Assembly: GCA_021234155.1 (NCBI GenBank)
Contig: JAJEKV010000259.1
Span: 1-64,000, forward strand
Reading direction: 5' to 3'
Length of the DNA stretch: 64,000 bases
Origin: Isoetes taiwanensis
Taxonomy: Eukaryota > Streptophyta > Lycopodiopsida > Isoetales > Isoetaceae
Shown: positions 1 through 64,000 of the stretch, in pieces
How the letters are laid out: each line of letters starts with the position of its first letter
Numbering within the stretch: position 1 is the first letter of the stretch
Program-made: the position numbers and the translations under genes
The notes under the pieces: generated by a model
Seen by the model: the letters and a program-made list of their open reading frames with translations, nothing else
The model's database searches: none
What the model was told of the DNA's origin: nothing

Positions 1-1
1 C

Positions 2-109
2 CACTTAGTGAAACATTTTGAAGATTCAACTACGGTGCCGCACGCGAAGAGGGTTACCCTCATGAGGCAGGATATGTATCTTGCGCACATCAAGGGCGAA
101 CGACCTTGA
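2..109 (+). pseudogene. Histone H3-like C-terminal fragment
   Basis: The window opens inside a reading frame that ends in TGA at 107-109. Its 35 residues follow the end of histone H3 closely: LV..FED, then HAKRVT, then M..D..LA and a terminal I.GER. H3 forms the nucleosome core with H4, and this part is the end of the histone fold. Compared with canonical H3, two single residues are missing and the TIMPKD segment reads TLMRQD, a form closer to plant centromeric H3 (CENH3). The remainder lies off the left edge, so I cannot tell a last exon of a divergent H3 variant from a pseudogene. AT-rich sequence with an AATAAA-type signal (about 162-171) follows, as a 3' untranslated region would. The family is fairly sure; the functional state is not. 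Confidence 0.65.
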
Positions 110-833
110 GTTTTGTAAATAATCGGGAAAAATTTTGTTAATATAAAGAAATTTTTGTGTAAATAAAGTGTCAAACCTTGTTTAAATAGGTCAAGATATC
201 GATCCCTAGCTTTTGTTTTAATTAAATTAGAGTTTTGAGCAAAATTGAGGCGATGTCTCACACGTCAGCGCGCAGTTCTACATTCAGATGACGATTTCTA
301 CATTCTAGAAATCGGGGCTGGGCGCAACGTGTGAGACCATGCCCAAAAATGCCCAAAACAGCTCCAAATCGACCAAGTAAGGGGTCAATTCTGCCTAACT
401 CGATGAGTTTAGTGGAATTACAGTCTTAGATCACCTAAATTGAGTAATCCTAGCCCAATTAGGACCTATGTCTCATCGTCGGCGAACAGACGATTTCTAC
501 ATTTTAGAAATGGGGCTGGCAATAACGGTGAGACCCCGCATCATTTCTTCACTAAATGATCTCCAAATTGCACAATAAGTTCAGTAGCTCTCCTTAGCAT
601 GCTCAAACCCTAGAAATATACTTCAAACTTGCAATTGCATCACTTAATAGGTTAGAATTGCCTAATCTCAGTAAATTCCAAGTCTTCCAAAAATTAGGGT
701 TTTCCCTTTCCTATAAATAAGTTCCCCATTCCTCAATTGGTACCCTGCAAATTCGCTCCCCACTGCTTAGGCGATCTTTCAGCTCCCTGAGGCGCTTCTG
801 TATCCGTTTGATACTCCCTTCCTTGCTAAATCA
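110..833. other. Non-coding stretch with a duplicated foldback unit
   Basis: No gene is visible. Two related units lie at about 251-345 and 466-540. Each holds a CGATTTCTACATT.TAGAAAT hairpin core (292-321 and 491-519) flanked by inverted arms. In the first unit the arms GTCTCACACGT and ACGTGTGAGAC (255-265, 327-337) match perfectly. A TATA-like TATAAATA lies at 712-719 ahead of the GC-rich region, so the right part could be an old LTR or a promoter, but I found no matching LTR downstream of the gypsy element. Confidence 0.4.
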
Positions 834-2549
834 ATGGCTACTGCTGATTTCGGGGCGATGGAATGCAGCCGGTCCATGCTCTTGAGGTATGGATGTCAGC
901 GACATCTTCCAAGTCTTTTGTGAAAGAAATCGACATCAAGCTACGCTAAATGCAACCCTGACTTATAGGCGGTGCTAGCAGAATTTCAAGCTAGGGTAGG
1001 ACCCTCCCTTGTTCAAGTTCCCCTTGCATAGGATAATTTTGTTCCCTCGGCCAATCCCTTCAAGCGGCCGCGGTGATGTCCCCAACATCGCCAAATACTT
1101 GACTAACAAAGGCAGAGGCTACGATTACATGGTCCCGATGACCAACGGGGACCAAGTACTTCTCTTACCGCCGCCCTAGCCATCTTCTTATCCCACTGCT
1201 AGGGAACCCGATGGGGGCAACCTCTATCCCTCCGGGATGGAGGTAGACCCCAGCCGAAAGTTGGGGAAGAGCAAAATCATAGGTTTCAACAAGAACAGAA
1301 GCAAGAGAGGATGAAGAAGAGCCGGACGACGAAGGATACACGGGATTTCGACTTCGGTTTAAGAACGGCGCCAAGGAGAGCAGGAGCTGATCAATTTTGG
1401 CCGAGCCAGCGAGGGGGCATCGAGTTGCTCCCCCTCCTCGGGCCAGGCATCACAAGCCTAGCCCCTATCATCATCGATGGAGAGGAGTATCTACTCCTCG
1501 CCGACATCGAGAACCTCCCCAAATGTAGGGAGAGGGAGCTCGGGTTGGGACGAGCCCCGCTCCACCAAGCTGCTGGTAGACCAGGCACGGGCGACTTCAT
1601 CGTCAGGGGAGCATCGAACTTCCCGCCCAAGTGAGGGAGTCCGGGAGCACCTGGCCATTGGGGAGGCGACCTCGGACATCCGGGCCTACAAGAAGCATAA
1701 GGCAATTGATGGGCCCGGCGGGGAGGCTGAGAGGAGGAGTTCCCTCGCCCTCCAAGAGCAGATGGGGATGGGTGGGAAGACCACAGTATCCTAATGCGGG
1801 TCCTTCAATATCACCCCTGAAAAGGAGAAGGAATCGACCTCGGGGAGGCTCGACCGCGACAATTGAAGACTACGAGGGAGCTCATCAAGAGAGGTCTAAC
1901 GAAGCACTGCCGCCTGGTGAGCCGAGGCCAAACAAGCAGGGAAGCTTCGGGCGACATAATAACAACCAATTGTGTCGCTCAGGTACTACCTACCATCGCT
2001 GATGGATGGGAGAATAGCGGCAATTCACCGCAAGTTCAGTCAGGCTAAGAAGGAGGTTTATCTTGATTGCACTCTCAGGCCGGCATGCATGCTCGAATAG
2101 CAAAAATGTCGACTATGCCGTTTAGTCAAGAGGGCAATGGCACTTGACCTCTTCGACCGCCATCCCCCACCGACGTCGTGGGAGATTAGCGATGGATGCC
2201 TTACCCCTTACATCCCACCGCGGTGGTAGAAGACCCGTGAGAGCCATCCGGGGAGGCTCGCCAAAAGCATCATCGTGAACTTGGGTCACTTTCGGTAGGG
2301 ACGGCCCAAGTTAAGAAGTTTCTTGAAGACAACCCGCCTTACCTGGGCGATTTCAAGACTAGCTAGACTCTTGATCCGGGAGACTTTTTGTATTTAAAAT
2401 ATTATATGATATATAAATACAATTCTACCAAGACTTTAAATGTTTTGTTGATATATTTTGCCCCACAATTATACCAACAAACATAAACAATGCAAGAGAA
2501 CAAATGGAACTAACCATATAGCCATTAATCACTTGTGGATGCGCCTAGA
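834..2549. other. GC-rich stretch upstream of gypsy gag, uncertain coding
   Basis: This region is richer in G+C than its surroundings and has several overlapping short open frames on both strands, the longest about 120 codons (1631-2002). None shows a domain I recognise, and frames change repeatedly. Its position just ahead of the gag/pol remnants suggests a decayed leader or gag N-terminus of the same Ty3/gypsy element; that is inference. No promoter or RNA gene was recognised. Confidence 0.3.
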
Positions 2550-2999
2550 GGGCTAAGCTAGGGAACTATAACCGCGAGACCTTATAGAAGAGCAAACCCC
2601 GCCTGCACCACCCCCGAACAAGGAACCTATTTGAAGATAGGGAACCCATGACCCCAGAGCAGGAGATAGCCCAGATGAGGACGGATCCGAGCAGATAAAG
2701 GCATTCTTGGGTCTGCAAGGTGAGTGGGTTCGTGGGCAATGCTGGGCCGCCGCAAGCATCAGCCTCGAGGGAAGGAAGGGACAAGAAGAGGAGCAAGAGA
2801 AGGAGATCCCCAACCGAATCTTCCGACTCAAGTTGGCACTCGTGACCGACCGAGGAAGAGGAAGAACAATTTCGTGAACGCAATGGGGAGGGAAGGCAGA
2901 GGAACACCCCGCAGGGACGACAAAGAGATACCGTGGCCTCGACTACCGTAAGAAGGTAGATCTGATGATCGGGCAATGTATGGAAGGCCAGAATCGAAC

Positions 3000-3790
3000 A
3001 GTTCTCGGGGAGAACACGTCAGCTTGGAAGCAGAGGCATGGCTGGACTAAATGAGCGAAGTACTAGGAAATGCTTATGGCATGAAGGATAAGGACAAAGG
3101 CGAGTTGCAACAGCCCAACTTGAAAGGAGCCAGCCGGATTTGGTGGAAAGGGTATGCAAAGGCACACGTTTAAGCGGGGATGCTTGTAAGTTCGTAAAGT
3201 TTGCTAAAGCCTTCAAAGCGCCATTACGCTCCAAGGGAACATAAGTCCAAAGATGATGCAAAGCGGCGCTGTGCTGCGTTCAAGGCAACAAATCAGTTCA
3301 GAAATATACAGAGGAATTCATGAGGCTAAGGTCAGATGCAGCCGGGTTGGGAGAGAAGCATGCAAGAGAAAGCTATATCGAGGGGTGAATGAGGAGATCC
3401 TTAAGCTTGTGAGAGCAATAAACCCTAGGACAAGATCGGGCTTAATCCAAGGCTATAAGCTTGCAGGGTCAGACCTTAATAGCGGGCACAAGCAAGCAAA
3501 GATTTCCGTGGAGAAAGGCAAGGCGACGAAGCTATAGCCCTGTGGCAGCGGTCGAGTCCAGCTAGAACCCAATATGGTGGGAACCTGGGAAGCAAAGCAG
3601 GAGAAGAAGTGTGTCCTTTAAGGACAAGCGAGTGAGAAGTCAAACTACTCCAAAGCAAAGGCAATCCTTTTGCAAGCGATGCCCAAGGAAAAGAGGCAGG
3701 AGTGCATAGAAAAAAGCGCTTGTGTTTCAGGTGCTTCCAGCGGGCCATAGGATGCAAACTGCCCTTTACGCCATGGAGCAGCGGCTAGCG
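3000..3790 (+). pseudogene. gypsy gag remnant with zinc knuckle
   Basis: Fragments in several frames resemble the capsid part of gypsy Gag, the structural protein of the cytoplasmic particle. The longest open piece is 94 codons (3253-3537) with basic and acidic helical character. Near 3709-3760 a frame reads KKRLCFRCFQRA followed by GCK, a damaged CCHC zinc knuckle that would bind the element RNA. Its place directly ahead of the protease supports the call more than sequence similarity does. Confidence 0.5.
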
Positions 3791-3839
3791 GAGTTGGGAG
3801 ATTGGGACACCCCGCCTGACGACGGCCGAAGAGGCCCGA

Positions 3840-5290
3840 CTACATCTGTGGTGAGTGTCACATCTTTGCCGCAATAGATACAGTGAGCAAGTGAGAGCCA
3901 AGATAAGGTAATTTCCACAAAAGTAGGGAAGGCTAAAGCTAAGTCCTTCATAGTCTTGATAGATTCGAGGGAAGTAGCCATAACTTTGCATCCCAGAATA
4001 ATGGTTCGGGATGTTGAAGTTGAAGCCGCTAAAGTCAAAACCAAGACCCGTTGTTTTAGCAAGTGGTGCAAGTAAGGCGACGGGCGGGCAAGAGAATTAA
4101 CCGACATCGACTTGCCGTGGATTAATATCCGGATGGGAGCAGAAGTAATGGGCATTGGAAAGTACGACTTGATCATAGGAATGGAGTACCTTGGGCCAGC
4201 AGGGGCCATTATCGATCGTGGAAAGCGGGGAAGGTGACCTTCCCAACGCCCGACGGCAAGATCATTGAGATAACAGTAAGGAAGTTGTTCCCATCATGCA
4301 ATTGCATGTCTTCTAAACGGCCGTTCAAGTGCATCAAGAGTGAGCAAGTGGCATACATCTTCAAGCTTGAGATTAGTGAGCCGAATCCTGGAAAGGAAGC
4401 AAAGAAGACAACGCTCGAAAGAAGTTGTCAAGCAAGTATCTCGCCTAATCACTTGAGTTCCATGATCTCTTTCCAGATGAGATCAGCGGTTTCCTCCTTA
4501 TAGGGGAGTCGAAAAGTAGATAGCACTTTCGAACCGGGGAACAAAGCCAACAAGCAAGGCTCCATATAGAATGACAACACGGGGAGTTGTCGAGCTGAAG
4601 AAGCAGCTAGGAGCTGCTCGACCTAGGTTTCATTAGACCTAGTGTCTCGCCGTTTGGAGCCCATTCTTTTGTCAAGAAGAAGGATGGATCCTTGAGGATG
4701 TGCATAGACTATAGACGGTTGAATAAGCACACCATTAAGAACAAGTATGCGCCCCAAGATCGAGACGACTTGATGGATCAGCTCCAAGGTGCAAAGATCT
4801 TCTCCAAAAAATCGACTTAAGGTCAAAGGTTATCATCGATCAGGATAAAGGAAGAAGACATCCATAAGACCGCCAGAACGCGGTATGGGCATTATGAGTT
4901 CACAAAGTAATGCCTTTCGGCTTATCAAATGCCCGCAACGTTCATGAGGCTCATGAACGATATCTTCGAGGAGTTCTGGACACCTTTGTGATTGTTTTCT
5001 TTGGCGACATTTTGGTGTATAGCAGATCCTTTGAAGAGCACGCATAACACTTGAGAAGGGTGCTAGAAAAGTTGAAGAGGCACCGGTTATGCCAAGTTGT
5101 CGGGTGTCACCGCAAATGTAAAAAGGTGGAGTATCTAGGTCATGTGATCTCAGCCAGAAGGCATCTCAACAGCACCCCGCCAAGATTGAAGCCGTCATTC
5201 AAAGGGCCGGCGCCAAGAATGTGCATGAAGAAGTTTCCCTCGCCTAGCAGGTACTCACAGAAGTTCCCAGAAGAACTTTGCTAAGATAGC
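3840..5290 (+). pseudogene. gypsy protease and reverse transcriptase remnant
   Basis: The aspartic protease is recognised from VLIDSRE near 3952 (the active DSG triad reads DSR here) and from a C-terminal piece, YDLIIGMEYLGPAGAIID, near 4160-4215. Reverse transcriptase follows: [19 protein letters not shown] near 4670-4727, a [14 protein letters not shown] segment, an IDLR piece, and FFGDILVYS near 5000-5028. The catalytic YxDD box is therefore damaged (FFGD). EYLGHVIS near 5127-5150 is the usual end of the palm-thumb. At least four frame changes and several stops interrupt the region, so no enzyme could be made. Confidence 0.8.
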
Positions 5291-5369
5291 AGCCCCCCTA
5301 AACAGAACGGACGAGGGGCGAGAAGGTGAAAGATTGGGTAGAGCATTGGCACAAGAAAGCCCAAAAGGG

Positions 5370-5790
5370 GTTGAATTGTTGAAGGAAGCTTTTAACAACA
5401 GCCCCGTCTTAACCCGCCGACCGGAGAAAGATAAGCTTGTAGCATCGGATGCGCAGTAAGATAGCTACAGGTGCAAAGGCTTATGCAAGAAGAGTGTGGT
5501 AGCGTATGATTCCGGGAAGATGAACGACGCCGAGACGCCGCTACCCAACGCACGATCAGGAGTTGCTGGCGGTTGTCAGGGCATTAAGAATATGGAGGCA
5601 TTATCTCTTGGGAAGGAAATTCCAATTGGATACCGACCATCAGAGCCTCCAATATGTATTCACGCAACCACACCTTAATCTGAGGCAAATGCGGAGATGG
5701 ATGGAGTTCCTCAAGAATATGACTTTGATATAGTCTACTGGCCGGGAAGCTCAATGTGGTAGCAGATGCTTTCAAGGCATCCCTCGACAA
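5370..5790 (+). pseudogene. gypsy RNase H remnant
   Basis: After the reverse transcriptase, LKEAFNNSPVLTRRPEKDKL followed by VASDA (about 5378-5455) matches the start of gypsy RNase H, with the first catalytic Asp in VASDA. Later frames give fragments of the rest, broken by frameshifts, ending with PGKLNVVADA-like sequence near 5740-5770. This enzyme would remove the RNA template during reverse transcription. Confidence 0.65.
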
Positions 5791-5979
5791 CTAGAGTGCA
5801 TTGCAATGCAATTTCGACGCCTCCCGGCGACTTTGGTAAAAGGATTGAAGAGTCCTTGCCAACGGATGTGGATTTCAGGAAGTATGGGCAAGCCTTCAAG
5901 GAGGCCGTAACAGATAAAGAGCGGGAGGCCTTCAAGCATTATAAGAAGGAAGGCAACCTGTTATACCATAAGAACAAGC

Positions 5980-6740
5980 AGCGTGCACGAATCATCAGGT
6001 GTAAGGAAGTTGATCCTCCATGACACGCACAACAGCCCAATAGCTGGCCATGCGGGATTCATGAAAACATATTTCAAAGTACGCAGCAGCTATTATTGGC
6101 CAGGAATGAAGAAGCAGGTAGCTCGCTACATCAAGGAATGCCAGCTATGTCAGCAGACAAAGGCGGAGCAGCTTCGAATTCCAGGGGCATTAGAGCCATT
6201 AGCGGTGCCAAACGCTAAGTGGGAGGTAATCAGCATGGATTTTATCACAGGACTCCCAAGAATGTGAGAGGCAAGGATGCCTTGATGGTAGTGGTCGACA
6301 AGTTGTCGAAGATGGCACATTTTGTGCCTTGCAGAACCACAGATACAGCCATGGATACGGCAAAGCTCTTCACCAAAGAGATCTTCAGGCTTCATGGCAT
6401 GCCAAGGGAGATCATCTCCGACAGGGATCCGAAGTTCATGAGCGCCTTTTGGCAAGACCTCTTTGCGACGATCCAGACGAAGCTATCCATGAGCACGGCA
6501 TATCATCCTCAAACGGATGGCCGAGGCGGAGCGGACCAACAGATTTTAGAGGACATGCTACTGAAACTATGTCGGAATAAGCAAAGTATGTGGGAAGAAT
6601 TTATTCACTTGGTGGAGTTTGCATACAATAGCACCAAGCGGGGAATCATCCCAAATGTCGCCGTTTATGATCAATTACGCTATCGATTGCTAACTCCGCA
6701 CACTTGGCACAACCCGTGTCAAAAGTGGAAGTTTTAGCCA
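5980..6740 (+). pseudogene. gypsy integrase remnant
   Basis: The N-terminal HHCC zinc domain is nearly intact (HDTHNSPIAGHAG, then YIKECQLCQQTK, 6018-6170). The catalytic core follows: first Asp in SMDFITGLP (about 6233-6258), second in IISDRDPKF (about 6411-6437), and Glu in the DQQILEDML region (about 6535-6560). A frameshift falls inside the first catalytic stretch at about 6258, and a further break occurs after 6740. Integrase inserts the cDNA copy into the chromosome. Confidence 0.8.
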
Positions 6741-7079
6741 GAGATGTTGGCCGATATGCGCAGCGGCTCGTAGAGGAAGTTCGTGGCTATCGGCTAGCAG
6801 CAAGAAGAAGATCAAAAGAGCATCGCCGACAAGCATCGAACAAGTAAGAGAGTTCAAAGTTGGAGATGATGTTTGGCTCAAGATTAAGGTGAAGCTAAAA
6901 GTGGCTTCGGGATCGGCAATTGCAAGAAGCTTGCTCCAAGGTGGGCTGGACCTTTCGTAATAGTCGAAAACTAGGCAATCAAGCCTACAAGCTAGACTTG
7001 CCAAAGACACCTAAAGATTCATAAGGTCTTCCCGTGAGTTTGTGAAGAAGCATACCCCAAATCCGCACGAAGTCTTGGA

Positions 7080-7335
7080 TTCGCCAATGTATTGTTGGAA
7101 ATGACGGAGGAACGGTACTGGAAATAGTTCCAATTGATTCTTGATAAAGCTTTCAAGAAAACGAGGAGATCAGAATTTCCTCCAAAGTATTTGGTCAAGT
7201 GGAAACACTTACCGATTGGAAGACGCGACGTGGGTACTTAAGAAAGATTTAGTAAGGCAAAGATCCACGGTTTATGGAGCAATGGGACGGCAAGGTCATC
7301 TCCGAAGAAATCGCTCGAGCATGTCGATTTGTGTA
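7080..7335 (+). pseudogene. gypsy integrase C-terminal chromodomain
   Basis: Two overlapping frames together give a chromodomain: ILDKAFKKTRR, then FPPKYLVKWKHLP (about 7140-7215), and in the other frame EDATWVLKKDLV (about 7220-7258). The KYLVKWK..P and ATW residues are those that form the aromatic cage and core of chromovirus chromodomains, which bind methylated histone tails. A frameshift separates the halves. Confidence 0.7.
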
Positions 7336-7340
7336 GGTTA

Positions 7341-8195
7341 ATTCTTGTATAGTTAAGATTAATCCACGATGCCGCTTCACGCTTAGTATGGGTCGATGCG
7401 TTGTCACCGATGATGGGACCACTACGGTGATCTCTAGGGCGTGGTGTAATGTCAATGTAGGCATGACCCGTTTCCGCTTTGGGCACAGTGGAAGGTAGAT
7501 TAGAAAGTCTACTGTCCCACGGAAGTAGGCGACCGAGAGAAAGGAGGTCATTGAGGAATGCATTGATAGGAAAAGCACCTTTAGCCCCATATATGCCTTG
7601 ATAGGAGGAATCTATCCTTCGCGCCACCACGAAGAAGGATATCCTCCACTGGGCAACTAGAGGTGTAGGCATGAGCGGCATGTAGGCATGTAGGCGCTGT
7701 CTCCGCGGCCATAATGGAAGATTCACCCTCTTCCTACGCCGGGAGATTAGCCATGCATCCATGTAGATAGGTGGGGTGGTCACCATATAACCAAAAATTT
7801 TAATTAAATAATTAAATGGTACTAACGTAGTGTCGACCTGCAGCCAAGAGAGAGCCTCGGGAGGGGCAAGGAGGTCGAGTTATTTAAGACTTGCAACACA
7901 AATTTTGTTGGAATGTGTTGCAAGGAATCAAGGGTACCTCGAACGTTAATTTTAAATTTTGATAAACTTAATAGTAATGTTAAGGGAATGTTGGAGTAAT
8001 CTGTTAGTAATGTTGTGAATTGATAAGTGATTTTATGATATAATAATGTGATAAAAGTATTACCTTAAGGTAATCGTAATAAATGTGTAAGTATTATAGT
8101 AGATATCGTATGCATCAGGTTGATTGCAGGTTAGGAAGATTCCAAGGTGGGGAGAACCACGATGCTGCGGACAACATCATTTCAAGGTGGGAGAA
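7341..8195. other. Non-coding stretch after the gypsy pol region
   Basis: No gene is recognised. Two overlapping minus-strand open frames (113 and 182 codons, about 7238-7786) have no familiar motif and most likely are chance. The segment ends in a purine-rich tract at about 8184-8195 that could be a polypurine tract. Confidence 0.4.
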
Positions 8196-9955
8196 TGTGG
8201 CGTTCAGCCACAAGATACGCTCCCCGGGGCGTATATTGTATCGCCACGCCACGCCGACATTACGCCACCCGATTGACGTGTACGCCAACGTATAGCCAAG
8301 TGGGTAGCCCCTAGGGGGCAACTTGCTAAGAATGTGCATTAGTATTAATGTGCACATTTTCCAATGTACACATTAATGTGAGCACACATTTCCATGTGGC
8401 CACTTGATGCCAAGTGGGCCATACCCATAGGTGCAATTAATGTGCACATTTTCCAATGTACACATTCATTAATGTGCACACATTTCCATGTGGGCACATT
8501 TGGCCACCTAGCCCTTAAGGTGGGCCCATTTCCAATTATCCCACATGCCAAAAGGGGATAATTGGAAACCCTAGCCAACCCCCTTGTCTATATAGGGTTG
8601 GAAACCCTAGCTAACCCAATTTTCGATTTTAGGGCTTCAGAACTCTGTTTTGGCTGCTTCAACAGCCAAAACCGCATCCCAGACTCTGACTGGGAGAATT
8701 GCATCCTTAGTTTCTCTGGGTTCGAAGCGTTTTCGCCAGGATGGTCGAGCTCAGTCGAGGAGCCCCTCAAGGATCAGGTATTTGGCCAATTAGATAGTCT
8801 AAACCCTATTTTAGTCATTGAATCAAAGAGGGTTTAGCCTATTAGATTGCCCACAAAATGACCCTCTAGATCTCTAGATAGCGATTCTAACTAAAGAACC
8901 TAACTCTATGTTGTAGATTAGATTTAGTTCTTTAGTTCTCTGTGAAGTATATGGATGATGCATCTCTATGAACTCCTTGTATTGGGAAGGGGGGTAGAGA
9001 CCTAAAGCTTTGTAGTTGATGCTCCTAGAGTAGCCTCTCTAGCACACTGTAGATGCCTCAGTGCACAAGAGCCACACCCGGTTGTGGGTGAAGGGGCCGA
9101 CCGGGCTTATAAGGAGGTTCATGTTCGACTCTTGAAGCGACCCCTATGGTGTGTTAGTACTGCCGGGGGGTCACCGTGGACTAGGTCTAATGGCTTGCCC
9201 ACCGCGTGTGGGCAAGGCATGGGCTCGACACTCGCGTGAGGTGGTGAATATGACCTTCCATTGAGTTCAAGTCGGATACAGGCGGTGGCCCTCTAGTCAC
9301 CTTGAGTCAAAGCATTGTAGATCTCGGAGGGAGAGATCCCTACCGCTCCATCGGAATGGGGAGATGTAACCCGGGATATAGCCCCTTGGCTATGCATCCG
9401 TGCGGGCTACTGGTCAGTCCCAACACTTTTCAGCCTACTCGCAAAGTGTGCAATGGGAGGGGCGGATGGAGTGGACAACCCTAGGCCATGTTCTTATGCC
9501 AGCCAAATCCATTGCCATGAATTCATGCGCAATGAACTCGGAGACCCAAGCTTGTCGGGTCCATCCCCTCGCGGTGCGAGCCTTGGGTAGGATTCCCTAT
9601 GTGATGTGTTGATCTTCGCCTATGCAGATATGTGGAGGACCATCCTTCGGCGATGGTCATATGATGTTGATGTATGTGCTCTTACGACATGTATGTTTAC
9701 GCCCGCAGCCTAGGTAGGCCCCGAGGGAGACGGGTGCAATGACCCTTCCACTCTTCCCAATCGGAACCCGCTATTTGCGGTGTCGGTGTGTGGAGGCCCC
9801 AGATTGGTACCGGAGCTGGTATGGGGGATGAACTCCTGGTTGTATACGGTGAGTGCACCGTATACGAGTAGGGGACGTCACAGAATAGTTGTTGGTTGGT
9901 TAGGTCACGCTGTCTTTAGTGATAAAGAAGGACATGTTCTTTTTGTACATCGTAC
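8196..9955. other. LTR-like non-coding stretch with a duplicated block
   Basis: The stretch begins with TG after a purine tract and holds a TATA-like CTATATAGG near 8589, as an LTR would. Two copies of a block containing TTAATGTGCACATTTTCC begin at 8345 and 8438 (period about 93). No second copy of the whole stretch was found in the window, so the LTR reading is unproven. 9000-9955 shows no gene. Confidence 0.35.
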
Positions 9956-9959
9956 TCGG

Positions 9960-10242
9960 GCGCGGAACTAACTCCGCATCCCTGTGGTCATCACCCAAGC
10001 TGCTTCATTCTTCGACTTTAGTTGGCTCTGCTACCCGTACCCAGCTCTGCGCCTCGTTCACCCGATATAAGTTGCCTTCCCCCCTGGCTGCCATGGCAAT
10101 TACAATAGGAAGCAAGGTTGTAAGGCGGAGTGAATTCAGAAAGATTGCCGGAAAGAGTCCGAATTGTTCTCTACAACTTGAGAAATCGCTAGTAATCGCG
10201 GATCATCATGCCGCAGTGAATACGTACTCGGGCCTTTGTACA
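9960..10242 (+). pseudogene. Mitochondrial small-subunit rRNA fragment (NUMT)
   Basis: The sequence follows the 3' part of small-subunit rRNA: ATATAAGTTGCCTTCCCCCC near 10064, GGAAGCAAGGTTGTAAGGCG near 10110, GAAATCGCTAGTAATCGCGG near 10182, and CTCGGGCCTTTGTACACC near 10228. The forms TGCCATGGCAA, CGGAAAGA.TC and GCGGATCATCATGCCGC.GTGAATA agree with plant mitochondrial rrn18 and not with the chloroplast or cytoplasmic forms as I recall them. It carries many substitutions and at least one deletion, so it is an old organelle insert in the nucleus. It stops abruptly at about 10242, where LINE sequence begins. The region before about 10050 is less certain. Confidence 0.7.
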
Positions 10243-10625
10243 CCATGGAGCATAATGTGTCCAAGTCATCAAAATAACATTGCATCTTCTAGAGTGTAAT
10301 CTAGGAGTTCTGCAGCCTGGTGACCTAGTGCAAAGTTGAGCTCCGCTGCCCCTATTGTCAGCAACCCAGCTTTTCAACTGATCAATGTAGAGCCCAAACA
10401 CCGTTGGAGAGAGAGGGCATCCCTGGCGAATCCCAGTACTATTGTGAAATGGTTGACCTATTGGTTTTAGCCGGCTTGAGCATGTCTCGTATAACCTATA
10501 TATCGTATTTTATAGATCCAAATGGAACCCCAGCTATCGCAATCTTGCCCATAGATTTTCTCAAGGCACACTATCAAAAGCCTTAGCAAAGTCGTTGAAG
10601 CAACATATAGTCTACCACACTGGAT
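10243..10625 (-). pseudogene. LINE reverse transcriptase fragment
   Basis: Read on the minus strand, the region gives reverse transcriptase motif A (FAKAFDSVP, near 10585-10560), then motif B as STGIRQGCPLSPTVFGLYID (near 10440-10380), and, after frame changes, an FDDL piece near 10280-10262 that matches motif C. This order and the QGCPLSP signature are those of non-LTR retrotransposons. Stops and frameshifts break it. The endonuclease of presumably the same element lies just upstream on the same strand, but only about 230 bases separate them, far less than in an intact LINE, so the middle is deleted. Confidence 0.8.
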
Positions 10626-10853
10626 CTACCTCCCCCTTCCCCCTCCCCCCTCCCGATTCTTCTGCCTGCAAGTGTACCTGCAGCATGATAGCCATTGTGC
10701 CAGTCCAATGCAAATCGCCAAGTCAAAGATATCGTAGAGAAAAAACAACTGCCTATCATAGCACGTTACCTGGTTGCCATCTGATGTCGATGGCCATTAA
10801 AGCCACTTCTGTAGGGCGCAGTTGTAATACATTGTCAGTTGAAGGGTCAAATT

Positions 10854-11063
10854 TCATGGTTGTTCTATCTCCGTGAGTGTATTGAAGTCTCCAAGGAGTA
10901 TGGCATAGCCCAATTGCTTATGTTGTTGTATGTCATCATATAGATAGAAATAGAGGTCCAGCCTATCCACATCCGAGTGGGTGTCATAGAAGTTGCTTTC
11001 TGTATCTGGGAAGTAGCAGATTGCCACAAAGAGAGGGTTGCCACTGCAATTCTGTACTTGCAC
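10854..11063 (-). pseudogene. LINE AP-type endonuclease fragment
   Basis: The 69-codon minus-strand frame reads like the second half of a LINE apurinic-type endonuclease: GNPLFVAICYFP, a D-rich segment with the planned repeat of tyrosines, and LLGDFNTLTEIEQP, where GDFN is a conserved catalytic loop. This domain nicks target DNA to prime reverse transcription. The frame is open but truncated at both ends. Its orientation and position fit the downstream reverse transcriptase fragment. Confidence 0.75.
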
Positions 11064-11163
11064 CCATAGGTACCAATTGTGTCTATTTGTCTTGCATAGA
11101 GAGATTGATCATGCCAAGGCTATCCAGCAGTAGTAGGCCACCTCCCTTCCCTCCTCCCCTCCC

Positions 11164-11165
<2 letters not shown>

Positions 11166-11257
<92 letters not shown>
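11166..11257. repeat. (CT)n microsatellite
   Basis: About 45 uninterrupted CT dinucleotides. They create long spurious Ser/Leu and Arg/Glu open frames on the two strands, which I left out. Confidence 0.97.
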
Positions 11258-11259
<2 letters not shown>

Positions 11260-12771
11260 CCACATTCTCGTTTTCCTATGCATGTGGTGCCAGGTGCACG
11301 CTCCCATGTTTCCATATGAAAGATGACATCCATATCTGCAACAACAGAGTTGAGCTACTATGGAAAGCCCTAACAATTCCAAGAGACCATACAGAGGTAC
11401 AATTCCTATTTGCTAGCAACAGATGCAGCTTCAGCTGTGATAGCAAAAAGGAGGGCAGTAGAAGCAAAAGTAGCATGCAGTGAGACGGTTGAAGCAGGGC
11501 ATGTGGCTGGAGCAGGCGGAGTAGGAGCATGATTAGAAGTGGCAGGGGTTTCGCCATAAGGGTTTTGAGGATTTGCAGAAGCGTTTGGCAGTCAAAAGAT
11601 TTGCATCTTGCTCGGATCAGTCTTGCAGGCCCCCTAGCGGCAAATACTCTTAACCTAGGCCAAATTGGTGTCTGTGAGATTCCTGCTGGAATTAGACCTT
11701 GGTCGATGTAAAGGGATGTCTTTGTCACTTGCTTGCCTTGTAATATAGCTCCTCGTACTTGCGCGTCTGCAATTGTGAATGTGACAATACAGCGGCAGTC
11801 AGGACACTGAGCACCGTACGGGTGAAGACGAGCATTTGGACATATTCAATGAGGTTCTCCCCTGCTTCCTTTGATCGGCCACAAACCATATCATCATGGC
11901 TTTTGTGTCTCAGCTCTTGAAGCTTTCTGATCCTCATGTGAATGTTGACGTTCTTAGCAGGCAAAATGTGTGATCTGCGAGGTGTGGATTGTGGCCTGCG
12001 CTGTGGTTGCGATGGCATGGTGCAGCAGTCGGCTATTCGTGCTGACGTGGTGTAGGCTTTTGAACATGTGGGACTGCCATGGCATGTGGAGTGTCCTCTC
12101 CTTTCCAAAGCCAACAGCTCTTGCTGGAATTGTTTCTGCCTTGCCAATTCGTGTATGCATCGCTGTGGTTGCTTATGAGCATCTGCATGGAGGCCTACCC
12201 TGTTGGGCGATGATTGTTTGCAACTCTTGCACGTCCAGATCTCGAGCAGCAGAATTATGCTTCAATTTATATAGCCGAGAGGCAACTATAAAATCCACTA
12301 CTAATGAGGTCTTTTTAGTGTGCCGACCCTGCTCTGAAGGGCTTGGAGCTATGACTAGGGCATTGAGGAATGCACCTATTGTGCCAGGCCTGCAATCTTA
12401 GAATGTTACTCTCAACTTTCGCCTTGATTTGCCTCTAGTCTCCATCAATGCCTGGTGTACCACCAGATCTGAGCAGCAGCCATGGCTTGCCGAGCCAATT
12501 TTGTTGATTGAACCTTTGCTCAGGCCTCCCTTCTCATCTACCTCATAGAAGAGGCTTCTCTCGTGCCTTTATTGTCTGATCTTCATGATGGGCTCCCAAA
12601 AGAGCTCGTCATGCGAGGAGCTGTCAAGCTGTGGGTGTGACTGGATGTGGGACTGGGTCTAGAGTTGGGCTAGGATTTGATGGATGTCCCTATCATCTCT
12701 CGGGTTTGGGAAGGGGTCCATAAGAGTTGCCATAATGTTTTGGGATTCACGAAAATTAGGACATAAATTTA
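11258..12771. other. Non-coding or decayed LINE 5' region
   Basis: Several open frames of 100-150 codons occur on both strands, none with a motif I know. Because LINE endonuclease lies immediately to the left on the minus strand, the minus-strand frames here (for example 11725-12147) could be the remains of its ORF1, but nothing in the sequence proves it. Confidence 0.3.
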
Positions 12772-13140
12772 GGGCAAAGCAGAGATGTTGCTAGAACGGC
12801 ATTTTGGATACCTAGAATCCAAAAGAGAGACTCAAAAACATCTTTCACATAACCATTTGAGGCAGAAAGGAATACATGGCAACATTCAGGGCAAAACAGA
12901 GATGTTTTTTGAAGGGCATTTTGGATGTTTGGAATCTAAAACAGGGACTCAAAAACATCCTTCATGTAACAATTTGAGGCAGACGGGAATTGAAGGCAGA
13001 AATTTAGGGCAAAACAAAGATGTTGTTCAAAGGGTGTTTTGGATGCCTAGAATCCAAAATAGGGATTCAAGAACGTCCTTCGCACAACAACTTGAAGCAG
13101 ACATGAATTTAGGGCAAAGCAGAGATGCTGTTCGAAGGGT
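12772..13140. repeat. Tandem repeat, about 117-bp unit, 3+ copies
   Basis: Units start at GGGCAAA(A/G)CA in 12772, 12889, 13007 and 13112 (spacing 117, 118, 105). Each unit carries GATGTT, then TTTTGGAT, then AATCCAAAA and GGGACTCAA...CATCC. Because two units are multiples of three long, a 150-codon frame runs through them with imperfect 39-residue repeats; I regard that frame as a by-product. A related fragment recurs at about 15530-15575. Confidence 0.8.
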
Positions 13141-13412
13141 GGTTTGGGTGCATATTCTTACTTGGGGTGACTCCAGGCATCGAGAGCTGTTAGATGGGCA
13201 TATTTGCCCTTTATTCCTCGATTTAGATCATACATAGTGATCCTCGTTTTTGGGGTATGCTTGTACAAGTTTTGGTGTGTTGTATAACAAGGACTGGAAA
13301 ATACTATAAGGTTTGAGGCAATGTATTAAATGGTGTTGATTTTATATATATTATATGATTTTAGGGGCTCTCGCTGTCTTACATCACCTCCGTAAGAATA
13401 TGCATCCAAACC
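13141..13412. mobile_element. Candidate MITE of 272 bp
   Basis: A 21-bp inverted pair bounds the segment: GGTTTGGGTGCATATTCTTAC at 13141-13161 (21 bases with one mismatch to its partner at 13392-13412). The interior is AT-rich and non-coding. The size and ends fit a non-autonomous DNA element, but I could not settle a target duplication, and the left end overlaps the tandem repeat, whose units contain a similar TTTTGGATGC. Confidence 0.45.
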
Positions 13413-15769
13413 AAAGGGAGTTTCAGAGGGATTTTTATTTAAGGTATGGTTTGTGTTAATTAATGTTAATGGTAGTTATGTGTTGGTTGTTATATTAAAA
13501 AAAAAAGATTAGGCCCTTCGGGCCCTAACAAAAGCAAACCAACCATCGCATATCTTGTTGAACATGCAACACAACATGGTTTTTATGCTAGGACCTCTTA
13601 ACACATTTACAAATATCATACAAGCATCTCTTATGCACATTTATAAATATCATACAAGCAGTAGAAAAAGGTTCCGCAATGCTCCCCTTTGAGAACTTGA
13701 ACAATAACTATGAACTTAAAACAATAGCATCAACCCTTTGAGAACTTGAACGACGAATAAGAAGTTAAACAAGGGCATCAAGAAACATTGTACTTGTTGA
13801 CATGTAAAAGCAAGGTACATGTTGCGTAAGTATCCAATCAATTCCCTCAAGTATAACTTCCATTAAGATAGAAGCCTTCAGTTGGAAATAAAAATTATGA
13901 GTTCTACACAAGTAAGTTAGAAGCTTCCAATTGCGAATAAAAATATGTGTTTTGTAAGACCATACTGGAAATGTAAAGAGTGCTCATCTTTACTTCATTG
14001 TCTTCGATTAAAACTTCAATGTGGCCACAAGAATGATGGGAATGATGCAATTTTGACAACGACCACTCTAACAAATTCGTCGTATCCGTCAAATGGACAA
14101 ATGGATCGCCATCATCATCTAGCAAAGGTTGTGTAGGCTATATCGGCAAGTTCCTGTGCATATCTACAAGGTATCATGAAAGCTGCTAGATACATATGGC
14201 AAAAGAGAGAAAACAGTGAATGCATACAGTATTTCAGTAAATACTTGGACACTTCAACTTCTTAAGATAGCACAATTCCAGCTTGAGGAAAAAAACACAC
14301 TTTCTGCAAAACATTCGAGAAACTTTCATCACTTAAAAAAGAAAACACTTTCTGCAACCGGAAAACTTGCATCACCAAACTAGTTGCCACAACCAGGTCA
14401 TTTGGGAGTTCTACATTGCAAATTTGGACATGAATTTTTCTTCCTACTTTAATGGGCCTTTAGATTCGAAGGAATCTGCTAGATGTTTACGCCTTGTAAA
14501 ACGTCAAGGCTTTTACCAAAGGATTTGCATAACTAACAACCCATGTCATTCTAGCACTGACGGAGCATAAACATGAAGAACAACACAACATATTTTATAC
14601 CTTCCATGTTTTTTATTTTGATGAGAAGGAAGAATGGCAAATGCTCTGTGAGTTAGGGCTTTGACCTAACAGCTGACCGACGAAGAACTCTATTTGCTCA
14701 TCAAATTCAACAATATAATTATTGAAGTAGAAAACTTAATGTGCTGAATACCTCTGCCAACACAGAGCCCAGCAAGCTCACAGGTACATTTCGACCACAT
14801 ATGAAAAAAATTGACATTTTTTACTTGAATACAATAGATTAGAAATTCAAAAGGTGAAGAATGGTTTTGAATGCCATTTGATTCATATCCGGCTAAAGCA
14901 ACCCACCGAAAAAGAATGCCCAATTTTTGCAAGCTTGAACAACCAAATTACTATGCACTATGAAGAGTTGCGAGTTGAAGATGTGCCACAACCGAAACTC
15001 CAGCCTCTGCAACCATTCTCCAGCCTGCCTGCTACAAAAATAGCTCCAGCCTTTAAAACGACAACCGAGTGATCTGCTCCAGTCTCTACAACCATCCTCC
15101 AGCCTCTGCAACCATTCTCCAGTGAAAACTCCTTCCCGAAAATTGCCATTGTAGAATCTAGGGTTAGCTAACTGTAATAATCATATGGTCGATTCATGCT
15201 TATTCTTTATAATGGATGATGTATGCATTTTTGCTTGAAAAAAAAATATTATACTCAATGAAAACAATAATCTACTCCATCAACAATAAGAATCAAGAAG
15301 ATTAGAGTCCAGAGAACAAAAGTTTTGGGGTTTCATGCATGTGAATGTAGTATTGGCAACAACAGCCGTTAGATCGTTTAAGCTAATCTAAATCAACGCT
15401 CCAAAAATGACACACTCTAGAAATACTATTTAGTATGCCCAACGAATACAACACCAGAATCCTAGTGAAATCATGCCAAAAAGCGTATAAAACTACAAAA
15501 ATAATCCCATGTTATTATGCTAGATATTAGAAACCAAAATGAGGACTCAAAGCGTCCTTCGTGCAACAATTTGTGCTTGGCCAGAGGCTGGAGGCTAAAC
15601 CCCAGTGAGGGAGTGTAGGCAGCACCGTAACCCTAGAGAGAGGAGGAGGAAGAGTGCTAGCGAGAGAAGGAGGTGAGGATGCTAGAGAGAGAAGGAGAAG
15701 AGGGCATAGAAAAAGCTTTAAGGTTGGTAGCTCCAGTAGGACATCACAATCTATAAGTAAGAAGGAATG
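13413..15769. other. Non-coding stretch
   Basis: No gene is recognised. A perfect hairpin AGGCCCTTCGGGCCCT lies near 13512. The sequence CAGCCTCTGCAACCATTCTCC occurs twice, at about 15000 and 15100, as part of a short local duplication. The rest is AT-rich. Confidence 0.5.
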
Positions 15770-15935
15770 GCATCGATCAGAGCCCTCGGATCGTTATTCT
15801 GGGATGGGATGAGCAGCTATATATGTGTTCATCATTCTTGTGGCTAGTTATCGGTGTCTTCTCAGAGCATCTCTTTCCTTGTCCATTGCTTCCCATCCTA
15901 TTCCCTGTCCATAATACCTTCCCCTGTCCAAATGG
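15770..15935 (+). repeat. Dispersed repeat, copy 1
   Basis: A block running from GATCAGAGCCCTCGGATCGTTATT to TCCATTGCTTCCCATCCTATT recurs at about 19705-19860 on the same strand and, inverted, at about 25985-26090 joined to 20700-20742. The copies differ by point changes. It is non-coding here and probably part of an unclassified retroelement. Confidence 0.7.
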
Positions 15936-18900
15936 TCGTCCTTTGCAAGCATGCATGGTTAGGAGGAGCATAATTTTATAAGATGGATATGCATGCTTGC
16001 AGTGTTTTGGATTTAGCTCCTGGCTCTATATTGCAGTAATTCTAACCACGATTATTGGTTTGCTATGATATGTATTGATGTTGCTACTTGCATGTGCTCA
16101 TATCCTCTATGGCAACGACATGCATGGTTAGGAGGAGCGATCTTGTAAGAGGGATATGCATGCTTAGAAATGTGAACTTTTAGGGGCTGGGTTGAATTCT
16201 TCTTATGTTCTGCAGTTATGGCAGCATCGTCTATGATTGGTTACATTTGGGAACACAATTTTACGGTTATAATCTATCATTATTTCAGTTCATATCATGC
16301 ATTCCTTGCTTGTTGTTTGATCCCTTTCATTTCAACATGTGTTTGCTTCCCATCTACTTGAAGCGACTTTTTCTACTCTAGCGACTTCTTTTCTCTTAGC
16401 AATCTTGCATCTTGGTGGAGCAGCGGGCTCGGCCTAATGTTTGGGTATGAACAGGAAGGATATGGTATCTCGTCTGAACAGGATAGGGCATTCAATGGCA
16501 TCCGGTGTTTACCTGCAGCACACCAGGGGATCAAGCCCGCAGCCTCACGACAGAATCTGGATTCAAATTGCGATTGTACTAAGTTATCTAATTCTTTACT
16601 TACAGTTTATAAGGTTCGACAATTCCACTGGCCCCTTCACCAATTTCCACATTTTGCTCAACTCTTTCCACATTCTGCTTTGACCCCAGCATGCCATCGC
16701 TTCTTTCTGTCCGCTTATGGGTTAAACCCCAGTGCTTTTTCTGGTTTTTACTCAGTTCCTACTTCCATTTTCTGCTTTCTCTGCCTTGATATAAAAATCA
16801 GCCTCCCTAGTCGCCCATGTTCTATAAATTGATTACCTGCCCTGCCGATCTCCCCTATTCTATCAAATCGGCCTCCTGCCCTGCCCTTTTGCCCTACCGA
16901 ATCTCCTCTCCTGTTTGCTTTGCTCTCTCTCCCTGTTCGTTCTGCTCAGCTGCCTCCTTGCCCTAAAATGGTTCGACCAAGTTGTTTTGGGTTAGGTATT
17001 GGTTTTTTTTTTTGTGTAAATTTTGTATAGTTGCATGATTATTGCTTCCTTTGGCAATAACTTTGTTTCAATTAACATTATACTTCCTTTGGCGATAAAA
17101 TGTTGTTGTTGGATAAAAAGCCTTTGGATTTTTGTGATTGTCTTTGTGGATAGAGATTTTTCCATTTACATTGTCACTATTCCCTTTACCAATACTTGGA
17201 TTTCTTCTCTCTTATGAAGTTGCTACTTCATCCTAGTACTTTGGAACCTTCCAATCGCAATGGATCCATTATTTATATCTAACTTGAAGGTTGATTGTTG
17301 AAAGTGCTTATTTGTGTCGTGCGTAACACTAGCATACATGCATTATTTTTCAAGGAATGATGGTCAAACGTGTGGCTTGGAGTTTAGGATGATTGGGGGC
17401 ATTTATTCCTAACTTTTAGGGCAATTTTTCATGGTTCTAAATTACTTATGGAAGTGTTTTCCTATGAGGTTATCTGGATGTGTGTCATTCCAGTTGGTTT
17501 AGAATTTCTTTAGGATGATGGGAGAGCATTTGCCTTTTAAACTTATGGGTGCATTCACATGGGTTTAACTTGATAATTAGAGGGTTTTTCCATAAGGTAT
17601 GTTTTTGCACCTGTATATTGTTTTTAGAATATGGGGTGAATTTGGTCTGTGTGGCATGTTAATCTATATCTATTGTCAATTTCTTTTCTGGCACGTTATG
17701 TTTTCGTCATTCTTGTCATTTACCTTAGATATTCTGGATGTGTATCCCTATATTGCATTCTTTTACATTGGATTGTAGCCCACACTAATAATTTCTTTCG
17801 AGAATTTGTTTTAGAGGCACATCTCATTGCTTAGATTGCTATTACCCTTGACCTCGACTTTGATTTCTGCCTGTTTTCGACCTTGTCAACCGTCTTGACC
17901 TTTTCCTCGACCTCAGCTTCTGTTCATTAGAAGTGACCCATCTCCAATGACTGCCTATGCGCCATCGACTATCTGGTTCGATCGCAACCTTATGTGGACC
18001 CTCGTTTATCCAGTTCTACATTACCTTTTCAGGCTTGTTCGAGCATAACTATATCCCCATCTCATTTGCGTCGTTTATTACCATCTTTTATCTTTCTCTC
18101 GCTCGTTTTACGTTACTCCTTAGCCCCTCTCCCCCCTCCCCCCTCTCTCTCTCTGTTGTTATTGTTGTTGCTGATGTGGCATGACATCAGCATTGCGTCT
18201 ACTAAAGTTTTCGATACTCGTTCACGCTTTGATGTTCTATCTTTGGGATGTTATTGCAACTTGGCATGCTTTGCATTTCTTACACTCTGTTGACATAGAT
18301 TTATCTTGATTTCGGCTTTCATCTAGCGATTTTGGGATTTCTTATTCAGAATATTTAGAATATAAGTTTTCTTCTGTTGATTGGTCATGACAATTTTTAT
18401 CCACTATTTCCCTGTTTATTGCTCTTCTATATTTCCACGTCTTTGGCCTATCCTGAATTCCATTTTATGCATCTATACTTCCACTTGGATTTGAATTTTG
18501 TCATTACATATCAGGTGATCTAGGTTCTTTTTTGAATTGCATATTTCTTTTATATTCTTTCTCAACGTTGGCAGTCGTGGCTTTATTTTTTGTTTCTGGG
18601 CCAAATCTCCAGGAAGACATGTCTCGAGTTGTCCATTATTGCACCTAGGTTTGTTATTGAATTTATCTTCTGTGCATTTACAGCTTGGTGCGCCTACTCA
18701 TCATACATCATTTGAGTTTAAATGTATCATTTGAGCTTAAATGCATCATTTAATGCATCATTTGAGCTGCTTTAACTATATATTGTTCCTACTTTTTGTA
18801 TGAACTAATGAGCTTGATATTTGACAGTTGTTTACTCTACCCTCTTAGCGTATTATCAGGGGCCTCACTTGGATCTTGAGAGCGAACTTCCAGGAACCGC

Positions 18901-19489
18901 TTTTCAATTTTTCCAAGTTATCATTCATTAGCTGCATTACCGCCCGCTTCTATTCTGCTGACTTGACCCCGCCTTGCCTATTCTTAGTCTCCACCTTTGC
19001 TCCCCAATTCTTGTTCACGTGCATTCCTCGCATGGCTACCACCTCTACCTCAACCTCGTTCCCATTCTAGTAAGTGTTATTTCTATTGAGGCATCTATGC
19101 ATAGGTTTCGACATGTTATCCAATTGCTTTATGACATCTCATTCAAAAATACCGTATCTCTTTTATTTAACATCTTCATATTGTTTTCCAAATGCGTTGC
19201 ATCGCATTTTGGTCACAAGTACATTTTATTTGGCCAAGTTTTGTGGCACTTCATTGAGTTTCTGTGGCATGGGTTTTATATTGAATATATCCTCTTTGGT
19301 TCTCATTTTTCTGGTTATGATGTATTTGTGTTTGATATGGGTTTTATAATGGATACATTCTCATTTTGTGTTGTCTTTTTTGGACTCATTCTCTAGTTCT
19401 TATTTTCTCAGGAAATCAATTTCATTCCCATTGATAACTCATTATGCTTTTGCGTTCCCCATCTTTCTAGCTTGTTCATGCTTAATTCT
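15936..19489. other. AT/T-rich non-coding stretch
   Basis: No gene is recognised. A block with CATGCATGGTTAGGAGGAGC and a downstream GGATATGCATGCTT occurs twice (about 15950-16005 and 16118-16170). A pyrimidine-rich CT tract lies near 18125-18160. The many short plus-strand open frames here are rich in Phe, Leu and Ser and follow from T-rich composition. Confidence 0.5.
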
Positions 19490-20090
19490 TTAATTTGCCA
19501 AGGCCTCTCTTCCATCTCCGATAACTGCCGGGGAGTTCCACGTATTGATGTTCGTGTTCACGGCAGATGGCGGTCATCTTGCTCTCCCTCTCGCTATGTG
19601 GTTCGTGACGTTGCTCGGCATTTAGACATTTCCCGTCAGCTGGGCTTATAGATAAGGAAGTTCTCTGGTGATCAGCCAGTTTTTGTGTTTTTTGCGAGTC
19701 CCTTCCCAGAATGGCATTGATCCGAGCCCTCTGATCGTTATTCTGGGACGGGATGGGCAGCTATATATGTGCTCATCGTTCTTGTGGCTAGTTATCGACA
19801 TCTTCTCACATCAGCATCTCTTTCCGTGTCCATTGCTTCCCACCCTATTGCCATTATATATTGTTTTGGGTTCGTCTATTTTTATGTTTCTGCTCAGTAC
19901 TGACTACTCATTGGATGATGCATTTTTTCACCCGATGGGTGATGCAAATTGTTTTCCACTCACTGGGTGATGCTATCTATATTTTCCACCCGTTGGGTGA
20001 TGCTAGATGTTTTCCACCCGTTGGTGATGCTAATTTTTCTTTTCCACCTCTCGGTGATGTTTTCTTTTTATATATATATATTTGTTTACG
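19490..20090 (+). repeat. Inverted repeat, left arm
   Basis: This block matches, in reverse orientation, the sequence that surrounds the copia element: 20520-20742 plus 25980-26275. Shared landmarks are TCTCGCTATGTGGTTC, CATTTAGAC.TTTCCCGTCAGCTGGG, TTTTTGTGTT, the dispersed-repeat block, and a run of short units CACCCGTTGGGTGATGC. The right arm is split by the copia insertion. The intact structure would fold back on itself around a spacer of about 430 bases. Confidence 0.75.
19905..20065 (+). repeat. Short tandem units CACCCGTTGGGTGATGC
   Basis: Five or six imperfect copies of a unit of about 25-30 bases with the core CCACCCGTTGGGTGATGC (or CACCCGATGGGTGATGC). Each core is a small hairpin (CACCC...GGGTG). 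The same units occur inverted at about 20525-20665. Confidence 0.75.
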
Positions 20091-20519
20091 GTTCCTAATG
20101 TCTAATGGGTGTTTTGTTGCTTTCTGGGGGCTATTTTCTTTGGGGGTACTCGCCTTCCATGGTTGTACCTAATTTTTCTAACGTTTAATGGGTACTTTCT
20201 AGGCATTTCTCCTTTCTTCAGGTTTTACACATTCCATGGTATGCGCATTTTGGCTGGCTTTACCAATTTCCTACCTTGCTCTTCATAGCATCCTCGAGGC
20301 CGTTGCCGACCATTTCTCACTAGTGTTTTACTCGAAAACCCGAAAGGGCGGGGTTTTTTATACCGATGAGAAGTTGTCGCCATTGTCCTCTCTCTTGCCT
20401 TTGCGTGTTTTCTTATTTCATTTATGGGGTAGCTAGACATTGTTCCTATGGTCAGCCCCCCATTGAGATTTTCCCACACATTGTATACTGCTGCTGTGAT
20501 GAATGACAAACCTATAGAA
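20091..20519. other. Spacer between inverted arms, LINE 3'-end-like
   Basis: No gene is present. CTCGAAAACCCGAAAGGGCGGGGTTTTTTA near 20332-20362 closely resembles CTCGAAAACCCTTCGGGGCGGGGG near 49866-49890 in the 3' part of the LINE, so a LINE 3'-end fragment probably lies here. The remainder is unassigned. Confidence 0.4.
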
Positions 20520-20742
20520 AAAGAAAAATAGCATCACCAACGGGTGGAAATCATCTAGCATCACCCAACGGGTGGAAAATATAGATAGCATCACCCAATG
20601 GGTGGAAAATAATTTGCATCAACCATTAGGTGGAAAAAAGCATCACCCAACGGGTGGTCGGTACTGAACAAAAACATATAAAAAATAGACGAACCCAAAA
20701 CAACATATAAAGGCAGGTAGGGTGGGAAGCAATGGACAAGGA
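20520..20742 (-). repeat. Inverted repeat, right arm, first part
   Basis: Reverse-orientation match to the left arm (about 19845-20060), ending at the left target-site copy AAGGA of the copia element (20738-20742). It includes four of the CACCCGTTGGGTGATGC units. Confidence 0.75.
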
Positions 20743-21132
20743 TGTTGGAATTAAATATACTGACTAAGCATAATGTGCTGAAACAACAGTGGTTCAGCAC
20801 TTAGCACACAGGTGCTGAAATGTACAGAAGGCAGCACTTTGTCAGCACTGAGCACTGACCCTAAATCAGTGCCGTAATTAGTGGACGGTGGTTAAACGGT
20901 AGACTACTATTCTTTTTTTTTTTTTTTGAAGAACTGTGTCATCAATATATTAATAGACTACTATTCTTAGTCTCACCGGTTGTATATATTGGTTGTACGT
21001 TATGTACTAAGCAATGCTCAGAAGTAGAGATTGTATTTCCTATTGCTTTTCTCAATAGATTTGTTCCTGTCTTCTATTCTATCTCTTGAGTTGATCTTGC
21101 GGGTTTGTGCTGGTTTTGCACTAGTTCTATCA
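20743..21132 (+). repeat. copia 5' LTR, 390 bp
   Basis: Starts TGTTGG and ends TATCA. It matches the 3' LTR throughout except that it lacks an 11-bp segment (GAGAAGGTGCT) and carries an extra 54 bases at about 20913-20966 (an inserted 41-bp poly-T segment and a repeated 13-bp target). These account exactly for the length difference of 43. Repeated GTGCTGA motifs in the first 130 bases may be U3 regulatory elements. Confidence 0.95.
20913..20953 (-). mobile_element. 41-bp retroposed tail inside the 5' LTR
   Basis: A poly-T run followed by GAAGAACTGTGTCATCAATATATTAA, bounded on both sides by TAGACTACTATTC (20900-20912 and 20954-20966). The 3' LTR has a single copy of that 13-mer and no insert. 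This is the mark of target-primed reverse transcription: a very short 5'-truncated LINE or SINE tail with a 13-bp target duplication. It arrived after the copia element inserted. Confidence 0.85.
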
Positions 21133-21145
21133 TGGTATCAGACGC
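21133..21145 (+). promoter_or_regulatory. Primer-binding site, initiator Met-tRNA
   Basis: TGGTATCAGA follows the 5' LTR directly and is complementary to the 3' end of plant initiator methionine tRNA, the usual primer for minus-strand cDNA of copia elements. Confidence 0.9.
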
Positions 21146-21463
21146 TTTCTTAAGGGAAGAATAGAGCAAGCTATTGGAGAAGCATCCAAATTGGATTGGC
21201 CATAGTTTCAAGAGATCTTTGGCTGAGATTTGATGGTGGAAAATCTCATTTGCAGCATTGGAGAAGATTCTTGCTTTTTGGCCTGGAGGAAATGTTTTGG
21301 GAGAGAGGTTCGGATTTTCCAGCAAGTTCTAGTGTGAAATTCGAGTTTTCCAGGATCTTTCTGGCGACAAAATTCAAGATTCAGCTTTTCTAGTGGGTGC
21401 TTTGTTTGGTGACGAATTTGTTTTCTCAACCATTTTTTTGGCGGCTGAAAATAAGAGAAATTC

Positions 21464-22290
21464 ATGGATCCATTCAAGTTCTCATAGAATGCAAAGCTCA
21501 CTAATAATAATTACCATGCTTGGAAGAAGTTCATGGTGAATTATTTGATAGCGGTGTTTGATGAAGACTTTATCAGCACCAAGTCAGCAGATGCTGGCAG
21601 GATAAACCAGAAAGCTTGTGCTCTTGTCAAAATGTTGGCTGAAGAAACAATTGGTCATGAAGTCAACCATTTTACTGAGTTTAAGGAGATGTGGTTTCAT
21701 TTGGAGAAATCTCTTGATAGCAAGGGTATGGCTACTCAAATGCTGATCCAGAACAAAATGAGACATGCCCAATTAGGTGATTTCAAATCTGTCACAACGT
21801 ACCTTACTCAGATGAAGCAATGGCACTTAGATTACATGGCTGCTGGTGGAGTGCTGTCTGAAAAACAGCTGATTCAAGATATCTTGGTTGGTCTTCCTCC
21901 TTCATATGATATTATCTCTTCGAAGATCAGGTACAAGGAGAAGATTGATATAGCCAAAGTAACCATTCTACTGCAACAAAAGGAGTTGGTGCAGAAGCAA
22001 AGGGATGGGAGAGTGGACCATGCTAATTTTGTGTCTACTTCTCGGGCTGACACCAAGAGGAAGTTTGCTGATAGCAAAGACTCTAAGAAGTCAGAAAATA
22101 TGAAGTCTGATAGTAATAAATCCAAGGAGTTCAAGTGCTGGAATTGTGGTGAAAAGGGTCATTACAGTTTGAATTGTAAGAAGGAGAATAAATGCTCAAA
22201 GGGTAGTGACACGAGAAGCACAACAGTCAACTCAAAGGGAGAGACAAGTGCTTTTGATGCTGAATACTTGAATCTTGCAGCAGTGGCCAG
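21464..22290 (+). pseudogene. copia gag region
   Basis: An ATG at 21464 opens the expected frame, but a stop follows after seven codons at about 21485-21487; the frame then reads on through NNYHAWKKFM, typical of the copia gag start. The UBN2-type helical Gag follows, and a zinc knuckle CWNCGEKGHYSLNC is intact at about 22137-22178. Gag packages the RNA. Apart from the early stop this part is open. Confidence 0.85.
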
Positions 22291-23004
22291 CACCTTACAG
22301 AAGGACTGGATTTTGGACTCAGGAGCCACGGTTCATCTTACTGGAGATTCAAATGTGTTTTCTGAACTTGAACCTCGATCTGGAGGTGATGTGAAGATGG
22401 GTGATGGATATTCCCTTCCTATCACAAGAAAGGGGATTGTAGCTTTTCAATTGCATGGACGTGATGTAGTTAGTAAGGTGAGGAATGTCATGTTTGCACC
22501 TGGATTACAGTCTAATATCATGTCTGCTGCTGAATTTGATAAGGTGGGCCATCACATTGTTCTCAGAAATGGCAAAGCCTATCTGCTGGGCAGGAATCCA
22601 CTTGAAGGCATTGACTTGAAAAGTCTGCAATTCATGGCGCAGTGGACGCTGCAGAATGGCTTGTATATCTTTGATGGTTCAGTTTATAAGACTGAACATG
22701 GTCTTGTACGTGCTGATTTGACTGCTGAGCATCTGTGGCATGCTCGTTTTGGCATGTTGGAGGCACTGCTGTACATGCTTTGTACAAGAACAAGATGGTT
22801 ACATGTATTCCCTCTCTGAAATGTGTCAAGCTTGAGTGTGCTGCATGCCATCTCGGAAAGCAACCTCAACCACAACAGGCTATTCATCCAGCAACTCAAC
22901 CTCTTGAGCTGCTGCATTCTGATTTGTGCTATATGCCTGATGTTTCACTCGGTGGAAAGAGGTATTTCTTGACCCTGATTGATGATTTCAGTAGGTACAC
23001 TTGA
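22291..23004 (+). pseudogene. copia protease and GAG-pre-integrase region
   Basis: The protease active site WILDSGATVHLTGD (about 22309-22350) is intact, with the family's later hydrophobic segment FAPGLQSNIMS near 22495-22525. The pre-integrase HHCC zinc region (HLWHARFG near 22732, CAACHLGKQ near 22840-22865) is split by a one-base frameshift near 22745. LLHSDLCYMP begins the integrase core. The frame ends at TGA 23002-23004, which most likely replaced a Trp codon. Confidence 0.85.
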
Positions 23005-23970
23005 GTGTATACTTTGCACTACAAATATGAGGTGCTTGGCAAGTTCAAGGCCTTCAAAGCAGCAGTAGAAAAGCAAACATGGTTAGTAATAAAAAAGTTG
23101 AGAAGTGACAATGGAGGCGAATATGTTTCTAATGCCTTTGATGAGTTTCTTATGGAAGAAGGTATTGAAAGACGGTTAATCATTCCTTATGCTCATCCAC
23201 AAAATGGTGTAGCTGAAAGGAGGAATAGATCTTTGCTTGATTTGGCAAGATCTATGATGAGTCACAAGCAACGGCCTGAATCTTTTTGGGGAGAGGCAGT
23301 AGTGACAGCAGCATATTTGGCAAATAGGTCGCCTACTAAGGCAGTCCAGGATGTGACTCCTTATGAAGCATTTTGGAGAATGAAACCAGATGTGTCTCAT
23401 TTGAGGGTGTTTGGATGCTTGGATTATGCTTCCATACCTGCTGAGAAGCTGAAAATGTATGGGAAGTTGCATGACAGGGCTGTCAAAGCCATCTTCATTG
23501 GGTATCCAGAAAATCAGAAAGGTTACAAGTTGTATGATCCTTCCAACAAGCAGATTATTGTAAGCAGGTCAGTTCAGTTCGTTGAAGATGCTGTGTATGA
23601 TGGCATATCTTCCAGTGATACTCCTGTAGTTCACAATGACAGCAGCTTGGATGTTGGAGATCTGATAGTAGCTGCTGGTAAATCTTTCTCTCCCTCTCTA
23701 GTGGTTTCTCCAGTGAACTCATATTTGCCTGAAGTAGTGGCACGGGATGATCCCAATCCCACTCGCCCTATGGTCCATGGGCAGGTTGGTTCCTTTCAGG
23801 GGGAGTCCAGCATACATGAAGGTAATGTAGCACCTGATCCAGCACCTATTACAACACCTATTGTAGCACCTGCTATACCTCCTGTTATTGAAACTAGGAG
23901 ATCAGCACGTCTTAGAGGAGAAACAAATTGTTGCAGAACTGGTTGCAGCACCTATTGTACCTGTTGTTGA
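23005..23970 (+). pseudogene. copia integrase core and linker
   Basis: This 321-codon frame continues the integrase directly after the stop. LRSDNGGEYVS (about 23098-23130) holds the second catalytic Asp and HPQNGVAERRNRSL (about 23192-23235) the catalytic Glu. A VFGC.DYASIP segment and the IFIGYPENQKGYKLYDP segment are typical of the copia integrase C-terminal part. A proline-rich linker follows and the frame breaks near 23900-23970, inside a local duplication of the ETRRSARL segment. Confidence 0.9.
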
Positions 23971-25596
23971 ACTTAGGAGATCAGCACGTCTGATGGAGAA
24001 ACAGGAGAAGTCTAATGGATCATGTAATCTTGCCTTAATGGCAAAGGTCCAGGATCATGTTGATCCACAAACCTTTCATGAAACAGCTAGTGATCCGCAG
24101 TGGCAGCATGCAATGGAAGAAGAATACTCTCAATTGCTGAAGCAACGCACATGGAAATTGGTTGAACTTCCAGCAGATAAGCAAGTTATTGGTTGTAAGT
24201 GGGTGTTTAAAACCAAATTTCATGCTCATGGGACAGTGTCAAAGCATAAAGCTAGACTTGTAACCAAGGGTTTTGCACAGAAAAAAGGCTTAGATTATGA
24301 TGAAGTCTTTGCTCCCGTAGCCAGAATGTCCACTATTAGGTCAGTTATAGCTCTTGCTGCAATGAAAGGTTGGTTAATGTTTCAAATGGACATTAAGTCT
24401 ACTTTTTTGAATGGTGATTTGGTCCAGGATTTGTTGTTCAAGGGAAGGAGCAGTTGGTTTGTCATTTGAAGAAAAGCATTTATGGCTTGAAGCAGGCTCC
24501 AAGATATTGGCATACAAAAATTAATGCTTTCTTTCTTGAGCAGGGGTTCAGCAGAAGTGCAACAAACCCCAATCTTTATTACAAATCACATGAAGGCAGA
24601 ATGTGCGTTGTAGTTTTGTATGTTGATGATTTGATCATCATAGGAGATGCTGATGTGCTGATTTCTACATTGAAGTTGAAGTTATCTTCGTCCTTCGAGG
24701 TGACTGACCTTGGCCTTATGCATTACTGTTTAGGTGTAGAAGTGTGGCAGCACTCAGATGGCATCTATCTTTCTCAGCAGAAATATATCAAAGAAATGTT
24801 ACAACAATATTGTATGCAAGATTGCAAGGCTATGGCAAGTCCTTTTGATCCAGGCACAAGGCTTGAGCTTGATTTCGATGGTGAGGAGTGCGATCCCACA
24901 CTCTATGGAAGCTTGGTAGGGGCATTGATATATCTCACAGTTACTAGACCTGATATCTCTTTTGCTGTGGGAGTGCTGAGCAGATTCATGAGCAATTCCA
25001 GGCAGTCGCACTGGAAGGCTGCTAAAAGATTGCTGGCATATCTGAAGGGGATTTCACAGGAAGGTCTCTTTTATCAGAGGTCCTCTGATTTCCAGCTGAA
25101 AGTTTTTGTTGATGCAGATCATGCTAACTGTCATGATAGCAGGAGGTCCACAACAAGGATGGTCACGTTCATAGAGCCTAATGTGCTGACATGGTTGTCC
25201 AAAAGACAGTCTACAGTGTCAATCAGCACCACGGAGGCAGAATTCAAAGCATTCAGTGTTGGGATGCAGGAATTGTTATGGCTTAAACATTTGTGGACAG
25301 ATCTGCAAGTACCTCCATCCTCGGCTGTTATATTGTGTGACAACACAAGCACCATCTATCTTGCCAAGGATGCTAAGTACCACCCAAAGACAAAACACCT
25401 TGACACCCATTTGTGTTTTGTCCGTGAGCAGATCCAAATGGGATCTTCTCAACTTGTTCATTGCTCCTCACAGGATCAGTTTGCTGATGGCTTTACCAAA
25501 CCATTAGTTGGATCTAAGTTCGTCAATATGAAGGAGAGCTTGGGCATGAAGAAATTGCAGCTGAAGGGAGAGAAGGATTACCTTAGTTTCAGCTGA
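23971..25596 (+). pseudogene. copia reverse transcriptase and RNase H
   Basis: Two frames, 23888-24469 and 24454-25596, joined by a frameshift near 24450-24469. They give WQHAMEEEYSQL, CKWVFKTK, FAPVARM.TIR and the motif A region FQMDIKSTFLNGDL; then GLKQAPRYW, the catalytic VLYVDDLIIIG (about 24613-24645), SFAVGVLSRFM, and RNase H with VDADHA, STTEAEFKAFS and the CDNTS segment. The catalytic residues are preserved, and only frame damage disables it. The stop is at 25594-25596, just before the polypurine tract. Confidence 0.92.
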
Positions 25597-25623
25597 TTTT
25601 CTTCTGCTTAGTCAGCAACATTT

Positions 25624-25632
25624 AAGGGAGAG
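25624..25632 (+). promoter_or_regulatory. Polypurine tract of the copia element
   Basis: AAGGGAGAG immediately before the 3' LTR primes plus-strand synthesis. Confidence 0.85.
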
Positions 25633-25979
25633 TGTTGGAATTAAATATGCTGACTAAGCATAATGTGCTGAAATAGCAGTGGTTCAGCACTTAGCACATA
25701 GGTGCTGAGAAGGTGCTGAAATGTACAGAAGGCAGCACTTTGTCAGCACTGAGCACCGACCCTAAATCAGTGCCGTAATTAGTGGACGGTGGTTAAATGG
25801 TAGACTACTATTCTTAGTCTCATCGGGTGTATATATTGATTGTACGTTATGTACTAAGCAATGCTCAGAAGTAGAGATTGTATTTCCTATTGCTTTTCTC
25901 AATAGATTTGTTCTTGTCTTCTATTCTATCTCTTGAGTCGATCTTGTGGGTTTGTGCTGGTTTTGCACTAGTTCTATCA
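25633..25979 (+). repeat. copia 3' LTR, 347 bp
   Basis: Same ends as the 5' LTR and without the poly-T insertion. Followed directly by the second AAGGA target copy. Confidence 0.95.
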
Positions 25980-26275
25980 AAGGAAAGATATGTTGCTGTG
26001 AGAAGACACTGATAACTAGCCAGAAGAATGGCAAGAACATATATAGATACTCCTCCCATCTCAAAATAACGATCTGAGGGCTCGGATCGATGCCATTAAG
26101 AGAAGTGACTTGCAAAGAACACAAAAACTGGCCAGCCAGTAGAGAACTTCCTTATGTACAAGCCCAGCTGACGGGAAACGTCTAAATGTCGAGCAACGTC
26201 ATGAACCACATAGCGAGAAGGAGAGCCAAGGTCTGTGAAATGGGTTGGAAGAGAATAGGAGAGCGAAGGTATTAA
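25980..26275 (-). repeat. Inverted repeat, right arm, second part
   Basis: Continues the arm interrupted by the copia element. On the minus strand it matches about 19565-19845: GGTTC.TGACGTTGCTCG.CATTTAGACGTTTCC, then the dispersed-repeat block. Confidence 0.75.
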
Positions 26276-28574
26276 GATCTGGTTCAAGTTAGCAGAGTAG
26301 AAAAGTGTGGTGTTTTTTTTTTTTTTTTTTTTTTGAATGACTTGAGCCTTTATTATCCAGAGAAAGTTACAAAGTACAATGTGGACTAAAAACTCAGTGG
26401 AGAGAATGTCCACCAGAGCAAAACCACCCCACTCAAATACATCTAAATAGTATGAGGAGCAAGCAAAGTCTCATGAGTAAGTGTGAATCTGAAGATAGTG
26501 CTCCCAAATAAGGCTCTGTGGTGATGTCATAAGAAAAATAATACATCATGCCTAAAGCCATGAGTAAATGCCCCAATATGAATAATACTTTTACACATGA
26601 GGGATGAGATGAAGGAAGATGTTGTAGACATGTTAGCACAACTCAAACGGAAGGTCAAGAAGGAAATTGAGATTAAAGGTAATGCGGACCACATCGTATA
26701 TCTAGCAAAAATGAGGTTGAAGTAGTCAAAAGTGAGGTTATTGCCAACGAAAAGAGATGGAGGTCAAAAGTGCCAAGGTTGGGGTGGCGGGCAAGGAGGT
26801 TAGCCATTTGGTAGAAACGGACAAATGAAAATACAATGACTAGGTAAAACGACATAGTATTAATAAAGCTAGTGCCATATATATGGTCTGCAAAAATAAA
26901 GCAAAAGAAGTAATGGACATGATAAATGAACCAAAAACACAATGACTACGTGAAGTGACATGTTAGTAGTAAAGCTATCCATGGAAGGAGTTAGCTACTA
27001 AAAAAGGAGAGAGTTGAGATGTTAGTGGTAGACAAAGTCAAGAGGGAAAAACATAGGTGGCTATGGCAAATGCACTACTTCTCGTGAATCAATCGAATGG
27101 TTAAGAGGCCTATGTGGAAATGGACAAGCGAACAAAACAATAGAAATTAAGGGTGAGGTTTGGGGCAAAGTAGTGGAAATCAAAGTCAAAACTAACTGCG
27201 GTCGAACTTTGATATGAGGGTTTGGAGGGATACACACGAAAACAAGCAAAGGGATGAAGTCAAAGTTGAGAAGGGAGACTCTAAGTCGAGATGAAGATCA
27301 TATCAAGAACAAAGCTAATGTCAGGACCAAATCAAAGAGGAGATTCGAAGTATCTATCCATTTCAAGTGAGCTACGAAAAAGGAGCGAGTTGAGGTGTTA
27401 GTTGTAGACAAATTCAAGACTTAAAACATATGTGGCTATGGCAGATGTACTGCTTCTCGTGAATGAGGTAAAATCACTCGAATGATTAAGAGGCCTCTAT
27501 GGAAATGGACAAGTGAACAAAACAATAGAAATCAAGGTTGAGGTTAGAGGCAAAGTAGCGGAAATTGAAGTCAAAACTAACTGAGATCGAAATTTGGTAG
27601 AAGAATTTGGATGGGTACACATGAAAACAAGCAAGGGACAAAGAATAATAATAAAGAATCAATATCTTTAGAATATCTAAACTCAAAAGCACTAGAGCAA
27701 AGACATATGGAAATGATGATTCAATAATGTGATAAATATCCAAATATTCCGCAACCCATAAGAAAATATATAAACATATAAAATATAGCCCACTCAAAAA
27801 CTAAAGGTGCAGCTCACTCGGATTGGGTTTAAAGACATAATGCATATCCCTAGAATCATTCAACTCAAACAAAAAAATGCATCCGGTTTTTGTGTTCTTT
27901 ACGAGTCCCTTCCCAGAATTTATTTCAATGCGTACTTTGAAAATATTTAAGCTTTTTCCATCAAATACTCACATCCATGAGACTTCAAAATCAATAAACA
28001 ATGAGTCATTTGGCAGAAGAATATGGTCATCGTAACGACCATGTATGTTGTGACAAGAAATTAGGTTTTGATTTGCAGTGTCAATTCAAAATATCATATT
28101 TATGTCAATATATCAAATGTATGTCATAATACCTTTGTGAATCAATGACTGCTTATCTTTATCACAAAAATAAAAATGCCCCAAACATGGCCCACAAGGA
28201 AACAAAATTAGATGTGGCCAATATAGCATGAGATGATTAGCCAGTTGAGCCATTGACGATAGCACATCCAATGACTCAAATTAGAAGCTAAACTAGAAAA
28301 TAAGAAAACAAGAACATTTTCCATTTTCAATCACCTATAGAATCTACTCGATGTTTGCTTGACATCATCAAACAAACATTCTTACATCCCTAGCCACTTA
28401 CTGGATGGCGCATACTTTGGGTGATGAAATAAATTGAGTTGAGTTACGTGCTAGAAAAAGAAGTTCTTGTTGGGTTTATGGGGAATAAATAACAATGGCG
28501 TTGGGGTTTACTTTTTTGGGCGGCCGCCTTCATCACCCGAGCTCTGACTCTTATAGCGGGGCCTGGAAGAGCAG
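26276..28574. other. AT-rich stretch with a retroposed tail and a duplicated block
   Basis: No gene is recognised. A run of 24 T residues at about 26310-26333 followed by GAATGACTTGAGCCTTTATTATCCAGAG is probably the reversed 3' tail of a retroelement. A block of about 200 bases occurs twice in tandem orientation, 27058-27245 and 27428-27640 (landmarks GGCTATGGCA, CTTCTCGTGAAT, GTCAAAACTAACTG), about 370 apart. Confidence 0.5.
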
Positions 28575-28830
28575 TGAATAGGATCATATGTAGCAAAATA
28601 ACAGGGGGTTCCAGGGGGATTTGATATGGATGTAAAAATAACAATTCCTGAAATCATAGACCATATATCCCTAAAACATATGAATGGGTTGTTATAAAAA
28701 AAAATATAGATTCAAGATAAAAAATAATCACAATAGCTCACTAGGTACATTGGTTAAAGTAGTCTTATTAGGACATTGAGTTATTTTGGTAGAGGTTCGA
28801 GCCCCCCGTATTTCATATTCTAAACGTATT
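28575..28830 (+). mobile_element. tRNA-derived SINE-like repeat, copy 1
   Basis: An inverted partner lies at 31405-31654 with roughly 80-85 percent identity by eye. Near its right end the segment has RNA polymerase III promoter-like boxes: an A-box-like TAGCTCACTAGGTACATTGG (28733-28752) and a B box GAGGTTCGAGCCCC (about 28793-28806). The polymerase III boxes suggest a tRNA-derived SINE, though they lie toward the right of the shared segment rather than at its start, so the repeat may be composite. Confidence 0.55.
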
Positions 28831-28862
28831 TGGTTGTGGTTCGATATTCCTTTAAACCCTTA

Positions 28863-29257
28863 GGCCCTTTTTCCACGGTAGTTTTATCTCTAAAAGTCAC
28901 ATATTTTATCCAATGATGTTTGGCACTTTTCCACTATAAAAATAAGACATGTCTTATTTAGGTTCGGAATAGGTTTGGATACCAAATGGAGTCTTATTTT
29001 ATTCCGGGGGATTTCCCCCGCCGTAAAATAAGACACCTAGTCTTATTTGAATATATAACTAAAAATAACTAAAAATAAGACGTGTCTTATTTTTTCAAGC
29101 TTTTCCACTAGCATTTTAGTGGTGTCATATTTTATGACTACCATGCAGTGGAAAAACAAGTTTAGATTTGTGTGTCTCATTTTAGCCTTGGAGTCACAAA
29201 TGGTGTCTTATATGGTATATGACAGCCATATTTTGTGACTGTTGTGGAAAAAGGGCC
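28863..29257. mobile_element. Tourist/PIF-Harbinger-like MITE, 395 bp
   Basis: Perfect 14-bp terminal inverted repeats GGCCCTTTTTCCAC (28863-28876 and 29244-29257) are flanked by TTA on both sides (28860-28862 and 29258-29260). A 3-bp TTA target duplication and ends beginning GGCC are typical of PIF/Harbinger MITEs. The interior is non-coding and rich in inverted (A)TAAGAC..GTCTTAT segments and TTTTCCAC subterminal copies. It has no transposase and would depend on an autonomous partner. Confidence 0.85.
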
Positions 29258-31404
29258 TTAGGCAAAATCGTATTTCATATTTCAAAATCATAGACGCCTT
29301 CAATCATAAATGACTATAAGCGAAACGAGAGGTGCCCAGAGGCTCCAACATACAATTCTTACCATTTCTATTGGAGTCTGCTGCAATGGAGCTTAGGTGG
29401 GGGTATGGCCGCTATTGTCAACTATGCTTTGTTCAAACATCATGCTGCAATGTAGTAAGGATTCTACTTTCTGTATTTGCCACAAGGTTTCAGTCTTCAG
29501 ACAATTAGGCTAGAAGGCAACATGTGCCCCATATATCCTTGATGACTGAGAGCCTTGAGCTCCAGTTTCATTTGGGTCTTATCCTTGTTGCTCGGGCATT
29601 TGGACAGGAAGAGGTTTGGTTTTTTCAGACCTGAGCATGTCATATGTCTGCTCTTGCAATATGGTTAAAACCTTTGGCTGATTGCATTCCTGTAGTTTGA
29701 AAAGGCCACACTCACTGTGGTGGTAAAAACTTATTGCAGATTCTGCTTATGGTCTGCACTCATTGCGAGCTTTGCATATGATGTTCTTTTAGCCGATTCT
29801 CAAGCATGTTGGACGAAATGATATAGAATGGAATAGCGTGTCTTACTTGTGACTTGCCTATTACTATTTTTGGACTAGAAGAACACCTAGAATATTTGGT
29901 TTTGTGCATTGTCAAAAGTGTTGGACAAGTTAGTGGTATGGTTTAGAGAGAAGCGTTGGCTGCAAGAAATAGAGACCTCTTTTTTGTTATCTTTGAGAAG
30001 GCTGGAAGGCACTCATTTCTAGAAATTGCAGATCTGGAGGTTTAGGAGATAATGTGCTTCGAGGTGTGGGAAGGATGGACAACATGTGGATGGTATTTAT
30101 CTGATTTTACATCCATTATTTTCCCATTGCATGCTAGTAGGGTATACAAGGCTGTATTTTCTTTAAGTGTCATCCATCTTCCAAAAATACCCCTAGAAAC
30201 ATGGTATTTGGCTCAAATGGCAATAACTTTCTTGTGATCACTCAACTAAAAAAGTTACTCTTCATGAAATTTATAGATGAGAGTAAGGGCTCCAGCAGCA
30301 GTAGAATCATTTAAAGCGAAGCTGAAATCTTAAGTAACTGCTATAAAAAACAATATCAATCCAAAAGGTAAGAAGGTCGTCCTTTCCCATCCTCGAAACA
30401 AGAAACTTTGCCAGGTCAAAGATCAGGAACATGGGAGCCTGAATATTGAAAGGACTACTCAATAACCAAGAGGCATCAGGGCACTTACGCCATTGATCAC
30501 ATTATCTCCTAGTATCATATTGTCTCGAGAAAAGGCTCCACATCGACAGGCTATTGTCACAGCCCCACCACCAATATGTAGATGACTTCATCGACTAGTC
30601 ACATCGATAGTTTCTAAGAGATAAGATCGAATATAGCTCCTATGAAGGGCAACCATCTCAGACTTCAAGTAGAGATGCTTTGAATAAGGAAGAAATATTA
30701 ACCATCAAGACCAGACTGCTCAAGGATAGGAGTACGACGAGATCACAACCCAACTTCTTCCTTATCATGTGAATAGTATATTAAGCATACGATTGCATGG
30801 CCCGTGCATGCTAGCGAGACCATGACATTATGCCCGTTTATTGTATCAATCTAGTATTTAACTTTTGCAATTTTTTTGGAATGACAACTCAAGAACATAG
30901 TTGAATGAACAATGGGCTAACTTCATGCGGGCCATGCTTTGGAACAAAGTGGCACCATAGTAGACACCTCCTTAACTTTTTTCTTAGGTTCAATTTATCA
31001 GCATATGGTTAGTATTAAGCTCCTGAACATCGTGTTATCATCCCTACAAGCAATGATAATGTGCAGTCAATATATGGATGTCTGAACGAAGCTATTGACT
31101 AGAATCTGTCTTTATTCTAATGTATTTCATGTGACTTATTACATGAGGTTGGCTTTATTGGCAAACATGTATCCTCCACATTTCTTTTGGACCATCATGT
31201 TGTACTATGGTGTTCCTGTGAGAAGGTTTGATTTCAAAAGCATTATTCAATGGAGTGCTTTCATCAAAATTATCTCTTATCTATGTTTTGGCCCAGACCT
31301 ATCTATGTTTTGGCCCAGACCGTATGTTGGGGCCTCTAGGCACCTTCCGTTTCGCTTATGGTCATTAATGATTAGGGGCAGTTTGCCTAGGTTTTGATGG
31401 AACC
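29258..31404. other. Non-coding stretch
   Basis: I see no gene, RNA or clear repeat. The longest open frames are about 60-100 codons, rich in hydrophobic residues and without a motif. TATCTATGTTTTGGCCCAGACC occurs as an immediate 22-base duplication near 31277-31320. Confidence 0.5.
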
Positions 31405-31654
31405 TCTATATTAAAGTACGAGGACTCGAACCTCTATCAAAATAACACAATGTCCTAATAAGACTACTTTGACCAATATAACTAGTAAGCTAATGTGATT
31501 ATTTTTTATCTTAAATCTATATTTTTTTTTATAAGAACCCATTCAATTATTTTAGGAATATGGTCTATAGTTTTAGGAATTCTTATTTTTACATCCATAT
31601 CAAATCCCCCTGGAACACTATGTTAGTGTGCTACATATTGCAGCAATAAATAGG
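31405..31654 (-). mobile_element. tRNA-derived SINE-like repeat, copy 2
   Basis: Reverse-orientation match to 28575-28830. Its B box reads GGTTCGAGTCC on the minus strand (about 31427-31438), the textbook polymerase III sequence, and an A-box-like TAGCTTACTAGTTATATTGG lies upstream on that strand. Confidence 0.55.
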
Positions 31655-31836
31655 GTACTAAACGAAGACACACCACATCCATTTTGAAGATCGAGCAACA
31701 TGCTGCAATCTTAAAGCAAACTGGATTAACCTTTGGAATTGAAGAGTACTAAACGAAGACACACCACATCCATTTTGAAGACCGAGCAACATGCTGCAAC
31801 CTTAAAGCAAACTGGATTAACCTTTGGAATTGAAGA
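31655..31836. repeat. Two-copy tandem duplication, 91-bp unit
   Basis: GTACTAAACGAAGACACACC begins each copy, at 31655 and 31746. The copies differ at only two or three positions, so the duplication is recent. Confidence 0.9.
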
Positions 31837-33480
31837 TGAAAACCTCTGGCTCAATGCTAGAGACTAAGAAAGTAGTTGGTATACTAAAAAAATATTGTGT
31901 ATTCACAAATAATTTATATCCTGGCAATAAAGTATTCATATTATTCCAGAATATCTGGAGTGGTGCAAATGAGACTCCACAAGTTTTTTTTACATGGGAA
32001 ATGTCTAAGATCCTTTTTTATTACAATAACTCCACAATGATCTAGATTGATTTGACTGAAGTTGCAACAAGTCGAGGTGTAAAAGACCCATGGTTGGAGG
32101 AAAAGGAAGTTGTAATTATAGTGACCAAAGTTTTGAAGAGAAGGATGCTAGCACAAAACCATAAGAATTGACGTGTTCAATTAGTTTTATGACATAAATT
32201 TCTTTCGCAAACTCTATGAACTGAACCCAGTAACAAAATTATAGCAGCGTAGCGGGCTATATTTCTTTTACTGATGATTGCAAATATTTCATGCAACAAA
32301 TGCACAATATTTATCTTGGATTTTCTTACATAGGAAAATAAACTCGAGTTCCTTTGGATTTCCCTCCCTATTGATTACAACTGCGTTGGTATGTATTCTT
32401 CATAACAGATCGAAGTGTTTTGAAGGCCATAGAAACTGCGCTAGCTAGAAGCGTTACTAGCAGATATGTATGGTTCATGTCCTCGGCATTTCCTCTAACA
32501 TTTGCTCGTGTATCTGTTTTGAAGATATAATAATGCACCACGCTTAAAAAACCATCTGTATTCAACAAGCACATCCTTCCAGCAGTCCTTTGGTGCAGCC
32601 TTGCTAGTTTGCTGTGTGAGCATATGATACATCTCCACTAATAAGCTTTGCACTTGCTGTATTGTGAGGACAGGGTCAAAGGACCCCATGTAGACCCAAA
32701 CTTATTCTTGTAATAACTTTATGCTTGTTTTATTTTTTGTGACCAGACGCATCAATTGTAATTAAGTTTAGCTAATCAGAACTTTCTAGTGCAAGTTGTT
32801 ATATTTCTGTTTGTATAGTTCTACATGGCGCTTCACTCTTTGTAGTTTGGGTTAGCTATTGTGGCTATGTATTCATTGGCTTAGAACCAAGTCCTCACTT
32901 CAACGAATAGGCATCAACTTCCATACAGAAGCTGAAGTAAAGAGTCATAACACGCCTGACTGTTGCACTATAGTGAGCAATAAGGCAAACGTGTTTCCTT
33001 GCTTCTTTGTTTCTAATTAACTGTAACTGTGGAGTTCTTGCAGAGCAATGAATGTATTGGTCTTTATAACTAGTAAACAACAATGTCAATCTATGAGGAG
33101 AAGAAACATAAGACCTCATTTGAGTATTCTTATATTTCATTGCTTCTAGCTAATTGTGGAGGTCTTGCAAAGCAAAAAACATTTTTCTTTCTATAAAAGG
33201 TCAATAATGTCAATGTTCAAACATTCAGTTCATGGATTATTTTGTCTTAGTTGATTGTTGATGTCAGAGAGTGGCCACTTTTAAAACAACTGATACCATT
33301 CCACTATCTGCAACTTATGTAAAAATGCACAAGACAAAAGCCTTTCTTGCAACTTGATTAGAATTTGCGAAAGGCTCTAGGGAGACACCTGCATATGATT
33401 CTTATTAAACTCATGATGCTTGTGTAGGTCTATGATGTTACTTCTTATGTAGAGCACCCTGCAGATTACAGTATCTTGAA
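31837..33480. other. Non-coding stretch
   Basis: No gene is recognised. Scattered open frames are under 85 codons and without motifs. Confidence 0.5.
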
Positions 33481-33672
33481 CAATGCAAGAGCACACTCCA
33501 TGAAAGGCTTTCGTGGGTGGGGAGTCTTTTATGATTGAATGCTGAAACAAATTCTTTTATCAATGTTCATTTTCACAATGCAAGAGCACTCCATGAAAGG
33601 CTTTCATGGGTGGGGAGTCTTTTATGATTAAATGCTGAAACAAATTCTTTTATCAATGTTCATTTTCACAAT
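33481..33672. repeat. Two-copy tandem duplication, 95-bp unit
   Basis: CAATGCAAGAGCAC starts each copy, at 33481 and 33576. The copies differ by a 2-base deletion and two or three substitutions. Confidence 0.9.
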
Positions 33673-33995
33673 TTCAATCCGTAAAGACTGATACTCATAA
33701 GGTTACCACATACTTTTTCAAGGAATATTCGATTCATTCAATACGTAAATTAGAATAACAAATTGAAACAATGGGACAATGATGTTGAGATTATAGGACG
33801 TACAGCAAGAAAACACAAAATAACACATACGTCAAGGAAAATAGATCTGCATTCTTGTTTTCATCCAATCAGAGACTGCCATGTGGCGATCATTCTAAGC
33901 AAGAATGAATTCACGCTCTGCATTCTTGCTTCAACCTGCTGTATCCGGTATGTTTGTGATTGCTGCTGCACCATTTTTTTTTTCCCTTGACGTCA

Positions 33996-34111
33996 TGGAA
34001 GATCAAGAAGTTGATCATTCTTGGCCTGGCAGGGGAGCTGGCTACCGCCAGCAGCCACGCAGTAGCCAGCTCCCCTGCCAGGCCAAGAATGATCAACTTC
34101 TTGCTCTTCCA
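33996..34111. ncRNA. Near-perfect 50-bp hairpin, candidate small-RNA precursor
   Basis: Two arms, 33996-34045 and 34062-34111, are reverse complements at 49 of 50 positions, with a 16-base loop. The central 42 pairs are perfect and include TTGGCCTGGCAGGGGAGCTG. A transcript from either strand would fold into a long duplex of the size processed by Dicer-like enzymes. It does not match a conserved plant microRNA that I recall. A recent inverted duplication with no transcript would look identical, so the RNA role is inference. The surrounding sequence has no gene or obvious promoter. Confidence 0.4.
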
Positions 34112-34760
34112 CATTACATCTTATATACTCACTGAAACATAAAACGAAAAGCTCTACATTATGCAAAATCTTAGCTGTTCCAACAGCATCAAATTACAGA
34201 TTCTTCACAAAGGCTAGTCCACATAATTATAATCCTATCATATGCTTTAACCAAATCGTCTTGCCGAAATCCTTCTGGCCATACTGTCAATCCTTTCTCA
34301 TATGGCCCAACTTTTCCCAGCCGAAAAATAGAGGTTTATTAACAAAATAAAAAATTTGAGGAATGGGTTTTAGTTTGGCAGCAGAGATGTGTCAAAGCAA
34401 GCTATGTGGGAGTTGATTGCCTATCTAGGCAAGGTAAGCATTCCAGGTTTTTACATGCGGCATGCATTTGCTTTTGTGTTATATATTTGAGGTTTTGCCT
34501 CCATGCCTAAATTCGTGCCCTGCCAACCATCGTTAACCCAAATTAAAAACCATCGTTAACGCAAACTGTTTTACCACAATTTTGGAATTCGTGAAAGAAT
34601 AAGATCATAAACATCTAATCTTAACCATTGGAAAACTTCACATTGAAGAACGGTGTCAAGCGAGGTTACCAGAATATGGTGTGCAGAAGGGGTTGCAAAC
34701 CGAAATTCTCCAGCAACTCCCACTGAAGAGTTCAAATTCTCAACCAGATAACTTAGGCTT

Positions 34761-34914
34761 GCCCTTTTCTTCTACCAAACGGTCTAATTGAAGTCCTAAA
34801 CACAGGACTTTTGCCCGGAGCACGGGGTGCAGGGGATGCCCTTTTGTTCTACCAGACGATCTAATTGAAGTCCTAAACACAGGATTTTTACCTGGAACAC
34901 ACGGAAAAAGATAC
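34761..34914. repeat. Two-copy tandem duplication, 77-bp unit
   Basis: GCCCTTTT.TTCTACCA starts copies at 34761 and 34838. Both contain CTAATTGAAGTCCTAAACACAGGA. They have diverged by several substitutions. Confidence 0.85.
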
Positions 34915-36035
34915 CTGGCTATGGCAACATCAGAGTGCCGGAGTAGAATGCAATGGATTGGAAGAAGAATACACTGGGAAGAAGAAAAATAAACAACTGG
35001 CAGCAGACATCTCGAGCTTTTGCAGGAGACATTATCTGGAACAAGCTTCGAGAACATCTGAAGCTTTTGAAAAAATCAGGTTGGATTAAGGAACACTGAA
35101 ATTCAAATTTTGTTTTTTTTAAGCAAGCTGCAATGATGAATTAAGGAGCACTAACATAAGATCTCAATGAAAAAATAAGAGGGACGGAGTAGCTTGCTTC
35201 CAAAATATAGTCGACGCAAAGAAGATATGGAAAAGGTACATGACTGCAAATGCATCCTATAAAATGCATAAATACCTTGGTGTAAGAAGTATAAATATCT
35301 TGTATGCTCGATCATGACGGCCCAAATATATCTGGCTCGCTTGGATGTTCAAGAGGAAAGTCATAAGGTTATGAGAAATCAGCTGACAGTTTCAGAATTA
35401 GCATCAGATACTCATAAGACAAGTCAAAAATCAATAACCGTTTCAGATTTACCATCCAAAATATCATGAGAACAATGGTTTAATTTTCCATAAATCCATT
35501 TGTTTCAACTTCATGCATGAGGAGCACACCAAATCTATTTGTTGTCATAAAGCACCTCACATAAAGATCTTGAGAAATGAAGCGGCTCAGGAACTTACCT
35601 TCTCAGAAGCACATGCGAACCTATTTTCTGTCACTCCAAGAATCATATAACATGTCCAACCTTTCTACATGGATTGACAGATCTCTTAAGAAAGACAACA
35701 AAAAACTTACCTAAGGGATTAGACAAAGAATGTGAATTACTGAGCAGGCATACTAAAAGCTTGTTTGACTACCTTCATTATGACAGTAAATCTAAACGTA
35801 AAGTAGTTACAGGAAAAAAAATTACACGATAGAATTATTGCATTGAAATGAGACACACAAATTCCACAAGATAATGGAGCTGCTTCTTGGACACCAAAGC
35901 ACTATATAGCACAGTAATTAAGCCATACAAATAATTCTACTAAAAATATCGAAATAAATCAGTCGAAGAGAGAACCTAAACAGGGTACTTGCAGAAAGTA
36001 GTTTCATGACAGCTATATTCTTCACAGCACGCACA
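34915..36035. other. 3' flank of A20/AN1 gene 1
   Basis: AT-rich, with no gene recognised. The part next to 36036 should hold the 3' untranslated region of the minus-strand gene. I could not fix a polyadenylation site. Confidence 0.4.
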
Positions 36036-36560
36036 CTAAATTTTGTCAACCTTGTTGCCCTTCACGATTGGATTTGCTTTTGCAATGGCATCTCTTCCAG
36101 CTGCCTTATAGTCAAAAGAGCAAGCATGTTTGTCGGAGTAGCGATGTAAAGAGCAAAACAAATCCCCACATCGGCACTTAAACCCTGTCAGCCCCACCCG
36201 TTTTTTGCAAGAAGAACAGCGATTTGGTTGCTTTTGGAGAGTAACTTCTTCTGGGCCAATACTTGATGAGGGCATAACCATGCCACCACCTTCAATAGGA
36301 CCATTAGATGCCATAGCTGTTACCATTTCCTTTTGCCTGTCCATATGCCCTTCTGCCTTCAAAGTCAACCCAGACTTTTCAAGCACAGCCTGTGCAGACG
36401 CAACGTTGGCCTGCACAGTCACAATGTCCCTGTAACATTTGGAGCAAAGATTCATGGTTGCCTTACTACCGAAAAATCCACAGTTATTTGCGCACAGAAT
36501 AGGTCCTTCTGGCTGCTGACATTCTGTTTCTTCATTCCTATCCCAGCTCTCCTGTGCCAT
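36036..36560 (-). CDS. A20/AN1 zinc-finger stress-associated protein
   Basis: A 174-residue uninterrupted frame. The A20 zinc finger is near the N-terminus: CANNCGFFGS, then MNLCSKCYRD, giving the C-x3/4-C-x11-C-x2-C pattern. The AN1 finger is at the C-terminus: RCSSCKKRVGLTGFKCRCG, then FCSLHRYSDKHACSFDYK, with all seven Cys/His ligands plus the last Cys. The end, GRDAIAKANPIVKG.KVDKI, is the conserved tail of plant SAP proteins. In the family, these proteins act in stress responses in cytosol and nucleus, and the A20 finger can bind ubiquitin. The ATG at 36558-36560 is chosen because MAQES matches the paralogue at 50947. The coding part lacks introns, as is usual for plant SAPs. It is a 174-residue paralogue of the 165-residue protein at 50947-51444. 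Confidence 0.95.
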   Translation of the reverse strand: MAQESWDRNEETECQQPEGPILCANNCGFFGSKATMNLCSKCYRDIVTVQANVASAQAVLEKSGLTLKAEGHMDRQKEMVTAMASNGPIEGGGMVMPSSSIGPEEVTLQKQPNRCSSCKKRVGLTGFKCRCGDLFCSLHRYSDKHACSFDYKAAGRDAIAKANPIVKGNKVDKI

Positions 36561-36939
36561 TTTCACTTATACCAAATGACTGCCTTATGTCTGTTTTTAG
36601 GGCAAATGCCAATTCGTAAGCCACTACGTTTTTTTCTGTTGAGTATGCTTCAATCACATAACTTTAGCAACGAATCATTGCAAACCGGTTCAAATTCAAA
36701 ATTCCCAACAAAGATTTCATATTGAAAAGCAACCATGTGAAAGAAGCACTAAGGCTCTATATCTTAAACCGATCACGAAATTCAACTTCTGAAACAGCCC
36801 ATTTTTGCAAGGGCAAAGCAAGAAGAAGAGGAAGAACCTTTTCTGCGAGGGGCCGAAGCGAGAAACAACGAATAGTGTGGATCCAGGGGCGCCGGAATAG
36901 ACCGAGAAGCGCCTTACGACCGGGGCGGCAGCCCAAGCG

Positions 36940-36990
36940 GAGCGTCCAACGTTGGCGTCTAGAAATGAAGGCCGCGTCTATTATAAGACG
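36940..36990 (-). promoter_or_regulatory. Core promoter of A20/AN1 gene 1
   Basis: On the minus strand, a TATA-like TTATAATAG (36978-36986) is followed by GCGGCCTTCA and then GCCAACGTTGGACGCTC (36940-36956), which contains the palindrome CCAACGTTGG. The same order and the identical 17-mer occur ahead of the paralogue at 50555-50597. The distance of about 380 bases to the ATG, and a shared GCATTTGCCCTAAAA block near the ATG, suggest a 5' untranslated intron. Confidence 0.65.
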
Positions 36991-37158
36991 AAGAGCTGCG
37001 TTTTTAACGGCTTGGATCAAAGGCCTGTTCAATGCTGACGATTCGGTCTACGTGGCTCCCAGCTGGCATCCACCCGCAATTTTATAACATTATATATATA
37101 TGTGGTATAACATGTGGTATCATAACTTCGCCTTCAACTAATTACACAGAATTATCAT

Positions 37159-37345
37159 TTTCTTCTATTTTGTTTGATAAAAAAAAAAAACCTAAGCTTG
37201 TCAACTGGAAAAAAAGTTGATGTTTTCTTCTATTTTGTGTGATAAAAAAAAAACCTAAGCTTGTCAACTGGAAAAAAAGTTGATGTTAACATGTGACGAA
37301 CCTAAGCTTGTCACCTGGAAAAAAAGTTGACGTTAACATGTGACG
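37159..37345. repeat. Tandem repeat, about 65-70-bp unit, 2.7 copies
   Basis: Units contain CCTAAGCTTGTCAACTGGAAAAAAAGTTGA.GTT. The CAACT..AAAAAAAGTTGA part is a small hairpin. Two units include TTCTTCTATTTTGT.TGATAAAAAA and the last lacks it. Confidence 0.85.
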
Positions 37346-39954
37346 TCATGGTTCCCCCTTTCTTGCTTTGCAAGCAATCCTTGGTTTTGTATGGTTTCTT
37401 GCTCTGCAAACTATCCCTCGGTAATCTGCACTGTAAGTGTGAGTGATCTATGTTCGGCCATAGCCAGAAGCTCGTTGTCGCCATTTGAAAGCAAGGAGGC
37501 GATATTTCTTCATATCTCTTATTCCGTTGTTCTTGGAGTCTCGGCTGGTTGAAACACCATACTTACATGGGTTTATTTATTCACTCTATTCTTTTGTTTT
37601 CGCTTAAAACCTCCAGCTAACTTAGCACTTGCACTTACAGATTGCTCCAGGTATGGGTTTGATAGCGGCCATAGCCAAGCTCCATGCTCCCTCCCCTTTT
37701 TAATCCTGTGGCACTGGCATTTTTGCTAAGCTGTAACGAATCGGCAAGCCTTGAGCTTCAATCTGAGCACGACCTTGCCTAAATCTAACTGTAACTCTTC
37801 TTAAAGCCTGCACAAGCCTACACCGTTTCTCACTGTCATTTTCTTTATTTTTGTTCTTTGTCCTGAACATTTTTATCTCTTAGAACGCAACCTAGATTTT
37901 GTTGAGCAGGCTGTAAGAGCTGTATCTGGCAACAAAAATACCAAAGTTGTAGTTATGTGTAGTATTCGTGGGACGTTGTTGACTTATGTTGAACTAGACC
38001 AAAGGCTAAACGATATGCAGACCCCGAGCGCATGTTTGGCCATCAATCAAGGTTAGGATGCTGAAAATTATTTTATTTCCCGATATTATATTCACACTGG
38101 ACTTAAATTTTGCCGGTCACTTAAAGCAGCTTATGAGCTTCAGGAAGCTAGCTTCAAAAATGTGTTCCACCTTAAAGGTAGACTGAATGAGTGGATCCAT
38201 GTGGGTCTTCCTACTGACAATATTTAAAAAAACTTGCACACTATATGGAACTGTAAAACTAAGTGAAAATTCTCCTCCCTGAGAATCATGACTCTGTTAC
38301 CAGCCACAATCAGCCTTACCTGCAGGTACATCCTGTGCAAGTCACATATCGTCAATATGTTCCACAGATTCCTTATGTTGTGATTTGCTAATATTCACCA
38401 TAAGATTGAATTGTGGATGACACTGAAGGCAGCAAAGATTCTTGTTTGCCACATTTAATAATACCTCATCCTTCTTGTTCAAATTCATATTTATGGTTAA
38501 CCAAATGCATTAGGCAAGTGATACAATTGAAGAAATTGCAATATAACCACAGCTTATGTCCAACACCGATTCAAGAGTAAACAAAAGAAATCAAGATCTA
38601 TTATTCAGAGTTACAATCGGCCCAAAGCCTGGACAACCGATAGGAGCTCTCTGTTAACCACCCAACCGGGCTCAAGCACAAGAAACCGTTATCTTGTCTT
38701 CAACAAGGATCCAACAACCTCTGTGGCAATAAATCTGCTGGGATTTCGCACTGGCAACAGCTATGGCAAGGATTTCTGAATACTACAGCAGGGATATCAA
38801 CTCTAAGCGGAGCTGGGTTGGCAGATATAGGCAGGAGCAACGAACTGGGCTGTGCTAGGACCCGATGCCCTTAGGGCAGGGTTTAGCATTCATTTATACA
38901 GATTGAAGAGCCGCCCTTTTGCTGGATTCGTCCCTTTTTTTGCGAGAAATAGTTTATGAAAAAGGCAGCTAAGAATAGATAAGATAATTTCGGCCTTTTC
39001 CTATGCAGATCATCCCTTTTCTTTGCACTTTCGAAGAATCCAGCAGTTATCTAATATGTTTCGACTTGTTCAGAGCAGTTCCGGATCAGTTCCGGGAGGA
39101 TTTGAGCTGTAATCTGTATCTGCAAGTTCGTCCGCCATTATCCGCCAGGTCATAACAATTTTGTAACATGGATACTTGGGTCAATTTATTATTTCTTTCC
39201 ATAGACCATTGCCCTTGCCATTGGATCCTTGCGGCTTGAACCTCTCCCCCGAGCTGCTCCGTATCAGCAAGCAGTTGCTCTTGCTTTTGAGAAATAGTAC
39301 AATGCCTTTCCTAGGGATCTTTAGAGTAAACCGGTGGCTGATCGTTACTAATACCATACTTTATAATAGTATACCTTTATACCAAAACAGTAGTGCCCAG
39401 CAAGAGAAATGGACCCCATAAGTAGATCCTCGAGCTATTCCAGCCAATTCAGCTTTATGATCCAACGGAAATATATGGCTTCAATGCTTGAGAAAACATG
39501 CACAGTTAACCTGTTGACTAAAGCATCCAACAAAAACCATTATACGACTCAGGTAAGGAACATTATTCACTAAAATCTTTAAATTGAAATAAAAAATTTC
39601 ATCATCTCAGTTACCGTTGCAGACATAAGATGATACCTATCTAAAACTAAATGATCAAGCAGCAGAACTAAATGATCTTGCTCTAAACTACAACCTCTTT
39701 GATTAGCATCATCATCATCATCATCAGAATAAACAACAATTGGTAGCTAACCACCTCTTCTTAGTCTCTAATTGATGACCATGCCTTAGTATATTTAATA
39801 TGTATCTAAGCTAAATCGCTTTCCGGAGCAGCTGGGCATGGCGATCTATGGCAACTAACAGAGCTCCTCAAACGGAGGCCATTTCTTAGGTGTTTGGTTA
39901 TCTTCTTGCTAACAAATCTATCGTGGGTCTTCAAACCTCATTTTGTAAGCGGCC
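37346..39954. other. Non-coding stretch
   Basis: No gene is recognised. TATTATTCAGAGTTACAATCGG near 38595-38620 resembles the sequence after the poly-T at 26340 and may be another retroelement 3' end. A short (ATC)n run lies at about 39706-39725. Confidence 0.45.
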
Positions 39955-39959
39955 ATAGT

Positions 39960-41190
39960 TTTTGGGACAGAATTGCACATCTACTCTCGAGTTGTGACGA
40001 AATTTTCTCACTTCATGTTGATTCAGGCCTATGAGGTGAAGGCTCATACGTACACAATAGAGTTCCAGAAACGAGGCTTGCCACACTGCCATCTCCTCAT
40101 GATTCTTGAACAAGAAGACAAAATTCGAGACAGCGACACCATTGACAGCATCGCAAGCGCTGAGATACCGGGCCCAGAAAACCCCAACTTGCAAGAGAAG
40201 GTCATCAAACATATGATCCATGGCCCATGCGGTCCCCTCAACCCAACTACTCCTTGCATGAAAGTCACGGAAGGAAGTCCAACAAAGGAATGCACAAAGG
40301 GATTTCCAAAGCCATTTAATGAGAGTACAAGAGTCAACGCAAACGGCTATCCAGAGCACAAAAGACGAGATACAAGCGACTTCATGAGGGGTGACAAGCC
40401 TATTGACAACAGATGGATAGTTCCCCACAATCGATGGTTGCTTGAAAAATATGAGGCACATATCAATGTAGAGCAGTGCTTCAGTGTCGGTAGCGTGAAG
40501 TATATCTACAAGTACATCCACAAGGGGCATGATCGAGCATCCATCAAGGTCACTACAAAACCAACAGGGGAATCCACATCCACATTCAATTGAGACGAGG
40601 TGGAACAGTACCTTGACACAAGATACATCTCTGCACTTGAAGCCATGTGGAGGCTATACAGGTTCAAGATGCATGGCAACTCACACACAGTACACAGGCT
40701 ACATGTTCACCTGCCAGACAACCAAGCTGTCTATTATCAAGAAGGCCATGAAAGAGAAGCCATCGAGTAACAGATGCAAAAGTGAACATGCTAACCACAT
40801 GGTTTGAGCTCAACAAGAATGATCCAAATGCACGTGAATACACCTATCCAGAAATCCCCCAGCACTATAGGTTCACGAACCAAAAGTCTTGGAAAAAGAG
40901 GAAGGGGAAGTTCAAACTCATTACACGGATGTACAATGTGAGTCCTAAGGACAATGACCGCTACTACCTCCGCCTCCTGTTGCTACATATCAAGGGCGCA
41001 ACGAGCTTCGAAGACATGCGCACTATCAACGGAAAACTATGTTCAACTTTCAATGAAGCTGCCAAAGAGCTCGGCTTACTGGAAGATGATGTCGAATGGG
41101 AGAAGACACTCAAAGATGCAAGCATCTTCCAGATGCCGATGCAGCTACGCCAAACGTTCGCATTCATTTGCCTATACAATGACCCATAAG
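39960..41190 (+). pseudogene. Helitron Rep (HUH endonuclease) region
   Basis: The frame opens mid-domain at YTIEFQKRGLPHCHLLMIL (about 40055-40110), the metal-binding HUH motif as HCH. Then follow HMIHGPCG, CTKGFPKPF, and KYIYKYIHKGHDRA (about 40495-40535) with the catalytic tyrosine region. After a TGA at 40592-40594 the same frame continues DEVEQYLDTRYISALEAMWR and VHLPDNQAVYY. A frameshift then leads to TTWFELNKNDPNAREYTYPE and YYLRLLLLHIKGATSFEDMRT (to 41190). The protein would nick and rejoin DNA during transposition. Confidence 0.88.
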
Positions 41191-41197
41191 ATCCAAT

Positions 41198-42838
41198 GTG
41201 GCTATGGCACCTCTTCAAGGACAGCATGCCAGAAGATTACCAACAGCAAATGCCACAAATCGCACACTAAAGGACATCGACAACATCTTCCAGATGAGCG
41301 GCTGCACATGCCAGCAACTTGGACTACCAGAACCACGACTATACCTTCTAAGCAACTCTCCAAATGAACTGACATTCGATACAGAAAAGGAGTCGAAAGA
41401 AGGACAGGAAAACTATAGCAAACTCAACAAGGAGCAGAAGCACATAGCTGACATTATCTTGAATGCAATCAACCATCATCAAGTCCAATATATCAATGTC
41501 GATGGCCCGGGAGGCACAGGCAAGACGTTCCTCTTTAATAGTCTAATCAGTATACTAAGAGGATGTGGCATTGGTGTTGTGTCAGTGGCTTGGACAGGAA
41601 TTGCCAGCCTTCTCTTGAAGGGAGCACAAACAGTTCATTCGACATTTAAGTTACCACTCAACTTGACACAAGAGGTAACCTTCGCTCTGCGAGCAACGAG
41701 CCAACAAGCAAACCTACTAAAAAAGGCAAGCACCATGGTCTAGAATGAAATCGGGATGCCACACACGCAGGCACTCACTGCCGTCGACATGCTTTTACAT
41801 GAGATACGCCAGGATGACAGGCCATTTGGCGGAATGATAATGCTCACCGGCGGCGATTTTCGACAGCAGCTGCCTGTGGTCAAGCATGCAACAAGGACGG
41901 AAGTCATCTCGAAGTGTGTCAAGAGCAACCCATTGTGGACTAAGTTCAAGACCTACAAACTGACGCAAAATATGCGGGTCGGAAAAGGAGAGCAAATCTT
42001 CTCAAATTGGCTACTACATCTCGGTAACGGGGAACAGATGAACAATGAGCCAGGGCTCGACCATGACTTGGTGGAGATACCCGAAGAATGCATTGTCCAA
42101 GACGACCTGATTGACAGCATCTTCGACAAGGAAATTACGGAGGCAAATGTGCACCTGTCGTATGACAAGACCATCCTAACACCAAAGAATGAAGACACGC
42201 TAAGGATCAACGATAAGATCCTCTTAAGGTTGAATGGACAACTCCATGCATATACGAGCATAGATGCCATCATTGCAGAAGGTGAAGATGCTACAAGGAA
42301 ATTTCCAATCGAGTTCATCAACCACTTGACACCTTCTGACATGCCACCGCATAAGCTACACATCAAAGACGGCGCAACCATCATCCTACTCAGAAACATG
42401 AACCCAAAGGCCGGTCTCTGCAACGGCACCCGCCTTCGCGTCATCAAAGCACACCCAAGAATCATAGATGCAAAGATAATCATAGGCAACTATAAAGGAA
42501 CACGAGTCCTCATACCAAGAATAACCCTAGAACCATCAGATAATGACCTCCTCCCCTTCAAGCGAATACAGTTCCCCACGCGACTCGCATTCTCGATGAC
42601 CATAAACAAGTCACAAGGCCAGTCCATGACCTCCGTTGGCATCTACCTACCAATGCCAGTCTTCACACACGGTCAACTCTATGTCGCATTTTCAAGATGC
42701 ACCACACAACACGGAGTGAAGGTATACACTCAAGACACCTCAAGACAAGGAGCACTGCTAAAAAATAATAGGAGGTTCACTCCAAATGTGGTCTACAAAG
42801 ACATTCTACGGGATGAAATAGCCCCTAAACTTCTATAG
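41198..42838 (+). pseudogene. Helitron Pif1-like helicase region
   Basis: Walker A is GPGGTGKTFLFN (about 41505-41540); the Walker B/III region reads MLTGGDFRQQLPVV (about 41838-41880); later motifs include LTQNMRV and, near the end, LAFSMTINKSQGQSM and LYVAFSRC (about 42590-42710). This is a superfamily 1B helicase of the Pif1 type. A TAG at 41741-41743, probably from Trp before NEIG, breaks an otherwise continuous frame of about 546 codons. It ends at TAG 42836-42838, about 200 bases before the element terminus. Confidence 0.9.
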
Positions 42839-43011
42839 ATTTAATACCCATCAACTCTGGGCACCATTACTATGTTTGGATAATAAAACATAGATAGATT
42901 TTCAACATAATTTTGTGAACACATTACTTCACACTTTTCTCATTGTGGTCAAAACATTTACAAACTTCAAACACGTGAAACGACCACAAAAGATGAACGA
43001 TCACATGTAAA

Positions 43012-43038
43012 GCCCACCATCGATGGGCAATTTACTAG
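43012..43038 (+). other. Helitron 3' terminal hairpin and CTAG end
   Basis: GCCCACCATCGATGGGC can form a 5-bp GC-rich stem, followed by AATTTA and CTAG. This is the termination structure expected for the family and fixes the boundary at 43038. Confidence 0.9.
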
Positions 43039-43259
43039 TATTTAATGTTTTTGTCTTTATGGAGGAGATTTGCAGGTCCAACAACTTGTTCAAGTATGTC
43101 AGCAGTCAAATAAAGAGCTCAGGGAGTGGTTAGCTTCTCATGAATCAGCTTCTACCTCTGGATGAAGGCCATCATGGAATGCACGGTACCTCTTTGGATT
43201 CTATTCTATTCGAGAGAGCTTCTTGTAGCATTTCCTTTAGTCTCATTGCTAGCTACATG

Positions 43260-44030
43260 TGCCAATGGTCTTGGGTCTCCCTTGGCTCAAGTTTCATAAT
43301 CCACAGATTGACTGGCGCTCTAGATCATTCCCGTTTACTAGTTCTAGCTCTAGTCTCAGTTCGTCTACAGTTCTTGCCTCTCAGCCAATGCTTACTCTAG
43401 TCTATATAATATCGCTGGTTCCTGATTCTACTCTTGTAAGTGTCTTAGGTCATGTTCCTACTCCACGTCCTGATCATGTTCTCGTCTTTGCTTCAGTTCA
43501 TGTTTCAGATTCTTTCAGGTTCCAAATGATATCCCAATTCCTATATATGTTTAGGTTCCCATTTCTGTAGAGATTTCTTCATTTTAGTCACATCCTCAGT
43601 TCTATATCTTGAAGATTTCTCCATCGACTAGCTCTACACTAGCGAAGTCTGCTCTAATGCTCCCCGATAAATATGGAGACTTTTCTGAGGTTTTTCGAGT
43701 TAAGGCTATCAAACTTACAAAGCATTGCCCATATAATTGTCCTATCAATCTGCAGCCCAAGAATATACTTGCTATATGGTATTATTTATAATTTTATTTC
43801 TTGCTGAGAGGAGGTTTTGGGGGATTATATTAAGAAGAATATAGCTACTGGATTCATTCAACATTCTCACTCCCTTGTTGAAGTGCCAATTTTCATTGTA
43901 CAAAAAGAAGGAAGGATGGTTCTTTGTACCTCACCGTTGATTATCACGACCTTAATGAAATTACAATGCCTAATTTGTATCCACTTTCACTGATCCCAGA
44001 GTTGTTGGAATGACTCCAAGATGCATGCTA
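43260..44030 (+). pseudogene. gypsy-2 protease end and reverse transcriptase N-part
   Basis: VLGLPWLKFHNPQIDWRSRS near 43262-43320 is the protease C-terminus. LPDKYGDFSEVF and HCPYNCPINLQPKN (43660-43765) begin the reverse transcriptase. [12 protein letters not shown] near 43890-43925, then [19 protein letters not shown]-like sequence near 43950-44010, continue it in other frames. The catalytic YxDD part is absent; an LTR-like fragment takes its place. Confidence 0.7.
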
Positions 44031-44034
44031 AAGA

Positions 44035-44165
44035 TTGATTGATCTTCATGGTTGATATGAGTTACACCAATAACTCAGATTGATCTTACTCTAGTTCACC
44101 AAAACTAGCAAAAGATTAAATGATTGAATCAAATTATGGTAGTTCACTACTCAAATGGGTCAATC
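44035..44165. repeat. LTR-end-like fragment inside gypsy-2
   Basis: GTTGATATGAGTTACACCAATAACTCAGATTGATCT.. matches, inverted, the segment at about 62620-62727, which runs into TGATATCAGAGCC, a primer-binding-site-like sequence. It is probably part of an LTR of another retroelement. Confidence 0.55.
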
Positions 44166-44179
44166 GGTGCTCCAATTTC

Positions 44180-44760
44180 TATCGACTTCCTTCCTTTGAC
44201 ACACCCCACAGTAAAGAATGTGCCATTTAAATGGAATGTGAAAGAAAAAACTGCTTTCACTATCTTGAAGCATGCTTTTACCATGGCACCAGTTCTTGTC
44301 CATGCAGATCCTTTGTGTCATATATTATCGAAGCAGATACTTCTGATTTTGTTCTTGGGAGTATCATGTCACTAGAGGGAGATGATCATGAACTACATCC
44401 AATTGCCCATCATTTCGAAAGTTCCAGTCGCAGAAATCAATTATCTAATTTATGACAAGGAATGTTTTGCAATAGTTGATTCTTTCGAGGAATGGAGACG
44501 TTTCCTAAAGGAATCCCCTCATAAGGCCACAATCTATATTGATCATTGAAATCTAAAGTGTTCCCACTTTGCTCAAGTGCATAACCATCACCAAACTCGG
44601 TGGCATGCTCAAGTATTATTCTGCATTGATTTCATGATCAAGTACTATCCTAAATCCCTGCACGAAAAGTTTGATGCCTTCTCTCGATGCTCCTACCTTG
44701 AGCCTATGCTGGATGATCCTGCATTTCATTCAGCAATCACAAGTTATTCTAGGGTCTGAT
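44180..44760 (+). pseudogene. gypsy-2 RNase H region
   Basis: WNVKEKTAFTILKHAFTMAP, then LVHADP, EADTSDFVLGSIMS, HELHPIAHHFESS and, after a frameshift, YDKECFAIVDSFEEWRRFL give the RNase H with catalytic Asp in EADTSD. The DH.NLK segment and SRCSYLEP follow. The HELHPIAHHF stretch is the homologue of the exact site where the DNA transposon landed in the copy at 53.5/61.5 kb. Confidence 0.8.
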
Positions 44761-44984
44761 CGGTTCCAGCTTATGGCCATCACTTTGTTCGTTTAGCCTC
44801 ATGATGACATCTTTGTTGGAGTCTGTTTTGGGGATCCCTCTTCTCTAACTCATTGGCTCAAGATGTATTTCCACATTTTGGCTCAATATCATCTTTTTGA
44901 AAAATGTGGTTGGAAATTATTTTGAGATTCGAGATGGATTTTTGTTCTGATATAGACTTTTATATGTTCCAGATGCTGCTTTTA

Positions 44985-45660
44985 TGCTTCGCTTTCTTTA
45001 GGCTTGCCATGATTTGCCTATGGTCAGATATTTTAGAGTAGCCAAGACTCTTGAACTTATTAGTTGAAAGTATTGGTGTCTTGGGCTTCAGTGCTCTGTC
45101 AAAATTTTTATTCGATCTTGTGATATCTACTGCCGAGAAAAAGCTCCAAAACCTCTTTGTCATGGTTTTTTTCAGTCATAGCTTGTTCCTGGTAGACCTT
45201 GGAGAGTACTTTTGTAGATTTTATTTCGGAGCTGCCACTCTTTCGGGGTCATGATGTCATCATAATCGTTGTTGATTGATTCTCTAGGATGGTTTATTAT
45301 ATTCCTTGTAATGTCACCATCATCAGCAAGGGAACAACTGATTTTTTTCTTCATAAAATAGTCAAACTCTATGGATTGCCATATCATTGGTGATCGTGGA
45401 CCTCAGTTCATCGCAGATTTTTGGAAGCAATTTTTCGGGCTACTATATGTCTATCGTTCATTGACTTCTAGGCATCATCTAGAAAGTAATGGAAAGAAGA
45501 GAATACTAATCAAACTCTGAAACATTTGAGATAGATGCTTTATTGAATATCGATAGGATGATTGGATCGATTGGGTTCCACTAGCCGTGTTTTCCTACAA
45601 TAACTCACTATATACTTGCACTAGACAAACTCTGTTCTTTCTGAACTCTAACCAACATCC
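44985..45660 (+). pseudogene. gypsy-2 integrase remnant
   Basis: Fragments in three frames match an integrase: a zinc-domain remnant near 45000-45150, the catalytic-core region with KLYGLPYH and a DRGPQF-like stretch near 45368-45420, and a HPESNG-like stretch near 45475-45500. Heavily decayed. Confidence 0.6.
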
Positions 45661-46025
45661 TCATTGGTCTCTCTGTGTCACTGGCAATGAGCTTCTACAT
45701 CTCATGTTGGTGGTTTTGTCTAACTTCTGCGTAGGAACTTCCCTACGACATGCCTCTGCAAAAAGCTTGACTACCGTTGCTTCGATCCTTACTAAATCAT
45801 AGTTCAGATCAGCGATGACATTTGTACAACTGCTGGTCGTATTATTCCGAATCAAGAAATAGAGTCAGCTCTACAAGGCATCTCCAAAGATTCTTCAATT
45901 CGAAATGGAGCACCGCCAGCTGTTGCATTCTGGCTCGAGCTCCGTCCAACTATTTGTCTACATCCTATATTTCATGTTTCACAATTGGAGCCCTCCACAC
46001 CTAATCCCTTCCTGAATCAAGTTTC

Positions 46026-46187
46026 TTCGCCGCTGCCACCACTACTCGAAATTGATGATCACAAGGACTTCGAGGTTTGAAAGATTTTGGACTCTAAAAT
46101 TTTTTGTCGCCGCTGCCACCACTACTCGAAATTGATGATCACAAGGACTTCGAGGTTTGAAAGATTTTGGACTCTAAAATTTTTTGT
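46026..46187. repeat. Two-copy tandem duplication, 80-bp unit
   Basis: TCGCCGCTGCCACCACTACTCG begins copies at 46026 and 46106. The 80-base units are identical or almost so. The duplication lies in the gypsy-2 chromodomain start (EIDDHKDFEV). Confidence 0.95.
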
Positions 46188-46330
46188 CGGCGATTGTATT
46201 ACTTTATCGATTGAGAAGGATATTTCCCAGAGCTTGAGCCTGGTGACTTGCTGAGAATTTTCTAATGCTCCTAACAATCTTGCGGAGTTCCACTGACATT
46301 ATCAAACAAGCCAAGTTCAAGTATTCTGGC
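46050..46330 (+). pseudogene. gypsy-2 chromodomain
   Basis: EIDDHKDFEV, KILDSKIF, then YYFID.EGYFPELEP, NAPNNLAEFH-like and NKPS pieces in shifting frames match a chromovirus C-terminal chromodomain and its following segment. The start is duplicated by the 80-bp repeat. Confidence 0.6.
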
Positions 46331-46441
46331 TCCAGCCAAGTTCAAGTATTCCGGCTCTAGCTCCAGCTCTGAAAACTCGACGCCATCATAGAAGGAGGAT
46401 GATGTAACGACCATACAAACATTATACTCGCATATATACAA

Positions 46442-46520
46442 AGATAGTTACACAAGACATAATTTGAACTCGCAACCTTCTAATTAGGAGATACACACCT
46501 TTACCAAACAAGCTACTAGA
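46442..46520 (-). mobile_element. tRNA-like SINE fragment
   Basis: On the minus strand, TAGCTTGTTTGGTAAAGG fits a polymerase III A box and GTTGCGAGTTCAAATT a B box, at the spacing found in tRNAs. It cannot fold as a good tRNA with a closed acceptor stem by eye, so a SINE head is more likely than a tRNA gene. Confidence 0.5.
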
Positions 46521-48557
46521 ACTTATTAAAGATATTTTGTTGCATCTTCTTCATGTACAAAACTATTTCCAGGAGCCATCGTAAGAGGGGGGTGGTATAA
46601 CAACTATACGCTTAAAAAAGTTCCTTGATCAATTAAGCATTTTGATGGACCAACAACATTATTGGATTACCATCTTTATATCATCTGAGAAACTAAATGA
46701 ATGTTTATTGCCAATGAGAATAATAGATAGTGGTAGTTGATATGCAAAGAATGCTTCCACATCCAGAGTGAGAGAGCTTCCAAAAATTGTCCTGTTGATG
46801 TATATGTCTAGAGATTAGACTGTTGTCGATGTCATTGATGACATTAACTTTTGCTTTATTAATTTGAATCATCTTCAAGGCTATGCCAAGGTGCTTGGCG
46901 ACTTATAAAAGCCAGAGAATTTGAAAAAGATACACCAGATGTGTACTGCTCTACATGTATGTTCTTCTTAAATTCGGCTACCATCCAATTTATTCTGTCT
47001 TTTAGCATGTTAGTTCTAAAGTTAATACCCTGCAGGCAATTTGGCTATATCATCCATGGGGTCAAAAACAATATAAAATGGTGGGCTTATTGAAGCAGTG
47101 CATATTTGTCGGATCAACTTTAAGCGAGGATATGCATGTGTCTGACTAAGCAGCTCATGATGGTGGGTTGCTCTTCCTAGATTTTTATCGGCTGAAGACT
47201 TTAGTCGAGCGGCTTATTGCGAGGGCTATAAAGCTTTATCATTCGAAATGAATGAGATGATACACAACAACTCCCTCGGCTTTTTGAGTAGCTTGAAGTA
47301 ATGCTTGATGAGGAGAAGTCAAAGGCCTAGAAGATTATAAAAAGTAGTTGAGCAGAAAAAGAAAGTAGGTAGCTCCAAGCCCGCAACATCTATATCTCCA
47401 ATTCTACAGAACTTCTCTCGAGAGGACTTGATGATTTGCAATCCGCACTAGGTATTGGAACCAAGGAGCTTGAGATGTTTAGAAGAAAAAAAGAGATGAT
47501 CAACACTTTTACAGGCCAAAACCTAGTACCAGCTCAGGATGTTGTAATGGCCACTTCTAGACTTAACTTGTCACTTGGAGCTGGAGACGATCTGGTGGAA
47601 GAAGAGAAGAATGACGAGGTTCCTAAAGATCAAGAAGAAGGATCATGTCCTAAAAAGGATAGGCTACTCGATGGATAAGAAGCCGAATGTCTCCTTAAAC
47701 TCTCAAGAGTTTCTACATAAGATGGACACAGTGAAAGAACTTGCCCTTCAAGATGGAGCACAGGTTGCGAACGAACAGCAAGTGCAATCACAAGAGATAC
47801 TACCTGATCCAAATGATACTGATTAGTTGGCCAAGTTCCTTCAAATTGTGCATCCGTCCAATTTGAGGTCCCAGTATGTTGATTATTTATAGATACTATT
47901 TACTTCTATCTTATGTATTTTTTGTGTTTCGGAAAAAAAAATTGTGTTCAAAATGGACATGTGCCAAGTCCATATGTAATGAAATTGTGCTTGCTAGAGA
48001 TGCTTGTGGCAAGCTTCTTGTATTTAATAATGGCAGTATATGCATTCTTTTGGTGGGAACTTTTGCTAAATTCCTTGAATGCTATAGCTCACGGTGTCTT
48101 GATATGTACATGAAGTACACACGTAGCACTAGTATACCCATTGGAGTAGCTCATAATAATAGAACTATGCAATTTCTAAATATCTCCCTTGTTCTACACA
48201 CACGAACATTGGGATGAACGGAAATTTTGCCAATAAGTATCTTTATGGGACATGACCTTTGCTTAAACATGGTCCATTCTAATGTGAAAAATGCAAACCA
48301 TCGTTCTTGCACACTTAATGTAAAATGTCTCTAATGCATAGGTGGGTTTTTTCATTCTCGTACTTTGTAAGAAGTTGTTTTTTTTTTTTCCTCGTCAACC
48401 ATGTGCCCAAGGCATCTCTTTCTCCCTCCATTCTCTATTTCTTCTCTATTGTCTCTATATTTCTCCTCCCTATTTCTTCTTTATGCTCTCTCTATATATA
48501 TTGTCTTTTCTCTGCATTTCTTAGTCTCTATATTCTCTCATTCTTTATATCCCCAGT
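46521..48557. other. Non-coding stretch with one unassigned open frame
   Basis: GCCATCGTAAGAGGGGGGTGGTATAACAACTATAC near 46577-46611 resembles the pol-end/LTR-start junction at 46383-46416, so an old repeat of that junction lies here. A plus-strand frame at 47436-47678, extended by a frameshift to about 47826, is rich in Lys and Glu and could be a decayed coiled-coil protein exon. I do not recognise it. Confidence 0.35.
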
Positions 48558-48606
48558 CTCTCCTCCTCCTCCTCCTCCTCCTCCTCCTCCCCCTCCCCCT
48601 CCCCCC
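48558..48606. repeat. (CTC)n microsatellite
   Basis: About ten CTC/CCT units ending in CCCCCTCCCCCTCCCCCC. Confidence 0.95.
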
Positions 48607-48665
48607 ATGTTATTGGAAGAAAGACTAAGATAGATAGGTAGATATTATTTGAACGTCCATGGGGA

Positions 48666-50005
48666 GGGTAAAATGACTTTTTCGGTGGATCTCAAACCAT
48701 CAAAGCTTCAGATATGCTCAAAATCTGCCCTAAGATGCCAAACATAACCCTCTCTGCCAAGGCTTCCCTCATTCACTTACCAGGGACAAGAGGTAGAGGT
48801 GGCTCCGACCTACAAGTACTTGGGGATCGAGTTCTCAACTACCACCCATTGGGATGCTGCCATCAGGTTGCGTGTCACGGCGGGTTGGAAAGCACTATAT
48901 GCCATGCGAACAACCGCGACCACAAGGCAGAGTTGTATGCACGGGGCCACCCGATCACACTTGTTTCGGGCCTTGATCGAGCCGGTCCTTTTGTATGGGG
49001 CAGAAGTGTGGGGTCCGGTGATATCCCTCAACACCTGGAATGACCTCGAGCAGGTGCAGAAGGCCTTCTTGGCACGGGCCTTGGGGGTGAAGTCCACAGT
49101 TCCATACCAGATCCTACTCCAAGAGACAGCCTTTCTACCCCTTCAAGCGGCCGCATTGGAACGCCATATTGTTTACTTCGGAAGGTGGTCGCTATGGTCG
49201 ATACACGCTTGCCCCACTTTGCTTTGGCCGCGGCAATGGGTCCTCAACGCTGAAATCCCATTGGAAAGACGAGCAAGCTCGGTGGTTCTCACGCCGGGGG
49301 TGTCGCGGGCAAAGCAGAATCGCCCAGTCGGGACAAAGAAAGATCGCAAAGGCACTTAAGTTGTACCTAGATGCTACTTTCCCTCGCAAGCTCACGGGAT
49401 CGCGATGCTCGACGCGACGTTAAGGCGGCACACTATTAGCGGCAAGTCAATCCTAGGCTCACAAGAGGCCCACACCAAGTGCTTGTACACCCGGTTTGCC
49501 CATGAAGAAGCGCGGACTTATAGCTTCCATTCGCGACGGTGCACATCGCCTCCACATTGAAACAGGCGTTGGGCTCCGGGAAGCACGAGCAAAGGCTTTG
49601 CGATGTTGCCACCGGGCGATTGAGGATGAATGTCATGCCCTCAGTCCGCCCAAAGATTTGCCCATATCCGAGGCGATATGTTCGATTATTAGTGCACGGC
49701 GGCCGTTGCATCGATTATTGGCTTCTGGCGTCCGGTGGGTTTGTTGGGGTCATACCTCCGGGGAGGTTATGGATGCGGACTCATTTGTGTCCTACGGGGC
49801 GGTATTGAACTATCCTATACAATTGTACAGCGTTCCAGCATACTTATTACTGCTAAGGTTTTTCCCTCGAAAACCCTTCGGGGCGGGGGTTTTTTAATCC
49901 TGTCAGTAATATGCTTGCTGCTCTCTTTTTTGTTTGGGTCCCATAGGCCAATTCGTGGACGCTAAAATCTATTCTATTCTATTCTATTCTATTCTATTCT
50001 ATTCT
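48666..50005 (+). pseudogene. LINE 3' half with (TATTC)n tail
   Basis: The frame 48799-49359 holds the end of a non-LTR reverse transcriptase: APTYKYLGIEFSTTTHWD (motif E, about 48808-48860), FRALIEPVLLYGAEVWGP, then ILLQETAFLPLQAAALERHI. After frameshifts, SIRDGAHRLHIETGVG and CCHRAIEDECHAL (about 49528-49630) form the usual C-terminal Cys/His-rich end. The untranslated part has a GC hairpin, AACCCTTCGGGGCGGGGG, near 49870, and the element ends in about seven TATTC units (49969-50005), its template tail. 5' truncation is typical for LINEs. Confidence 0.85.
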
Positions 50006-50550
50006 TGGACGACTTGCCAATTGATTGGGTGTTTGGGGGGGCGGCGGCCAGGCATCCAAAAACCAATGATATAGTTAAAAAAAAGATACATACATTTTTG
50101 TTCCATATGGTAACCCCCGCCCTCTTTTAACTCTACATATCGCATTTATAATACACTAGCACACTAAGGCTATGCTAAAGTTCAATGCAACTCAATTTAG
50201 ACAAGTTTGCAACTGGCCAACTTTAGCATTATGAAGTGGCACTTACTCTGTAGCTAGTCCATGCTGAGGTGAGTGTTTCGAATGCCATGATAATTGACAA
50301 GTTGGAGTTGAAGCCAAAATGCAAACCTTTTTTGGACTATGCAAATAACATGTCGTGGAGTTCATGTACAAAAAATTGGAGGCCCTTGATCTGAGAATAT
50401 TCCCCAGATCAATGGTCCACAAAACAAGATAAAAACATCCCATCTTATTTTCTCGGTTTTCTAAAAATAAATAAAGTAAATTGAGATATTAGACACAATC
50501 TTAAACGTCCAAAATTAGTGGCCAATCTAAACCCTCGGATGCGGATCTTG
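50006..50550. other. Upstream region of A20/AN1 gene 2
   Basis: No gene is recognised. It is mostly AT-rich and should include the distal promoter of the gene to the right. Confidence 0.4.
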
Positions 50551-50554
50551 ACGC

Positions 50555-50597
50555 TATATATATGCGGCTTCCACATGAATGCCAACGTTGGACGCTC
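50555..50597 (+). promoter_or_regulatory. Core promoter of A20/AN1 gene 2
   Basis: TATATATA (50555-50562), GCGGCTTCCA, then GCCAACGTTGGACGCTC (50581-50597), the same 17-mer as in the paralogue. About 350 bases separate it from the ATG. Splice-like CCAG/GTGCC (near 50630) and TTTAG/TTTG (near 50938) sites would allow a 5' untranslated intron; this is inference. Confidence 0.65.
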
Positions 50598-50946
50598 GCC
50601 GCCAGGTCTTTGCTTGGCCGTCTTTATCCAGGTGCCTTTGATTAAAATCTCCTTTTCTTTGCCCTGTGCTCGGATCTGCTGATCCTATCTGTTTGTTAAA
50701 TATTGTGTTCATGATTCTTTTTCTTCCCTTGCCAATTTCATAATTCGCTAAAATTTTTGAAGCTTGATTTGTAGATGTTATTTGTAAAACAAGTACCAAC
50801 AATTAAGATGTTCAACAAAACTGCACAACGGTGCAGTAGTGAATGATTGAGTAAAGATGCTGTATTACTATCTGCGAGAAAAGAGGATTGGCAGCCCAAA
50901 TTTGCATTTGCCCTAAAATTATATAAACCTCATTTAGTTTGTGCAA

Positions 50947-51444
50947 ATGGCTCAGGAGAGTTTGGAGAGGAATGATGGAACAGGATGCCAGCAACCAGAC
51001 AGACCTATTCTTTGCACAAATAAGTGTGGTTTTTTTGGTAGTAAAACCACCAGGAATCTATGTTCCAAGTGCTACAGAGATACTGTTACACTGCATGTTG
51101 CACAAACTGTATCAGAAAAATCTAAGCTAACGCTGCAAGCAGAGGTGCAAATAGAGAAGCGCGAGGAGGTTAATGATTCTAACACTGGAAGTGTTGTATC
51201 ATCCTCTAGCACCAATCAACAAGATATGCAGCAGCAGCAGCAGTCGCAGCAGCCAAACCGTTGCTTGTCATGCAAGAAAAGGGTTGGATTGACAGGTTTC
51301 AAGTGCCGCTGCGGGCATGTGTTTTGTGCATTACACAGACACTTTGATAAGCATGCTTGCACATTTGATTATAAGGGAGCAGGAAGAGATGCAATTGCAG
51401 AAGCAAATCCTGTTGTCAAAGCTAGCAAGGTTGACAAAATATAG
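50947..51444 (+). CDS. A20/AN1 zinc-finger stress-associated protein
   Basis: A 165-residue open frame starting MAQESLERNDG. The A20 finger is CTNKCGFFGS then RNLCSKCYRD. A Gln/Ser-rich linker with a CAG run (QQQQQSQQ) follows. The AN1 finger is RCLSCKKRVGLTGFKCRCG then FCALHRHFDKHACTFDYK, with all ligands present, ending GRDAIAEANPVVKASKVDKI. The ATG at 50947 is preferred to the upstream GTG at 50941 because it aligns with the other gene and is a true start codon. In the family, these are stress-response proteins with ubiquitin-related roles. It is intact and probably functional, and about 14 kb from its inverted paralogue. Confidence 0.95.
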   Translation: MAQESLERNDGTGCQQPDRPILCTNKCGFFGSKTTRNLCSKCYRDTVTLHVAQTVSEKSKLTLQAEVQIEKREEVNDSNTGSVVSSSSTNQQDMQQQQQSQQPNRCLSCKKRVGLTGFKCRCGHVFCALHRHFDKHACTFDYKGAGRDAIAEANPVVKASKVDKI

Positions 51445-52690
51445 CATGTACAGAAGTCAGAATTCTTATTGTGGACATATGCAGAGGCAGATATCTTTGT
51501 ATATCCAAGCGCTTGTAGCTTGTTAAAATTAGTTTGCCCTTCTGTTTAGCTTTGCCATATACCATACTGCTGTGAGCTCAATTTATGAAGTTTATTTCCT
51601 AAGCTTTTTATAACTCTATCCTCCAGTCTATTCATTTGCACTTGTCATTTATGTTGTTCATTATTATGTCCTTAATGTTGTTTTTGATCATAATATGAGC
51701 ACAAGCACAGGCTTCTTTTTGTGGTTACTTAGTGGGTATGCATGAGACTTATTTCATGCATGCCTAAAAAATGTTCTTTGCACTCTAAACTGACGTTCTG
51801 TAATGGCCTGGTTAAAATAACTGCACTTCAGGATCTGCTGTATTTGTTTGGTTGAGCTTCAGTGTTATAAGTGCATTCCAGGGTATGCACTGTTTTGCTT
51901 GGATATACTTCAATGTTGTGGCTGCATTTTAAGTATGATTTCACTGATCGAACAAGTTGCTCTGATATTATGCTCAGTTGGCTCATAAAATTGCATTTTG
52001 CCTATTGGAAAAGGGCAGTGACTTTCTTGAGGGCTGATTTGTTTGATGCAAGAGCAGACTAAGTTTCCATCCATACAATCAGATACGCAGCAAATAAATT
52101 TATTGGCAGTCATTTACTGTGGGCTTTGCCGTTTTCAACAACTAGACGAACTTTTCTAGTCGTTAACACTACCTTGCACCTTTCGATTGATTTCTGAAAA
52201 ATTTAATCTTAAGTTGTTTGTTTGATTTGGTAGACACGTATTTGACATTTTGTGGAATTTGATTTTGGATTTATGACATGTCCTACATCTTTTTGTCATA
52301 ATATGCAAATAAAGAACAAAAGCTCTTTTTTTTATAAACTGCCAAGGCTGATGCAATCAGTTGTGCCACCTTGATGATTGGGCTTTCCCTTCCCAATAAG
52401 TGGATGTTTACGAGCTTCAAAACATTGATGTTTTGGACGATCTCATCCCTAGTGCTAGCTCGTCTCTACATAAGTTCATCTTTTGTTTTGCTTGAAAATA
52501 TCTTATGCTAGCCCTTATAGCGAAGCATGAGTACGATATATGCCTCAATTGCTCCTTCATCCATTGCAAATATCGTTGAAGTCAAGTAATATCAATTGAA
52601 GTCAAGTAATATCAATGGTAGCTTTAGTTTTTGCATCATCATAGGTGATGTTTGTGAATTTTGGTTATGGATTGCCCGAAAAGTTTTTGT
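51445..52690. other. 3' flank of A20/AN1 gene 2
   Basis: No gene is recognised. The first few hundred bases should be the 3' untranslated region. AT-rich throughout. Confidence 0.4.
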
Positions 52691-52836
52691 ACCCTAGCAA
52701 CATTTGATACGCCTCGGAGTCTCCATTTCTCTTAATCACCACAAACTCTTGTAGAAATCTCATCCTAGCAACAATTGATAGGCCTTGGAGTCTCCATTTC
52801 CCTTAATCACCACAAACTCTTGTAGAAATCTCATAT
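52691..52836. repeat. Two-copy tandem duplication, 72-bp unit
   Basis: CCTAGCAACA.TTGATA..CCT.GGAGTCTCC then TTAATCACCACAAACTCTTGTAGAAATCTCAT in each copy, starting near 52691 and 52763. On the minus strand both copies read as an open segment (FLQEFVVIKRNGDSEAYQML), which I cannot assign. Confidence 0.85.
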
Positions 52837-52914
52837 CGGCTACTTTGACTAGGATCTATGAAATGGATCATTGTGTAGTGGGAAAAATGACTTAGAGAAA
52901 GAACGTTGAATGTT

Positions 52915-53070
52915 CATCAAATGTTGGTATCTTAGTGGTAAGAGTACTTTTCTTGCAATCAAGTGGTCTTGAATCCAATCCCTAGACAGTTGACGAATGT
53001 CCATCAAATGTTGGTATCTTAGTGGTAGAGTACTTGTCTTACAATCAAGTGGTCTTGGATTCAATACCTA
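52915..53070 (+). mobile_element. Two tandem tRNA-like SINE heads
   Basis: Each copy has TATCTTAGTGGTA(A)GAG, an A-box match, and GTGGTCTTG(A/G)ATCCAAT-like B-box sequence about 35 bases later, with CTTGCAATCAAG between them where an anticodon arm would be. The copies start about 82 bases apart. The A and B boxes are good but the stems are imperfect, so I call SINE rather than tRNA. Confidence 0.55.
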
Positions 53071-53147
53071 GTTTGTCCATCCACGTATTTATAAAATGGA
53101 TGTGCCATCTTTGTTCGTAAGGTAGCAAAGGCACTCCTCGTAGATCA

Positions 53148-53551
53148 TGAGGCTTGTCGAACAAAGTGATGGCCATAAGCTAGAACCGATTAGACACTAG
53201 AATAACTTGTGATTGCTGATAAAATGCAGGATCACCTGGCTTAGGCTCAAGGTAGGAGCATCGAGAGAAGGCATCAAGCTTTTTGTGCAGGGATCTAGGA
53301 TGGTACTTGATAAATCAATGCGGAATAATACTTGAGTATGCCAACGAGCTTGGTGATGGTTGAGCACTTGAGCAGAGTTGGAATATTTTAAATTTCAATG
53401 ATCAATAGAGATTGTGGCCTTATGAAGGGATTTCTTTAGAAAACGTCTCTATTCCTCGAAAGAATCAATTATCGCTAAAAATTCCTCATCATAAATTAGA
53501 TAATTGGTTTCTGGGCCTAGAACTTTTGAAATGATAGGCAATCGAAACAAC
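53148..53551 (-). pseudogene. gypsy fragment, left of DNA transposon
   Basis: The minus strand matches 44395-44810 of the second gypsy element: RNase H end, DKECF region, through GCCTTCTCTCGATGCTCC to the AAGTTATTCTAG segment. Homology stops at the transposon end at 53551 and resumes at 61513 on the far side, so the two pieces were one fragment before the insertion. Confidence 0.85.
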
Positions 53552-53588
53552 GTTTAAATTAAAACGCACTTATTTAAGAAGTGCGTTT
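53552..53588 (+). repeat. Left terminal inverted repeat and subterminal hairpin
   Basis: The 24 bases at 53552-53575 begin GTTTAAATT and contain AAAACGCACT; 22 of 24 match the reverse complement of the right end. An inverted AAGTGCGTTT (53579-53588) makes a 10-bp hairpin with it. AAACGCACT is thus present twice at this end, a likely transposase-binding unit. Confidence 0.88.
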
Positions 53589-54099
53589 GAAAGAATCCTT
53601 AAATAATTTTAGAAAATTTTCAAATGAAGCCAAAATAGAGGCAATTTAGATAGCTAAGTACAATTTTTGCAAAATCGATCCTAAAAACAGCTTTTTTTAT
53701 GAAAATATGCCACAAAAAAATTAATACAGAGAAAAAAATGTCATTTTTTGGGGGGCAAACAAACTTTTATGAAAGCAACTGAAATACCAGCGACAAAAAT
53801 TGAGCTTATGAAAAAGGTTCTCTTTCATGTTTGTGTAACAATTGTTTTGTGGTTGCAGTTACAGAGGCAATAAAATATGTTCCTACACAGCAAATGTAAG
53901 TTGATCTAGAACAACATCACAAAAAGAACAATATGCAATGGAACAAACTTCTTAAAATTACCCACCTAGAAGAAAGGACACATATGCAGATGATACATTA
54001 ATAAATTAGAAAAGAAATGTTACAAAGTTCCTCCTATAGGAAGTAATTAGGGAGTGGTACATGTCAGAAAAATTTGGTCGAAACAACACAGGAAAGAGA

Positions 54100-54141
54100 G
54101 GTATAAATTTATACCAAAATCCAGCGGTATAAATTTATACC
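54100..54141. repeat. Palindrome pair 3' of the methyltransferase gene
   Basis: Two perfect copies of GGTATAAATTTATACC at 54100-54115 and 54126-54141, 26 bases apart start to start, directly after the stop codon region of the minus-strand gene. A decayed copy may follow at about 54150. Confidence 0.95.
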
Positions 54142-54874
54142 GACATCAAGCAGTAAAGATTTATATGTTGTGTGGTGGCTCATCCCAGTCCATGGGACTC
54201 TCATCCCCTCTTCGTTCATCTTCTTGAGACAACACTTGGACAGAGACACATGTTTCTGCTTGCGCCAGAATTTCAAGGGGTTTCTCTGCAGTTTCTTCTT
54301 GTACTGGTTCGAGGTCAATGAACTCAACCTCGTCATCACGCCTCCCCGTGATAGGAGGCTGTACTTCTGTGTAAGTGCCTTTAACGTCTCCAGAGGCAAT
54401 CTTAGCACCCAGTTCTTCGTTTTCATCAGGAAAAGACTCACAAGAACTTATTCTAGTTCTTATGAAACTGATTTTATCTAAATCTATATCAATGGACACC
54501 ATATTGCGCCCCTGCTTGAGTGCACAAATTGCTGTGGTGCCAGTTCCAGAAAATGCATCAAGGACCCAGTCACCTGGGCAAGAGAACCACTGTATCAAGT
54601 TGTTAATTAGTCTCTGAGGTTTTTGGGAGTGAGAAACTACAACACCTTGACGTTGAGGATCTCTTAACTTTTGCAACACAACAGGAAATTGGAAAGCATT
54701 GCAAGGAGATGATTTCTCCTCTCGCCTGTTAAAGTGCACCATGGTTTTCTTAGTGTCAGCGCTATAATATCCTATGTGGAAGTGCTCGAAGCAGCTAACC
54801 AACCTAGGACCTCCACCATTTCCTTTTACATTCGTCTTCAACCTGGAAAGAGGAAGTTAGAAAACAAAAGAGAC

Positions 54875-54890
54875 GGTATAAATTTATACT
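54875..54890. repeat. Palindrome copy in methyltransferase intron 3
   Basis: GGTATAAATTTATACT, one mismatch to the 16-bp palindrome, inside the 67-bp intron 54843-54909. Confidence 0.9.
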
Positions 54891-55910
54891 GCAACGCTCT
54901 AGACTTTACCAGATACAGTTCTCGAAGCTAGCATTGCAAACGACATCCATGGGCTTAAGTACAGACATTGTTTGCAAGTCTGAGTGGAAAACAATGACAC
55001 GCCAATGGGAAGACAAGGTAACTTCTTTCAGGCCTTCCAAGAATTCTCAAACTTGAATGTGCAAGAAGGCCTCATCCTCAAAAAGACTGTTCTTAATCTT
55101 GAACCCATAAGGTATGTCAGCAATGCAAAGAGTAAAGTTTTGCTTTTCGACAAAAGTTTGCAGTTTTCTGCAGTCGCCATGCACTACTTTGTATAAGCAA
55201 TCATGTCCAAAGGTTGTAAATCTTTCATAGTCACCCTCCAAGCTGCTTGTTGTAACTTGTTTTCCTTGTTCTATGGCCTTCAATCTCTGCCTTTCTTCTT
55301 TTGCTCTCCGAACTAGGTTCAAAAATCCTGTTGGTAGTCCTTTCTTTTTGTTCTGTAAAACTCCTCGAATATGAGCCTAAGTTTACGTACCCAGCCACTA
55401 AAGTTGCAGCATGCTCTCTTATAATACTGGCGGACGTACTTCCAGGGTAAAGAAGCTTGCACTCCTCCCATACCTCTAGGTTTAGTTGCTTCATAAGCTC
55501 AGACTGGCAGGTGACAATGTCTTTTTGACTACCATGAAACAGAAGGCGCCAATTACAAAATGACGAAAAGAACGTAGCAAATTAGGAAGACAACTCACGT
55601 CTTGGCTTCTTTTGCCATTTCATCAAGTGTAAACTCTTTTGCAACAACCTTCTCTAGCAGCCTGACAATTATTTCTTTGCTTTTTATTCCCTGAAGTTGC
55701 GTTCCATGGAACAATGCTCATATTTGTTTGTTTAGCCTCAGTGTTTTTCTTTGTTTTCTTGCCCGTGCTGCTTGTTTGTTCTTTCAATTCATCATCTTAA
55801 AATTCTTTCTTGTAGATCCCACACCTAGAAAACCAAATATATAACAAATATCTTAGTTACATAAGAAACAAGTACTGTTTTTGAGGAAAGCGGCAGGACC
55901 GTGTTCCAAC

Positions 55911-56107
55911 GGTATAAATTTATACGAAGCATGTTGGTGGTATAAATTTATACCATAAACACAAGGGAAAGGAGTCTAGACACCAGCGGTATAAATTTAT
56001 ACCAAGTATGCCGGTGGTATGAATTTATACCATAAACACGAAAGAGAACCCTAGAACCTAAGCGGTATAAATTTATACTATGTATGTCGGTGGTATAAAT
56101 TTATACC
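55911..56107. repeat. Six palindromes in methyltransferase intron 1
   Basis: Copies start at 55911, 55939, 55988, 56016, 56064 and 56092. Those at 55939, 55988 and 56092 are perfect and the other three differ at one position. Spacing alternates 28 and 48-49, because they sit two per unit in a 76-77-bp tandem repeat present 2.6 times. The whole cluster is inside the 361-bp intron 55825-56185. Confidence 0.95.
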
Positions 56108-57112
56108 GTAAACACGAAAGAGAACCCTAGAACTTAATAGAACATAAGCGTCCGGGCATTTTGCTAAGAACTTCTAAGAACTCACCTGGCCATCTCGAAA
56201 AGCAAGTTGAAAGTAATTGTCGTACCGCTTCACGACCATGTGAGGCTTCTTATCTGTGTCATAGCTAAGGCAACATTCTGTGACACAAACCTCTTGCAGT
56301 AGTTGCTGTAACATATTTTTCTGCTTTTTGAAGTCCTCACCATGTTCGTTTTTAAATTCCACAAACTCTCTGTGCATAAACCGGATTTTATCTATTAGGC
56401 TCTTCTTTAACCTGAAGTCGTTGTCTAAGTTGTGACTCACTGCTACTACTTTAGCTTCTTCATCGGCCAGTCCAACATAAATGTGTGCCTCAATACTTTT
56501 TCAAACTTCATTCCTGCTTTCTTCTTTCGACAACTCCTTTTTGGCCTTGTAACTGTGGGTGCCACCTAAAACAAAATATGTATAATCTTCAAAAAGTGCT
56601 ATCTTATACTCTGATAGTTCTTGTATCTGATCTCGGCTGATCATACCCACTAGCAGGGATACATGCGCATGTGGATTTCTCCGCATTCTCTGCTTTAAGA
56701 TAACAGCATGCGCAGCATAGAGTTTCCTCACTTGAAGCAACCTTACACCATTCTCATTCTTAGGAGGACTCTTAATTGTGTCTATGGACAATGAGATTGT
56801 TTGCTTTAACAACATTGTTTCATTGCCTTTTTTAGCAAGGCGCTAGATCTGTCAGCTAGTTTTAGCACAATGTCTGCTCCAGGTGCCTTCTTCAAAGCTT
56901 CTGCAGATTCCTCAATGGTGAGTGCCTTGGTTGTTCTCTGTTTTTTTAGTTTCTGTGGCTTTAGAAGCTGCAAGTCTTTTCTTAGAGGGCAGGACCACTT
57001 CTTTCTCAACCTCCTCTTCTTCTATCTCACTTCCTTTGTTTGAATCCTCCTTAACACGTGGATACCACATGCCCTTGACCATCACTTTTTCGTCGCAAAG
57101 GATAACTGATGC

Positions 57113-57191
57113 GGTATAAATTTACACCGTTCGCGTCACCACACTATTTGATTTGTGACGGCCAAGCATTTACGCGGTATAAATTTATACC
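57113..57191. repeat. Two palindromes upstream of the methyltransferase gene
   Basis: 57113-57128 (one mismatch) and 57176-57191 (perfect). They lie 31 and 94 bases before the proposed ATG at 57082. Their TATAAA cores could serve as TATA elements or as operators overlapping the promoter. Confidence 0.92.
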
Positions 57192-57399
57192 GACAGAGGA
57201 CAAACTAGAAAATATTTAAAGATCTAGTAGAATTTGTTTTTTACCAAACTAAAACTCAGCCAAGTTGGATACTTACGTGGCCATTGTGGTATACAGAGGT
57301 CTATAGAGTTGATGTTGTGCCCAAAAGGTCAACTATTTAAGGCGGAGTGCGAGCGCCTTCGTTCCGAACTCGCATATAAGTAAATAGTTGGGGAGCTTT

Positions 57400-57475
57400 C
57401 GTACAAATTTATACCGACGTATAAATTTATATTGCCTCTGTCTAAATTTGTACCGCCTCTGTATAAATTTATACC
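57400..57475. repeat. Four phased palindrome variants upstream of the transposase gene
   Basis: Variants start at 57400, 57418, 57439 and 57460 with 14, 13, 13 and 15 of 16 positions matching GGTATAAATTTATACC. Spacing is 18, 21, 21, close to two helical turns, so bound proteins would lie on one face of the DNA. They end 25 bases before the ATG at 57500. Confidence 0.85.
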
Positions 57476-57499
57476 GTTCCACTCCTTCTACTGCTTACC

Positions 57500-60325
57500 A
57501 TGGACCGCGAAAAGCGGAAGGTTTCACCATCATTGGCTCCATGATAGCTTCCTCCATGTGTGATGTTCACCCCTCCTCCAGCGGACATTAGTTCCTCTTC
57601 AGTGGTGTTCTCATTGGACGATGATGTTGATTCAGCTTCGCCCGACTCTTACTTGCAGACTGTTTCTCCACTACTGTCCACTCCAATCCCTCCTGTACCT
57701 GAACGCAGACTACCTCTTCCCGTTCAGTTTACTCCACCTCCACCTGTACCTAAAAGGAGGCTACCTCCTCCTGTTCAGTTTACTCCATCTAGTACCTGAA
57801 CGCAGGCTATCTCCTCCTGTTCAGTTTACTCCAATCCCTTCCCCAGCCCAACGTCGACTTCCCTCACCTGTCCACTTCACTCCTGCGCCTTTGCAACTTA
57901 GTCCTTCCCCTTCTAACTCTACACATCCTGATCTTAGCGGTGGTAGTCATAAGCTTGCAACTCCTATGTTCTATGCCACTTCAGGAGCTGCTCAATTACG
58001 CCACCAACCTAGACTATTTTTTCCTAGGGACAGGCTCTCTCTTTCCTCTACAACATCAGCCTCTACACCTACTACTCTTATTTCAAATGAAGAATCATCT
58101 CGTGTAGTTCTCGTGTCTGATGAAGAAACACCTCGTGTAGGTTTTTCGGATGAGGATATAGCGCGATGAAAGATATTTTGTTCGAGTTCAAAGCTCCTGT
58201 TAGTCATAACCTCAAACAAGACTTACACAAGAAGGCTTGTACCTCACAAAGACGAAGGAAATTGATGGACGAGGGGCACTTGAGAGCAACTCATACAAAA
58301 CATTGTTGCTCGCAGCGCTGTTTACTATAGGTCTCCGAGAATTAAGACTACTCCGTGACAACTACAGTTCCATGACTTTACTAGAACAAAGAGGTTACTT
58401 AGCATTGAATATTAGACCAGACATAGGTGACAAGTTTTCTTACACAGCTGGTGGGCGCAGTGTCTGTCAAGCAGCCTTTAAAACGATTCATGCTTTAGGC
58501 ATCAGAAGACTTCATACATTGAAGAAATGGCTAGACAAGGACCCTGGCATCAACGACTACTGCCACACAGGAAGTGTCTCACGAATTCATGCACTTCAAT
58601 GTGTTTCTTGGATGGAAGGCTTCTTCAAAGAGTCTTGCGAGAAACTACCTAACAACCCAATGTACCATTTAAGTGATAACTTCACTAAACATGAAGTTTA
58701 TAACAACTACAAAGACTTATGTGTTGAAGCTGGTGAAAGGCATGTATGCCACTCTTACTTCACTGTCTTGTGGAAAAAGATTTGTACACTTGCATGTTGT
58801 TGGTGCCATGGTCTTCAATAGGAAACTTTCTTGCAAGACTTTCTTAAACTATCCAAACATTTCATGTTGATCCTACTCTCATTATTACAATCTTACACAA
58901 GATTCTTTCTAGTCTGGAGCATTTACCACCAGTTCTGTACCTCCAGCTAGACAACACAACGAGAGAGAATAAGAACCAAGCATTATTTACATACCGTGCT
59001 ATATTGAGAAACAAAATTTTCAAGAAAGTGAAGATTGGTTTTTTTCTTGTTGGGTACACACATGATCAAATTGATAGATGTTTAGTAGGTTCTCCAAACG
59101 TCTTGCTCGAAAGAAAGCACTTAGCCTGCCAGCAATGATTGATGTTATTCAAGAATCCTACAATCCTCGTCCAGAAATTGAGTTGTTGGGTGAGACTTAT
59201 GATTTCAAAGAACTGATTTTTTCAGAAAGACCTGTAGGTCACCGTGCTATTGAGCCTTTAAGAAATATCACGTTCTTGCATCAGATCAAAATCTCACTTA
59301 AAGATGGGAAAGCCAGCCTACAAGGCAAGAAATATGCTACATCGAAGAAGTGGCAGCCAGCAGAAGGAATTCAGTTCATTCGAACCATTCCTGATATTAC
59401 TTCTATGATCTCAGCGGAGCAAATGCCTTTAAAAAGCTTGAAAGAAGTCACGAGGAGTAAAAAGGAAGGGAGAGCCTTTCAACCAGACAAGTCGTTGGAT
59501 TGCATTGAAATGAGAATCTTGTCATGCTCTAACCATTTTGGAGAAGCAGGTACTTCATGGTGGCCTCAGTTTTTTGCTCAACAACGTGCGCTGCTCCATG
59601 CCATGTCACAAGGTCGCAGACCGATTGTCTTCAACTGGCTAAATGAAAATAAAATGGAACAAGTGCTGGCACAAAATGAAAATCCAGTGGAACAGGAACG
59701 GCTCGTGTCTAGCTCAGATGAAGATGATAGAGTGATTTATAAGGGCCCTAAACGCATGGCACAACATGTTGCTAGAGTTTTTGGTTCCGTCTCTGAGATT
59801 CAAAGAGGAATGCTTGTAGTTGTTCCAGCTAATGATGATGAGAGTGGGAAGCCATTCTGGTTGGCTAAAGTACTGGATGTAACCCGAGAGGATGGCATCC
59901 CTGTGAAACTAAAAGTACATTGGATGAGAACAAGTGGATTTAATGCATTTAATGGGACTTATAACATGGAGATGGTCAGAACTGGAGTGGGAAAGAGAGC
60001 CAAGACGAAAGCAAACGTTGGTACCATAGACCTTACTGAAGTGAAGGTGCTAGCATATGACTTCATTCTAACTGCTGCTAACAAGTTGCATGCTGTAACT
60101 CAAAAGTTGCTGAGGTCAGCATGTGGATTGGATAACGCACACAAAAAACATTCCAGAGATGATGACGAAGATTCACTGGTAGACAATGATGAAGAGGATC
60201 GTTCAAGCACATCCAGTTTTGAGAGTGAGGCCGGGGACACTAATAACTCTGATGATCTCGGTCTAAACGAGTCAGAGGATGAGATGCATCCCGACTTGCC
60301 TGCAAAATGTAAGTTTATTAGATAA
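57500..60325 (+). pseudogene. DUF7869-type presumed transposase
   Basis: An ATG at 57500 opens MDREKRK but two stops follow; the frame resumes at about 57560. A proline-rich part has about five repeats of VPxRRLPxPVQFTP (57690-57880) with a frameshift inside. Next comes RSVCQAAFKTIHALGIRRLHTL (about 58450-58530), typical of the domain ahead of DUF7869. DUF7869 follows in broken frames: HVVGAMVF near 58792, YLQLDNTTRENKNQ (58937-58980), KKVKIGFFLVGYTHDQIDR (59023-59078), then FSRFSKRLAR in the next frame. A 415-codon frame (59078-60325) completes it with PFWLAKVLDV and an acidic tail. Between WKKI and HVVGA, roughly 200 residues expected in the family are missing, an internal deletion. The transposase role is inferred from family context and position in a TIR element. 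Confidence 0.7.
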
Positions 60326-61474
60326 GGTATATATGTAAATAGAAAAAAGTTTAGTGCACAGACAATGTCAAAATGTATCACATTTTTGACAATTTTGTTC
60401 ATAAATTTTGTGATGTCTTTTAAAATGATATGGAGCATGCTAGGGGGAGTGAACAAGGGATTAAGGCAATGGGGCATAGGGACACCAATGGTTACAAGAA
60501 ATGACAAATAAAAGGGGCAAGATGTTAGGCCATATTCAACTATTAAAGCCAAGTATAGGGAGAAATACTTTCGTCAAAAGTAAAGCAACGAAATAAGGCA
60601 TGCAACTATTTTCTTAAAAGGGGAGACGAACTGGCAGACCAGGATTTGGAGAGCATGCCTTAATCTAAAAAAGGGGATCGATCTGTTATTAGAAGGGGCT
60701 GGCCAGCACAGAAAAAAAGGGAGGAGACTTCTGCCATTGAATCCGGCACCAGCAGCCGATTCCTGCCATCAATTTCGGCACCATCAAACCGGACTCTGGC
60801 TGTTGTTTCCAAAATCCGACCTGCAGGGACTCTAAGAAACTTGGGATCCAGACTTCAAGGTTTTTGCCTTTCTCTTGCAGCCGAAAATTGGATCAAGCCT
60901 AATCTATGTCGGTTTTATTGCCAAGCATATTAAAGCCCTTATGCTGTTGTAAATTGGAAGTTCATGTGCTAAAGGGGAATAAGCCTTGACCTTTCTTTTT
61001 CCTAAATCCCTTGGAATTGCCTTAATCTTTGGATCCGATTGGGTGGTAACTGGATGCTCCGTAGCTTGGTTGTGGAAACCAAGTACCTTTGTTATTGATC
61101 AAAGCTCTTAATGGACTCTAAGAACTATTTCTGTTGCTTCCTATCTATCTAACTGTGGTACAAAGTGGATAACATCTTTCAGAATCCTTAAACCATATCA
61201 CAAAACTTTGAATGCAACGTGTTCTTGTTATTCCAGTGCACTAGCTGTTTTCTATGATGTCTGTTTTTTCGCGTTTTTGAATTTTTTACTATTTTTCGAT
61301 ACCAACCTGGGGGGCTGAAATGGGTATCGGAGATTTTTTCATGAAAGCTAAGTTCAATTGCACCCCCCGAAAATGGTACCCAGAATGTCCTAAATGTCAC
61401 ACTTGTCACGCAAAAACCACGAAAATGGATCTTTTTTAGGGAATTTTAGGGAATCTTTTAAAAATTCCTTTTAA
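60326..61474. other. Right non-coding part of the DNA transposon
   Basis: No gene is recognised. 60523-61180 differs in style (TGTTAGGCC start, GC-richer, a TGGTACAAAGTGG stretch near 61155) and might be a secondary insertion such as a solo LTR. I could not find matching ends or a target duplication. 61260-61440, close to the right end, has CGGGGGG and CATGAAA segments that weakly mirror the left subterminal region at about 53745-53785. Confidence 0.4.
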
Positions 61475-61512
61475 AGTGCGTTTGGAGCAAATTAGTGCGT
61501 TTCAATTTAAAC
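61475..61512 (-). repeat. Right terminal inverted repeat and subterminal direct repeat
   Basis: The 24 bases at 61489-61512 end AATTTAAAC. AGTGCGTTT occurs at 61494-61502 and again at 61475-61483 in the same orientation, so the motif is doubled here as at the left end but arranged as a direct repeat. Confidence 0.88.
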
Positions 61513-62070
61513 TTTGTCATGACCATCTCCCTGCTGCAGCATGATACTCCGAAGAACAAAATCAGAAGCATCTGCTTTGATAATATATGGACACGACTGG
61601 TGCTATGGTAAAAACATGCTTCAAGATAACGAAACCAGTTTTTGCTTCCTCCATATAAATGGCACACCCTTTGCTATGAGGTGTGTCAAAGGAAAGAAGC
61701 TGAAATTGGAAAATATGAAAAAATACTGAATCTCTCAGTCTGAAGAAGGTAGTTGCTAATTCAAGACAGTATTGACAATTACATGATCCATAGAGAATCC
61801 ATACTCAGAAGCTTCTAGAGAAGCTGTCGAACATGCCTCTCGTGTTCTTCAAGAGTTTTAGAATAGACAAGGATATCATCCAGATAAATGATAACAAAGG
61901 TGTCCAAAAACTCCCAAAGATAGGCCATAGCTAAAACTCTGCTAGAGCATTGTTAAGTCCAAACGGCACAACTATATACTCAAAATGGCTATCCGAGTAC
62001 GAAATGTCGTCTTCCATTCATCACCCTCACGGATTCGGATAAGATTGTAGGCACCATTGTTATGTAGCTC
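61513..62070 (-). pseudogene. gypsy fragment, right of DNA transposon
   Basis: The minus strand gives reverse transcriptase (GAYNLIRIREGDEWKTTFRTR-like start, [23 protein letters not shown] in place of the [10 protein letters not shown] box after a frame change) and then RNase H (FRYLEACFYHSTS, with GVSCCSREMV before the break). It joins the fragment at 53148-53551 across the transposon. It matches 44210-44395 closely. Confidence 0.85.
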
Positions 62071-62190
62071 AGGAGAGTGGTCTTAGTGTTACTCTTGGTG
62101 GACTAGCATGGGTGTGTAAGTTTAGCAAATTATTGGCAAAGCAAGGCAATTAAATGGCAAAGATATCTTATATTGGCTATGGTTAAATAA

Positions 62191-62270
62191 GAATAGAATA
62201 GAATAGAATTATTGTCCCTAGTGCCCTGAGGCCCCCGGACTGATGTAGCATGGGCGAGCTCCCAAAGGGT
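62191..62270 (-). mobile_element. LINE 3' end with (TATTC)n tail
   Basis: On the minus strand, GGGCACTAGGGACAATAATTC runs into about four TATTC units (62209-62191). The same tail ends the LINE at 49969-50005. Only the 3' end is recognisable, so the copy is strongly truncated. Confidence 0.65.
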
Positions 62271-63240
62271 GTTAACTTTTAAGATTATTTAAAGGTTAGA
62301 CCTCCTAAGCCTTAATTTAAACTTACAGGTGCCAAAATTGAACAAAAGGATCAACGGCCTTTTTTCTAAAGGGACGGCTATCTATAATCGAATCTGCATC
62401 AAAATTAAGGGAACTCCATTGAATCAGCAGGGTGACCTGACCAGCGACCTCTCTAATAGTTTTGATAGTTCTACTACAACTTCCTTCGACGGATTAGCCA
62501 ATGATATTGTCCAAATCGATTAACTCTTTATGTGGAATCAAGATCCTTACTAGAGAATTTTCTATTGCTTAAATCCCTACTATAATCTGCCAGTTCTTAG
62601 CATCGATTGATTTAGTTGGATGGTGAATTGCCATAATTTTAGTTCAATTATTTGTTCTTTCTCTAGTTTTAATGAACTAGAGCGAGATCAATCTGAGTTA
62701 TTAGTGTAACTCGTATCAACTGATATCAGAGCCTATTAATTCCGCATCAGTTGACATTCATGACATCCAATTCAGGACCAACAGATGCAGAGATTTACTA
62801 GAAAGCAATTACCTCAGCTTATACAATGTCAAACTAGATGAGAATATGGGAATTCCTATGAACTTAAATCTTGGCATTGAAAACTTGATCAATGGATGTA
62901 GAACATTGACAATTATGGCATTTGAACCCATGCCCTTTCAGATTGGAGCCTAGATTCAACGCCTTAGATCACTTGGCCAAATTGTCTTGTAATGATTCCC
63001 AAGATGTACAGTTAAGCACGTTTTATTTTGTGATTAACTTCGTAGCAATTCATGATATTCAAATTCAATAGATTTTGTCACTTGATGAATATGACTAAAA
63101 GCCTAAAGGGTTTGCGTTTATCCTTGTGACATCCTTTAGTGAGTAGAGAGTATGACTCATCGATCAAGAAGAGCACTTTAAATATTGGACGATTTGTACC
63201 ATTCCTTTAATCCACACTAATTCTTTCTCTTCCATTTCAG
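62271..63240. other. Non-coding stretch with an LTR end
   Basis: About 62620-62727 matches, inverted, the fragment at 44035-44165, and TGATATCAGAGCC at about 62723-62735 resembles a primer-binding site for initiator Met-tRNA, so an LTR of an unidentified element ends here. A 64-codon frame at 62329-62523 has no motif I recognise. Confidence 0.45.
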
Positions 63241-63936
63241 TCTCCTTTTTTTTTTCCCCTTTTTTTTTTGAAGGTAAGGTTGCTACTTCTTATTGATATA
63301 AAAGTTATATACAAACAACGTATTGTCAGTACTATAGATGAACAACATTAGAGCACCCATAGTGTGATATGAAGCAGACGGACAATTCTGACATAACATC
63401 TTGCTATTGAGCCACATCTGTTTTGATTTCTTCTTCTTCCGGTAGGATATTACCCGTAGATCAACCCTATATAGGAACCCTAATCATGGTTTTTTTACTG
63501 AATTTCCACGTGGCAAATACTAGTCGGGCTGCCCAAGAATTTTCGATTCTTCGTCAGGGTCTGGATCAAGAATCCTGACCATGCCCAAGAACTTTAGCAT
63601 CTTGGTTGGGCTGTCATTTGATTCCATCCGTAGGCCATAAGTCGAGGCAAATTCCAAGGGCTGAGGGTGGAAGGAATCACACTAGTAAGCTTGGCCACAT
63701 GCCAAGGTTTCTTGGTAGCCTCCGTATATGCCTCCGTAGACGATTATGATACGAGAGAGGGCTGTGCATCCAATCTTAAGGGGCCTCTCGAGATAACAAC
63801 AGGTGAGAAACTGTTGTTCAATCTTCTTCTTCCTTTTCGCCTCTATCTCTTAACAACAGGTAACTGGCCTGTTAACAACGACAGTCAAGACACCCAGAAA
63901 AATGGTACACTAAAAATCGGGGCCTCTACCTCCAAA
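63241..63936. other. Non-coding stretch with a poly-T retroposed tail
   Basis: Poly-T runs at 63248-63270 followed by GAAGGTAAGGTTGCTACTTCTTATTGATATAAA resemble the reversed tails at 20913 and 26310, again probably a retroelement 3' end in minus orientation. A 92-codon plus-strand frame at 63667-63945 runs into the LINE tail and shows no motif. Confidence 0.4.
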
Positions 63937-64000
63937 ATAGAATAGAATAGAATAGAATAGAATAGAATAGAGTTATCGTCCACGGAGACCAATTGGCCTA
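63937..64000 (-). mobile_element. LINE 3' end with (TATTC)n tail, cut by window edge
   Basis: The last 30 bases, read on the minus strand, are TAGGCCAATTGGTCTCCGTGG and ACGATAACTC before about seven TATTC units. They correspond to TAGGCCAATTCGTGGACGCTAAAATC before the tail at 49969. The element body would continue beyond the right edge. Confidence 0.75.

Follow-up and report, generated by a model that had tools for sequence, protein, structure and literature searches.

The segment at positions 53,546–61,518 of the window, a 64,000-nucleotide stretch of Isoetes taiwanensis DNA, is one damaged member of a DNA transposon family present in many copies. The element is an abundant cut-and-paste transposon of the Sola type, placed there by its target-site duplication (TSD), terminal inverted repeats (TIRs), size and DDD pattern rather than by transposase homology. 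It carries two divergent genes, both under purifying selection, and arrays of a short palindrome in its non-coding parts. There is, in our judgment, about an even chance that one of the encoded proteins, a putative palindrome-binding methyltransferase, marks its own element against silencing while a DDD transposase mobilises it, in a manner akin to the VANC proteins of VANDAL transposons.

Boundaries and classification of the element

The span of the element was determined by comparison with other copies of the family. The repeat pair found in the window (53,547–53,575 and 61,489–61,517) is 29 nt long and 90% complementary. Other copies show a 30-bp repeat, AACAANGTTTAAAWTGAAACGCACTTATTT; the element therefore extends from 53,546 to 61,518, with the left TIR at 53,546–53,575 on the forward strand and the right TIR at 61,489–61,518 on the reverse strand. 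The original prediction had identified a 24-bp TIR pair with 22/24 matches, which is correct, but it placed the ends too far inward, the true ends being 6 bp further out than its start at 53,552. The adjoining sequences, TCGA on the left (53,542–53,545) and ATGA on the right (61,519–61,522), do not form an exact TSD in the window copy and may represent a decayed or imperfect 4-bp duplication. Joining the flanks minus 4 bp restores a single open RNase-H-like frame (...KADASDFVLRSIMLQQGDGRLPIISKVLGPETNYLIYDEEFLAIIDSFEE), in agreement with the predicted interruption of a gypsy fragment; the same frame is also kept when 1 or 7 bp are dropped at the junction. A 775-bp solo-LTR-like insert at 60,426–61,200 (TGATATGG...CCATATCA) is foreign to the transposon.

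An exact 4-bp TSD is present in 12 of the 15 long family copies for which both ends were found, which bears out the expectation of several copies with the same ends and a constant duplication length. The same holds for three of the four short copies, which are gene-less derivatives of 2.2 kb. The Sola superfamily is described with a 4-bp TSD in the available text of PMC10741241. The assignment also considered a DDD transposase, TIRs and a size of mostly 2–9 kb; the Isoetes copies have 30-bp TIRs and measure 7.2–9.1 kb (8.7–9.1 kb for L019, L022, L024 and L027, 8.0 kb for the window copy and 7.2 kb for L020). KDZ elements have a KDZ transposase and an 8-bp TSD. Membership in that group is ruled out by the 4-bp TSD and by the transposase exon, in which no Pfam family other than PF25273 passes its cut-off.

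The two divergent genes

The transposase gene lies on the forward strand. Its N-terminal part, a proline-rich stretch followed by a conserved region, occupies 57,560–58,821 in several frames in the window copy, and its C-terminal part is a 415-aa ORF (59,078–60,325) that matches PF25273 (DUF7869; E 4.6e-8). Alignment of 38 proteins, numbered by L009:7040-8839, shows that Asp 64 is nearly invariant and that Asp 144 and Asp 186 are invariant. Other residues are invariant too, so that catalytic roles for the three aspartates are presumptive; the DUF7869 protein is likely a DDD transposase. The window copy lacks approximately 360 bp relative to L009 at 58,773–58,779, including the first conserved Asp, and contains six stops. 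Remains of the second and third Asp motifs (LYLQLDNTTRENKN and GYTHDQID) were read by eye at 58,930–59,085, out of frame with the next ORF. The uncharacterised DUF7869 domain is thereby connected with a likely DDD transposase whose insertions make 4-bp duplications.

The second gene lies on the reverse strand. Its C-terminal exon (54,161–54,841) is open in the window copy, matches PF01555 (N6_N4_Mtase) over 54,164–54,841 with E 7.3e-15, and contains QKPQRLI and DAFSGTG, which we take to be a motif X-like sequence and AdoMet motif I, respectively. An ORF piece at 55,047–55,322, equivalent to L009:2350-2862, contains ADIPYGF, presumably catalytic motif IV, with one stop later within the exon. 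The beta class of amino-methyltransferases has catalytic motif IV first, followed by motifs X and I. The order of the exons, with ADIPYGF before QKPQRLI and DAFSGTG, fits this class, and the PDB matches include MboIIA, CcrM and RsrI. A tblastn search of phage sequences with the methyltransferase returned 13 records, all below 45% identity. The accessory enzyme may be a 6mA or 4mC writer, the base and the site modified being putative, as is the way in which the exons are joined in the host genome.

The same gene also includes a probable ParB-like region, at 56,174–57,009 on the reverse strand, in three ORF pieces with four stops in the window copy; the exon is stop-free in 12 of 17 sampled copies. 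The ParB-like matches are all weak, the best PHROG E-value being 3.8e-4 and the others 0.0061 and 0.013. Under the same PHROG-type scan the ParB match was absent in four fern and liverwort relatives (P0093, P0094, P0096 and P0097); Pfam, NCBIfam and PDB profile searches gave no ParB match for the region, and neither hhalign against phage P1 ParB nor comparison with a weak Bacteroides-phage match gave a result. The accessory protein probably combines the ParB-like region and the amino-methyltransferase in one polypeptide, as the PHROG matches and the relatives suggest: the 752-aa Adiantum protein P0093 aligns over 99% of the ParB-methyltransferase query, supporting the same-protein layout, and the fusion is also present in Riccia. 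Proteins of this kind are now documented in ferns, a liverwort and Isoetes taiwanensis. The original prediction had overlooked both the probable ParB-like region and the palindrome array.

The pairing of the two genes recurs across the genome. Among the top-scored matches, all 40 methyltransferase/DUF7869 pairs no more than 20 kb apart are divergent, with the methyltransferase gene on the strand opposite the transposase, as are 44 of 45 within 60 kb; a chance neighbourhood of two unrelated repeats was rejected in view of the 40 close pairs. Both gene regions are present in 14 of 20 fetched 10-kb loci, a biased frequency, since the loci were chosen from the best transposase and left-end matches. 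The predicted pairing of DUF7869 with a bacterial-type amino-methyltransferase that travels with it is supported. Distances between copies in the two genes correlate with r=0.78, a value reached in none of 2000 permutations (16 copies, 105 of 120 pairs usable); without L021 the unpermuted figure is r=0.67. Median dN/dS is 0.13 for the ParB-like exon, 0.19 and 0.25 for the methyltransferase exons, 0.22 for the N-terminal exon, and 0.43 and 0.33 for the transposase exons. The expectation that both genes would be intact in some copies was not borne out in the sample, in which the six exons were never all stop-free in one copy.

Captured gene fragments are frequent in transposons, and 66 of 150 scored methyltransferase exons contain stops, yet the idea that the methyltransferase is a passive passenger is largely refuted and barely credible, given the uniformly divergent pairs, the dN/dS of 0.13–0.25, the algal transposons with reported similar proteins, and the neighbouring gene numbers in Riccia of the fusion (P0096, R1sor_010796) and a DUF7869 protein (P0033, R1sor_010795), which lie on equal-sized contigs.

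Palindrome arrays and their possible function

The palindrome (consensus CGGTATAAATTTATACCG, 16–18 bp) occurs 13 times in the window, against 0.03 expected. Two sites (GGTATAAATTTATACC) lie downstream of the methyltransferase stop (54,100–54,141), one lies outside the exons in a presumed intron (54,875–54,890), six form an array in another presumed intron with pairs 28 bp apart (55,911–56,107), two lie 5' of the ParB-like exon, again in a presumed intron (57,113–57,191), and two with 1–2 mismatches lie between the divergent genes (57,400–57,475). Eight copies hold 13–39 sites each when up to 2 mismatches are allowed in the inner 16 bp, and none of these 178 sites falls in exons, which make up 55% of the length. 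Genome-wide there are 4,415 exact sites, compared with 0 for the reversed control, and all ten sampled clusters, the first ten listed and thus non-random, lie inside the transposon family. Four complete gene-less 2.2-kb derivatives retain the TIRs and 6–10 palindromes. The sequence GTATGAATTCATAC is a variant of the palindrome.

In the reading to which we assign an even chance, the ParB-methyltransferase protein would bind the palindromes as a dimer, at candidate sites that cluster in the introns, the 3' end and the divergent promoter of the element. The bound protein would methylate the DNA of its own transposon family, and the mark would keep the element and its palindrome-bearing gene-less derivatives from silencing by host cytosine methylation or heterochromatin. 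This mode of action may be likened to that of VANC proteins on VANDAL elements. A more specific version is tentative and somewhat doubtful: the arrays would be parS-like, the ParB-like methyltransferase would load there and write 6mA or 4mC, a mark foreign to the plant, on the element and nowhere else, and every palindrome copy, with or without genes, would carry a label of self that protects it from cytosine-methylation silencing. Subfamilies would then show co-evolution of palindrome and protein, as hinted by the divergent copy L021, in which a symmetric double change occurs at five sites, against 0.26 expected if half-sites were independent. Three of these five have a flank in common, and some of the variants may therefore stem from tandem duplication. 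L058, about as divergent as L021 in the ParB-like exon, retains the common palindrome. Of 311 core sites, 301 are symmetric, 296 of them being plain consensus. If marking occurs, a eukaryotic transposon would manage its own chromatin by a bacterial-type base mark. The opposite outcome is reported for bdelloid N4CMT, a host amino-methyltransferase that supports silencing (PMC8885841, available text).

Alternatively, the palindromes may be sites of the transposase, or of another element-encoded or host factor, that serve transposition or transcription, the methyltransferase acting independently of them. Retention of arrays in the gene-less derivatives is expected for any trans-acting mobility factor, one array adjoins the transposase gene, and in at least L049 an array lies approximately 0.6 kb from an end. 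We nevertheless consider this unlikely, though a serious contender: in six copies (window, L019, L020, L022, L024 and L027) the sites lie 0.4–5.3 kb from the left end with none near the right end, and most clusters are in or beside the methyltransferase gene. Less probable still is that the methyltransferase regulates transposition itself, for example by allowing excision only from hemimethylated DNA that has just been replicated, and does not counter host silencing. Bacterial IS10 and IS50 couple Dam amino-methylation to transposition, and the Isoetes enzyme is element-encoded and under purifying selection; against this, no candidate sites were found other than the palindromes, and these lie away from the TIRs. 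Finally, the arrays could be mutational products with no bound protein, an A/T-rich, cruciform-prone repeat having undergone slippage and conversion. Spacing is indeed repeat-like (89 of 153 gaps below 110 bp are 28–32 bp) and site number varies among copies, but the core is nearly invariant while the spacers diverge (sites taken at up to 3 mismatches). Together with the exclusion from coding exons, the symmetric changes in L021 and the arrays in gene-less derivatives, this makes a purely mutational origin very improbable.

Relation to known systems

The original prediction held the element to be undescribed. This stands in part: the literature searched, with most subscription journals outside its coverage, yielded neither a land-plant example nor any report of palindrome arrays. 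It fails for the protein, since a ParB-like/amino-methyltransferase transposon protein has been published for Ectocarpus Sola1. As described in the available text of PMC12477816, Sola1-1_Ec32 is a DNA transposon that encodes a fused ParB-like and 4mC/6mA-type methyltransferase protein on the strand opposite the transposase, as in Isoetes; it differs in its size of 21.5 kb, its brown algal host and its 1104-aa protein, and that text makes no mention of palindrome arrays for it. That paper cites similar proteins from transposons of green and red algae, again algal hosts (Iyer et al. 2011; Petroll et al. 2025), and notes that red algae are reported to have giant EnSpm elements with accessory genes. 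Because the Ectocarpus protein is already published, the Isoetes element is a variant from a land plant, and what it adds is the candidate target arrays.

Other mobile elements share single features with it, as far as the available texts describe them. Fungal transposons with TET/JBP enzymes, KDZ elements among them, also carry a DNA-modifying enzyme and are proposed to escape silencing, but the enzyme is a dioxygenase and the transposases and hosts are different (PMC12730594). Retrotransposons carry cytosine methyltransferases, likewise mobile eukaryotic DNA methyltransferases, but of the C5 type (PMC5890265). Bdelloid N4CMT was horizontally acquired, but belongs to the host and targets transposons for silencing by its mark (PMC8885841).

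VANDAL transposases are of the Mutator type. The Isoetes element would work like VANC/VANDAL but is not a member, membership being ruled out by DUF7869 and N6_N4_Mtase in place of any such Pfam match and by the 4-bp TSD. According to the available text of PMC5735166, VANC21 targets in the introns and upstream regions of Arabidopsis VANDAL21 form tandem repeats; the likeness lies in an element-encoded second protein and in a short target motif that recurs in introns and upstream regions, its arrays expanding and diverging (PMC5735166, PMC10398659). VANC proteins differ in having DUF1985/DUF287 and no methyltransferase, and their motif, YAGTATTAY, is non-palindromic (PMC5735166, PMC10398659). 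Binding and modification of the encoding transposon by ParB-methyltransferase proteins had hitherto only been suggested as a possibility, by the authors of PMC12477816 in its available text. The Isoetes family supplies a concrete candidate target for such proteins, one short palindrome with thousands of exact sites in one genome, so that binding assays and native long-read methylation calls can now address the question directly.

Ends and insertion site of the element

The element at 53546-61518 is a transposon. The original prediction of two divergent genes between inverted repeats, with a gypsy fragment interrupted around them, was borne out in the window; the repeats are genuine, although comparison with other copies in the 1.66-Gb assembly that contains the window moves both ends 6 bp outwards, to 53546 and 61518. 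The terminal repeat is 30 bp long and close to AACAANGTTTAAAWTGAAACGCACTTATTT. Both ends were located in 15 copies (the window, the fetched loci L019, L020, L022, L024 and L027, and nine others). The constant duplication length that the prediction called for was found in 12 of these as exact 4-bp duplications: ATCC, TTCA, TATG, GAAG, ATCC, TAAG, ATTT, ACTT, AAGA, CTAC, TATT and TATT, with TTCA read by eye at L020, where the right TIR is partly deleted. The other three are the window (TCGA/ATGA), L027 (ATTA/ATAG) and the C1038 copy (TATA/ATAA). In two further copies one end was not found (C1039 the left, C920 the right). Joining the window flanks minus 4 bp restores an open gypsy RNase-H-like frame; because removal of 1 or 7 bp does likewise, a decayed 4-bp duplication at this site is likely, not proven.

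A 775-bp insert (60426-61200, ends TGATATGG...CCATATCA) lies within the 3' region of the element. It has many other genomic matches, and the ~2.4-2.6 kb spacing of four same-strand pairs among them suggests a solo LTR from a short LTR retrotransposon. Elsewhere, the window holds Helitron remains (39973-42835), in which neighbouring open frames carry Helitron_like_N and PIF1 helicase domains, and two similar A20/AN1 zinc-finger open frames in opposite orientation ~15 kb apart (36039-36566, minus strand; 50941-51441, plus strand).

The two genes and their pairing

PF25273 (DUF7869) spans residues 82-275 of the 599-aa transposase open frame in L009 (E 7.7e-53). Alignment of 38 proteins (the L009 copy and 37 of 90 matches, including Ceratopteris, Riccia, amphioxus, sea urchin and acorn worm) showed that Asp 144 and Asp 186 are invariant and Asp 64 nearly so, residues from which we infer a DDD pattern. 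C-terminal of the catalytic domain, the transposase (59078-60325) and its relatives share a conserved stretch (...GMLIAVPADNDESGKPFWLAKVLEV...LKVHWM...) that has no match in Pfam and by eye resembles a chromatin-reader-like barrel.

The methyltransferase gene, on the minus strand, starts, as deduced from open frames and cross-copy matches, with an N-terminal exon, followed by one that combines an acidic stretch with a putative ParB-like region, then by an ADIPYGF exon and a QKPQ/DAFSGTG exon. The last of these is PF01555, with PDB matches that include MboIIA, CcrM and RsrI; the motif order, ADIPYGF before QKPQ and DAFSGTG, is that of beta-class amino-methyltransferases. In three copies the second exon weakly matches PHROG profiles of ParB-like partition proteins (E 3.8e-4, 0.0061 and 0.013). 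No ParB match came from Pfam, NCBIfam or PDB profile searches, from PHROG scans of four related fern and liverwort proteins, or from hhalign against phage P1 ParB. The view that the ParB-like region and the methyltransferase form one predicted protein is supported because three annotated proteins hold both parts: P0093 from the fern Adiantum nelumboides (752 aa), with 31% identity across 99% of the composite query, and P0094 and P0096 of Riccia sorocarpa, whose gene models lack the motif-IV exon. The methyltransferase also has twelve weakly related counterparts of bacterial or environmental origin (P0100-P0111); PF18755 accompanies PF01555 in six of them, which may point to the bacterial source of the enzyme.

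Genome searches with the methyltransferase exon (best 150 of 3,218 candidates scored) and the DUF7869 protein (best 101 of 4,828) yielded, among the matches listed, at least 40 pairs no more than 20 kb apart, one of them in the window; all 40 are divergent and 26 are spaced by less than 7 kb. Within 60 kb there are at least 45 such pairs, 44 of 45 divergent. These counts support the prediction that the methyltransferase travels with the transposase. Both gene regions occur in the same layout in 14 of 20 fetched 10-kb loci, a sample biased by its choice from the best transposase and left-end matches; the other six (L010, L012-L015, L028) have no methyltransferase region inside the fetched stretch. 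At two of these six, C1065 and C1102, a methyltransferase match lies 26 and 44 kb off in the expected orientation, consistent with nested insertions. Copy-to-copy distances of the two genes correlate (r=0.78; 16 copies, 105 of 120 pairs usable), with none of 2000 permutations as high. The pairing also appears to occur in a liverwort, since P0096 (R1sor_010796) and the DUF7869 protein P0033 (R1sor_010795) have neighbouring gene numbers, on contigs of equal size.

Stop-free methyltransferase-exon matches number 84 of the best 150, with stops in the remaining 66; none of the sampled copies is stop-free across all six exons. Pairwise Nei-Gojobori dN/dS, retaining stop-bearing copies with stop codons skipped, gave medians of 0.13 for the ParB-like exon (79/136 pairs kept), 0.19 and 0.25 for the methyltransferase exons (43/91 and 27/66), 0.22 for the N-terminal exon (97/153) and 0.43 and 0.33 for the transposase exons (165/190 and 173/190), values that are rough because median dS is ~1 or above in the methyltransferase-gene exons and because pairs were dropped when their synonymous divergence was saturated or very low or when they shared fewer than 60 codons. 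Values of 1 or more occur in two pairs of transposase exon 1 and in no other exon.

Palindrome arrays

The palindrome arrays are the new, testable part of the finding. The window has 13 matches to GGTATAAATTTATACC at up to 2 mismatches, all within the element (0.03 expected), and eight copies carry 13-39 each. At up to 3 mismatches, 89 of 153 gaps shorter than 110 bp measure 28-32 bp. None of 178 palindromes falls in a coding exon, although exons make up 55% of the length; they cluster downstream of the methyltransferase stop, in inferred introns of that gene and between the two genes. Genome-wide, the exact 18-bp palindrome occurs 4,415 times and the pattern read backwards 0 times. The first ten clusters in the list all belong to the transposon family, assigned by exons (L050, L053, L055, L058), by exon and end (L052) or by one or both ends (L049, L051, L054, L056, L057). 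Four of the last group are complete nonautonomous derivatives of 2.17-2.20 kb (L049:556-2758, L054:587-2754, L056:488-2687, L057:1266-3440) with both TIRs, 6-10 palindromes and no detected exons, three with exact duplications; at L056 a partial transposase match lies immediately beyond the element.

The 30 sampled loci hold 311 GTATxAATTyATAC sites; 301 of these are symmetric, and 296 of the symmetric ones have the consensus. In L021, a divergent copy whose identity to L009 is 52% for the ParB-like exon and 66% for exon 2 of the transposase, five of nine core palindromes (L021:4382-7504) have the symmetric form GTATGAATTCATAC, against 0.26 expected overall under independent half-site variation. 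Tandem duplication probably contributes to these sites, as three of the five have a common flank. L058 keeps the common palindrome despite a ParB-like exon about as divergent (55%), which counts against simple protein-site co-evolution.

Proposed action and known systems

The transposase would cut at the TIRs and insert with a 4-bp stagger, a chemistry read from the observed duplications. The likeliest activity of the second protein is to bind the palindromes with its N-terminal half and to methylate the DNA around them. Self-targeted anti-silencing is the favoured role by analogy to VANDAL21 of Arabidopsis because VANC21 targets there form arrays of a motif, located in introns and upstream regions and growing by tandem repetition, and VANC causes loss of DNA methylation (PMC5735166). 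An effect in the opposite direction, towards silencing, can also be imagined: in bdelloids, the enzyme N4CMT strengthens silencing (PMC8885841).

The literature searched, with most subscription journals outside it, names DUF7869 in no paper. The claim that the element is undescribed is only partly right: this kind of system is already known, and neither a land-plant case nor palindrome arrays were found in that same literature. Sola elements have a DDD transposase, 4-bp target duplications and lengths of mostly 2-9 kb (PMC10741241), and Sola1 is cited for moss (PMC9033089). The present element resembles this published description in its putative DDD pattern and 4-bp duplication.
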